Shown: positions 1-38,156 of the stretch, piece after piece
Numbering within the stretch: position 1 is the first letter of the stretch
How the letters are laid out: every line of letters starts with the position of its first letter
IMG/VR virus record: IMGVR_UViG_3300019124_000104
Coordinates: 1-38,156 of that record
Direction: 5' to 3' (one strand)
DNA: 38,156 nucleotides
Source: a virus
Notes under the pieces: model-generated
Told to the model about the DNA's origin: nothing
Databases searched by the model: none
Seen by the model: only the letters and a program-made list of their open reading frames with translations
Program-made: the position numbers and the translations under genes

Positions 1-260
1 CTAACCGGGCTGCGCTACGCTCCGACGCCGTAAAGGCCGTTGTTCTCTATGGAATTTCCGGCGCGGGCGCAACCCCCCTCCAAAAACAAAAAATGGAACG
101 GAACGGAAACAACTGCAATTGTTGGGACCGGGAGTCCCAGCAAAAGTCCCAACACTCCCCAACGCCCCTCCCCTGTCTCGGGCATTGTGGAAAACCCATC
201 CGAAGCGCCCGCTGGAGCGGCGACCGCGCCGCCGCCGAGGTCGAGCGATGCGGGGCGTCG
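1..260. other. Non-coding left edge with two competing hairpins
   Basis: I see no convincing gene here; the open frames look like shadows. GTTGGGAC (121-128) can pair with GTCCCAAC (146-153), and the inner GGGAC (124-128) can instead pair with GTCCC (134-138), so two hairpins are mutually exclusive. The stretch lies downstream of the minus-strand gene at 261-579 and could be its 3' region. It could also be near a prophage end, but there is no integrase or att core to support that. Confidence 0.35.
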
Positions 261-579
261 CTACCGCGAGCGCGGATACTGCTGCGGCCTCGTGGACAGG
301 TAATGGTGGTACACTTCTATCATGCGCCGCAGTGCCGCGCGTGGGCTCAATGCCGTTCGTGGGTGAGCCGTAGCGCGGGCCGGACAGCGATACGGTCATC
401 GTCCATTGCCAGAGCCCGGCCTGTGGGCCGTGCTCGATCCGGCGCACACCGCCGATGTATTCGTCGCCCTCGGTCATGTGGAAGCGCGGGAACCTCACCG
501 CGTCGTCAAAAGCGGTGAAGCAGTCCGGGTATCGGGTATCCGGGTACACGTCGGCGGTTCTCATCCAATAGATCGCCAT
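261..579 (-). pseudogene. Small conserved phage/prophage protein, apparently frameshifted near its C-terminus
   Basis: The first 83 residues (from the ATG at 577-579) read as an ordinary acidic/aromatic small protein with the segment GDEYIGGVRRIEHGPQAGLW at about 38-57. I associate this pattern with hypothetical proteins of Hyphomicrobiales but cannot assign a function. After Thr83 (331-333) the frame degenerates into Arg/Pro-rich sequence running to the window edge. Skipping one base at 330 gives a protein-like tail (RRMIEVYHHYLSTR) ending at a TAG at 261-263. I therefore infer a one-base indel and a natural end at 261. It could be a real mutation or a sequencing error. If the frame is not shifted, the gene continues past position 1. 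Confidence 0.5.
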
Positions 580-603
580 GGCTACGGGGCTCCCGCTATC
601 TGG

Positions 604-660
604 TTTTTGTATTTACAAAAACTGTTTGCCAAATCGGTTTCCGTAGTTACAATAACCGAC
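604..660 (+). promoter_or_regulatory. brnTA promoter with palindromic operator
   Basis: A perfect inverted repeat TTTTTGTA (604-611) - TT - TACAAAAA (614-621) lies just upstream of a promoter-like pair, TTGCCA (626-631) and TACAAT (648-653), with a 16-nt spacer. BrnA is known to repress its own operon with BrnT as co-repressor, so the palindrome is a good operator candidate. The -10 ends only 7 nt before the brnT ATG (661) and no Shine-Dalgarno is visible, so the transcript may be leaderless. Confidence 0.5.
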
Positions 661-942
661 ATGACGATTGATTTCGACCCTCGTAAAAGCCTCAAGAATG
701 CCCGAGAGCGGGGCCTTCCCTTTGAGGCCGTCGAGCGGTTCGATTGGGAGACCTGCCTGCTGGGCCTCTCGCCGCGTCAGGAGATGACCGCGACCCGGTT
801 TTTAGCCATCGGGTTTCTCGATGATGATCTGGTCGTTGTCGTCTTTACTATCCATGCCGCCGGGATCAGGGTCATTTCCCTGCGGCGGGCCAGCCGTTCA
901 GAAAGGAAGTTCTATGCCGCGCAAGAAGCGTCCGATCCCTGA
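661..942 (+). CDS. brnT: BrnT family toxin (DUF497), type II toxin-antitoxin
   Basis: This 93-residue protein matches the BrnT family in length and in its signature near the C-terminus, residues 70-85 (RVISLRRASRSERKFY), equivalent to the family's I-S-x-R-x-A-x-x-x-E-R-x-x-Y motif. BrnT proteins are RelE-fold ribonucleases that stop translation until bound by BrnA. The N-terminus (FDPRKSLKNARERGL) is also typical. An in-frame upstream extension exists, but 661 was chosen because homology begins there and the -10 lies immediately before it. It overlaps brnA by 29 nt, the normal brnT-brnA order. Prophages carry such pairs as stability or exclusion modules. Toxicity was not tested. Confidence 0.88.
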   Translation: MTIDFDPRKSLKNARERGLPFEAVERFDWETCLLGLSPRQEMTATRFLAIGFLDDDLVVVVFTIHAAGIRVISLRRASRSERKFYAAQEASDP

Positions 943-1261
943 GCTGAGCGATGCCGAGGAGGCCGCGATCCAGGCCCAGATTGCCGATGATCCCGATGCT
1001 CCCGAGTTAACGGAAGAGGATTTCGCCAGGATGCGCCCGGCGAAGGAGGTTCTCCCGCCGGATCTCTATGCGAACCTCACCAAGAACAAGGGCGGTCGTC
1101 CCAAGGCCGACGTGACGAAGGTGCCGGTGACGCTGCGGGTCGATCCCGACACCCTCGCCGCCTACAAGGCCACCGGCGCGGGATGGCAGACCCGCATGAA
1201 CGAGGCCCTCCGCAAAGGAAAGCCGAAAGGCGCATCCGCCCCGCAACGCAAGCGGGCATGA
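914..1261 (+). CDS. brnA: BrnA family antitoxin
   Basis: This 115-residue partner starts at the ATG at 914 (AGGAAG upstream at about 903-909) inside the end of brnT. It has an acidic N-terminal half (residues 10-50) likely to wrap the toxin. A C-terminal ribbon-helix-helix-like segment follows at about 70-101 (VPVTLRVDPDTLAAYKATG, then GWQTRMNEALRK), matching the BrnA consensus of Arg-x-Asp-x-(D/E) with a G-x-G-W-Q-T-R-(I/M)-N turn. BrnA neutralises BrnT and binds the operon promoter; the palindrome at 604-621 is the likely site. The C-terminus is basic (KGKPKGASAPQRKRA). The gene ends facing the minus-strand lysis genes across a terminator. Confidence 0.88.
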   Translation: MPRKKRPIPELSDAEEAAIQAQIADDPDAPELTEEDFARMRPAKEVLPPDLYANLTKNKGGRPKADVTKVPVTLRVDPDTLAAYKATGAGWQTRMNEALRKGKPKGASAPQRKRA

Positions 1262-1271
1262 TCGCCCATGC

Positions 1272-1314
1272 AAAAAGGCCCCGCCCCCGGCGACCACCAA
1301 CCGGGGACGGGGCC
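1272..1314 (-). terminator. Intrinsic terminator of the late (structural/lysis) operon
   Basis: Read on the minus strand, a long GC stem (1301-1314 paired with 1277-1290, GGCCCCG...CGGGGCC) is followed by TTTTT (1276-1272). It sits between the convergent brnA and the last lysis-region gene, so it ends the minus-strand late operon and may also stop brnTA transcripts. Confidence 0.75.
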
Positions 1315-1372
1315 AGCTCGCGGGCGCAAGAAGGCCGCCCGCGTCCCGCCGCAAAGGCCAAACGGCGGGGAG

Positions 1373-1726
1373 CTATGGGGGCGGCGGCGGCGATTGCCCC
1401 CGCCCCGACCACAGGTTCTTGATGATGGCGTCCAGGCGGTCGCCCAGGCGGTCGATGGATTGCGCCAGCCGGTTCTCCACCTCGCGCAGCACCTCGCGGC
1501 TGACTAGTCGCTCGGCCTGGGTTTCCCTGTAGGCGGCAAAGGCGGCTTGCAGGATACCAATCTGCTCCCTGGCGGCCTTCGCCTCGGCACGCGCCTCCGT
1601 CGCGATGCGGCACGCTTCCTCGGATCGCTGCTTGGCGTCGTACCATGCCTTGATCCCTGCCAGGAGCGCCAGGACGATGGCGAGCAGGGTCGCCGGGTTG
1701 AACTCCCAGGTAAACGAAACCGGCAT
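1373..1726 (-). CDS. Small membrane protein with coiled coil, lysis-region
   Basis: The protein has 117 residues. A hydrophobic segment at about 11-24 (PATLLAIVLALLAG) is followed by a long charged helix rich in Ala, Glu, Arg and Gln (about 28-100) and a short Pro run at the C-terminus. It starts one base after the endolysin/holin stop (TAACATG on the minus strand), so it is translationally linked to the lysis genes. One N-terminal transmembrane helix plus a periplasmic or cytoplasmic coiled coil is the general architecture of inner-membrane spanins, but I see no partner o-spanin lipoprotein. It could also be a holin accessory or antiholin. Last gene of the late operon. Function not recognised. 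Confidence 0.75.
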   Translation of the reverse strand: MPVSFTWEFNPATLLAIVLALLAGIKAWYDAKQRSEEACRIATEARAEAKAAREQIGILQAAFAAYRETQAERLVSREVLREVENRLAQSIDRLGDRLDAIIKNLWSGRGQSPPPPP

Positions 1727-1727
1727 G

Positions 1728-2123
1728 TTACGCCCCCAAAGGCTTTTTCGCCTTCCAGCGCCCGTAGAGCGTGGTCGCAACACCGATCCCGGTCCCCAGC
1801 GCCGTCAGCGCGGCTGCAATCAATTCCTGATCCTCCGGGGCCACGACAATGCCGAACGCGCCCAGCACGCCCGCCACGCCCGCCACCACTGCGCCGATGG
1901 TGACACGGCTCCTCCAGGCGGGCTCGTTGTTCGTGGCGTGTTGCACCTGGGCGTCGAGCTGCTTCAAGCGCGGATCTTCGATGGCGGCGCTGGCAACCTC
2001 GCGGGCCACGACCGGGGCCTGATGCGGTTCAATGGGCTGGGCCGGGTCGCGGGCCACCTTTTGGACGGCGCTTGCGATCACGTCGACCACGACGCCAGCG
2101 ACGATGGATGAGAGAGCAGGCAT
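1728..2123 (-). CDS. Nested in-frame holin from internal start
   Basis: Starting at the ATG at 2121-2123 (Met260 of the long frame) gives a 131-residue membrane protein with two clear C-terminal hydrophobic helices (GAVVAGVAGVLGAFGIVV; AAALTALGTGIGVATTLYG), an N-terminal amphipathic or hydrophobic segment and a basic tail (RWKAKKPLGA). Minus-strand bases immediately upstream read AAAGGAGCGTCCCATG, an excellent Shine-Dalgarno with 6-nt spacing. The AAG GAG codons of the endolysin frame therefore double as a ribosome-binding site. In relatives I would expect this to be a separate holin gene; here no stop codon separates it from the lysin. A holin sets lysis timing by permeabilising the inner membrane. 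Translation from this start is inferred. Confidence 0.55.
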   Translation of the reverse strand: MPALSSIVAGVVVDVIASAVQKVARDPAQPIEPHQAPVVAREVASAAIEDPRLKQLDAQVQHATNNEPAWRSRVTIGAVVAGVAGVLGAFGIVVAPEDQELIAAALTALGTGIGVATTLYGRWKAKKPLGA

Positions 2124-2900
2124 GGGACGCTCCTTTGCTGGTGGCGGATCTTGGAAATACAAGGCGAGCTGCACGTAAGCCTCCCACACCGGCCCCTCGC
2201 GGGCCGGGGCCAGCAGGACAGGCTCGGGCTCTGGTTGCGGCTCCACCGGCCCTTGGTCGGGGTCCACGGGTTCGGGCTGCGGTTGCGGGGCGGGTGCGGG
2301 TTTCCAAGCGGCCTGCAGGCCGTTGAGGAACGCGCCGTAATATCCCGCAATGAGTTCTGCTTTGTTGGTGCCGTTGACGATGCGGCGCGCGTTGATGGGA
2401 TCGGTTTTCGCGGCGTTGAAATAGTCGGACAGCTTCTTGCCGGTCCAGAGGCCCTCGATATGGCCGATGATGACAACCTCGGCGTCAATTTCGTCATCGA
2501 GCAGCAAGTCGGGCTTGGTGACGAACGGCCTGCCGAAGCGGCGCTCCAGTTTCAGGTAATTGTCAAACCACGTTACCTGAATGCGTCCGCGCCCATAGTA
2601 CGAGATCCCGTTCACCGGCGTGGCGTAGTTCGCCTTGATCTTGCCCTCGGCATAGAGCTGGCTGACAACGGCACGCGCCGCCGCATCGCTCTTAGCGAAG
2701 CCCTCGCGCACCGGCACCATGCGCCCGCCGGTTTCGTGGAACACGCCCGCCAGGATATAGGCGAGCCAGCGTAGATCGGTGGAGAGCGCCAGCCGCTCCC
2801 AGGTATCGAGCAGGGTTTCGGTGCCGCGCACCTGGGATTGCGTGAGCGACCCGTCAAACGGGAAGCGCCGCACCGCATCGAAGAATGCCTTGCGGTTCAT
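1728..2900 (-). CDS. Endolysin (GH19 chitinase-like) fused in frame to a holin-like membrane domain
   Basis: A 390-residue protein. Residues 1-195 form a lysozyme/chitinase-like domain with FHETGGR at 54-60 (Glu56 the probable catalytic acid) and YYGRGRIQVTWFDNY at 101-115, the hallmark of glycoside hydrolase family 19-type phage endolysins that cut peptidoglycan. A Pro/Glu/Gln linker (200-235) follows. From Met260 the sequence resembles the small multi-helix holins of GTA-like phages, with hydrophobic stretches at about 262-280, 333-353 and 359-378. The start overlaps the DUF1353 gene by 4 nt (ATGA). A single frame encoding both lysis functions is unusual. The internal ATG at 2121-2123 has its own strong ribosome-binding site, so the cell may make both the fusion and a free holin. 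No signal peptide is seen on the lysin. Confidence 0.85.
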   Translation of the reverse strand: MNRKAFFDAVRRFPFDGSLTQSQVRGTETLLDTWERLALSTDLRWLAYILAGVFHETGGRMVPVREGFAKSDAAARAVVSQLYAEGKIKANYATPVNGISYYGRGRIQVTWFDNYLKLERRFGRPFVTKPDLLLDDEIDAEVVIIGHIEGLWTGKKLSDYFNAAKTDPINARRIVNGTNKAELIAGYYGAFLNGLQAAWKPAPAPQPQPEPVDPDQGPVEPQPEPEPVLLAPAREGPVWEAYVQLALYFQDPPPAKERPMPALSSIVAGVVVDVIASAVQKVARDPAQPIEPHQAPVVAREVASAAIEDPRLKQLDAQVQHATNNEPAWRSRVTIGAVVAGVAGVLGAFGIVVAPEDQELIAAALTALGTGIGVATTLYGRWKAKKPLGA

Positions 2901-3310
2901 GGTTTACCTTTTGGCTTGCGGCGATAGCGGGCGTGGATCGAGCCCAGGCGCACGCCCACGGACAGGAACCAGCGCACGGGGCGCGGCGTGCCACAGACGC
3001 ACACAGCCTCATCGAACACCCGGTCGGCCTCGGCGCGCGTGGGCGCTTCCGGGTGCGGGTCGCCCCGCGCGATGCGCCAGAGCAGATAATCGTGGATCAC
3101 AGCCGCCCGGCTGTAGGAGCCCCAGGTGGGCAGGAACGCCCACAGGAAACGTGGAACGCTCGCGCCGTCCGTGATGAAACCTTCCGGCGCGGTAATCGTG
3201 CGCCCGCTGCCCTTCTCGCCCAGCTCATAGCAGAGCGGTTGAAGCAGCTCCCACCTGCGCCAATCCGCATGATGGTGCAGAAGCGCAAGCGGCCCGGTAA
3301 AGGCGCTCAT
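2897..3310 (-). CDS. DUF1353 family phage protein
   Basis: From the ATG at 3308-3310 the protein is 137 residues. It carries the DUF1353 pattern: ITDGASVPRFLW (a T-D-x-A-S-x-P motif) followed by AAVIHDYLLW. The family is common in tail/lysis regions of phages and prophages of Proteobacteria, and its role is unknown. An upstream in-frame start at 3358 would add 16 residues overlapping the tail-fibre stop (3315); I prefer 3310 because it removes the overlap and matches family length. It overlaps the endolysin by the ATGA at 2897-2900. Confidence 0.8.
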   Translation of the reverse strand: MSAFTGPLALLHHHADWRRWELLQPLCYELGEKGSGRTITAPEGFITDGASVPRFLWAFLPTWGSYSRAAVIHDYLLWRIARGDPHPEAPTRAEADRVFDEAVCVCGTPRPVRWFLSVGVRLGSIHARYRRKPKGKP

Positions 3311-3314
3311 GCGT

Positions 3315-4721
3315 TTATGGAGCGAGATCTCCCGACAGAACCCATTCGTCCGTCGCAACCTTCAACAGCCGCGCGGTGGCATACTGTCTACGCAAGGCAA
3401 GACTACCAGGGCTGCGGATCGTAACGCCCGCCGCCGTAGCGATGGTGGTCTGTCCTGCCCCCGCCTGCTCGATTTCGATAGACGTTCCAAGCGGGAAGGC
3501 TACCGTCGCATTCGCCGGAATGGTGACAATGTTGGCAGCCGCATTGTTCATGCGCAGGTAGCCGCCCGCATCGCCAAGTGCCAGCGTCCGGGCTGCGGCG
3601 GCATCCGCGATGATTTTCCGCTCGGCCCTGACAGAAGGAACCCAAGCCCCATCCTGGCGAGCGTAAGGCGTGCCGTTGATCGGAGCTTCTTCGACGATGT
3701 CGACCGGAGGCGGACCATAGCGAAAGGCAATTTTCACCGAGTTTGCAGCGCCGTAGTTCGGCAATGCCTCGCCAGCCGAGTACGTGAGATGCGCCTCGCG
3801 CACAGAGCCGACATGGCTCATTCCGAACGGTAAAATCGCGGGAGCACTGGCCGGAAACTCGATTTTGTTAACGGCGGTCGCCGTGCCACCCAGCCTGATC
3901 GTAACCGCAGCATAGGTCGCGCCAGCGACTAGGCGTGCGTCCAAGCCTCCGAACTCAATGAATTTTCGAGCGGCATCCGCGACGCTCACAGTCGCCTGTG
4001 CTACGATTTCCGCAATCGTGAAATTTGGACTAGAGCCGGTGAGCCGTAGAAGCTGAAATGCATATGACTCGCCAACGGCAACGTCGATTGAAGCGACAGC
4101 CGCCGTTATATGGAGAGCCAAGTTCGCGGTGAGAATTTCGCCCTTTGCGGCATAGGCCGATGTTGAATAGGACGGCGTACCCGACCCGGTGGAAAACCAT
4201 TCGAGGCTGCTTAAAGCGTAAATCGTATCGGTGCCGCCGGTATTGCCCCCCGTTCCACCGCCAGCCGGAACCTCGACCCATGCCTTGTTGGAGCGCCCGT
4301 AGATCCTGCCGTCCTGGGGGGCTTCCTCCACCTCGCCGCCGCCTGCAAGGCGCACCCGCGTGCCATCGAGATGCATCAGCGCAATTTTGCCTGCCGCCAC
4401 GACAGGCAGCGTGCCGGTCTGGTTCGCCACCATCAGGGTTGCGGGCTGGGCTGTGGTATTGAGCACGTAGAAATCGCCGCGCACAATGGCTGGAAGCGTA
4501 ATAGTGATCGCTCCGGTGGGCGCGGGCGAACCCGCAACCAACACGAGCGTGCGGGCGCGGCGCAGCGCCGCCGCCGTCACATTGCCCGCGTTGCTGGTCA
4601 GCGTCAGCGTGGTGGGCGCGGTAAGCACGCTGTCGAGATAGCCCAGGGCGGTGTTGTGGGTGATGTGCTTGTTGGCCTGCGCTTCGGCAATCTCGGGCAA
4701 TTGCAGGTTAGGTGTAGCCAT
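3315..4721 (-). CDS. Tail fibre / receptor-binding protein
   Basis: 468 residues, started by an ATG behind GGAGGAG, which overlaps the stop of the hub gene. The N-terminus (NLQLPEIAEAQANKHITHN) resembles the DUF2793-type tip-attachment domain. Two copies of a fibre motif of the form E-E-A-P-x-(D/N)-G-x-x-Y-x-R-x-x-x-A-W occur at about 132-148 and 344-360, marking module borders. The C-terminal module (about 379-468, NIVTIPANATVAFPLG and GAGQTTIATAAGVTI) is a beta-rich segment common at the ends of fibres in alphaproteobacterial phages. The middle (about 165-340; roughly 3700-4230) is visibly less GC-rich and is the likely host-range region acquired by exchange. No chaperone gene follows. Confidence 0.8.
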   Translation of the reverse strand: MATPNLQLPEIAEAQANKHITHNTALGYLDSVLTAPTTLTLTSNAGNVTAAALRRARTLVLVAGSPAPTGAITITLPAIVRGDFYVLNTTAQPATLMVANQTGTLPVVAAGKIALMHLDGTRVRLAGGGEVEEAPQDGRIYGRSNKAWVEVPAGGGTGGNTGGTDTIYALSSLEWFSTGSGTPSYSTSAYAAKGEILTANLALHITAAVASIDVAVGESYAFQLLRLTGSSPNFTIAEIVAQATVSVADAARKFIEFGGLDARLVAGATYAAVTIRLGGTATAVNKIEFPASAPAILPFGMSHVGSVREAHLTYSAGEALPNYGAANSVKIAFRYGPPPVDIVEEAPINGTPYARQDGAWVPSVRAERKIIADAAAARTLALGDAGGYLRMNNAAANIVTIPANATVAFPLGTSIEIEQAGAGQTTIATAAGVTIRSPGSLALRRQYATARLLKVATDEWVLSGDLAP

Positions 4722-4729
4722 CTCTCCTC

Positions 4730-7700
4730 CTAAGCGAGCGCAATCGGCTGCTGGCTGAAGAAGCCGCGACCGACGACGGCGCTGAGCTGGTAGACGCGGA
4801 ACGAGAACGAGGCCGGTTGAACCCCTCCGAAGTCGGCCAGGAGGTCGGCGGCGGGATAGACGACGCTGGAGGTCGCCACGTTCGCATAGGTGCGCTTGAC
4901 GGCTCCGGCGGCATCCATGATCTCAACATCGTAGAGTTCCGCCGCTTCATTGAGAGGCACCGCCTCGGTGCCATCCTTCCACTCGCCGCCAAACCGCGTC
5001 CTGCGCTCCCAGGACAGCCGCAAGTCGCCATTGGCAATCCGCTCAGCGTTAAGGTGGACCGGAGCCCAAGGCCGCTCGGCCATGCCGGTGATAGTGTGAT
5101 ACTCGACCGGCGCGTTGCCCACGCTCTCCACGAGGCCGGTGGCGGTAAACCGGAGTTTCGACAACAGCTCCTCGACCGGATAATTCACCGTGCCCAGGTG
5201 CGCATCGAGCAGAACGAAGTAGTCGCCTGCTGAATGCAAGCCTGCCATGCCCTCGGAGCCGCGCAGGCCGCGCAGGAACCGGGAGAGGCGGATGTTGCCG
5301 CCGCCAAGATCCTCCACCGTCTGGAACGCGACAATCTCCCATCGGCCCGGCTGGCCGATGGCGGCAAGGTTGCGTCCGTTCAGCAGCTCGTCCTCGGTGA
5401 TCGATTTCAGGTCCACCGTCTCGCCCGAAAGCAGGCTCAAGGTGACGGTTGAGGTTTCATCGACCCGCCAGGGCGATTGCGGCGCAGAGAGCGCCGTGGA
5501 GCAGGTGCCTACCGTGGGCTCACTCGTTTGCTGATCGATCGGTGTCCATTTGTTTCCAACCGCGACCCAGCTATAGCCGCCCGACCAATCGTCGCCCCCG
5601 ACACGCGGTGCCGTCATGTGGTACTGCCGCAGGCCCGCGCCGCCCAAATCGTGCTTGCCGTCAAGCAGCGGCAGGTCGAGATGGATATACTGCGAGGCAT
5701 AGGAGCCGGGAGCCATCCCAATGAGCGGCTGTTGCCCGCTGTCGCCAACGATGGGCGCCTCGACCTGGGTAAGATAGTTCTTGGCGAAAAACACCTGCTC
5801 GAAACTCTCATCCCCGAACTGCACCCGTTGCACGTGCGCGGTCCAGATGAAATCGTCCGTGCGAACCTCGACAACGTCGCCCGGCTCAAGGAATGAGAAT
5901 TCCGGCCCGGTGGTGAACGCTTGGCTGATCTGCCCCTCCCAGAGCCGATAGAGGCGTTGCGCCGCCAGCGTTGCAGCCTGGGAGGCATTGAGCACCACCG
6001 GGAGCCGGATCACTTCGGTGATGGTCGACTGCGACACGGCGATGGGGGCTGAGGGTCGCCGCGCGTACTGCTTCGAGTAATCATAGCCGATGGCGGGATC
6101 GACATATTGCAGCTCGACCTGTCGCGGCAGGTCGGTATCGGGCGTCCGCCCCGCCGAAATCTCGCGCCCGTCCTGCGCGACCAGCCGACCGGAAGGAATG
6201 CTGCCGTCGACCTTGAACGCAGCATCGGTCGGCGGGCGGCGGAATTTGATCTTGGAGCCGCTCTCGACAATGTCGAACGAGAAGGCTCTGGAGAGTTGCT
6301 GCAATGTTTCCTGATAGGTATCGGCATCACGAAAGAACGCGCCGTTTACCATGTCGGGGATGTTCTCGATCAGGATATCGCTATCCGCGTACCCAGCAAG
6401 GCGAGCCAACTCACGCAGCACCGTCGAGAGAGCGACCGGCTTTCCGGCCTCAAGGCCGCCCAACGGCACGGCCACGGCGGGCGCTGTCGTGCTGAAGGTG
6501 TCGGTCATATAGAACGTTTCCGACGCGGAGTCGTACACCTGCCGCCCGTTTGCGGGGATGCCCGAGATACTTGTTCTGGTTTCCGTCTCGCCGGTGTCGA
6601 GGTCGTAGAGATATGCCTTCTTCTCCGTTGTATGGATCACGCCGACGACGCCCGCTCTCGCGCTCTCGGGGTCGTAGTCCCCAACGTTAGTCCAGACGAA
6701 CGGAGTGCTGTCGGTGCGAGCGATCCCCGCGCCCGCGCCGCCCCCGGTGCCGGGATAGAACTCGACCGCCGTGGCATCCGCGAGGAACAGGTAAATTCGG
6801 TCTCTCACGGGCTCATAGAACATGCGGCGTATCCCAGCCCCCATGGTGCCGAGATGCGTGGTCGTGATGATCGGGCTGTCACCGCCGCTGATCTCAATCT
6901 CGTAGAGGCTTGCGCCCGCCGCGCCGTACAAGCGCACAGACCCGCCGCTCTGCCCGATAGCGCGCTGCTCGGTATAGTTGTAGATGCCGCCGGTTTGCGG
7001 GCGTGGCACGCCAGCCGTCAGGAGCGCGAGCCCTTCGATGAGACGCCGGTCGTAGAGGCCATACACGGCGGGAGTTGCCGGATCGTACCGCGCGAGGAAA
7101 AACGCGCCGCCTAACCGCTCGACCCCCGCCACAAGGAAGGTTCCCGGCATTGTTGGGTCGGCAACGATTGCGAGCGAGCTGATATCGTAGCCGCCAGCCG
7201 CGCCATGCACATACCTGGGCGAGTCCGCAACAATCTTCCCGGTGGCCGGATCGATGACGACGAGCTGCGGATACAATATTCCCGCTGGCGTTCCGTCACC
7301 TTCCAACCCGTGGTCGGCAAAAGCGAGGATGCGGCGCGTCTCCTTGTGATATTTCCACCCATTCTCGCTAAGCGAGGTATATCTGCGCCGCCCTCCCGTA
7401 ATGCGCTGGACCTTGATTTCCCTGCGATCCCACAGGCGCAGCGTGCGAAGCGAGAACAGGTCGAACGAGTAACCGTACAGCAGGCCCGCGTCCCAATCGA
7501 TGGCCGGCTCCGAATTGATCTCACTCGCTGTCGTCGTGAGCGAGGAGAACCGCACGGCTTGGGACGGTGCCGCCGCCGATGCCTCAGAAATTCGCGCGGT
7601 GATTGCCGGTATGCGGTCGCCAAAATCCTCCACCGGAAAGTCGCGAAACAGCACGCAGATGCGATTGCGGTAGGCGGGGCGGTTTTTGCCCAGCGCGGTC

Positions 7701-8185
7701 ACCTGCCCCTGGCTCGGGTTGCCGGGCAGGAACGAAACTTTCAGTCCGGGATAAACATAGGAGCGGCCAATCTTCGAATAGATGACCTTGCCGTCCGCCT
7801 TCACCTCACGCAGCGTTCGCTTGCTGCCCGCTACCAGCCCGGTGCCAAAGCTCACGAGGAACGTCACCGACCACTTGCCATCCTTGCGCTTGTAGGGCTC
7901 GGGCACGATGTCGATGATGTTGCCCGCCACCTCCAGCTCGCCCAGGAGCAGCGGGATCGTTCCGCCGTAGGCGGATTGCGGGAGCGCCACATTGTGCTGC
8001 TCCTCGATGTTGACGATCTCGCGCCGCGTCTCGACGCGCGTTCCAACCTGCTCCGGGTCTTGGCGCTTGTCGTATTGCCACACGACGGGCGGCGGCAGGC
8101 TGTAGGTGAACGATTTCCCCCATCCGCCGCCGACATCCCGCTTCAGGGTCGAGAACGTGTTGCGAACGTCTGTTCTAACCGACAT
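4730..8185 (-). CDS. Tail tip / baseplate hub protein, GTA gp15 (J-like) with inserted propeller-like region
   Basis: 1151 residues, the largest gene. The N-terminus (about 70-90, YGGTIPLLLGELEVAGNI) is J/hub-like. About 590-800 corresponds to the Phage-tail_3 hub fold (STVLRELARLAGYADSDI ... EFSFLEPGDVVEV). The C-terminus (about 1030-1151, ERPWAPVHLNAERIANGDL ... LSWERRTR) closely resembles the fibronectin-like end of the Rhodobacter GTA megatron gp15. Between about 211 and 575 lies a segment of repeated beta strands such as LVVIDPATGKIV and KAYLYDLDTGETETR that reads like a beta-propeller inserted in the hub. It is coupled to the upstream gene by a 6-nt gap and followed directly by the tail fibre. 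It should form the tail tip that penetrates the envelope. Confidence 0.85.
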   Translation of the reverse strand: MSVRTDVRNTFSTLKRDVGGGWGKSFTYSLPPPVVWQYDKRQDPEQVGTRVETRREIVNIEEQHNVALPQSAYGGTIPLLLGELEVAGNIIDIVPEPYKRKDGKWSVTFLVSFGTGLVAGSKRTLREVKADGKVIYSKIGRSYVYPGLKVSFLPGNPSQGQVTALGKNRPAYRNRICVLFRDFPVEDFGDRIPAITARISEASAAAPSQAVRFSSLTTTASEINSEPAIDWDAGLLYGYSFDLFSLRTLRLWDRREIKVQRITGGRRRYTSLSENGWKYHKETRRILAFADHGLEGDGTPAGILYPQLVVIDPATGKIVADSPRYVHGAAGGYDISSLAIVADPTMPGTFLVAGVERLGGAFFLARYDPATPAVYGLYDRRLIEGLALLTAGVPRPQTGGIYNYTEQRAIGQSGGSVRLYGAAGASLYEIEISGGDSPIITTTHLGTMGAGIRRMFYEPVRDRIYLFLADATAVEFYPGTGGGAGAGIARTDSTPFVWTNVGDYDPESARAGVVGVIHTTEKKAYLYDLDTGETETRTSISGIPANGRQVYDSASETFYMTDTFSTTAPAVAVPLGGLEAGKPVALSTVLRELARLAGYADSDILIENIPDMVNGAFFRDADTYQETLQQLSRAFSFDIVESGSKIKFRRPPTDAAFKVDGSIPSGRLVAQDGREISAGRTPDTDLPRQVELQYVDPAIGYDYSKQYARRPSAPIAVSQSTITEVIRLPVVLNASQAATLAAQRLYRLWEGQISQAFTTGPEFSFLEPGDVVEVRTDDFIWTAHVQRVQFGDESFEQVFFAKNYLTQVEAPIVGDSGQQPLIGMAPGSYASQYIHLDLPLLDGKHDLGGAGLRQYHMTAPRVGGDDWSGGYSWVAVGNKWTPIDQQTSEPTVGTCSTALSAPQSPWRVDETSTVTLSLLSGETVDLKSITEDELLNGRNLAAIGQPGRWEIVAFQTVEDLGGGNIRLSRFLRGLRGSEGMAGLHSAGDYFVLLDAHLGTVNYPVEELLSKLRFTATGLVESVGNAPVEYHTITGMAERPWAPVHLNAERIANGDLRLSWERRTRFGGEWKDGTEAVPLNEAAELYDVEIMDAAGAVKRTYANVATSSVVYPAADLLADFGGVQPASFSFRVYQLSAVVGRGFFSQQPIALA

Positions 8186-8191
8186 GCCGCC

Positions 8192-9169
8192 TCACGGATT
8201 GTAGGTGACGTTATTGCCAGAACTGTCGCCGTACCAGCCAATCGGGATGTATTGATCCTTCCTCGGCTCCTCGACCGGGGCGGGTACGACCACGGGAACC
8301 TCCTTCACCTCCTGGCGCACGCTCTCATACGAGAGTTTAAAGTCGCTGCCCGGCAGGTACGGTTCCCCCTGGAAATTCACCAGATTGTTGAACTTCGCCA
8401 TGCAGGTTTCGAGCCGCTTGTCGCAGCCGGGATAGACCGTGAAGGTGTCGCCCTTCGCAATGGGAAAGCGCGGCGACAGCCACAGCGAAATCGAACCGCC
8501 AATCTGCCGCCGTACCTCCTGGGCGAAGCCCTTGTTTGCGCCGCTCTGCCATTGCAGCGTGCCGCCATCGAGATAGCCGTTCGCGGGTACGTCCGAGAGC
8601 GTCGCCGTGATCGTGCGACCGGCAATGGTGTTCACGGTGCCGGTGCGCCCGTTACTGAGCAGCGGCCAGCGGCAGCGGGCATCGCCTAGATCCGCGCGGC
8701 AGGTCGGCCCGTAGGTTTCGACCAGCATGGCCCGGCCCAAGTCGATGCGCCCGCGCACCTCAAACGTGTAGAAGCCCTGGCCGTCATCCTCATAACTCGC
8801 CGCGCCGATCAGGCCCTCGAAAATCTCCATGACGCCAGCGGTCGGCTGCGAGCGGTCGGCAATCGCGAGCGAGACGGAGGAATGCTCCCAGACCCCTGCA
8901 AGAATGTTGCCCGTGCTGAACTGAAACGCCGGGGCGTTCGGGAGAGCCAGGTCAAGTGTGCCGACATTGCCGTCGTTGGTGAGTGTAACTTGGCTCGTGC
9001 GGAAGCCGGGTTTCGCCGTATACGTGTCCGCGCCAACGATGACATCGCGATTGCCGTCGCAAAGCCGGAACACGGCTCCATCCGGCCTCTTGATGGTGAG
9101 CAATCTGACCAGCCGGTGAGGGTTGGCGGCGAGACCCGCTTTGAGTGCCGCCGATACCGTTCGGCTCAT
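8192..9169 (-). CDS. Tail hub protein, DUF2163 with BR0599 C-terminal domain (probable Fe-S protein)
   Basis: 325 residues. The N-terminal two-thirds match DUF2163 and the C-terminus matches Phage_BR0599 (GCDKRLETCMAKFNNLVNF at 248-266, then PGSD). Cys157, Cys166, Cys249 and Cys256 fall where related tail hub proteins (lambda gpL, Rhodobacter GTA gp13) bind an iron-sulfur cluster. That ligand role is known for those relatives and inferred here. The gene sits in the usual place between the distal tail protein (ATGA overlap at 9166-9169) and the large hub. The C-terminal 35 residues (VPVVVPAPVEEPRKDQ) look disordered and extend beyond the usual domain. Confidence 0.88.
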   Translation of the reverse strand: MSRTVSAALKAGLAANPHRLVRLLTIKRPDGAVFRLCDGNRDVIVGADTYTAKPGFRTSQVTLTNDGNVGTLDLALPNAPAFQFSTGNILAGVWEHSSVSLAIADRSQPTAGVMEIFEGLIGAASYEDDGQGFYTFEVRGRIDLGRAMLVETYGPTCRADLGDARCRWPLLSNGRTGTVNTIAGRTITATLSDVPANGYLDGGTLQWQSGANKGFAQEVRRQIGGSISLWLSPRFPIAKGDTFTVYPGCDKRLETCMAKFNNLVNFQGEPYLPGSDFKLSYESVRQEVKEVPVVVPAPVEEPRKDQYIPIGWYGDSSGNNVTYNP

Positions 9170-9753
9170 TCTCGCACCTCGATCAAACGCAAACCCGATA
9201 TCCGCGCGTGGGTGGGTGTCACCATTTCCACGAGCAGCTCATCGGTGTCGAAGCGCACCGGCACATAGAACTCGAACGCGGCGGCGACGGTGGCCCCGCT
9301 CGCCGGGGCACTACTTAGGCGCACGATCCCGCGCGGTTGGAGGGTAAAGGCGGCGGGAGCGCCATTCACCCACACCGTCACGGTCCCGGCCTTCGGATAC
9401 AGGATGGGCCGAACATAGGGAACGCCGTCCGGCTCGTAGGTGCGCACGAGCTGAAAATCGCGCTTGGTGCCGTCACCCACGCCCAGAACCTCGCCCTCGC
9501 CCCGGTTGTCGAGCGGATCGCGCACGAGATAGGAGCGGGCACGGCCTCTCCTGGCGTAAAATAACGCCTCGATCCGGCGTGCGTCGGCCACCGGCATCGG
9601 CGCATAGGACAGGTCGAACAGAAGGCGGGCATCCTCCCAGCGGATGCCGCGCTGCTCGTTGCCGCCCGACAGCTCCGACACCACCGTTGCGAACTGCGGG
9701 CCGCGCACAGCCCCGATTTCAAACCGCTCGGACAGGATGATGTTGTCGGGCAT
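9166..9753 (-). CDS. Distal tail protein, DUF2460 family
   Basis: 195 residues matching DUF2460: ERFEIGAVRGPQFATVV near the N-terminus, ALFYARRGRARSYLVRDPLD around 63-82, and a C-terminal half with DGVPYVRPILYPKAGTV. In the Rhodobacter GTA this family (gp12) forms the hexameric ring joining the tail tube to the hub. The start follows the tape-measure stop by 2 nt, and the end overlaps the next hub gene by 4 nt. This fixes the order tape measure, distal tail, hub, as in other siphophages. Confidence 0.87.
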   Translation of the reverse strand: MPDNIILSERFEIGAVRGPQFATVVSELSGGNEQRGIRWEDARLLFDLSYAPMPVADARRIEALFYARRGRARSYLVRDPLDNRGEGEVLGVGDGTKRDFQLVRTYEPDGVPYVRPILYPKAGTVTVWVNGAPAAFTLQPRGIVRLSSAPASGATVAAAFEFYVPVRFDTDELLVEMVTPTHARISGLRLIEVRE

Positions 9754-9755
9754 TG

Positions 9756-11561
9756 TTACCCCTTGAGCGCGTTCTGCACTTCAAACGCCAGATCCCGGGC
9801 CGCCTGCCGCCGCGAGAGCGGCGAACCTAGATCGATCATTTGCACCGGCATGGAAATGGCGACGTTCTGCTCGCGCACCGTGGCCGCGCCGACCCCCAGC
9901 GTGGCGACGGCGGGCGTAGGCGCTGCACCGAGATTTCCGATGTTGGACAGCGAGTTGCCAAGGCGGTCAGCCATCGTTGCCATCGCGCCCACCACGCCAC
10001 CGGCGGCATCGTGGGCCGCATCCGGCATTTGCATGGACATCCGGTCCATCCATTGGCCCACCTCCACGACCAAATCCGGCACGATGGAGCCGCCCACAAT
10101 GCGGTCGTATGCGTCTTTGAACTCCTGAACCAGCGAGGCGATCTTGCTTTTGACAGCATCGATTAAGCTGCTGAGCTTATCCGAAAGCCATTCCTTGATG
10201 CCGTCATAGATCTGCTTTGCGTAATCGATGGCCTTGTCTTTCAGGCCGCCAATGAAGTCGATCCACTCGGTGAGCTTTTTGATTTGATCCGACACCCACT
10301 TCTGCAACGCATCGAGCAATTTCTTGAAGGTTTCGTTCATCCACTTGGAAAAGCCCTCCCAGGCTTTTCGAAGGGGCTCGACCACGGTTGCGGCGTTCTG
10401 CGTCACCCAGGCGGCGAAGGCTGCAATTCTTTCCGCGATGGCGTCGAACACCGCGCTCGCCTGCTGCTGCATCCGGCCCAGCGCCTCGCGCACCCGCTCG
10501 ACCAGGGCGGCAAATGCGTCGCGGATTTTCGACAGGCGCTCGCTCACGACGCTCGCGGCTTCCGAGAGCGCCGGGGCGAGCGCGGCAATGGCAACTATCA
10601 GGCCCGCAGCCCCCGCAACCGCAGCCACCACCGCCAGGACCGGCCCGCTGATAGCTCCCAACGCCATGGAGAACAGCCCCAGACCCGTCAGCACCGGCCC
10701 CAGCGCCGCCGCGATGCCGCCCACCACGAGGACGAACTGTTGCACGGGTTCGGGAAGCTGCGCGAAGTAGTGGGCGACCTGGGTAAGCGCCTGCACCACG
10801 CGGGTCGCGACCGGCAGAATGCTTTGCCCCAAACGCGCCGCCAGCTCGTTCCAAGCGCCTGCGAGGCGGCGCACGGAATTGGCATAGCTGTCGCTCGTGC
10901 GCGTAGCGTCGCCCTGTGCATCCTTGGTCTGCTCAAGGATGAGGGCGGCGCGGGCGAGGACTTTCGCCTGATCGGTGAGCTTGCCATCCACCAGCTCCAG
11001 GCCCATGGCGAGGCCCTTGGCCTGGACGGCGGCTTCGTTCAGGAACACGCCGAAATCCCGCAGCGGCTCGCTCTCGCCCGCCAGCCCGGAACGGAGCTTC
11101 GCCAGCGCGTCGTCCTCGGCCACGTTGTAGAACGACGACAGATCCTGGGCCAGCGCGGTGAACTGCTTGGAAAGCTCGGAGGCGTTCTTCGCGCCCTCCT
11201 CCGTCGCCGGGTTCACCTGCTTGAACATCTGCATGAAGCTGGACGCCATCTTCTGCAGCTCAAGCGTGGAGCGGCCCATCTCCGCGCCGGTCGCGTCCGC
11301 CCACTCGCGCACCGCCTTGGCATTTTCCTTGAACAGGAAATCGAACGCGCTGCCGAACTCCTGTGCGTCGGATGCGGCGTCGAGGAAGCTCTTGCCCATG
11401 AGGGCGAGCGGAGCGGACACGGCGACCGACAGGCCCGCACCCCAGGCGCTCAACTTGCCCGAGATCTCATCGAGCCGCTTGGTGGCCTTCTGCATCCCCT
11501 CTTCGAACTGCGCAATGTCCGCGCCGAGGACGACGCGCAGCGCACCGATCACGGATTGCAT
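9756..11561 (-). CDS. Tape measure protein
   Basis: 601 residues and mostly helical. The N-terminal part (1-70) contains GMQKATKRLDEISGKLSAWG and hydrophobic SVAVSAPLALMGKSFLDAA, typical of tail tape-measure proteins. A long hydrophobic block lies at about 275-330, followed by helical repeats with Trp (about 390-480). The length would suggest a tail of roughly 90 nm by the usual 0.15 nm per residue rule (inference). AAAGGAG lies upstream of the ATG at 11559-11561. The start lies inside the end of the frameshifted chaperone frame, which runs to 11549. Confidence 0.85.
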   Translation of the reverse strand: MQSVIGALRVVLGADIAQFEEGMQKATKRLDEISGKLSAWGAGLSVAVSAPLALMGKSFLDAASDAQEFGSAFDFLFKENAKAVREWADATGAEMGRSTLELQKMASSFMQMFKQVNPATEEGAKNASELSKQFTALAQDLSSFYNVAEDDALAKLRSGLAGESEPLRDFGVFLNEAAVQAKGLAMGLELVDGKLTDQAKVLARAALILEQTKDAQGDATRTSDSYANSVRRLAGAWNELAARLGQSILPVATRVVQALTQVAHYFAQLPEPVQQFVLVVGGIAAALGPVLTGLGLFSMALGAISGPVLAVVAAVAGAAGLIVAIAALAPALSEAASVVSERLSKIRDAFAALVERVREALGRMQQQASAVFDAIAERIAAFAAWVTQNAATVVEPLRKAWEGFSKWMNETFKKLLDALQKWVSDQIKKLTEWIDFIGGLKDKAIDYAKQIYDGIKEWLSDKLSSLIDAVKSKIASLVQEFKDAYDRIVGGSIVPDLVVEVGQWMDRMSMQMPDAAHDAAGGVVGAMATMADRLGNSLSNIGNLGAAPTPAVATLGVGAATVREQNVAISMPVQMIDLGSPLSRRQAARDLAFEVQNALKG

Positions 11562-12222
11562 GGCAACTCCTTTACGTCACCGCCGAACCACACATGCATG
11601 AGCTTCACGAGGCGCAACTGCTCCTCCCAGCTCTGCGGTGCGGCGCGCTTGCGGCGCTGCTTGGGCATCAGCTTGTGCAGCGGCGGGAGCTTTCTGGCCC
11701 GCTCCAGCGCCGCCACGTGCCACGCGAGCCAAGCGAGATTGGCTTGTTCGCGGGTGATGGCCCGCGCCCGCCCTTCGATGCGGGCCGCGATCTCGCGCGG
11801 CGTGAGCCGCCAGAAGCTGTCGGGATCGAGCCCCGCCTCGGTGTAGGTGGACAGCCAGTCTAGCCAGTCCCACTCGCGGCGCTCGCCGCCGGGGGGCGGG
11901 CTTCGGTGCCCTCCCCGCCACCGAAGGAACGGGTGAACGCCTCGCCCACCTTGTCGAGCAGGTCGACCATTCCGGCTTTGCTCACCAGCTCACCGGCCTC
12001 CTCGATGGTGAGGTCTGGGTGGTGGTCGCGCAGCCCTGCCCATAGGACCGCGCGCACCATCTTCAGGCGAAGTGTTTCCTTGTTCGCGAGGCGCTGCGCG
12101 ATTTCGTGAATGCCGAGATCGAGCTTGTCCTCAAGCTCGCACAGGGCGTTCGTGGAATAGCGCAGCGTGTATTCCTTGCCGTCCACGCGGAAACTCACCT
12201 CGCCTCGGTTCGCGTTCGCCAT
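11549..12222 (-). CDS. Long tail assembly chaperone made by -1 frameshifting
   Basis: The second frame is open from the slippery site to a TGA at 11549-11551, 13 nt inside the tape-measure gene, but has no good start of its own. Slipping -1 at C_CCC_CCG gives a 224-residue fusion. The added 113 residues read as a real protein: EWDWLDWLSTYTEAGLDPD, then SFWRLTPREIAARIEG, then NLAWLAWHVAALERARKLPP. That pattern (D-P-x-x-F-W-x-L-T-P-x-E) is typical of the second tail chaperone of GTA-like phages. As with lambda G/GT, the long form would bridge the tail tube protein and the tape measure during assembly. In some relatives the second protein is a separate gene, so re-initiation is the alternative. 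Confidence 0.7.
11860..12222 (-). CDS. Tail assembly chaperone, GTA-type (short form)
   Basis: 120 residues from the ATG at 12220-12222 (AGAGG upstream). The sequence GEVSFRVDGKEYTLRYSTNA, then LCELEDKLDLGIHEIAQRL, then RAVLWAGLRDHHPDLTIEEA matches the GTA TAC-like family, which binds the tail tube subunit. The last ten codons (PPAASAASGTG) lie past the slippery site and are low-complexity, as expected for a frame normally used only for the short product. It lies between the tail tube and tape measure genes, the universal chaperone position. Confidence 0.85.
   Translation of the reverse strand: MANANRGEVSFRVDGKEYTLRYSTNALCELEDKLDLGIHEIAQRLANKETLRLKMVRAVLWAGLRDHHPDLTIEEAGELVSKAGMVDLLDKVGEAFTRSFGGGEGTEARPPAASAASGTG
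11890..11896 (-). promoter_or_regulatory. -1 ribosomal frameshift slippery heptamer
   Basis: On the minus strand the chaperone codons CGC CCC CCG contain C_CCC_CCG, a perfect X_XXY_YYZ heptamer in the correct frame. After slippage the next codon is GGC at 11890-11888, and the new frame stays open for 113 codons. The short product ends with TAG 30 nt downstream. Frequency of slippage cannot be judged from sequence. Confidence 0.65.
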
Positions 12223-12232
12223 GCGTCACCTC

Positions 12233-12664
12233 TTAGGGAACAGCCGGAAGGAATGCGGGCTTGCCCGACACCTTGAAGGTGGCCGTGGCACTCATTTTGT
12301 CGTCGTGCGGCGCGTCGGGCTCAAAGCCGGTGCAGAATGCGGCGAACTCCCAGGCGACACCGTTCGGAAAAGTGATCCGGTAGGTGCGCGTTTCGTCGGC
12401 GGCAAGGTTCGCCATGATCTGGCTCTCGCCTGCCCCGCCGGGAATGAAGTTCATTTCGACCGAGACTTCGCCGCCGTCCTTCAGGCCGGGAATGAACTCC
12501 CGCCACATCTCGGGAGAGAGCATGTGGGTAGCGTCCAGCGCGTCGCGGCTCATGGCAGGCGGCGTGATGTTGACCACCTCCGCGAGCTGCGTGAACACCT
12601 CCGGGTCGGCCCCGTTCCCGATTTCAAACCGGGAGCCCATGCCGACCATTGCTTCCGTTGCCAT
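12233..12664 (-). CDS. Major tail (tube) protein
   Basis: 143 residues. The features SRFEIGNGADPEVFTQLAEV, PPAMSRDALDATHM, GEVSVEMNFIPGG and a C-terminal SATATFKVSGKPAF are those of lambda gpV-like tail tube proteins of GTA-type phages. The subunits stack as hexameric rings to form the tail tube. It is preceded by the tail terminator gene and followed by the chaperones, as expected. The start at 12664 sits 12 nt after the previous stop (GGAG just upstream). Confidence 0.87.
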   Translation of the reverse strand: MATEAMVGMGSRFEIGNGADPEVFTQLAEVVNITPPAMSRDALDATHMLSPEMWREFIPGLKDGGEVSVEMNFIPGGAGESQIMANLAADETRTYRITFPNGVAWEFAAFCTGFEPDAPHDDKMSATATFKVSGKPAFLPAVP

Positions 12665-12676
12665 GGCTTAACTCCT

Positions 12677-13069
12677 CTACTCGGTGTGCCACATGATGAA
12701 ATCGAGGCTCGTGCGGAACAGCCGCCTCGATGCCCCGGCGTCCTCCGAGAAGTCCCGCTCCGCGTCCACGAACACGGCCTGGATCTCGATACCGCCGTAG
12801 GTTCCCGTGAGGCCCTTGAGGGCCTGGACGACGGCGCGTGCCCCGCGCTTGCCGTCCCCGTAGCTGTTGCCCCAGCAATCCACCTGCACGCGCGAATTCA
12901 CGAGGCCCGATGCGCCAGCCATCCGGTAATCGCGCCCGCCGTCGATGCGCAGCAGGACGATGGCCGGGAGCTGCGATCCTTGCGGGCGTTCCACCCACCA
13001 GATGCGTTTGCCCACCGCCTGGGCCACGGCGGGGTGTGCCAGCAGGTAGCCGATCAGAGCCTCTTCCAT
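12677..13069 (-). CDS. Tail terminator / completion protein, DUF3168 family
   Basis: 130 residues from the ATG at 13067-13069, which follows the previous stop by 7 nt. An upstream in-frame extension to 13249 is Arg-rich antisense of the neighbouring gene and is rejected. The fold signature is MEEALIGYLLAHPAVAQAVG, then RIWWVERPQGSQLPAIVL, VQVDCWGNSY (the V-x-V-x-x-W/C-G motif of DUF3168), ending FRTSLDFIMWH. Such proteins cap the tail tube and connect it to the head. Confidence 0.82.
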   Translation of the reverse strand: MEEALIGYLLAHPAVAQAVGKRIWWVERPQGSQLPAIVLLRIDGGRDYRMAGASGLVNSRVQVDCWGNSYGDGKRGARAVVQALKGLTGTYGGIEIQAVFVDAERDFSEDAGASRRLFRTSLDFIMWHTE

Positions 13070-13076
13070 GGGTGCC

Positions 13077-13535
13077 TTAACCTCCAACCGCCTTCTTCGC
13101 GGCCAGCCGCGCCGCCTTTCGGGCGAGGCGCTGCGCGGCCTTATCGATCTCCACGGCCAGCTCCTTTTGCACCGTCTCAAGCGCCTCCAGCTTGCGGGTG
13201 TCCCAGGCCGGGCGAACGTAAGGACGGGCTTGGTTATGGATCGAGCCAAACTCGACTAGGTGCGCTGCCGGGTCAGGCCCAGGCCCCACGAACACCTCAA
13301 CCTCGGATCGCTTTTTGTGGAGGGTCCGCTGGCGTTTGGAGAGCTTGGTCGATACGCCGATGGAATTGCGCAGATGCCCCTCTTCTACCGGCACGCGCCC
13401 CTTCATGGCGTCGGCCATGGGCTCGCCCGCTTTGCGCAGCGCCCGGCGCACCACGTTGCGACCGGTTGCCTTCGGGAGCTGGAGCAGCGCCTCGCGCATC
13501 TGCTTTAAGCCCTCGACCCGAACGGTGGTTTTCAT
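13077..13535 (-). CDS. HK97-gp10-like head-tail joining protein
   Basis: 152 residues from the ATG at 13533-13535, overlapping the head closure gene by ATGA. Residues MKTTVRVEGLKQMREALLQL, then VVRRALRKAGEPMADAM, then VPVEEGHLRNSIGVS, then HLVEFGSIHNQARPYVRPA are the standard HK97-gp10 sequence (PxxxGxLRxSI and VEFGT-x-x-x-x-A-x-PF/Y-x-RPA). The Lys/Arg/Ala-rich C-terminus (about 125-152) is a helical tail. The family acts at the neck between head and tail. Confidence 0.87.
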   Translation of the reverse strand: MKTTVRVEGLKQMREALLQLPKATGRNVVRRALRKAGEPMADAMKGRVPVEEGHLRNSIGVSTKLSKRQRTLHKKRSEVEVFVGPGPDPAAHLVEFGSIHNQARPYVRPAWDTRKLEALETVQKELAVEIDKAAQRLARKAARLAAKKAVGG

Positions 13536-13876
13536 TGTCCCGTCCTTTCGGTGCGCGCCGCCGCCGTGATTTCGAGGCCCTCGCGCCTGCCGATTTCCTT
13601 GACGGCATTGATGGAATATTCGCGCCCCTCGTAGATCACCCGGTCCTCGGGCGAGAGGTCCGCGAGCGCGGGTTGCCAGCGCACGCGAAACCGGGTCGTC
13701 ACTTCCGCCGCCACCTCGTGCGCAGCCCACCGCTCCTCGTCGCGCACATCCGATTTCGAGGCCCACACCGTGGCGACGGGTGCCCAGGTGCGAACCTCCT
13801 CATTGAGGGCGTTCCGGGTGACGGTGGATCGCTCGATGGTGATGCGCCGGTCGAGCTGGCCTGCGCCAAGCGGCAT
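13532..13876 (-). CDS. Head closure protein (head-tail adaptor, SPP1 gp16-like)
   Basis: 114 residues. GAGQLDRRITIERSTVTRN at the N-terminus and VWASKSDVRDEERWAAHEV plus RFRVRWQPALADLSPEDRV further on match the Phage_H_T_join family (L-x-x-R-I-x-I-x-x-x at the start, W-A-x-v-x-x-x-x-G/D-x-E in the middle, then F-x-I/V-R-Y/W). It seals the head after DNA packaging. The ATG at 13874-13876 overlaps the preceding stop by one base (TAATG), and the stop overlaps gp10 (ATGA). Confidence 0.87.
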   Translation of the reverse strand: MPLGAGQLDRRITIERSTVTRNALNEEVRTWAPVATVWASKSDVRDEERWAAHEVAAEVTTRFRVRWQPALADLSPEDRVIYEGREYSINAVKEIGRREGLEITAAARTERTGQ

Positions 13877-14058
13877 TATTTCGCCTTCCGGGTGCGCTGC
13901 GCTTTCGTCTGCCGCACTTCCGTGGCAGCGCCGTCGTCAATGGCTGCTTGCCCGATAGGCTTGCGCACGCTGTAGGTTTCGCCCTCTTTGTATTCGATGG
14001 CGATTTCCGGGTTGTCATCAGGCCGGTATGCCCAATTGCGTTTGAACGTGACGCGCAT
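13876..14058 (-). CDS. Small phage protein, unknown function
   Basis: 60 residues from the ATG at 14056-14058, chosen over an upstream ATG at 14082 because AAGGAG sits 7 nt before it. The sequence MRVTFKRNWAYRPDDNPEIA is followed by EYKEGETYSVRKPIGQAAID and a basic C-terminus (TKAQRTRKAK). It is short, charged and beta-like in its first half, and resembles the small neck-region proteins often found between connector and head closure genes. I do not recognise a family. Confidence 0.65.
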   Translation of the reverse strand: MRVTFKRNWAYRPDDNPEIAIEYKEGETYSVRKPIGQAAIDDGAATEVRQTKAQRTRKAK

Positions 14059-14060
14059 GT

Positions 14061-14567
14061 TCACTCCTTGGTAACGAGCCACGGGCGAAGAAACACGAGC
14101 AGCGCGTGGGCCACGGCGGGAAGCCGTTCGCCAAACAGCGCATCAAGGACGCCGTGGTCGTCCTTCGCGCCCGTGTTCATGAAGCGTTGGAGCGAGTTGA
14201 CGATGTGCTCTTCGTCCTGGCAGCGGCGCGGCCAGCCCTCCTCTGCCGTAACGGATTGGTCGAATTCGATTGTCTCCCCGATGCATTTGTGCGCATCGGC
14301 CCAGACCACGCGGGAATGCTCCCAGCCTAGACGTTCGGCCACCCAATGGTGGGTCACATCGTGCTCCAGGCCGTATTGCATCGGATCGCTGTAACCGGCG
14401 AGCGCGGCGTAGCGGGCAAATTCTGCCTTGTCCTCCTCACTGAAGGCGGGATTGTCGCCTGCCACCGGCCAGAACTCGCTCACGGCACCATCGGGATAGG
14501 TACTGACGATTTTGTGCGGGTGGATTTCGACGCTGGCCCCTCCGACAATGACCTTGCGCGGCGTCAT
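14061..14567 (-). CDS. Conserved phage protein of unknown function in the neck-gene cluster
   Basis: 168 residues. It starts in the ATGA overlap with the connector gene (14564-14567) and ends 2 nt before the next start. Visible features are a beta-like N-terminus (VIVGGASVEIHPHKIVS) and a central EHDVTHHWVAERLGW with three close His residues, then CIGETIEFDQ. The HD-x-x-HH arrangement could bind metal, but I know of no family with that function and do not assign one. Its position inside the head-tail operon is unusual for a non-structural protein. Confidence 0.7.
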   Translation of the reverse strand: MTPRKVIVGGASVEIHPHKIVSTYPDGAVSEFWPVAGDNPAFSEEDKAEFARYAALAGYSDPMQYGLEHDVTHHWVAERLGWEHSRVVWADAHKCIGETIEFDQSVTAEEGWPRRCQDEEHIVNSLQRFMNTGAKDDHGVLDALFGERLPAVAHALLVFLRPWLVTKE

Positions 14568-15202
14568 AGCGGCATCACCCGATAAGGCGCGATCAGCGCC
14601 TGGACGCCAATGGGTAGCACCTGCCGGTTCTCATGAGCGAGCGTCACCGCCTCGCGGCTCATGTACCAATGGCCGACGAGCAGCTTAATTGCCTGCTTGA
14701 GAGGCTCGGGGACGTTCTCGTAACCGGCGGTAAAGCGCACCCGCATCGGCTCGCTGCCCGGCCCCACTGGAACCACGGCGCGGGATGAGTTGGTGATCGA
14801 GCCGCCGAACATCGCGCCGTGGCCCACCACCGTGTAGTTCGCAGCCGGATACACCTGCTCCTGGCCATTGGCGTCGATGTATCGAATTTCATCCACCGCG
14901 ATCAGCGGTGGCAGCGGCAGGCGGATGGCCCAGCCGAACCCGTGCCCATCCCAGCGCCAGTAAGGCGAGTTCATGTGCCAGCTCTGGCGCACCCACCAGC
15001 GACCATCTAGTCGAAGCTCCCAGGATTGGCGCACGAGCGCGCGGCCCAGAATTCCGGTCGGTCCATCCAGATGCTGGGTTGCGGCCTCTACGAGCGACGA
15101 AATGAGGGAATTCTCGGTATCGTGCTCGACCTTCAGGTGATCTTTCATTTCCTGAAGCGACACGGGCGGGGCTTTGGGGGGTGCGATGCGAACGAGCGTC
15201 AT
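14564..15202 (-). CDS. Head-tail connector protein (HK97 gp6 / phiE125 gp8-like)
   Basis: 212 residues. LQEMKDHLKVEHDTENSLIS near residues 17-36 and LVEAATQHLDGPTGILGRAL after it are the standard start of gp6-like connectors. A middle part with Trp repeats (RLDGRWWVRQSWHMNSPYW) follows. Near the end, VRFTAGYENVPEPLKQAIKL is the family's F-x-A-G-Y-x-x-V-P-x-x-(L/I)-x-x-A-I segment. It forms the ring under the portal. Its length (212) fits the phiE125 gp8 subgroup rather than the 100-residue HK97 gp6. ATGA overlaps on both sides. Confidence 0.87.
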   Translation of the reverse strand: MTLVRIAPPKAPPVSLQEMKDHLKVEHDTENSLISSLVEAATQHLDGPTGILGRALVRQSWELRLDGRWWVRQSWHMNSPYWRWDGHGFGWAIRLPLPPLIAVDEIRYIDANGQEQVYPAANYTVVGHGAMFGGSITNSSRAVVPVGPGSEPMRVRFTAGYENVPEPLKQAIKLLVGHWYMSREAVTLAHENRQVLPIGVQALIAPYRVMPL

Positions 15203-15381
15203 TCGTTGCTACCCTTGTTGTCGTCGCCCTCACGGCTGAAACCGGACCGCTTGGCCCAGCCCGCTTTCACGGCGATTTGGGCCAATCGGCCCCGGATGGT
15301 TTCGCCTTCCTCGATCCAGCGCGGATAAATCTTGCCGTCCTCAACGCCCCGGAAACGCTTGGTGACTTTGGCCTTCATCAT
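15199..15381 (-). CDS. Small phage protein, unknown function
   Basis: 60 residues starting MMKAKVTKRFRGVEDGKIYP, then IEEGETIRGRLAQIAVKAG. The first of two adjacent ATGs (15379-15381) was chosen because AAAGGA lies 5 nt upstream; the longer form from 15396 would contain that site. Small basic SH3-like proteins of this type commonly lie between capsid and connector genes. It is the first gene after an intrinsic terminator-like hairpin (15399-15421), so it may be expressed separately or by read-through. Confidence 0.65.
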   Translation of the reverse strand: MMKAKVTKRFRGVEDGKIYPRWIEEGETIRGRLAQIAVKAGWAKRSGFSREGDDNKGSNE

Positions 15382-15398
15382 CGTGGTCCTTTTCATGG

Positions 15399-15421
15399 AA
15401 AAGGCCGGGATGTTCCCGGCC
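15399..15421 (-). terminator. Terminator-like hairpin inside the head operon
   Basis: On the minus strand GGCCGGG (15421-15415) - AACAT - CCCGGCC (15409-15403) is followed by TTTTCC. It lies between the acidic protein gene (ends 15454) and the next gene (starts 15381). It would reduce transcription from the capsid genes into the connector and tail genes. Confidence 0.6.
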
Positions 15422-15453
15422 TCCTGCTTCGTGCTATCGGCGCTGTGAGGCGC

Positions 15454-15762
15454 TTACTTTTCCTCGTCCTTCTTCGGCTCCTTCGGGGGCCGCTGGCGCA
15501 CCTTGGTGTGCGTGAAGTGCGGATCGTTGAAGTCGATCTGCGAACTTTCGGGCGGCAACCCAGCGCGCGGTTCGGTATCCACCGCCGGATGGTTCAGGTC
15601 CGCCTCCGGGGCCGCATCGGGCTCAAGGATCGCACCGCTGGGCTCCAGCGGGTCGGCGGTGCCGGTTTGCATTGTGTTGCCGGGCTTGGAAGCGTCGTTC
15701 CTGCGCTCCGCGTCGGCCTTGCGCGCATCTTCGGGCTGCGCGGCTTTCTTGCGTTCTGCCAT
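15454..15762 (-). CDS. Acidic, probably disordered phage protein
   Basis: 102 residues rich in Pro, Glu, Asp, Ala and Lys with no hydrophobic core (MAERKKAAQPEDARKADAER ... RPPKEPKKDEEK). Such proteins often follow the major capsid gene in HK97-type phages, and some decorate or help fold the head, but there is no sequence evidence for that here. It lies between two GC hairpins (15399-15421 and 15800-15819), making it almost a separate transcription unit. Function unknown. Confidence 0.65.
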   Translation of the reverse strand: MAERKKAAQPEDARKADAERRNDASKPGNTMQTGTADPLEPSGAILEPDAAPEADLNHPAVDTEPRAGLPPESSQIDFNDPHFTHTKVRQRPPKEPKKDEEK

Positions 15763-15799
15763 TGCAATGGCTCCTCAAATCGTGTGTCGCCAAAGGGAA

Positions 15800-15819
15800 C
15801 CCCGGCCCGTGGGCCGGGG
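15800..15819 (-). terminator. GC hairpin after the major capsid gene
   Basis: CCCCGGCCC (15800-15808) - GT - GGGCCGGGG (15811-15819) begins 10 nt after the capsid stop codon. The minus-strand sequence after it is TTCCCTTTGG, so the U-run is poor. It may be a leaky terminator or an mRNA 3'-end stabiliser for the capsid message. Confidence 0.5.
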
Positions 15820-15828
15820 CGGCTCGCA

Positions 15829-17058
15829 TCAGGTGAGCAGGAACCGCAGCACGGTCGGGTCTTGCACGCCGCCGCCAACGCGCCGCGTGGTGTAGAACAT
15901 CACGTAAGGCTTGTTGGAGTACGGATCGCGCAGCACGCGAATGCCGGTGCGGTCGATGATGAGGTAGCCGCGCCGGAAGTCGCCAAAGGCGAGCGGGCGG
16001 GCACCTGCGGCCACATCGGGCATGTTGGCGTCCTCGGTGATGGGATAGCCCATCAGCGTGGCGGGCTGGCCCGCCTGCAACGACGGCTGCCAGAGGAAGT
16101 TGCCCGCCGTGTCGCGAAGCAGGCGAATGCGAGCGATGGTGTTGCGGTTCGCCAGGAAGCGCGCATTGGCCGACAACTCGCCGGGGAGATCGTAAATGAT
16201 GTTCACGATATCCTCCGGCCCGATGGTGCCCGGCGTTGCCGCCGGAACATCGGGGATCACGCCCCACGGGTGACGGGTCGCCGCCGGGCCGCCGTCCACA
16301 TAGGAGAGCAGGCCGAACGGCTTGTTAACACCATCGCCGCTGACGAAGGCGATACCCTCCTGGCGCGCAAACTCGGTATCCACCTCGCCCGCCAGCCATG
16401 CCTCGATGTCGATTTCGCTGTCATCGAGGATCTGCTGCGTCGCCGCCGGATTGGCGTAGATTTCGCCCGGCGTGAACGTCAGCGGGGTGAGGGTCGGGGT
16501 GGAAGTCTGCGGGCGCGGAGCCGTTTCACCAACCCAGCCGCTGCCGACCGCACGGTCATTAACGAGCCGGGTAAAGCCAGCGCCGCCGATCTGCATCACC
16601 TGCGCGAGCTGGCGCATAGGGCTCACGATCTTGAGCGCATCAATGATCGTGCGGTCCCATTCCACCGGAGCGGTGTAGCCGCCATCGGGAGCGGAGCCCA
16701 CCGAGAGCGCCGCCTGCACGTCGCCGGTCTTGAAGTACGAGCGGAACGCCTTCTCGTACTCAATGTCGGCCTGGGTGCGTTGGCGACCGCCCTGCCCTGC
16801 GCCCATTTCCTGCGCCGCGAGGCGGGCATTCACCTCATCGACCGCCTTCTGCAAGGTGGACAGATCGGTGCTGATGCGCTCGATTTTCTCGCTGCGCACC
16901 ACGTCCTGCTGGCCGTTCCGCAGCTCTTCAAGCTGCCGGTTGTACTCGTCCTTGAAGGCTGCGAAGGTCTTTTGCAGCTCCTCCAAGAGCGTTTTCGGGT
17001 CGCTAACGTCTGCCCGCACGGCGACGAGCCCACGGCGACCGGGGATCACATGCATCAT
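15829..17058 (-). CDS. Major capsid protein, HK97 fold
   Basis: 409 residues. The N-terminal part (about 18-85, DPKTLLEELQKTFAAFKDEY) is a coiled coil corresponding to the HK97 delta scaffolding domain, expected to be removed by the adjacent protease. The rest follows the Phage_capsid family: SAPDGGYTAPVEWDRTIIDA, then SPMRQLAQVMQIGG, then GWVGETAPRPQTSTPTL, then EIYANPAATQQILDDSEIDI, then FVSGDGVNKPFGLL. Ending PYVMFYTTRRVGGGVQDPT is also typical. Start at 17056-17058 with GGAG 8 nt upstream. The exact cleavage site is not assignable by eye. Confidence 0.93.
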   Translation of the reverse strand: MMHVIPGRRGLVAVRADVSDPKTLLEELQKTFAAFKDEYNRQLEELRNGQQDVVRSEKIERISTDLSTLQKAVDEVNARLAAQEMGAGQGGRQRTQADIEYEKAFRSYFKTGDVQAALSVGSAPDGGYTAPVEWDRTIIDALKIVSPMRQLAQVMQIGGAGFTRLVNDRAVGSGWVGETAPRPQTSTPTLTPLTFTPGEIYANPAATQQILDDSEIDIEAWLAGEVDTEFARQEGIAFVSGDGVNKPFGLLSYVDGGPAATRHPWGVIPDVPAATPGTIGPEDIVNIIYDLPGELSANARFLANRNTIARIRLLRDTAGNFLWQPSLQAGQPATLMGYPITEDANMPDVAAGARPLAFGDFRRGYLIIDRTGIRVLRDPYSNKPYVMFYTTRRVGGGVQDPTVLRFLLT

Positions 17059-17071
17059 GTGAGGATCTCCG

Positions 17072-17920
17072 TTAAACGCGAATGGTTTCGATGAGCCGAC
17101 GCAAGTCGGCGCTCAAATCGCCAGCTACGGCATGGCGTGGGCCACCAGCTACGGCATGGTGCCCGCTTACCTCGCCAATGAGGCTACGGCGCTCGCTGCG
17201 AGGTATTCCTTGGCGCATCAGCGCGGCCTCGACACGGCGCGCTGCGGCTAGTGACTTAACTTCGTCCGCTTGCTCTTGGTTCAATGCGCTCGACGGCAGC
17301 AGCGCATCGGCCAGCCCGGCGTCGATGGCCTGCGGGCCGTTGAACCACGTTTCCCTGTCCATCCACCCGGCGGCCTTCTTCTTCTCGACACCAGCTCGCG
17401 TGGCGTAGAGCCCGGCCATCGCATCATCGAACGGTTCCAGGGTATCGGCGGCCCCGCGCATGTCGTGGCGGTTGCCGACCGCCACCGCCCAGGCGTTGTG
17501 AACCATGATGAAGCCGACTTCGGAAATCTGCACCTCGTCGCCCGCCATGGCGACGACGGAGGCCGCGGAGGCGGCAAGGCCCATCACTTTCACGGTCACC
17601 TTGTGCGGGTGCTCGCGAAGCAGGTTGTAGATCGCAATCCCCTCAAAGAAGTCGCCGCCCGGTGAGTTGATGTTAACCACCACATCCTTGCCGCCGATGG
17701 CGCGCAGCGCTGCCGCGATGCGCTTGGATGTGATGCCCTCGCCGGTCCACCAATCCTCACCGATGACATCGTAGATCGAGATTACGTTGTCCTCGCCCTC
17801 GTGCGCGGCGCGCACCTTGGCGTTCCATTTCTTGAACGCTTCGTCGGGAACCGACCAGCCGCCTTCGTCCGATGGCAGCGGGTTGAGCGCCTTGATTTCC
17901 GGTAGGTTACGCAACGTCAT
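17072..17920 (-). CDS. Head maturation protease, ClpP-like (prohead protease)
   Basis: 282 residues from the ATG at 17918-17920. GGAG lies 6 nt before it, while the ATG at 17926 abuts that site with no spacer. The serine peptidase domain shows INSPGGDFFEGIAIYNLL (84-101), the nucleophile region GLAASAAS (Ser118), and FIMVHNAW with His141. This is the ClpP-type (S14) prohead protease family that trims the capsid delta domain and other head proteins. The C-terminal 70 residues are Ala/Arg-rich and lack family signature. Its start overlaps the end of the portal gene by 14 nt. Confidence 0.9.
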   Translation of the reverse strand: MTLRNLPEIKALNPLPSDEGGWSVPDEAFKKWNAKVRAAHEGEDNVISIYDVIGEDWWTGEGITSKRIAAALRAIGGKDVVVNINSPGGDFFEGIAIYNLLREHPHKVTVKVMGLAASAASVVAMAGDEVQISEVGFIMVHNAWAVAVGNRHDMRGAADTLEPFDDAMAGLYATRAGVEKKKAAGWMDRETWFNGPQAIDAGLADALLPSSALNQEQADEVKSLAAARRVEAALMRQGIPRSERRSLIGEVSGHHAVAGGPRHAVAGDLSADLRRLIETIRV

Positions 17921-19175
17921 CGTCATCTCCAGAGGTATTCTGTTGACCGGCGGGAGGCGCCAGATCGTCCCGCCTGCGGAGGTTCGACAGGGCGCGCACC
18001 TCATCGACATGCATCCAGGGCTGGTGCCCACCGGAGCCCAGCGCCCTGGCGAAGAACTCGGCCTGATCCTTGAGGCTTCCGCGCAGCAATGCGCCTTCAT
18101 TGAACTTGGGCTTGAGCAGCTCCTGCTCGGCCTCAGTGAGCAGCGTGCGGCGGATGGCCTGCTCCCAGGCGACGAACCACGGGGCCAGCGCGTAGCGGAC
18201 GAAGCCGATACCCAATTGCTCGATGCCGGTGCCCCAGCTCGTGTCGTCCATGCCCAGCAGCGGGCGGGGCACGCCGAAGATGCGGCCAATCTCCTCGATC
18301 TGGAACCTGCGGGTCTCCAGGTGCTGGCTGTCCGCCGCCGTGGGCGCGAACGGCTTTGGCTCCAAGCCCTCTTCGGTCAAAATCCATTTGTGGGCGTTCT
18401 CCGCGCCCGAGTACCGCTCCTCCAGGCTCGCCTTGAGGCGGTCGTAGGCTTCCTGGCTCAAGGTGTTGGGATGCACCATGACGCCGCCCACGATCAGGCC
18501 GTTCTTGAACAGCCGCGCGGCGGCGACTTCGGTCTGGATCGCGAGCCCGATGGCTTCCGCTGCCTGCTTCACCAGCGAGAGCCCGTTAATGCCATCCATG
18601 GAGAGCCCGCGCAGGTGAAACACGTCCTGGGGCCGTAGCCGCACCCTGCCGCCCCCGGGCCGTTCGTACTCGTAGGACACCGTCCAGTCAGGGTTCTGCA
18701 CCGGCGTCACCCGCTTGGGGTCCATCGGCACGAGTGCGGTGATGCGCTCTCCGGTTCGCAGCACGCGGGCATATCCATCGCCGCGCACGAGTGCATTGAG
18801 CTGCAGGTGTGAGCGGAAATCGAAGGCGCTCTGCCAAGCGTTCGGCTGCGCGTACAAGATCTTGTAGAGCGGGTGGTCGTCGGCCTTATCGCTCTCGAAA
18901 TCATCGCCGCGCAGGAGGTGCAGCGGCAGCATTCCGATGGCATAGGAGATCAGCGATACGCACCGGAACACGGTCGTGTTGCGCATCGCGCTCTCGACGC
19001 TCACCTCCGCGCCCGAATGCGTCGAGTAGCCCGCCCGGAGAAATTCCGCGAGGCGCGGGTCATCGAGTCCGGTGAATGCCATCATTTCAGCGTGCGGGCG
19101 GATAGCCAGCGACGATGCAACCTGCGGAGCCGGTTCGTCGCGCCGCCGCAAAAAATCGAAAAGGCCCATACTCAC
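17907..19175 (-). CDS. Portal protein, HK97 family
   Basis: 422 residues. Signature segments are SVESAMRNTTVFRCVSLISY, then AIGMLPLHLL, then HPLYKILYAQPNAWQSAFDF, RGDGYARVLR, and IEEIGRIFGVPRPLLGMDD with GIEQLGIGFVRYALAPW, matching Phage_portal HK97-type. Twelve copies form the DNA channel at the vertex. It probably starts at the GTG 19173-19175, sharing GTGA with the terminase stop (19172-19174) and so translationally coupled. The ATG two codons later is an equally possible start. The end overlaps the protease gene. Confidence 0.92.
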   Translation of the reverse strand: MSMGLFDFLRRRDEPAPQVASSLAIRPHAEMMAFTGLDDPRLAEFLRAGYSTHSGAEVSVESAMRNTTVFRCVSLISYAIGMLPLHLLRGDDFESDKADDHPLYKILYAQPNAWQSAFDFRSHLQLNALVRGDGYARVLRTGERITALVPMDPKRVTPVQNPDWTVSYEYERPGGGRVRLRPQDVFHLRGLSMDGINGLSLVKQAAEAIGLAIQTEVAAARLFKNGLIVGGVMVHPNTLSQEAYDRLKASLEERYSGAENAHKWILTEEGLEPKPFAPTAADSQHLETRRFQIEEIGRIFGVPRPLLGMDDTSWGTGIEQLGIGFVRYALAPWFVAWEQAIRRTLLTEAEQELLKPKFNEGALLRGSLKDQAEFFARALGSGGHQPWMHVDEVRALSNLRRRDDLAPPAGQQNTSGDDDDVA

Positions 19176-20983
19176 ATTATCAGGATGCCGCGTGTTTCGT
19201 AGACGCTGCGGGCAGGCCCCGCCTCGTGTTTGAACGTCGCCGCGCCCACCGCCATGGCGAGCGCGACAATCGGGTCGATCCGGTTGGTGGCCTTCCGTTT
19301 CGAGAACCAGCGATTGTCGAACGGGTCTTTTTCGAGCACCGCTGACATTGCTGCAGAGATCAGCACCGGGCTGCGCTTGATGCGAATGCGGCCCTCAAGG
19401 ATGAGCGTTTCCAGCTCGTTTACGGAGCCCGGCATCCAGAGGCCCTGGGGCGGCTCCACACCGGCGCGCTTGGCGGCCTCGATGACTTCCTCTGGCGGCT
19501 TGGCCCGGCGCTTGCCGCCCTGCGGATGCTCGATGAAATCCACCTCCAGGCCGATCTCGTCGCACGCCTCCTCGAAACGCCGGAACGCATAACGGTCATA
19601 GGCGACCCAGGTGGTGCCGTATTCGTGCTCGATCTCGGCAAGGCGCGCGGCCATGTAATCGAAGCGCACCACCCGGCCCGGCGGCGCATTGAGCAAACCC
19701 TTGGCGGCCCAGACGTCGTAAGGAGCCTTGTCCCGCAGCGCCCGCTCCCGCATCGTGTCACGGGGCGTCCAGGCTTCCACCCAGGCGTCGAAGGTGGGCT
19801 TGCCCTCCTCGGTGATGCCGGTTTCCACCACGAACGCCATCGCGGCCAAGTCGGTGGTGGCCGAAAGGTCGATGCCCGCGCACAACCGCTTGCCGTTGTG
19901 GATGGCCGGATCGAAATCGGCCAGCACGCTTTCAAGCGCGGGGCGGCTCATCCAAGCGGTTTCGGCGTCCGTCCAGCAACAGAAGTGAAGGCGCAGGATA
20001 CCGTTCAACTTGCCCGGAATGGCCTTGGCTTGGCGCACCACCCCTGCCAGGTAGTCCTCGGTGATGGTGACGCCCAGCAGCGGGTTGGCCTTTTCCCAGC
20101 AGCCGGGATCTTCCAGCGGATCGTCGCCTTCATCGAGCGCGCAAACGTAGGAGAACGTGCTGTCGTCTTCGACATCGCCTGCGGCCACCCGCACCGCGTG
20201 CTCGTGCTCGTGCCAGCACACCGAATTGCGGTCAGTGCCTGAGTTCGTGATCATGAGGAGCAGCGGCTGGCGTCGCCACTTGAAGCCGCGCTCCAGCATT
20301 TCGATCACGTGGCCGTCTTTGTGCTCGTGGATCTCATCGCACAGCGCGCACGACGGCCTCGGCCCCGATTGACCCTCCTCGCTCGAGATGGGCCGAAAGA
20401 ACGAGCTGTCCTTGTACGTGAGGTTCCAGACCGGGTTGCCGCCATGCGCCTTCACCTTCTGGCGCAGTGCCTTCGATTGCTCCCGCATGGCGACCGCATC
20501 GCGGAAGAGCACCATGGCCTGATCTTTTTTCGACGCCGCCGCGTACACCTCCGCGCGGGCCTCTCCATCGGCTACGAGGCAATACATGCCGATCCCGGCG
20601 GCAAGCGGCGACTTGCCGTTGCCCTTGCCCTGCTCGATGTAGGCGCGGCGAAAGCGGCGCGTGCCATCAGCGCGCTTCCATCCGAACAGGCTCCCCACGA
20701 TGAAGGCTTGGCTCGGGTGCAGGTCAAAACGCACGCCTTCGAACTGCCCGCCCGCCAGCCGCAGCGTCGTGGGAAAGAACCGCAGCGCGCGGTCGGCGGC
20801 GGCGAGATCCCAGACCAGCCCGCGCCCCGGCCCCTCCTCCAGATCCCGGAGGTGGCGCTTGCAGGTGTCGCGCACATGCGGCCCGGCGACGATATCGCCT
20901 GCCACAACGGCCTCGGCATAGGCCGTCACCGGATCAGGTAAAGAATTCTTCGGCGGGGTCTTGGCTGTCCTGCGCTTCTGCAT
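19172..20983 (-). CDS. Terminase large subunit
   Basis: 603 residues from the ATG at 20981-20983; an extension to 21028 is possible. The ATPase domain has a Walker A-like QGKGNGKS (118-125) and Walker B PSCALCDEIHEH (Asp216-Glu217 acting as metal/catalytic acids). The nuclease domain begins at AGIDLSATTDLAA (Asp372) with later conserved AYDRYAFRRF and RIDPIVALAMAVG near the end. This is the TerL type paired with P27-like small terminases, as in HK97-type cos or headful phages. The start overlaps the small terminase gene by 50 nt. It powers DNA packaging and cuts concatemers. Confidence 0.92.
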   Translation of the reverse strand: MQKRRTAKTPPKNSLPDPVTAYAEAVVAGDIVAGPHVRDTCKRHLRDLEEGPGRGLVWDLAAADRALRFFPTTLRLAGGQFEGVRFDLHPSQAFIVGSLFGWKRADGTRRFRRAYIEQGKGNGKSPLAAGIGMYCLVADGEARAEVYAAASKKDQAMVLFRDAVAMREQSKALRQKVKAHGGNPVWNLTYKDSSFFRPISSEEGQSGPRPSCALCDEIHEHKDGHVIEMLERGFKWRRQPLLLMITNSGTDRNSVCWHEHEHAVRVAAGDVEDDSTFSYVCALDEGDDPLEDPGCWEKANPLLGVTITEDYLAGVVRQAKAIPGKLNGILRLHFCCWTDAETAWMSRPALESVLADFDPAIHNGKRLCAGIDLSATTDLAAMAFVVETGITEEGKPTFDAWVEAWTPRDTMRERALRDKAPYDVWAAKGLLNAPPGRVVRFDYMAARLAEIEHEYGTTWVAYDRYAFRRFEEACDEIGLEVDFIEHPQGGKRRAKPPEEVIEAAKRAGVEPPQGLWMPGSVNELETLILEGRIRIKRSPVLISAAMSAVLEKDPFDNRWFSKRKATNRIDPIVALAMAVGAATFKHEAGPARSVYETRGILIM

Positions 20984-21413
20984 GGATACGCGAGCGCGCC
21001 GATGGCGTGATGCCCAACTCGGCGGCATAGCGAACCATATCGGCGGCGGCCTTGTTGGCGATGCCGACGATGGGGTTCTGGATAGGGTTTCCGTTGGTGG
21101 TGCGGATCATTAGCCCGTGCGTGAGCTGGTCGCGCTGCGCCATCTCGGCCAGGGTTCTCTCGGCGGTGCGCCAGCGCTCGTAGGCTTGGCAATAGGCGGC
21201 AAGCGTGGCGCGGTCGAGCCGGGTCAGAATGCCGGTCTGGTACATTTCGTGCGCCACCCGCTCCCACTCCTGGCGGGCGGCTTCGCCCAGGTGGTCGGGC
21301 GGTTCGGGCAGCGCCGGGGCCACCTTCGGCTCGCGCCGGTTGATCGCCCGTTTGCCGGGGTTGCCCTGCACCAGCTTGAGGTGCGTGGGCTTCGGTTTCG
21401 GTCCTCTAATCAT
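20934..21413 (-). CDS. Terminase small subunit, P27 family
   Basis: 159 residues. The N-terminus MIRGPKPKPTHLKLVQGNPG with KRAINRREPKV is the signature of P27-like small terminases (G-x-x-P-x-P-x-x-x-x-x-x-G-N-P-G). The C-terminal half (NPIQNPIVGIANKAAADMVR and LGITPSARSRIHA) is also conserved. It recognises the packaging site. It is the first gene of the late minus-strand operon. Upstream lies the divergent regulatory region with TTTAGC/GCTAAA repeats. Confidence 0.92.
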   Translation of the reverse strand: MIRGPKPKPTHLKLVQGNPGKRAINRREPKVAPALPEPPDHLGEAARQEWERVAHEMYQTGILTRLDRATLAAYCQAYERWRTAERTLAEMAQRDQLTHGLMIRTTNGNPIQNPIVGIANKAAADMVRYAAELGITPSARSRIHAEAQDSQDPAEEFFT

Positions 21414-21454
21414 CGTTCCTGCCTTGCACCCTGCGACGAGAGTGCGACCATCTT

Positions 21455-21507
21455 TTTAGCCGGTGGCGGCTAAATCGTCTTGCTCGTTTAGCCATTTTCG
21501 CTAGATT
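21455..21507. promoter_or_regulatory. Divergent regulatory region with two TTTAGC dyads and a plus-strand promoter
   Basis: A dyad TTTAGCC (21455-21461) - 6 nt - GGCTAAA (21468-21474) is followed by a second, less perfect one, TTTAGC (21487-21492) - 7 nt - GCTAGA (21500-21505). TTGCTC (21480-21485) and TAGATT (21502-21507), 16 nt apart, form a plausible promoter for the plus-strand genes, with the second dyad lying between and across these boxes. The same arrangement recurs at 24353-24380. It lies between divergent TerS (minus) and the accessory cassette (plus), so one regulator could act on both. Confidence 0.5.
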
Positions 21508-21547
21508 GAGGTCATCGCAAATCACCCGCTCACAAGGAGCCGCGCCG

Positions 21548-22093
21548 ATGACCACCAAGACCTACACAGATCGTTCTAACGCCCGCCGGGCCGCGAAGGC
21601 TGCGGGCCTGGATCTCGACACCCTCACCTTCGTGCAGGTGGATGGCCGCTGGACCTGGGACGCCAAGGAAGAGCCCAAGGTCGTTGACGCCCCTGCCGAA
21701 CACATCCCCGCCGAAAAGCCCGCCCAGGACGAACCCGCGCTCATGGAGATCATGGACGACGCCGCCGCGATCCTCGACGGTGTCGCTGCCAGGGAGGAAC
21801 GCACCGAGGCCCGCGCCGCGCGCCGCCAGCGCCTGATTTCCGCCGCCCAGGCGGTGGCCCAGCCGAGGGTTGCAACGCGCCACGAGGCGGGGCCGCGCGG
21901 CAAGATGGCTCTCATCAACGACATGCTCAACCGCAGCGAAGGCTGCACTCGCGAGGAGATCCTGGCCGCCACCGGCTGGCCCTCGGTGAGTGTCCAGCAA
22001 TGCGCCAAGTCGCTGAGGTTGGAGCTGGTGGTGGACAAAACCAGCCGCCCGTTCCGCTACCGCGCCGCGCAAACACAGGCGCTCGCCGCCTGA
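21548..22093 (+). CDS. Winged-helix-like DNA-binding protein (DUF3489-like C-terminus)
   Basis: 181 residues from the ATG at 21548, with AAGGAG 9 nt upstream. An N-terminal 40 residues (RSNARRAAKAAGLDLDTLTF, then VQVDGRWTW) precedes an acidic low-complexity middle (50-95). The C-terminal about 60 residues (KMALINDMLNRSEGCTREEI, then LAATGWPSVSVQQCAKSL, ending FRYRAA) resemble the winged helix of DUF3489, where a T-x-x-E-(L/I)-x-x-A-T-G-W segment is typical. It may regulate the adjacent dyads, but that is inference. A GCCCC hairpin follows (22110-22129). Confidence 0.7.
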   Translation: MTTKTYTDRSNARRAAKAAGLDLDTLTFVQVDGRWTWDAKEEPKVVDAPAEHIPAEKPAQDEPALMEIMDDAAAILDGVAAREERTEARAARRQRLISAAQAVAQPRVATRHEAGPRGKMALINDMLNRSEGCTREEILAATGWPSVSVQQCAKSLRLELVVDKTSRPFRYRAAQTQALAA

Positions 22094-22109
22094 CGGTTCA
22101 CCCGCGCCG

Positions 22110-22129
22110 AGCCCCGGCGTGCTGGGGCT
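22110..22129 (+). terminator. GCCCC/GGGGC hairpin after the first cassette gene
   Basis: AGCCCC (22110-22115), an 8-nt loop, then GGGGCT (22124-22129) followed by only one T. This is a weak terminator or attenuator between the winged-helix gene and the DUF932-like gene. Its sequence is related to hairpins at 23393, 24302 and 25573. Confidence 0.45.
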
Positions 22130-22172
22130 TCACGCGGATTGAACCGCACCCCCCGAACCAAGGATCACCCCC

Positions 22173-23384
22173 ATGGAACTCATCATCGACAACGCCGCCG
22201 ACACCGCCATCCAAGCCGATGGCTCCTACAAGGTGGGCAACTTCAACAAGGGCCAAGTGCGCGGCGAGGTTTCGCAGCAATGGGCCTTTCGCCCCGACGA
22301 CCAGCGCTTCCTCAACCTCCACGATCTGCACGCCCACCTCAAGGGCGTTCACGACCGTTCCTGGGAGGCCCGGCCTGCGCTCACCGAGATCGAGCTGCTT
22401 CCCGGCGATATGAGCGACCCGGACACGCGCTACGAATTCAGGATCGGCGTGGACGGCAAGGAGCTGGAGCCGACGCATTGGAGCTTCGGCCAGCTCTGCT
22501 CGATTGCCGGTGCGCCCGCCAACTATATGCGCCGCCTGCCTGCGGAGCTGATGGCAGACAACCTGCTGTACGGCCTCCACGCCAACCGCCCCGAGGAGGA
22601 CGGGATCAAGCTCTGGGCCGGTGACGGCACGCTGCATGCAGCGACTTCCGTTTCCTATGGCCGCATCCCCGACCATCAGGTGGTCGAGGCCGTGATGGAG
22701 GTGGCCGGTTCCGGTCGCGGCGAGAAGCGCTGGAAGGTGCCGGGCGAGCTGGATTGGTCGACCATGACCTACCACCCGAACATCGACGTCACGAAAGAGA
22801 ACACGACGCTCTATGCCAGCGACCGCGACTTCTTCGTGTTTCTTGTGGATGACCGCAACCCCATCACCGTGGGCAAGCTGCCTTCCGGCGAGCCCGACCT
22901 GATGTTCCGGGGCTTCTATGTGCGCGGCTCCAGCGTCGGTGCCTACAAGCAGAGTGTGGCCGCCTTCTATCTCCGCGCGGTGTGCATGAACCGCAACCTC
23001 TGGGGCGTCGAAGGCTTCCAAGAGGTGGACATCATCCACAACAGCAATGCGCCGGAACGCTGGCTCGATGAAGTGCAGCCCGCCCTGCTCGCCTATGCCG
23101 AAGGCTCCACACAGGCGCTCATCGACGGCGTTGCCGCCGCCAAGCGCCGCAAGGTGGCCGAGGATCAGGAAGAGGCTACCGAGTTCCTCATGACCCGCTG
23201 CGCCTTCTCCAAGAAAACCGCCGAGGCGGTGCTCGCCGTGGGCGAAACGGAGGAAGGCGCTCCCCCGCGCACGATCTGGGACATGGCCCAGGCGATTACC
23301 GCATTCGCCCGCACCATCGCGCACGCCGATGTGCGCCTCACGATGGAATTGAAGGCGAAGAAGCTCCTCGACCGAGTGCTCTGA
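22173..23384 (+). CDS. DUF932-like phage/plasmid protein
   Basis: 403 residues. Start 22173 with AAGGATC upstream. Features consistent with the DUF932 (phage/plasmid-like) family are FGQLCSIAGAPANYMRRLPA near 110-129, YGRIPDHQVVEAVMEVA, and near the end of the domain FRGFYVRGSSVGAYKQSVAA followed by FYLRAVCMNRNLWG. The C-terminal 90 residues are helical and charged. The biochemical role of this family is unknown; members occur in phages, plasmids and integrative elements near single-strand DNA functions. It is the largest gene of the plus-strand cassette, and a weak hairpin (23393-23413) follows it. Confidence 0.75.
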   Translation: MELIIDNAADTAIQADGSYKVGNFNKGQVRGEVSQQWAFRPDDQRFLNLHDLHAHLKGVHDRSWEARPALTEIELLPGDMSDPDTRYEFRIGVDGKELEPTHWSFGQLCSIAGAPANYMRRLPAELMADNLLYGLHANRPEEDGIKLWAGDGTLHAATSVSYGRIPDHQVVEAVMEVAGSGRGEKRWKVPGELDWSTMTYHPNIDVTKENTTLYASDRDFFVFLVDDRNPITVGKLPSGEPDLMFRGFYVRGSSVGAYKQSVAAFYLRAVCMNRNLWGVEGFQEVDIIHNSNAPERWLDEVQPALLAYAEGSTQALIDGVAAAKRRKVAEDQEEATEFLMTRCAFSKKTAEAVLAVGETEEGAPPRTIWDMAQAITAFARTIAHADVRLTMELKAKKLLDRVL

Positions 23385-23392
23385 CCGCAGCC

Positions 23393-23413
23393 GCCCCGGC
23401 AACCCGCTGGGGC
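23393..23413 (+). terminator. GCCCC/GGGGC hairpin after the DUF932-like gene
   Basis: GCCCC (23393-23397), 11-nt loop, GGGGC (23409-23413), followed by ATCTTTCCCC. It starts 8 nt after the DUF932 stop codon. Weak as a terminator, probably partial. Confidence 0.4.
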
Positions 23414-23448
23414 ATCTTTCCCCTCACCTTCGTTTGCCGAGAACTCCG

Positions 23449-23652
23449 ATGACCGGAAAAGTCGAAATCACCTTCACCCGCAACGAGCAGGACGAAACCA
23501 TCATCCAGGGCGAGCGCGGCACGGTGTGCGTTGCGCTCGATGGCGAGCAGTACCTTGTGGCCCGCTGGGTTGGCGATGCCTGGGGCGTCGTTTCCACCGG
23601 CTGGAACCGCTTTGGCGACGCGCTGGCCTTCGCGTGCGGGCTTGCAGCATGA
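23449..23652 (+). CDS. Small protein of unknown function
   Basis: 67 residues from the ATG at 23449: MTGKVEITFTRNEQDETIIQ, then a beta-rich LVARWVGDAWGVVSTGWN. It is small, single-domain and rich in predicted beta strands. Its stop overlaps the next start (ATGA at 23649-23652), so three short genes (23449-24280) form one translationally coupled set. Codon use resembles the neighbours. No family recognised. Confidence 0.6.
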   Translation: MTGKVEITFTRNEQDETIIQGERGTVCVALDGEQYLVARWVGDAWGVVSTGWNRFGDALAFACGLAA

Positions 23653-23861
23653 AAGTCCAACCCTCCCGCCGCTATCTGGCGAAGCACCGCTGGGAACCGC
23701 CGCCCCTGACGGCGGAAGTTCCCACCGAGGAGGCTTCGCGCCGCGAGCCTTACACCATCCCGCTCCCCAGCATCGGTGGCCGAACCTACCGCTACGACAA
23801 CGCAACCCGGCAGCTCATCATCGACGGCGAGCGCCAGCCCCCAAGGACCGACGAACCATGA
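23649..23861 (+). CDS. Small basic/Pro-rich protein of unknown function
   Basis: 70 residues beginning MKVQPSRRYLAKHRWEPPPL, with a central RREPYTIPLPSIGGRTYRYD and a C-terminal QLIIDGERQPPRTDEP. No membrane segment, no cysteine, no recognised domain. The start is fixed by the ATGA overlap with the preceding gene, and the end shares ATGA with the secreted protein that follows. Confidence 0.6.
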   Translation: MKVQPSRRYLAKHRWEPPPLTAEVPTEEASRREPYTIPLPSIGGRTYRYDNATRQLIIDGERQPPRTDEP

Positions 23862-24280
23862 AGAAACTTGCACCCGCCTTCGCTCTCACCATGAGCGCCA
23901 CGCCCGTGGTGGCCGCCGATCTCATCTGCTCGCTTCGGATGAAAAACGGCCAGCAGATGACTTACGCCTTCGACCGCGATGGCCTGGGCGACTTTGTCGA
24001 GTTAGCCGTGAGCCGGAACGGCTCGCGCCTGGAGCACGCGCCGCAACGCCGCCCGGTGTGGGAGGCGCAGCGCGTGGACAGCGGCGGACTCCTCCTCACC
24101 TACGTTCCCGACCGCTCCTGGGCCATCGGCATCGTGCCGGATGTGAAGCCGTTGAACGGCACCGGCATGCTGGGCGCTCCCTCGATCTCGCTGCGGAGCG
24201 GCACCCTAATGGGCGAAGGCATCTGCGGCTTCCCAGGCACCAAAGGCCGACGCACGTCCCCGATCCCCGACCAATTCTGA
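23858..24280 (+). CDS. Predicted secreted/periplasmic protein of unknown function
   Basis: 140 residues with a probable signal peptide: MKKLAPAFALTMSATPVVAA, cleavage likely after the AxA-like VVAA. The mature part has two cysteines (ICSLRMKNG near 26 and GICGFPGTK near 123) that could form a disulfide, plus a central beta-rich VWEAQRVDSGGLLLTYVPD. A secreted product in a phage accessory cassette suggests action at the envelope, for example superinfection exclusion, but nothing in the sequence proves it. A good terminator follows at 24302-24328. Confidence 0.65.
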   Translation: MKKLAPAFALTMSATPVVAADLICSLRMKNGQQMTYAFDRDGLGDFVELAVSRNGSRLEHAPQRRPVWEAQRVDSGGLLLTYVPDRSWAIGIVPDVKPLNGTGMLGAPSISLRSGTLMGEGICGFPGTKGRRTSPIPDQF

Positions 24281-24301
24281 ACCGCTACCAGCCCCCCATT
24301 C

Positions 24302-24330
24302 AAAGCCCCGGCACCACGTCGGGGCTTTAT
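24302..24330 (+). terminator. Intrinsic terminator, bidirectional-looking
   Basis: AAAGCCCCG (24302-24310), 9-nt loop, CGGGGCTTT (24320-24328) followed by AT. The A and T tracts are part of the symmetric stem, so it could act on either strand. It ends the 21548-24280 transcription unit. Confidence 0.65.
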
Positions 24331-24352
24331 CGTCGCACCGAGCGATATCTCG

Positions 24353-24380
24353 TTGCGTCTTTAGCTAAAACGGCTAAAAG
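24353..24380 (+). promoter_or_regulatory. Second promoter/operator, related to 21480-21507
   Basis: TTGCGT (24353-24358) then TTTAGC (24360-24365) - 7 nt - GCTAAA (24373-24378). TTGC, TTTAGC and GCTA occupy the same relative positions as at 21480-21505, while the bases between them differ. It lies 53 nt before the next gene and directly after a terminator, so it probably drives 24434-25559. A common regulator or unusual sigma preference for both units is inferred. Confidence 0.5.
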
Positions 24381-24433
24381 AAAGACATGCAGCGCGGCAA
24401 TCCCGCCAGCGCCCAGGAGCCCAGGAGGCCCGC

Positions 24434-24706
24434 ATGTCCTTCCGCCTTCCCACCAGCGACCACCCGGCCCGCGAGGCCATCGGTGATCTCGCCCACGTGG
24501 CGGAAATCCTCAACCCGGCGAACGCCGCCAAGCTGCCCTGCTTCCGCGAGGCGCTGGTGCAGGCCCGCCGCACCATCGAGGCCGACCGCTCGATCCGCGC
24601 GGTCAACGTGATCTGCCTGCGGGCCGATGATGAGCGCTGGCTGGTTTCGGTCGGCCCGCGCGGCGGCTGGAAGCGCCTCTGGAACTTCGGCACCGGGCGC
24701 AACTGA
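24434..24706 (+). CDS. Small phage protein of unknown function
   Basis: 90 residues behind AGGAGG (start 24434). MSFRLPTSDHPAREAIGDLA and LHAHVAEIL-like helices in the first half give way to a beta-rich C-terminus (SIRAVNVICLRADDERWLVS, then VGPRGGWKRLWNFG). It resembles small early proteins seen in alphaproteobacterial phages and plasmids that I cannot name. First gene of the second plus-strand unit. Confidence 0.65.
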   Translation: MSFRLPTSDHPAREAIGDLAHVAEILNPANAAKLPCFREALVQARRTIEADRSIRAVNVICLRADDERWLVSVGPRGGWKRLWNFGTGRN

Positions 24707-24749
24707 GCGCCCGGCACCAACACCCACCCACCGAACTGGAGAACCACCG

Positions 24750-25124
24750 ATGACCGCCCAGACGCCCGAACAGATCCGCAGCGAGCTGCGCAACCAGCTC
24801 ATATACCAAGCCGCCAACATTGAGGCCCGGCTCGCCACCTTCCGCTTTCTCGACCATAAGGTCGCCATCAACTCCAGCGCCGGTGTCCTCGCGCTCGTGA
24901 ACAAGCGCGGCAAAGTCGGCTTTGGCGTGCTCAGCGACCGCGATCTGCTCCTGGGCGACGATGGCATGATCACGAGCGTCGCCGCGCACTGGAATGGGAA
25001 CGGCAAGGTCCGCGAGAACCCGGAAATCCTCGCGGTCGAAATCGTCACATTGGGTGAGGCGCTGAAGCGAGATCTCGCCAACGTGCGCGAGCTGCTCGAC
25101 AACCTTGCGAAGGAGACGCCGTGA
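24750..25124 (+). CDS. Small phage protein of unknown function
   Basis: 124 residues from the ATG at 24750 (GGAG about 10 nt upstream). N-terminal helix TPEQIRSELRNQLIYQAANI, central NSSAGVLALVNKRGKVGFGV and LSDRDLLLGDDGMITS, C-terminal helix EALKRDLANVRELLDNLAKE. Upstream in-frame extension overlaps the previous gene and is rejected. No recognised domain. The stop shares a base with the next start (TGATG). Confidence 0.65.
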   Translation: MTAQTPEQIRSELRNQLIYQAANIEARLATFRFLDHKVAINSSAGVLALVNKRGKVGFGVLSDRDLLLGDDGMITSVAAHWNGNGKVRENPEILAVEIVTLGEALKRDLANVRELLDNLAKETP

Positions 25125-25348
25125 TGACGCGCAACCGCCCGAACATGCACCTTCCCGCCCCGCAAGCATACGCCACCGCCCGCAACGACGTGATGGCGCT
25201 CCTCGCCCGCATCACCGCCACCGTGGAAGCCATCCCGCTTGAGAAAGCTGAAAATGCCAATTGGGGCGACGTTGGCGACATGAACTACCTGCGCGAGCAG
25301 TTGCGGGAAATCAGCGACCGCCTGCACCGGGAGGGTGAGTATGCCTAA
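25124..25348 (+). CDS. Small helical protein of unknown function
   Basis: 74 residues from the ATG at 25124 with AAGGAG 8 nt upstream. It is nearly all helix: PQAYATARNDVMALLARITA, then MNYLREQLREISDRLHREG. A possible function is as a small DNA- or protein-binding factor, but the sequence offers no specific sign. The stop lies past the start of the next gene by 8 nt (25341), so translation is coupled. Confidence 0.6.
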   Translation: MTRNRPNMHLPAPQAYATARNDVMALLARITATVEAIPLEKAENANWGDVGDMNYLREQLREISDRLHREGEYA

Positions 25349-25559
25349 GACCCCACGCAACGCCGCCGCCGACTGCCGCCTCGCCCAGGCGCAAAAGAAT
25401 GCCGCCCTGCTCCAGATCGCAGCGCAATACCTGGGCCTGGACACGCTCGAAACCCGCAACAGCGACAGCCTCGATTTTCGCGAACAGGCCGTCTGGAACA
25501 TCAAGGCGGCGCTGGAAGCTGCATTCGAGGCGGGCCGCAAGGCAGGCCCGCGCGGATAG
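25341..25559 (+). CDS. DUF6900-like small protein
   Basis: 72 residues from the ATG at 25341. The core IAAQYLGLDTLETRNSDSLD followed by FREQAVWNIKAALEAAFEAG matches the DUF6900 pattern (L-x-(I/L)-x-T-L-E-T-R-x-S-D-x-L-D-F ... A-L-x-A-A-(Y/F)-x-A-G), a small family frequent on plasmids, phages and conjugative elements of Proteobacteria. Function unknown. It is the last gene of the plus-strand cassette, followed at once by a strong terminator. Confidence 0.75.
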   Translation: MPKTPRNAAADCRLAQAQKNAALLQIAAQYLGLDTLETRNSDSLDFREQAVWNIKAALEAAFEAGRKAGPRG

Positions 25560-25565
25560 ACCCGC

Positions 25566-25597
25566 AATGAAGCCCCGGCCCGCCGGGGTTTTTCATT
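25566..25597 (+). terminator. Strong intrinsic terminator between convergent operons
   Basis: CCCCGG (25573-25578) - CCCG - CCGGGG (25583-25588) followed by TTTTT, enclosed by AATGAA/TTCATT, which extends the stem. It ends the plus-strand cassette and overlaps the stop codon of the convergent minus-strand gene (25593-25595). Confidence 0.85.
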
Positions 25598-25913
25598 GCG
25601 CGAGCCGCCGGAACTCCACCGGGACACCCAGCGCCCTCGAATGATTGATGCCCTCCCACATGCCCGGCGTGATCCCGAGATCCCCGTAGACCACCGTCGC
25701 AGCCGCGAAGCGCCTCCAGGCAAAGCCCGCCGCGATGCCTAGCCGGCGATCATCGGGCACTTCGTCGCGCAGGATGCCCGGCTGGGTGTAGAGCAGGTGC
25801 GAAGCGATGGGAGCCTCCCCCATGAGCAGGCAATCCCGCACGCAGGCCCGCGCGTAGGCCACGTTCGTCTCGATATCGCCTGCGTAGGGGCTCTCCAAAA
25901 CGACCAGTCTCAT
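25593..25913 (-). CDS. DUF7768 family protein (nucleoside 2-deoxyribosyltransferase-like)
   Basis: 106 residues. MRLVVLESPYAGDIETNVAY is a Rossmann-like first strand and loop; ACVRDCLLMGEAPIASHLLY, then FAAATVVYGDLGITPGMWEG, follow. This matches the DUF7768 family, related to nucleoside 2-deoxyribosyltransferase-like folds and common in phages. The predicted ligand is a nucleotide, but activity is unproven. It overlaps the methyltransferase gene by 4 nt (25910-25913), suggesting a linked role in phage nucleotide or DNA modification. Confidence 0.8.
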   Translation of the reverse strand: MRLVVLESPYAGDIETNVAYARACVRDCLLMGEAPIASHLLYTQPGILRDEVPDDRRLGIAAGFAWRRFAAATVVYGDLGITPGMWEGINHSRALGVPVEFRRLAQ

Positions 25914-27181
25914 TCCGCCGCCTGCGGCTGGCGCTTCGCGAGCAGCTCGGTGTAGCTCTCGCCGGTGGCCTCAAGCCGGGCGTCCTGGCCGGTGAAGTCC
26001 TGCCACCGCTTGATTGCCACGTCCACATAAGCCGGGTGCAGCTCCAGGGCTTGGCAGGCGCGGCCCTCCATCTCGCAGGCGATGATGGTGGTGCCGGAAC
26101 CGCAGAACGGCTCGTAGACGGCCTGCCCTGGCGACGAGTTGTTCACGATGGGCCTGCGCATACACTCGACCGGCTTTTGCGTGGAATGGCCGGTTTCCGA
26201 CTTCTGCGGCTTCGGGATCTCCCACAGCGTGGATTGCTTGCGGTCGCCCGCCCAATGCGCCGTCCGGTTCTTTCGCACCGCGTACCAGCAGGGCTCGTGC
26301 TGCCAGTGGTAATGGCCGCGACTCACCGCGATGTGGTTCTTGGCCCAGACGATCTGCGCGCGGATCTCGAAATCGGCGGCGGCAAGGCCCTCGGCCACCG
26401 ATGCAGCCTTCACGGCGGCGTGCCAGACATAGGCCACGTCGCCGGGGAACAGCGCCCATGCCTCGCGCCAATCGGCCTTGTTGTCGTTCAACACCTTGCC
26501 GACCGCGCGCCCGCCCGGCGGGCCTTTGCCGGTGCCCGCCTGCTCGACGTCGTTGCGCCAGTTGGCGTCGTATTCCACCCCATAGGGCGGATCGGTCACC
26601 ATGAGGTGCGGCAGCACGCCAGCCAGCGCCTTCTCGACCGCATCGGCATCGGTGCAATCACCGCACACCAGCCGGTGCCGCCCCAGCAGCCACACATCGC
26701 CCAGCTCGGTGACCGGATGCACCGGCGTGTCGGGCACATCGTCGGGATCGGTGAGCCCTCGGTTCGGGGCCATCGAGAGCGCCCGCAGCTCCTGATCCGA
26801 GAAGCCCATCAGCGGCAAATCGAACCCCAGCTCCGCGAGATCGGCCACTTCCAGGCGCAATAGCTCCTTATCCCAGCCCGCGTTCTCGGCCAGCTTGTTA
26901 TCTGCGAGCACATAGGCGCGCTTCTGGGCATCGGTCCAACCGCGCGCCACCATCACCGGCACCTCGGGCAGCTCCAGGCGCTGCGCGGCGAGTACGCGGC
27001 CATGACCCGCGATGATAGTGCCGTCCTCATCCACGAGAACCGGGTTCGTCCATCCCCACTCGCGAATGCTGGCGGCGATTTGCGCAACCTGCTCGTCGCT
27101 ATGCGTGCGGGCGTTGCGGGCATATGGCGTCAGGCGCGAGAGCGGCCAACGCTCCACCTTGTCGGCGGGCCAATCGCTCAT
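25910..27181 (-). CDS. ParB-domain-fused DNA methyltransferase (probable N6-adenine, beta class)
   Basis: 423 residues. A ParB/Srx-like N-terminal domain (about 15-70; ARNARTHSDEQVAQIAASIR, then EWGWTNPVLVDEDGTIIAGH) is fused to a methyltransferase. The latter has catalytic TDPPYG (DPPY at 197-200), GHSTQKP at 331-337, and the SAM-binding FCGSGTT at 359-365 near the C-terminus, an order (motif IV before I) that fits the beta class. No restriction enzyme lies nearby, so it is likely an orphan phage methyltransferase protecting DNA from host restriction or altering gene control. ATGA overlaps on both sides tie it to DUF7768 and to a 32-aa membrane protein. Confidence 0.88.
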   Translation of the reverse strand: MSDWPADKVERWPLSRLTPYARNARTHSDEQVAQIAASIREWGWTNPVLVDEDGTIIAGHGRVLAAQRLELPEVPVMVARGWTDAQKRAYVLADNKLAENAGWDKELLRLEVADLAELGFDLPLMGFSDQELRALSMAPNRGLTDPDDVPDTPVHPVTELGDVWLLGRHRLVCGDCTDADAVEKALAGVLPHLMVTDPPYGVEYDANWRNDVEQAGTGKGPPGGRAVGKVLNDNKADWREAWALFPGDVAYVWHAAVKAASVAEGLAAADFEIRAQIVWAKNHIAVSRGHYHWQHEPCWYAVRKNRTAHWAGDRKQSTLWEIPKPQKSETGHSTQKPVECMRRPIVNNSSPGQAVYEPFCGSGTTIIACEMEGRACQALELHPAYVDVAIKRWQDFTGQDARLEATGESYTELLAKRQPQAAE

Positions 27182-27276
27182 GGAAACACCACAGAAATCA
27201 CAATACCCACGATCAGGGCGATGGCGAACCAGAAGCCCACCACGAACGGCAGGCCCTCAAACTCGCGCCGGTCCAT
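27178..27276 (-). CDS. 32-residue single-pass membrane protein
   Basis: A short gene: ATG at 27274-27276, one base after the upstream stop (TAGCATG), and TGA sharing ATGA with the methyltransferase start. The product begins MDRREFEGLPFVVGFWFAIA and ends with a further hydrophobic run (LIVGIVISVVFP), giving one transmembrane helix behind a charged N-terminus. Tight coupling on both sides and clean codon use argue that it is real. Function unknown. Confidence 0.6.
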   Translation of the reverse strand: MDRREFEGLPFVVGFWFAIALIVGIVISVVFP

Positions 27277-27277
27277 G

Positions 27278-27610
27278 CTAAACCCCGGTCGGAAATTCGC
27301 GGTTTTGCGTTTTGCGGGGGGGCCGCCGGTGTACGTTCGACGGCTCCAAACTTTCGACGCCCCCGGCCTTCGCCTCCGTATCGAGATCGACGCCTGCTCG
27401 CTGGATCAGCTTGCGGAGCGTGCGAATGTTGTGCGCCTCGACTTTGGTTTCTATCCAATGACCCGAGAAGTTCCATGGCATGATGCCGTGCGAAACCAGC
27501 ACATCCAGGCACCCGTCGTCATCTGCAAGATCCGCTTCGCTGTCGGCAAGTACCTTTGCCACTTCCGCCAGCGTGTAACGGCGCTGCGGGAGATCAATTA
27601 CAGCGGCCAT
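27278..27610 (-). CDS. Phage protein of unknown function
   Basis: 110 residues. The first half (QRRYTLAEVAKVLADSEADL) looks like a small helix-turn-helix or MerR-like start, then GCLDVLVSHGIMPWNFSGHW and AHNIRTLRKLIQRAGVDLDT, followed by a Pro/Arg-rich tail (SNVHRRPPRKTQNREF). The start lies 13 nt inside the end of the HNH gene. It might bind DNA, but the HTH resemblance is weak and no family is recognised. Confidence 0.6.
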   Translation of the reverse strand: MAAVIDLPQRRYTLAEVAKVLADSEADLADDDGCLDVLVSHGIMPWNFSGHWIETKVEAHNIRTLRKLIQRAGVDLDTEAKAGGVESLEPSNVHRRPPRKTQNREFPTGV

Positions 27611-27870
27611 CCGTCCTCCCCTATTCCCCTTGTGGTATTGCGCTCGATGGCTTGTTTGGTGCCGTTATGGTGGGGTCCGCACAGGGCGTCCCAATTCGCT
27701 CGGTCCCAAAAAAGCCGGGGGTTTCCTTTGTGCGGCACCCGGTGGTCGACAACGGTGGCGGCGGCGAGGCGCCCTTCGCGCAGGCACATCACACACAGCG
27801 GATGGAGTTTCAGGAAGCGCTTGCGTTCCGCACGCCATCGGCGGCTGTTGTAGAACGGATGATTGCTCAC
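27598..27870 (-). CDS. HNH endonuclease
   Basis: 90 residues from the GTG at 27868-27870. MSNHPFYNSRRWRAERKRFL precedes the HNH core: PLCVMCLREG, VVDHRVPHKG and then LCGPHHNGTK. It has Cys-x2-Cys and C-x2-HH zinc ligands with the D-H catalytic pair. In HK97-type phages such a nuclease works with terminase in genome packaging and usually lies near TerS; here 6.2 kb separates them, filled by the methyltransferase genes and the plus-strand cassette. GTGA overlap joins it to the broken small gene upstream. Confidence 0.85.
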   Translation of the reverse strand: MSNHPFYNSRRWRAERKRFLKLHPLCVMCLREGRLAAATVVDHRVPHKGNPRLFWDRANWDALCGPHHNGTKQAIERNTTRGIGEDGWPL

Positions 27871-27947
27871 CTTCGCCTCGTGGCGATCAGCATCCCGCTG
27901 CCGACGAGAAGCGCCGGGCCAACGAAGTCGCTGCCCGCATATTCGAG
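27867..27947 (-). pseudogene. Remnant of a small membrane protein gene, 5' end missing
   Basis: An open frame reading LEYAGSDFVGPALLVGSGML then IATRRR ends at a TGA that shares GTGA with the HNH start, exactly as in the other coupled genes of this operon. Upstream it is stopped by TAG (27948-27950) and has no start codon. The hydrophobic run and basic end look like a single-pass membrane protein. It marks where phage-like sequence gives way to the host-like island. Confidence 0.45.
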
Positions 27948-28030
27948 CTACAGTTTAAGATCAGCCCAAGCGCGTCCATTTTCGACGGAACCAGGACGAT
28001 AATCTTGATAATAGCCCTTCAACCTGATTA

Positions 28031-28948
28031 TTGGATCCCCTGACCCCAACCGATGCGGCGGGGAATCTGCAAGCCGATGTGCTGGGCCGCTTCCTCGAGC
28101 GCATCCAGGCGGCAGGGGCGGACTCCATTGGCCTGCTCGGCAGCACCGGCGGCTATGCCTACCTGACGCGGGAGGCACGCCAGCGTGCCGTGCGGGTGGC
28201 GGTGGAGTGCGTCGGTGGCAAGATCCCGATCATCGTCGGCGTGGGCGCGCTCCGAACCGACGAGGCCGAGACGCTCGCCCGGGACGCCAAAGCGGCAGGG
28301 GCTGACGGCCTGCTGCTCGCTCCCATGTCCTATACGCCCCTGACCGACGAGGAGGTCTTTCGGCACTTCGCCGCCGTGGCCGAGGCGGGCGGGCTGCCCC
28401 TGTGCATCTACAACAACCCGAGCACCACGAAATTCACCTTTAGCGATGACCTGATCGCCCGTCTGGCGAAGCTCCCGAACGTCGCGGCGGTGAAGATGCC
28501 TCTGCCTGCGAATGGTGACTTCAGCGGCGAGTTGGAGCGGCTGCGGGCGATCATCCCTGACGGGCTTGCCATTGGCTACAGTGGTGACTGGGGAGCAGCC
28601 GACGCCCTGCTGGCCGGGTGCGACGCTTGGTACAGCGTGGTTGCGGGCCTGCTGCCCGCTCCGGCTTTGGCTCTCACGCGAGCCGCGCAAGCTAGCAACC
28701 GTCCTGAGGTGCTACGCATCAACGCATTGTTCCAACCGCTGTGGGATCTGTTCAGGGCGTTCGGCAGCTTCCGCGTGATGTATGTGATGGCAGACCTTCT
28801 CGGTCTCGCCAGGATCGAGCCGCCGCGCCCGATCCTGCCGTTATCTCAGGAGACATACGGTCGGGTGGAAGAGGCCTTGGGACACTTGAAGAGTGTAACC
28901 AGCTCCACTCCACACAGGCTTATCAGAGATCCACGCTATGTTTCATAG
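28031..28948 (+). pseudogene. DapA/DHDPS-family aldolase, 5'-truncated
   Basis: The frame contains nearly a whole dihydrodipicolinate synthase family protein: GSTG (37-40, equivalent to the GTTGE pocket), the VGVGALRTDEAETLARDAKA core, Tyr127 in CIYNNP and the Schiff-base Lys155 in VAAVKMP. Intact relatives begin about 8 residues earlier with a Phe-x-Gly-(L/I)-x-x-(F/L)-P-L-T segment. Here the sequence enters at PLTPTDAAG with only TTG as a possible start and no ribosome-binding site. The C-terminal 18 residues (SVTSSTPHRLIRDPRYVS) extend past the usual end. I read it as a broken host gene at a recombination border; a TTG-started product is possible. Confidence 0.7.
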
Positions 28949-28954
28949 AATGGA

Positions 28955-28997
28955 TGTTCCTCCTCCCTTTGAGGAAGTGTTCCTCCTCCCTTTGAGG
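28955..28997 (+). repeat. Two exact 20-nt direct repeats with CCTCCTCCC, hairpin-forming
   Basis: Two identical 20-nt units (28955-28974 and 28978-28997), 23 nt apart, each carry TTCCTCCTCCC. In the first, TTCCTC can pair with GAGGAA, leaving CTCCC in the loop; in the second, CCTCCC pairs with GGGAGG. C/U-rich CUCC loops are the seed of several alphaproteobacterial sRNAs that block Shine-Dalgarno sequences. Located just after the dapA-family frame, so it could be a 3'-UTR-derived sRNA. Inferred. Confidence 0.5.
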
Positions 28998-29056
28998 GAG
29001 GCTACGACCACTTTCATGGTATGTTCACCGCTCTATAGAAGGAGATCTGCGAATCA

Positions 29057-29299
29057 TTATGAGCGCCGTTGCAGCCAGTTCCAGATTGCGGACATCCCAC
29101 CAAACAAGATTGCGCCAGCCACCATGGCGGCGAGCATTTTTGGGACGAAATGATTCCAGATCACCTCTTCGGAGGATAGGCTACGGTGGTCGTGGAGAAG
29201 GTGGCTGATCGTGGATAGAAAAATGCCGACAATTGCTCCCGCCGCTGCAAAGAACAGGGTGCTCCACCATCCTTCTGCTGTTTCAGGTTTCCTTGTCAT
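29057..29299 (-). CDS. Small membrane protein, two predicted helices
   Basis: 80 residues from the ATG at 29297-29299. Two hydrophobic segments, about 12-29 (STLFFAAAGAIVGIFLST) and 54-72 (KMLAAMVAGAILFGGMSA), are joined by a polar loop (HDHRSLSSEEVIWNH). Host-type codon use, flanked by long non-coding stretches. Topology suggests both ends on the same side. No family recognised; not obviously a holin because it lies outside the phage operons. Confidence 0.6.
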   Translation of the reverse strand: MTRKPETAEGWWSTLFFAAAGAIVGIFLSTISHLLHDHRSLSSEEVIWNHFVPKMLAAMVAGAILFGGMSAIWNWLQRRS

Positions 29300-29350
29300 A
29301 CTTGGCTGATTAGCCCACTTTTTACAGCTTGGCTATGGCTCTGCCCGCTG

Positions 29351-29605
29351 TTATAAGACGGCCTTGCGGAAACTTAAGAGCTGATCGCCCTTGAACCGAT
29401 CTGCGCGCTCCCGCGCCTGGATCTGTTCGACCGTCGGCTCGCAGACGCCTTCGCATTCCTTGAACGTGACCGCCACCTTATCCAGCGCGAGCATGTCCGG
29501 AGCGCCTGGCGCTTCAGCGAAAGGTCCGTGTCCGTGACCAGCTAGGAAGCTTAGGAACGGCAAATGGGAGACATGATGCCAGAGCCTCTGGATGGGTGCG
29601 CCCAC
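29351..29605 (-). CDS. Hypothetical protein
   Basis: 84 residues from a GTG at 29603-29605, chosen because GAGGAGG lies 5 nt upstream. The N-terminus is His/Leu-rich (HHVSHLPFLSFLAGHGHG); the C-terminal half is charged, with two cysteines (KECEGVCEPTVEQIQARERA). A Cys-x3-Cys plus several His could bind metal, but this is speculative. Isolated minus-strand gene within the host-like island. Confidence 0.5.
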   Translation of the reverse strand: MGAPIQRLWHHVSHLPFLSFLAGHGHGPFAEAPGAPDMLALDKVAVTFKECEGVCEPTVEQIQARERADRFKGDQLLSFRKAVL

Positions 29606-29762
29606 GGCAGCCTCCTCTCATCCAAGAGTATGCCCCCGCAACATGATAGCACGGTTTCATCGTCCATAATCTGACGGCCTTATCAGATATTGATGGTGTC
29701 TTTCATGCATAGCGAAGGGGTAGCACGAAGCTGCCCCTTCTCCGTCTGCGGTATGATCGAGG

Positions 29763-29954
29763 CTATGGAGGGCTGTTCGGGGGCTTGCCGCCCGCGTCAT
29801 TGCCAGGGCCGCCCTTGTCACCCTTGCCACTGTTGCCGGGTCCGCCGCCAACATTGCTGGGATTTGGGGGATCGGCATAGGCCACCGTGGACGCAACGAA
29901 CCCTGTCGCGAAAAACGCGACAATCAGGGCAGCAAAGAGCCTGATCTTGGTCAT
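29763..29954 (-). CDS. Small secreted Gly/Pro/Asn-rich protein
   Basis: 63 residues. MTKIRLFAALIVAFFATGFV then ASTVAYA is a clear signal peptide with cleavage after AYA. The mature 36 residues are low-complexity (NVGGGPGNSGKGDKGGPGND). Such short secreted peptides occur in Hyphomicrobiales chromosomes, and no function is known. CGGAGAAG lies before the ATG, and the leader contains a CACGGC/GCCGTG hairpin (29971-29988). Confidence 0.6.
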   Translation of the reverse strand: MTKIRLFAALIVAFFATGFVASTVAYADPPNPSNVGGGPGNSGKGDKGGPGNDAGGKPPNSPP

Positions 29955-30247
29955 GTTGCTTCTCCGTTTACACGGCTTGATTGCCGTGCCCGCAAAATTT
30001 GATGTCTTTATTTAGTATAATCAAGGAAAATCGTAAGTCTCTGCTGATTCTATACTAAGGCGGTATCCCAGAAGATATATCTTTTGCTTTATGTATCGGA
30101 ATAAATTCAACGAATATGGCATCTAACGACAGTATCGATTTTATACCTATAAATGTACAGGCATAGACAGTTAAGCCGTTCACTTACGATGTCTGCCTAT
30201 TCCGACGATCATATTTAGGCCGGTTCCCTAAAGGCGGGTTCCGCGAG
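29955..30247. other. AT-rich intergenic region with inverted repeat
   Basis: Composition drops sharply here compared with the surrounding DNA. TTAGTATA (30012-30019) and TATACTAA (30051-30058) are perfect inverted copies 31 nt apart. TATACT within the left arm (minus strand) could serve as a -10 for the secreted-protein gene. A small hairpin CACGGC - 6 nt - GCCGTG (29971-29988) lies in that gene's leader. No coding sequence supported. Confidence 0.4.
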
Positions 30248-30496
30248 TTACGCACCCCACGCCGAAAGCTGCCCCTCACCGAATGTTTGCTCTCCAGGGG
30301 CCGCGACACGATCAAGTTCTCGTCTGATCGCTTGCGCCGTCTTAGAATCGATGCCATCGAGCCGCTCAAGTTGGCCCGCGACAGCCCTGAGTTGGCCGAT
30401 TGTCTCGATGTTCTCTCGATGCAGCACGTCCCAGGCGGTTGAAGGCAGGCAGAGACCTTCAATTGGGCCTGCGCACGCTTCATAAGGGCGGGGCAT
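30248..30496 (-). CDS. Small protein with RpoA C-terminal-domain-like helices
   Basis: 82 residues from the ATG at 30494-30496 (AGGAG 7 nt upstream). LCLPSTAWDVLHRENIETIG followed by QLERLDGIDSKTAQAIRREL resembles the helix-hairpin-helix pattern of the RNA polymerase alpha-subunit C-terminal domain (L-x-L-S-x-R-A-x-N-x-L ... I-x-T-(I/V)-x-x-L ... G-x-K-(S/T)). That fold binds DNA and activators. A stand-alone copy could be a transcription modifier; the resemblance is by eye only. Confidence 0.55.
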   Translation of the reverse strand: MPRPYEACAGPIEGLCLPSTAWDVLHRENIETIGQLRAVAGQLERLDGIDSKTAQAIRRELDRVAAPGEQTFGEGQLSAWGA

Positions 30497-30502
30497 GGAC
30501 AA

Positions 30503-31039
30503 CTCCTAAGCCTTGCAGGTGTGAGCTGACGTCTCTCTGAGCCGCCGGAGCCTGGATCACACATGCTGATGATAGCTCATTATACGCCGTCGCCGGACAT
30601 GTGGCCAAAAAAAATACCATAAAGGCGCTTTAGCCTCACAATCATGTCGTTCGGGACAACAGCCTATGCCGGACCTGGATGCGCTTCTTCTGCGTAGCAA
30701 CCCACGTGTGTCGGCAACGGGCCGCTTAATCAAGGGCCTCTCCTACTCTGAGGTCCCGAAAGGGCTTAACTCCATGAGCGTTCTACTTGGCCGATGATCG
30801 GCTTCTCGAACGAAAGCCGTCCCTGATGATGGACTTTCGCTCCAGCCAGTTCTTCCTTGACGGTGATCGTGATGGCTGCGTCGACGCGACCGGGACCTTG
30901 CTACTGCCGGAGATTGATCCAGCGGATTTCCTCCCCTCCGTTGAAGGAGCAGAAGCGCTTTGTAACGAAGATATCATCGGTCAACACTGGCTCAGATTTG
31001 ATCGCCGTTCCATAAACGGCCCGCAAAACTTTCCATCTC
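30503..31039. other. Intergenic region, no supported gene
   Basis: No convincing coding sequence. A plus-strand open frame at 30787-31062 needs a TTG start, has no ribosome-binding site and runs into the convergent gene; its antisense frame is no better. AT-rich patches and a TTTAGCC at 30629-30635 occur, but without the dyad partner seen elsewhere. Confidence 0.4.
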
Positions 31040-31303
31040 CTACCCCGCCTCTTCGGAGATGAGCCGCCCGACCACGCCACGCAGGAACTGTGCCCGCGCG
31101 TCCTGCTCGGCGTGCAAGCGGGTGCGGCTCGTGAACACGAGGGTGTCGCCCTCGCGAAGCTCTAGCTTGCGCACCTCGGAGAGAAAGAGCGCATCCCTGT
31201 CCTGGCCCGTTGGATTAATGCGTCCCAAGCTTGGCAGCGGGCGATGGACTAACCCATCAGCCCGAGTAGTACCTTGGACGGGGTGAGTGTAGATAAACGA
31301 CAT
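31040..31303 (-). CDS. Hypothetical protein
   Basis: 87 residues from the ATG at 31301-31303. The C-terminal half, FLSEVRKLELREGDTLVFTS, then RTRLHAEQDARAQFLRGVVG, is protein-like and well ordered; the first 30 residues are less so. No membrane segment. It points away from the flp pilin gene, whose promoter must lie in the 40 nt between them or overlap its start. No family recognised. Confidence 0.45.
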   Translation of the reverse strand: MSFIYTHPVQGTTRADGLVHRPLPSLGRINPTGQDRDALFLSEVRKLELREGDTLVFTSRTRLHAEQDARAQFLRGVVGRLISEEAG

Positions 31304-31344
31304 CGACGGGGACGAATTGGTCGCCCCGAAAGAGGCACACAGAA

Positions 31345-31548
31345 ATGACGAAGATTATCTCTCGCTTCCGCAAAGATCAGTCGGGCGCTACCGCTATCGA
31401 ATACGGCCTTATTGCTGGGCTTATCGCTGTCGTCATCATCGGGGCCGTGAGCACCGTTGGCGGCACCCTCAAGACGAAGTTCGAAGCCATCAGCGGCGGC
31501 TTGACAGGTACGACGAGCACTAGCACCGGTACTGGTTCCGACTCCTAA
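31345..31548 (+). CDS. flp: Flp family type IVb pilin
   Basis: 67 residues: MTKIISRFRKDQSGATAIEY followed by GLIAGLIAVVIIGAV. The prepilin signature is complete: cleavage after Gly14 by a TadV/CpaA peptidase leaves ATAIEY with Glu at +5 and Tyr at +6, then a hydrophobic helix. The Thr/Ser/Gly-rich C-terminus (TGTTSTSTGTGSDS) is exposed on the filament. AGAGG lies 9 nt before the ATG. No cpa/tad assembly genes are in the window, so it is an orphan copy. Its 3' region holds three structured RNA repeats and a strong terminator. Confidence 0.88.
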   Translation: MTKIISRFRKDQSGATAIEYGLIAGLIAVVIIGAVSTVGGTLKTKFEAISGGLTGTTSTSTGTGSDS

Positions 31549-31562
31549 TCAGCAAGAGTTCC

Positions 31563-31639
31563 CCTGGCAGATGGGTGGCGCATTCCCTGTGGCCTGATCT
31601 GCTCACTCGCGGCGGTCGAGTGTCGAACCATAAACCGCC
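31563..31639 (+). ncRNA. Structured RNA repeat, copy 1 of 3
   Basis: P1: GCAGAT (31567-31572) with ATCTGC (31597-31602). One base later the hairpin CACTCG (31604-31609)/CGAGTG (31617-31622). Its loop is C plus GGCGGT (31611-31616), which can pair with ACCGCC (31634-31639) after an 11-nt A-rich linker containing CGAACCA, making an H-type pseudoknot. Begins 15 nt after the flp stop codon. Confidence 0.65.
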
Positions 31640-31646
31640 GAAAACT

Positions 31647-31726
31647 CCTGGCAGACGAGTGGCCTCGTGTCCCTGTGCCAAGTCTACTCACTTGCCGGTG
31701 GGCAAGTGTACGAACCAAAACCCACC
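31647..31726 (+). ncRNA. Structured RNA repeat, copy 2 of 3 (covarying copy)
   Basis: P1: GCAGAC (31651-31656) with GTCTAC (31682-31687; one mismatch). Hairpin CACTTG (31689-31694)/CAAGTG (31703-31708). Loop GGTGGG (31697-31702) pairs with CCCACC (31721-31726). Both the hairpin stem and the pseudoknot differ from copies 1 and 3 by changes on both strands that keep pairing, which is the best evidence that the structure is selected. CGAACCA is again present in the linker. Confidence 0.7.
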
Positions 31727-31733
31727 ACCAGCT

Positions 31734-31808
31734 CCTGGCAGGCGAGCGGCTCGTCCCTGTGCCAAGTCTGCCCACTCGCGGCGGTCGAGTGTCGAACCAT
31801 AAACCGCC
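31734..31808 (+). ncRNA. Structured RNA repeat, copy 3 of 3
   Basis: P1: GCAGGC (31738-31743) with GTCTGC (31766-31771; one G-U). Hairpin CACTCG (31773-31778)/CGAGTG (31786-31791). Loop GGCGGT (31780-31785) pairs with ACCGCC (31803-31808). Shares CCTGGCAG at the 5' end and CCCTGTGCCAAGTCT with copy 2. Followed 6 nt later by an intrinsic terminator. Confidence 0.65.
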
Positions 31809-31813
31809 AAACT

Positions 31814-31844
31814 AAAGGGCCGCTGGAGACAGCGGCCCTTTTTT
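31814..31844 (+). terminator. Strong intrinsic terminator after the RNA repeats
   Basis: AAAGGGCCGCTG (31814-31825), GAGA loop, CAGCGGCCC (31830-31838) followed by six T (31839-31844). The U-run is on the plus strand, fixing the direction of the flp-repeat transcript. Confidence 0.9.
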
Positions 31845-31860
31845 CGGGGGGCTGCAAATA

Positions 31861-31896
31861 CGAAGCCCGCGCCTGGGGGGCTTGGCGCGGGCTTCG
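31861..31896 (-). terminator. Long hairpin at the island / phage border
   Basis: CGAAGCCCGCGCC (31861-31873), 10-nt loop, GGCGCGGGCTTCG (31884-31896): a perfect 13-bp stem. On the minus strand it is followed by TATTTGC, on the plus strand by TTGGTC. It could end the minus-strand early operon arriving from 31970. Confidence 0.5.
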
Positions 31897-31969
31897 TTGG
31901 TCTGATTGGGAGGTTTCGCCCTTTTACGGGCTCCAAAAGGCTGTCAAGGGTCCACTTGGATGTCACTGG

Positions 31970-32257
31970 TCAATTTTGACGCACCTGATCGCGCAAATCC
32001 CGGTTCAATGCCTCCAGCTCCTTGATGCGAGCGGTGCGATACGACAGCAGCCGGTCGAGTTCCTGCACCTGCGTTCGCAGGCGCGCGATCTCGGTCTCAA
32101 GAGCACCGGGGCGCTCGCGCGCCTTGCGCCGCTCGATTTCGCGACGTGCTTCTTCGCCCGCCTTGCGCCATGCATACCGCTGATGCCAGCGGTCAATCCA
32201 TACGATGCCCACGCCGAACGCCAAGCAGATGAGAGCGGCGGCCATAATCTCAGGCAT
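31970..32257 (-). CDS. Small membrane protein with coiled coil
   Basis: 95 residues from the ATG at 32255-32257, 8 nt inside the end of the upstream gene. MPEIMAAALICLAFGVGIVW is a transmembrane helix; the rest (HQRYAWRKAGEEARREIERR, then EIARLRTQVQELDRLLSYRT) is a heptad-rich coiled coil. It resembles an inner-membrane spanin in architecture but lies in the early operon, far from the lysis genes, so that role is doubtful. Last phage gene before the host-like island. Confidence 0.65.
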   Translation of the reverse strand: MPEIMAAALICLAFGVGIVWIDRWHQRYAWRKAGEEARREIERRKARERPGALETEIARLRTQVQELDRLLSYRTARIKELEALNRDLRDQVRQN

Positions 32258-32771
32258 CCGACACCTCCGCGATAGCATCCAGACTTGCAATGGGCGACAG
32301 CTCGTGGGCTTCCATGATGACCCGCTTGCCATAGCCGAAATCACGGAGGCGATGATCTCGCATGAATTTCTGGCGGCTCACGACACCGTGCAGCTCCACC
32401 ACGCTGGCCATGCGTGAGTTCCACGGGTGAACGAAGCACAGCACCATCGCATCGGCCTTGAAGTCGGTGAGCGCGTTGAGCTTGATGATGGGCGGGCGGT
32501 GCGTGGCCGCTTTCACCTCCACCCGCAGCTCACCCACATAGAGATCCGGTGCCCCGTTGTCGCCATCGGGTGAAACGCTTTCGTCCAGCGGAAACCCGAA
32601 GCGCTTGCACACCGCCAGCTCCGCACGCACGCCATCGAGATGGAGTCCGAGATCACCCTTGTCGGCGGCAACCCGGTAGTTTGGCCAACCTTCCTTTGCC
32701 GCGTTCCGCGCCACCGCCACGCGCCGAACGCGCTCCATGTCCGCCTCGGTGAGCATCACGTACTCGATCAT
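32250..32771 (-). CDS. PD-(D/E)XK nuclease-like phage protein
   Basis: 173 residues from the ATG at 32769-32771 behind AGGAGGG. The middle reads DNGAPDLYVGELRVEVKAAT: a Pro-Asp, nine residues, then Glu-Val-Lys, the spacing of a PD-(D/E)XK active site, followed by a strand (ADAMVLCFVHPW). An upstream Glu (RAELAVCKRFGF) would be the helix acid. Phage enzymes of this fold act as resolvases, exonucleases or restriction-like nucleases. Family membership is inferred from motif alone. ATGA overlap with the next gene upstream. Confidence 0.65.
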   Translation of the reverse strand: MIEYVMLTEADMERVRRVAVARNAAKEGWPNYRVAADKGDLGLHLDGVRAELAVCKRFGFPLDESVSPDGDNGAPDLYVGELRVEVKAATHRPPIIKLNALTDFKADAMVLCFVHPWNSRMASVVELHGVVSRQKFMRDHRLRDFGYGKRVIMEAHELSPIASLDAIAEVSDA

Positions 32772-33607
32772 GCGGCCCTCCTGTTCAGGTGCGTTGCAAT
32801 CGAATGGTCGCGCAGCGAGCGCAGTACGCGGCGCTGATTGGCATCCCGCTCCCCCGTCCAAGGCCGCTGCGCTGCGGCGGGCGGGAGCGGATCGATGGTT
32901 TCGAGACGACCGACGAGGTCGACAGCCAGGTAATCGAGGGCGGCCCACCAGACGATGTACTCGGCGCGATCCGCCAGGACGACGCGCGGCTCCGGGTCGT
33001 AGCGCAACGGGCAGTAGGAGCCGCGCTTGTAGACGCCGCCCCGCATCGCGGGCGACGGCACCGCATACGGCACCGCGTACTCAAGCGCCGGGCGCTCCTC
33101 GATCACGCTGCCCTGGTCGTTCAACACCTGTGTCCACCGGGTGGTCTGCCATTGCCGCTCCCATCGCAGCACCATGGGCTTGTTCGATTGCGGGTGCAGG
33201 CACGGCAGGCACCGCTTTGGCGGCGGCGTCAGGTGGGGTCTCGTGCCCATACGGGCATGGAGCCGCACGGTGGCGACAATGCCCGCCAGCGCCCGCTGTA
33301 TGGCCCCCAGTTCGTTGAGGTCGAAGCCGAGGTCGGGCATAAGCCCCAGCTCCTCGTTGTATTCGGCTTCCGCCACCAGCGAGAGCGCCTGGACACGCTC
33401 CTCGACCACAAGCGCGTCGGGGTGCGGCGTTCCAAGAGCGGGCGGCATTCCCGGCTCGTGGCTGAAGCTCTCGTCTACCAGCGTTCCAAGCGCGCCCGCC
33501 GTCATCATGCGGTCCCACGGCGAGGACGGCGCGGCGCTGGTTTTCGGCAACTCCTCTCGGTAGGCCCATTGCAGTACCTGCTCGATATCGAGTGCGCGGC
33601 GGATCAT
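32768..33607 (-). CDS. Phage early protein of unknown function
   Basis: 279 residues. Segments such as EQVLQWAYREELPKTSAAPS, GLMPDLGFDLNELGAIQRAL and RAEYIVWWAALDYLAVDLVG are well ordered. It has the look of a conserved protein of Hyphomicrobiales phages, but I cannot name a domain. Trp residues and a Cys-x2-Cys (KRCLPCLHPQ) are noted; single pairs do not make a zinc site. It sits in the replication operon with ATGA overlaps on both sides (32768-32771 and 33604-33607). Confidence 0.7.
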   Translation of the reverse strand: MIRRALDIEQVLQWAYREELPKTSAAPSSPWDRMMTAGALGTLVDESFSHEPGMPPALGTPHPDALVVEERVQALSLVAEAEYNEELGLMPDLGFDLNELGAIQRALAGIVATVRLHARMGTRPHLTPPPKRCLPCLHPQSNKPMVLRWERQWQTTRWTQVLNDQGSVIEERPALEYAVPYAVPSPAMRGGVYKRGSYCPLRYDPEPRVVLADRAEYIVWWAALDYLAVDLVGRLETIDPLPPAAAQRPWTGERDANQRRVLRSLRDHSIATHLNRRAA

Positions 33608-33861
33608 GCGTTGCCTTTCGTCTTGCGGGGTGGTGGGAAAATCGGCTGCGGGTCGGTTGCCTCGCCAAAGTGGCGGCAGGCGGACGTGTCGTGCTCCACG
33701 CGGCGGCTCTTTTCATCGTCGCGCGCTGCGGCGCGCATGGGCGGGCCTCCCCTGCCCTGGCGGCGGCGGCGCTTCGGCAGGGCGTTGCCTGCCCAATGCT
33801 CACACTCGCGGCAGGTGCGGCCCGCAGGCCCGCTGCCAGCCAAATGCGCCATGCCGGGCAC
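33604..33861 (-). CDS. Small Cys-rich (zinc-binding-like) protein; 5' end interrupted by an amber codon
   Basis: 85 residues if started at the GTG at 33861; the ATG at 33852 is another option. CRECEHW ... SACRHFGEATD gives C-x2-C plus C-x-H, a likely metal site. The frame is protein-like upstream of 33861 too (TQGYRADLALQIERTVPGMA) up to a TAG at 33919-33921. Four codons before that TAG stands ATG GGC ATC CTG (33922-33933) with GGGAG upstream. The native start is therefore probably 33933, and the TAG is a nonsense change at codon 5. The alternative is a tiny leader peptide MGIL. Confidence 0.65.
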   Translation of the reverse strand: MPGMAHLAGSGPAGRTCRECEHWAGNALPKRRRRQGRGGPPMRAAARDDEKSRRVEHDTSACRHFGEATDPQPIFPPPRKTKGNA

Positions 33862-33944
33862 GGTGCGCTCGATCTGCAGCGCCAGATCTGCACGATAGCC
33901 TTGCGTGAGGTGTTCGCTCTACAGGATGCCCATCGCGGTTCTCC

Positions 33945-34883
33945 CTATGCGGCCTGCCTAGTAGGGCGCGGGATGTTGAACTCGGCCAGAATGTGCGCCG
34001 GAACGCGGGTGCGCGGGCTGTCGGGCGGCTGGCTCTTCGATTGGATGCACGGCGGCCAATGGCGGCTGCGCATCCAATCCGCGACGAAACCGCGCCAGAT
34101 GTGGTCGGGCAACTCCTGCGCTGCCGGTGCTGCCGCCTGTGGCAGAACAACCGGATCGTTCAGTTTGGAGAGGATGTGCGGTTGAAAAACCTTCCAGCTT
34201 CGCAACGCGCGCCCGGCGGCGTGCGTTCGCGCCGCCTCTTCCCGCACCACCGGAAGGACGTGCTTTTCGAGGTCGGCTCCGCGCTCCAGGCATTCGCGGA
34301 TAGGGGTCAGGTCGTTTGCGTTGCGCAACGGCCAGTCGATGCCGGGCGGCAACTGCGCCAGAAGTTTGGCTTGCAGATCGAGATCCGAAAGCCCGCCCGC
34401 GTGCCCCGGCCCCAGGCCGGTGGCCTCGCGCCCATAGCGTAGCGATCTGGCTTCTGGCTTCTGGTTTCTGGTATCAGGTTCAGCGTGGGTTGCCTGGATA
34501 AAACCTGCTGGGTTTCGAGCGCCGTTGATTTCATTGAGCCTTTGTGCAGGTTTCCTTCCGCCGCGCGTTCCATTTTTGCGCGAGTTTTCAGCGAGTTTTT
34601 CCCGACTTTTCACCTCTTTTTCGGCGCGCGAGTTGGTCAAACGCCCGTGCGGGTCCAGGTGCAGCTTGCCGTACTCAATGAGCCGCTCGACCACCTTCTG
34701 CACCGATGTAGGGCGCAAGCCGCAGCGCAGGCCGAGGCGTTTGTAATCGCACGCCACCGGCCCGCCCCGGTCGTAAATCATCATCAGCACGACGGTGTAG
34801 ACGCCGATTTCCTGGGCATCGAGGCCCACTACTCCCGAAAGGAAGTCTGACGGATAGCATTTGAAATACGGCACGTTACTCAT
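33945..34883 (-). CDS. Replication protein with DUF1376 N-terminus (O-like)
   Basis: 312 residues. PYFKCYPSDFLSGVVGLDAQ, then EIGVYTVVLMMIYDRGGPVA, then LRCGLRPTSVQKVVERLIEY is the DUF1376 winged-helix-like region found in phage replication initiators. A charged linker (NSRAEKEVKSREKLAENSRK) leads to a C-terminal part with IDWPLRNANDLTPIRECLER and LPDHIWRGFVADWMRSRHWP. It is positioned directly downstream of DnaB, as phage helicase loaders/initiators are, so it probably recruits the helicase to the phage origin. AAGGAC lies 8 nt before the ATG. Confidence 0.82.
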   Translation of the reverse strand: MSNVPYFKCYPSDFLSGVVGLDAQEIGVYTVVLMMIYDRGGPVACDYKRLGLRCGLRPTSVQKVVERLIEYGKLHLDPHGRLTNSRAEKEVKSREKLAENSRKNGTRGGRKPAQRLNEINGARNPAGFIQATHAEPDTRNQKPEARSLRYGREATGLGPGHAGGLSDLDLQAKLLAQLPPGIDWPLRNANDLTPIRECLERGADLEKHVLPVVREEAARTHAAGRALRSWKVFQPHILSKLNDPVVLPQAAAPAAQELPDHIWRGFVADWMRSRHWPPCIQSKSQPPDSPRTRVPAHILAEFNIPRPTRQAA

Positions 34884-34893
34884 TGGCTTGTCC

Positions 34894-36297
34894 TTATTGG
34901 CTCAACTCGGACACGATGTTCGCGCCGATGTCGCAGAAACATTGAACAGTTCCCGTTGGCCCCTGGCGCTGCTTGAGCACGATTACCTCCAGCTCGTGTT
35001 TCATTCCGGCGAGCAGCGCGTGCTCTTCCGGCGTGAGATCCGGCTTGTTTTCGAGGTAATAGGCGGCGCGGTAGAGCCCGATCACCACGTCGGCGTCCTG
35101 CTCGATGGAGCCCGAGTCGCGCAGGTCCATGAGTTGCGGGCGCTTGTCGTTGCGGCCCTCGACGCCCCGGTTCAATTGACAGAGCGCAACGACCGCCACC
35201 TCCAGCTCCTTCGCCATGACCTTGAGCGCCGCCGTGATCTCGGAGATTTCCTGCACGCGGTTGCCCGCGTAGCGTTTGGAGGCCCGCACGAGGCCGATGT
35301 GGTCGACCGCCACCATGGAGAGCTTCTGGCCGTGCCGCTCCGCGCGGGCTTTGAGCTGGCGCACGCGCGCCGCGATCTGGCTTACCGTGAGCCCCGGCTC
35401 CTGCTCGATCCACAACGGCAGGTGGTCGACCATGTCCTGCGCTTCGACCAGCCGCTGAAGCTGTTCGGCGGAAAGGTGTGCGCCCAACCGGATATCGGTG
35501 TAGGGCAACGGCTCCAGATGCGGCGCATAGGCGGCGCTCGCCACCGCGCGCTCCCCCAACTGCTGGGCGGTCATCTCGAGCGAGATGAAAGCGCAGCCCT
35601 CGCCGCTCCTTGCCACCGCCATCGCGGTGTGGAGCGCCACCGTCGTCTTGCCCATGCCGGGCCTGCCCGCCAGAATGATGAGGTCGCCTGGGTGAGCGCC
35701 CAGCGTCATCTTGTCGAGACTTGGCAATCCAAGCGTGGTGCCACGCATGTTCTCGCCGTTGCGGGCGCGTTCGACCCGCGCCACCACCGCACGCACCGCC
35801 TCGCCCACCGTCACCCGGCGCAAGGATTGCGGGCGCGTGGCGGTGGCGATTTGGTCGAGAGACTCGATCATCTCCGAGGCATAGCGCGACGGGTTGACGA
35901 CCATGCCGACCGTCATGGCCGCGACCGCATCCTGAGACACGGCGAGAAGCCTGCGCATTTGCGCCGCGTTGCGGATGGCCTTCGCATAGTCGCGCGCATT
36001 CATCACCGTGGTCGCTTCAGCGTGCAGGCGGGCGAGATATTGGCCCACCGTCACGCCGCCCAGATCCCGATCACCGATCACGAGCCGCACGAGGTGCGCA
36101 TCGATGACTTCGCCCTGGTCGCGGCGCTCGCACATGGCGGCGAAAATCAGCCGGTGCAGTTCCTCGTGAAAATCCTCGGGCTCCACGAAATCGCGCGCCG
36201 CATCAAGCGCCTCGGCGTTGTGCAGGATTGCGCCAAGCAACGCCTGCTCACTATCGATGGTGTGCGGGATTTCAGGCCGGTCGGCATGGTAGTTCAC
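34894..36297 (-). CDS. Replicative DNA helicase, DnaB family
   Basis: 467 residues. The N-terminal domain (PHTIDSEQALLGAILHNAEA) and the RecA-like C-terminal domain are both present. Walker A GRPGMGKT is at 211-218, then FISLEMTAQQ, Walker B MVAVDHIGLV, LCQLNRGVEG with the arginine finger region, and LRDSGSIEQDADVVIGL. This unwinds DNA at the phage replication fork as a hexamer. The 5' end overlaps the upstream small gene by 26 nt. No primase gene is seen, so host DnaG is probably used. Confidence 0.92.
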   Translation of the reverse strand: MNYHADRPEIPHTIDSEQALLGAILHNAEALDAARDFVEPEDFHEELHRLIFAAMCERRDQGEVIDAHLVRLVIGDRDLGGVTVGQYLARLHAEATTVMNARDYAKAIRNAAQMRRLLAVSQDAVAAMTVGMVVNPSRYASEMIESLDQIATATRPQSLRRVTVGEAVRAVVARVERARNGENMRGTTLGLPSLDKMTLGAHPGDLIILAGRPGMGKTTVALHTAMAVARSGEGCAFISLEMTAQQLGERAVASAAYAPHLEPLPYTDIRLGAHLSAEQLQRLVEAQDMVDHLPLWIEQEPGLTVSQIAARVRQLKARAERHGQKLSMVAVDHIGLVRASKRYAGNRVQEISEITAALKVMAKELEVAVVALCQLNRGVEGRNDKRPQLMDLRDSGSIEQDADVVIGLYRAAYYLENKPDLTPEEHALLAGMKHELEVIVLKQRQGPTGTVQCFCDIGANIVSELSQ

Positions 36298-36514
36298 GAA
36301 CGACCCCCTTTTCTGCCGAGGCGTCTGTGCGGCCCAGGTATTCCCGCTGTTCCTCGCTCATGAACAGATCGAGGAAACGCCGCCACGCCCGCCCTGCGAG
36401 CACGCAATGGTCGAAGCGCTGCGTCTCGTGCGCGAGCGCCAGCGCCTCCTTCCATTCCTCGTGGGCGCGGCGCAAGCGCCGCTCGCGCTCCACGTTCAAA
36501 TCGGTGACATTCAC
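36272..36514 (-). CDS. Small phage protein of unknown function
   Basis: 80 residues from the GTG at 36512-36514, whose GTGA is shared with the previous stop (36511-36513). ERERRLRRAHEEWKEALALA and LAGRAWRRFLDLFMSEEQRE form helical, charged segments; the last 12 residues overlap DnaB. The overlap-coupled start makes it credible despite its size. No domain recognised. Confidence 0.6.
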   Translation of the reverse strand: MNVTDLNVERERRLRRAHEEWKEALALAHETQRFDHCVLAGRAWRRFLDLFMSEEQREYLGRTDASAEKGVVRELPCRPA

Positions 36515-36789
36515 TTTCCACCCCCGTAACGGTTGCTTCGGATCTCGACCGGCGTGTTGAGCAGATGCAGGCGGTCGGCCTTGCCCGCGCACCACGACAG
36601 CAAGCGAATGGCCCGGCGGATATGCGCGGCCTCCGCGCGCCGGGCCTTGATCGCATCGGGCGACGAGTTCTCTATTCGTTCCAACGCCGAGGCTGTCGCG
36701 TGCAAACTGTCGGCCAGCCGTTCCAGAACGATGATGTCGTCGATGATCTGGTCGAACGTCGGCAGGCCGGTGCGCGAATGAGCGTTCAT
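36511..36789 (-). CDS. Small phage protein of unknown function
   Basis: 92 residues from the ATG at 36787-36789 (ATGA shared with the upstream stop). FDQIIDDIIVLERLADSLHA then IKARRAEAAHIRRAIRLLSW is helical and charged. An in-frame extension upstream is antisense-like and rejected. No recognised family; part of the tight early operon. Confidence 0.6.
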   Translation of the reverse strand: MNAHSRTGLPTFDQIIDDIIVLERLADSLHATASALERIENSSPDAIKARRAEAAHIRRAIRLLSWCAGKADRLHLLNTPVEIRSNRYGGGK

Positions 36790-37214
36790 GCGACCAGCCT
36801 CTCTTGTCCGCGCGACCACCATTGGATGCGGCCTGGGAACGTGAAGAGGCGCCTCACCGGGCGCACGATGCCCCACTCCTCAAGCAGGATGATCGGCGCA
36901 TCCAATCCCCACGCGGTTGCAACCTCGAAACCGAGACTCTCCAGGCGCTCGTGCATTTCGCATTGGCTCTCCGTGAGCGTGCCGTCGTCCGCCTTCAGCT
37001 CAAGGAACCGGATCAGGCCACGGCGTGGCCCGAACGCAATCAGGTCGGGAAAGCCGGGGCGCAGTCCCATGCCGAGAAGTTTGCCCAAATAGGCGCGCGA
37101 GCGCGGACTCTCGTTGGGAACCGACGCGAGGTAGGTGTTGGACACCCGGAAGCGGTCGTAATGTTTGATGACGCTGCGCTGGATGGCGTCCTCGGGCACG
37201 CGGCGGGCGGTCAT
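36786..37214 (-). CDS. VRR-NUC domain nuclease
   Basis: 142 residues. PEDAIQRSVIKHYDRF is the usual N-terminal E-x-x-(I/L)-Q-x-x-(V/I) helix. GLRPGFPDLIAFGPRRGLIR then FLELKADDGTLTESQCEMHE gives the PD ... E-x-K active site and the trailing G-x-(L/T)-x-x-x-Q segment of VRR-NUC proteins. Such stand-alone phage VRR nucleases cleave structured DNA and commonly lie in replication or recombination operons. ATGA overlaps at both ends (36786-36789, 37211-37214). Confidence 0.87.
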   Translation of the reverse strand: MTARRVPEDAIQRSVIKHYDRFRVSNTYLASVPNESPRSRAYLGKLLGMGLRPGFPDLIAFGPRRGLIRFLELKADDGTLTESQCEMHERLESLGFEVATAWGLDAPIILLEEWGIVRPVRRLFTFPGRIQWWSRGQERLVA

Positions 37215-37591
37215 GGTTCGCCCCCCGACCGCAGTGCCTCTAGTCGGCGGCGGGCCTGCGCGATGGCAGCTTGCGCTTCGCCCAACGCAGTTTGATCCAG
37301 GCCGGGATGATGGCCGCCAGCCGCACGAGCAAACGCCAGCGTGCTTTCCAGTTCATCGATATCTCGCTCGTATTCGACCACCACGGCGGCGATGAGGTGG
37401 TCGAGCCAACGCGCCAGCGTGTTGGAGGCGCGGTAACGGGCCGACCAGAACACGCCCACCGGAATGGCATGGCGCGCACCAAGGCGCTTACGAGCGAGTG
37501 AACGTTCACCCAGGCGCGCGGTTTCCCGGTCCTCAAGCCAGAGGGCGAGGTCGCGGGCAGCAGCGGATTGCGGCGAGATCAAACTGCACAT
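37211..37591 (-). CDS. Phage early protein of unknown function
   Basis: 126 residues from the ATG at 37589-37591 with GGAGG 5 nt upstream. N-terminal helix SAAARDLALWLEDRETARLG, central AIPVGVFWSARYRASNTLAR, C-terminal helices (YERDIDELESTLAFARAAGG and EAQAAIAQARRRLEALRSGG). It looks like a helical adaptor; no family recognised. First gene of the unbroken early coupling chain after a gap of about 270 nt from the HTH gene. Confidence 0.65.
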   Translation of the reverse strand: MCSLISPQSAAARDLALWLEDRETARLGERSLARKRLGARHAIPVGVFWSARYRASNTLARWLDHLIAAVVVEYERDIDELESTLAFARAAGGHHPGLDQTALGEAQAAIAQARRRLEALRSGGEP

Positions 37592-37692
37592 ACCCGCCTC
37601 CGAATGGTTCCGTCGCGCATGGACAGTGCAAAGGGTTTTTGCAGGCGCGAAGCTCGTCCGTGGTGTAAAAAGAAACCAAAAGGACCAGCACG

Positions 37693-37959
37693 ATGGGATT
37701 TCAGACGATTGGCGAAATGACCCGGCGCATCATCGACGAGCTGGGCCTTGAGCAGCACGAAAGCGCGCGGGACGGCGATGAGGGATCGGTTGCAGCCGCC
37801 CCGCGCATCATCCCCCACGGCAAGGACGAAGGAGACGCGGAGAAAACCGTGGGGAATGGGGATCATCATGCCGCCTCGCTCTCGTCCGCGACGCCCATGA
37901 TGTCGCCGGGCGTAAGCGGCACGCCGCATTCGCGTGCAGCGGCCAGCAACCGGCGATGA
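37693..37959 (+). CDS. Possible small protein on the opposite strand (doubtful)
   Basis: 88 residues from the ATG at 37693 with AAAGGACC about 10 nt upstream. MGFQTIGEMTRRIIDELGLE, then EQHESARDGDEGSVAA is protein-like and uses the codons typical of the neighbours. Against it: the 3' third overlaps the HTH gene tail by 94 nt on the opposite strand, and a minus-strand frame here (from the ATG at 37869, coupled by ATGA to the HTH stop) is equally open. Only one is likely real; I lean slightly to this one up to about 37865. Confidence 0.4.
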   Translation: MGFQTIGEMTRRIIDELGLEQHESARDGDEGSVAAAPRIIPHGKDEGDAEKTVGNGDHHAASLSSATPMMSPGVSGTPHSRAAASNRR

Positions 37960-38156
37960 TGCTTCTGGGGGATCAGGCCCCCGGTGCCGCCAACCTCGGC
38001 AGGCTTCATCCATTTGCTGACGCGGCTGTAATGGACGCCAGCCGCCTTCGCGGTCTTACGGATGCCTCCGAAGCGCTGCACGATGGTGCGCGCGGGCTCC
38101 AGGCGAACCGTGCCCCGATAGGGTTTGATGGCGTGAGTGTGCGTTTGTGTCGTCAT
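37866..38156 (-). CDS. HTH transcriptional regulator (Cro/YdaS-like)
   Basis: 96 residues, start codon at the very edge of the window (38154-38156). VQRFGGIRKTAKAAGVHYSR followed by VSKWMKPAEVGGTGGLIPQK is a helix-turn-helix of the Cro/YdaS type (F-G-G ... T-A-x-x-x-G-V ... S-x-V-S-x-W ... G-G-T-G-G-x-I-P), with HHRRLLAAARECGVPLTPGD completing the fold. It probably binds operators to the right of the window and controls the early operon that begins here. The upstream stretch is outside the window, so the start cannot be checked. Confidence 0.82.
   Translation of the reverse strand: MTTQTHTHAIKPYRGTVRLEPARTIVQRFGGIRKTAKAAGVHYSRVSKWMKPAEVGGTGGLIPQKHHRRLLAAARECGVPLTPGDIMGVADESEAA

Follow-up and report, generated by a model that had tools for sequence, protein, structure and literature searches.

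Gene content and setting of the repeat array

The window (the whole stretch of DNA analyzed) is the virus record IMGVR_UViG_3300019124_000104 at its full length of 38,156 bases, in which the tailed-phage genes lie nearly all on the minus strand. Among these are the genes for the terminase large subunit (19172-21028), a ParB-like/DNA methyltransferase (25910-27181) and an HNH endonuclease (27598-27870), together with the replication genes for a DUF1376 primosomal protein (33945-34883) and a DnaB-like helicase (34894-36297). The region that separates the HNH gene from the replication genes, at about 28.0-32.0 kb, has a GC content of 0.50-0.60, versus 0.61-0.69 in the flanks, and holds non-phage genes: a DHDPS-family gene (plus strand), small open reading frames (ORFs) on the minus strand, and an Flp pilin gene (plus strand) with a tandem array of three repeat units behind it.

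The pilin gene (31345..31548, plus strand) encodes an Flp-type pilin of 67 aa (Pfam Flp_Fap PF04964, E 6e-22) and is presumed to head the array transcript. Its stop codon TAA lies at 31546-31548 and the repeats start 15 bases past it, which places them in the 3' UTR and not, as the initial annotation had it, inside the 3' region of the pilin gene itself. That annotation was right in calling a co-directional Flp pilin, a six-T terminator on the same strand, and no gene downstream on that strand; the phage context had escaped it. The array ends at a strong intrinsic terminator (31814..31844, plus strand; AAAGGGCCGCTG-GAGA-CAGCGGCCCTTT), which has a stem of 12 bp (-24.1 kcal/mol) and a run of six T at 31839-31844. 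Beyond it the ORF list gives no plausible plus-strand gene, only ORFs antisense to phage genes. From pilin stop codon to terminator the distance is about 266 nt, versus 13-141 nt at the other viral-contig Flp pilin genes for which a terminator was recognized; the UTR is therefore specifically enlarged by the array.

The pilin and its array look like acquired cargo in a phage genome because of the lower GC content and because Flp pilin is absent from 32 related phage records, many of them fragments. Host DNA picked up by the virus record may instead account for the 28-32 kb stretch; the flanking gene order, with replication genes on one side and the HNH and terminase genes on the other, favors cargo, and the 32 related records, many of them fragmentary, lack a pilin. 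Flp pilin genes also occur in several IMG/VR contigs (L130, L134-L147), some of them similar around the pilin, which suggests that Flp pilins are recurrent phage or prophage cargo.

The same region contains other genes of some interest. The DHDPS-family gene (28031-28948, plus strand; Pfam DHDPS E 2.5e-40, under the dapA equivalog cut-off) is embedded within the phage genome and is possibly metabolic cargo. An 84-aa ORF (30248-30502, minus strand) has a weak likeness to the RNA polymerase alpha C-terminal domain or helix-hairpin-helix (Pfam E 0.018; PglW E 1.8e-4), and may encode a small phage protein modulating transcription. A 63-aa ORF (29763-29954, minus strand), with a signal-peptide-like start and a tail rich in Gly, Pro and Asn, likely encodes a small secreted peptide.

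Architecture of the three units

The array consists of three tandem units of 77, 80 and 75 nt on the plus strand, each starting CCTGGCAG, at 31563, 31647 and 31734 (periods 84 and 87; TRF score 244, 78% matches). Each unit is predicted to form a 7-bp stem-loop (P1) that directly abuts, with zero bases between, an H-type pseudoknot composed of S1 (6 bp), L1 (1-2 nt), S2 (6 bp) and L3 (11-12 nt), L2 being absent; loop lengths of this kind fit the classical H-type pseudoknot. In unit 1 (31563..31639) P1 is formed by 31566-31572/31597-31603, S1 by 31604-31609/31617-31622 and S2 by 31611-31616/31634-31639, with L1 at 31610 and L3 at 31623-31633 (TCGAACCATAA). Unit 2 (31647..31726) has P1 at 31650-31656/31682-31688, with one C-A mismatch, S1 at 31689-31694/31703-31708, L1 at 31695-31696, S2 at 31697-31702/31721-31726 and L3 at 31709-31720 (TACGAACCAAAA). 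In unit 3 (31734..31808) the corresponding positions are 31737-31743/31766-31772 (P1), 31773-31778/31786-31791 (S1), 31779 (L1), 31780-31785/31803-31808 (S2) and 31792-31802 (L3).

The inner GGC/GCC pairing of P1 is invariant and its loop contains UCCCUGU, while the L3 linker (11, 12 and 11 nt in units 1-3) carries CGAACCA in all copies, plus a run of A. Both single-stranded motifs, CGAACCA and UCCCUGU, are invariant among the three copies. The L3 sequence UCGAACC is also complementary to the T-arm motif GGUUCGA, a likeness that we treat as chance; a tRNA or tRNA-like identity was rejected, as ARAGORN finds no tRNA and the other strand cannot form a T-stem. Between the units of this three-unit array no conserved A-rich cleavage junction was seen. 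Unit 3 is a mosaic, its 3' half being identical to that of unit 1 (36/36) and its 5' half closer to unit 2 (33/42), a pattern that probably arose by recombination or gene conversion among the copies.

Most of this anatomy had been read by the initial annotation, and alignment and TRF bear it out: the common start and the periods, the 6-bp hairpin whose loop pairs downstream, and the linker of 11-12 nt with CGAACCA, found in all three copies. P1 needed correction. It had been described as 6 bp, set one base before the hairpin, and has in fact 7 bp with the outer G-U/G-C pair included, and no base between; its variation is mostly pair-preserving, as described.

Evidence for a shared pseudoknotted fold

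It is in unit 2 that S1 and S2 show their compensatory changes. S1 reads CACTCG/CGAGTG in units 1 and 3 and CACTTG/CAAGTG in unit 2, and S2 reads GGCGGT/ACCGCC in units 1 and 3 and GGTGGG/CCCACC in unit 2, so that both strands of hairpin and pseudoknot differ, exactly as first noted. In the three-copy alignment 65 of the 66 cells pair (98.5%), the sole exception being the C-A mismatch in P1 of unit 2, and there are four double compensatory changes (one in P1, one in S1 and two in S2).

Because the structure had first been picked by eye, a blind helix search was made over ungapped columns, with helices of at least 6 pairs and pseudoknots allowed; it recovered P1, S1 and S2 and no other helix, for a total of 19 pairs, 4 of them doubly changed. 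In 1000 alignments with shuffled columns neither figure was ever reached, and the covariation proposed in the initial annotation stood up statistically. With the same substitutions placed randomly in a Monte Carlo simulation, the probability of at least four doubles was about 7e-6 and that of at most one broken pair about 7e-4. Pairing is preserved by 10 of the 11 substitutions in paired columns, which argues that selection on structure acted after duplication; the gapped columns (7/7) are all unpaired and lie in loops. Minimum free energy (MFE) folding was only slightly better than for shuffled sequences (z -0.5 to -1.6), as is expected for a pseudoknotted fold, since MFE folding cannot show the pseudoknot. 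Taken together, there is strong sequence evidence that the three units would share the same pseudoknotted fold.

The G-U pairs in P1 indicate that the plus strand is the RNA; the minus strand was rejected because these pairs would there turn into C-A. A protein-coding repeat was also considered, since both periods are divisible by three and an ORF of 75 aa spans the array, but was rejected: the indels (alignment columns 29-30, 51 and 66) shift the frame and all fall in loops.

Search for relatives

The array resembles no known family, as had been surmised from its sequence: Rfam 15 gave no match over the whole window at the gathering threshold, and at relaxed E-values only matches far under the gathering scores, mostly over the terminator and none to a ribozyme or riboswitch. 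Pattern scans of IMG/VR and of 84,980 genomes (one pattern for the genomes) returned only chance matches as judged by nhmmer; the tandem CCTGGCAG pattern used on IMG/VR was far too loose, and nhmmer confirmed none of its loci. In blastn searches with pilin plus array, phages gave no match and, among the matches listed for plasmids, only the pilin part was covered. The element is missing at other Flp pilin genes carried by viral contigs, and scans for DnaB and for phrog_9306-type genes yielded no useful relatives.

A covariance model (R1), built from the three copies as the initial annotation had proposed, was run over about 1,590 proteobacterial genomes, some drawn twice: 299 Pseudomonadota, members of the genus, family, order and class to which a genome with a 73% identical terminase belongs, and a second family. 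The model scores its own copies at 87-103 bits and the best other match, which falls in apparently coding, repetitive sequence, at 30 bits. The top hits inspected, at 22-30 bits, were rejected as homologues: L291 sits in sequence of that repetitive kind, L292 and L293 run antisense to ordinary genes, and L243/L245 appear, by reading of the translation, to be antisense to mraY. Thus no homologue of the array was found in IMG/VR, the 84,980 genomes, plasmids, phages or the proteobacterial set, an absence that is not proof, as the window's own genome and its near kin may be missing from the collections and the genome search relies on a loose first look. The array is known as one locus with three copies.

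Comparison with type III antitoxins and other RNAs

Closest in anatomy are the RNA antitoxins of type III toxin-antitoxin systems (ToxI, antiQ, CptI, TenpI), along with the pseudo-ToxI repeats of phage PhiTE; the initial annotation had not drawn the type III comparison. Type III antitoxins consist of tandem H-type pseudoknots followed by a Rho-independent terminator and are found on mobile elements (PMC5086642). Like them, the array is predicted to form tandem pseudoknotted units, with the terminator (31814-31844) directly after. The known units, however, measure 34-50 nt (PMC5086642, PMC12373285) versus 75-80 nt here (period 84-87), about twice as long, and those of the array carry an additional 7-bp stem-loop. 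In the type III layout a toxin ORF comes after the terminator, whereas the array has none there and has an unrelated ORF, the Flp pilin, upstream in presumably the same transcript. No ToxN/CptN/TenpN-type toxin gene lies on the plus strand past the terminator, and nearby ORFs have no toxin domain; ToxN_toxin PF13958 had no match in the window, in a search that was weak, as the control genomes also gave nothing. Nor does the array match any RNA antitoxin family in Rfam. We do not claim type III membership, because the toxin gene is absent and the unit length falls outside 34-50 nt.

In phage PhiTE, pseudo-ToxI repeats act as decoys without a toxin gene (PMC3475682), and in being phage-borne, repeated, pseudoknotted and without a toxin gene they are like the array. 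They resemble the 36-nt ToxI of the host, whereas here no host antitoxin with a matching sequence turned up and the unit has twice that length. The abiF RNA motif, or RCd22 (RF03085), likewise recurs as a structured repeat, in an RNA that a phage encodes and that neutralizes a protein (PMC12373285); it shares the principle with the decoy proposed below and differs in the motif, being made of 33-35-nt hairpins in two copies upstream of abiF, and the array has no sequence match to RF03085. More distantly, the 3' UTRs of plant tobamoviruses contain a triple pseudoknot domain, three consecutive pseudoknots tied to RNA stability and translation. These are eukaryotic RNA viruses and the sizes are other, so the likeness is one of layout only.

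Possible functions

The initial annotation put forward an sRNA array, protein sponge, ribozyme or ligand-binding element as putative functions. Our best guess, put first in the ranking though held tentatively, is that the array may be an RNA encoded by the phage as a protein-binding decoy or an orphan antitoxin. The first place is owed to its type III-like pseudoknot-terminator organization and to the precedents of PhiTE pseudo-ToxI and AbiF/RCd22. The 3' UTR of the plus-strand transcript would fold into three independent units, in each of which the P1 stem-loop is stacked upon the H-type pseudoknot, and these would act in trans as protein-binding RNAs, in the manner of an orphan type III antitoxin or a decoy. 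Made by the (pro)phage as cargo, the array would sequester an RNA-binding protein, e.g. an antiviral endoribonuclease. We infer that it would be transcribed with or from the pilin mRNA, that its units would be released and find a protein target, and that the role would be one of anti-defense or addiction. Retention of three copies, with pair-preserving divergence and partial homogenization, argues for selection on several copies, and the invariant CGAACCA and UCCCUGU are as would be expected of a binding surface. Counted against a decoy or antitoxin are the lack of an adjacent toxin-like gene, the long unit, the upstream ORF, the missing A-rich junction and the lack of a homologue.

A bolder version, which we regard as rather doubtful, is a new class of phage RNA: tandem units of stem-loop plus H-type pseudoknot, twice the type III size, acting in trans and on their own as decoy or antitoxin to a host defense protein and carried together with a pilin gene as a cargo module. 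Only a few structured RNAs encoded by phages are known to serve in counter-defense or as antitoxins. If true, a toxin-less pseudoknot array would offer a direct handle on a host RNA-binding defense protein, with the array as bait.

The main rival, nearly as likely as a decoy and likewise only tentative, is a stability or processing element in the 3' UTR of the pilin mRNA, whose stacked pseudoknots would block exoribonucleases and preserve the mRNA of an abundant structural protein, or would yield a stable 3'-UTR-derived sRNA. With the pilin stop codon before it and the only terminator after it, the array is most simply the pilin 3' UTR, and its unusual length among the Flp loci compared above speaks for such a role. 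However, those other loci do without it, so that pilins have no general need of the element; a terminator hairpin is usually enough by itself, and a simple block has no need for conserved single-stranded motifs. Even so, on this plainer reading the array would be an unusual case in bacteria of a 3' end guarded by several stacked pseudoknots.

It is unlikely that the three copies are self-cleaving ribozymes or ligand-binding RNAs akin to riboswitches. Compact pseudoknotted units of about 80 nt with invariant single-stranded motifs are similar in size to small ribozymes and aptamers, but the Rfam comparison matched no ribozyme or riboswitch even at relaxed E-values, and the array stands 3' of the pilin, before a terminator and with no co-directional gene beyond, rather than in the 5' leader of a gene to be controlled. 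Slightly less probable is a relic, an RNA of host or phage origin that was duplicated and is now decaying without function: a singleton locus with no homologue found would suit it, whereas the preserved pairing and the improbability of the double changes under random placement do not. Least probable is an element acting as DNA, such as iterons or dyad binding sites belonging to a replication origin next to the 32-36 kb replication module, for although three direct repeats adjoin the replication genes, a duplex DNA site has no need of co-varying crossing helices, the G-U pairs in P1 suit plus-strand RNA only, and the indels are confined to loops.

Finally, the UCCCUGU of the P1 loop is complementary over 7 bases, one of the pairs being G-U, to ACGGGGA at 31307-31313, just upstream of the pilin start; this pairing could be chance, and would let the 3' UTR contact the 5' leader.
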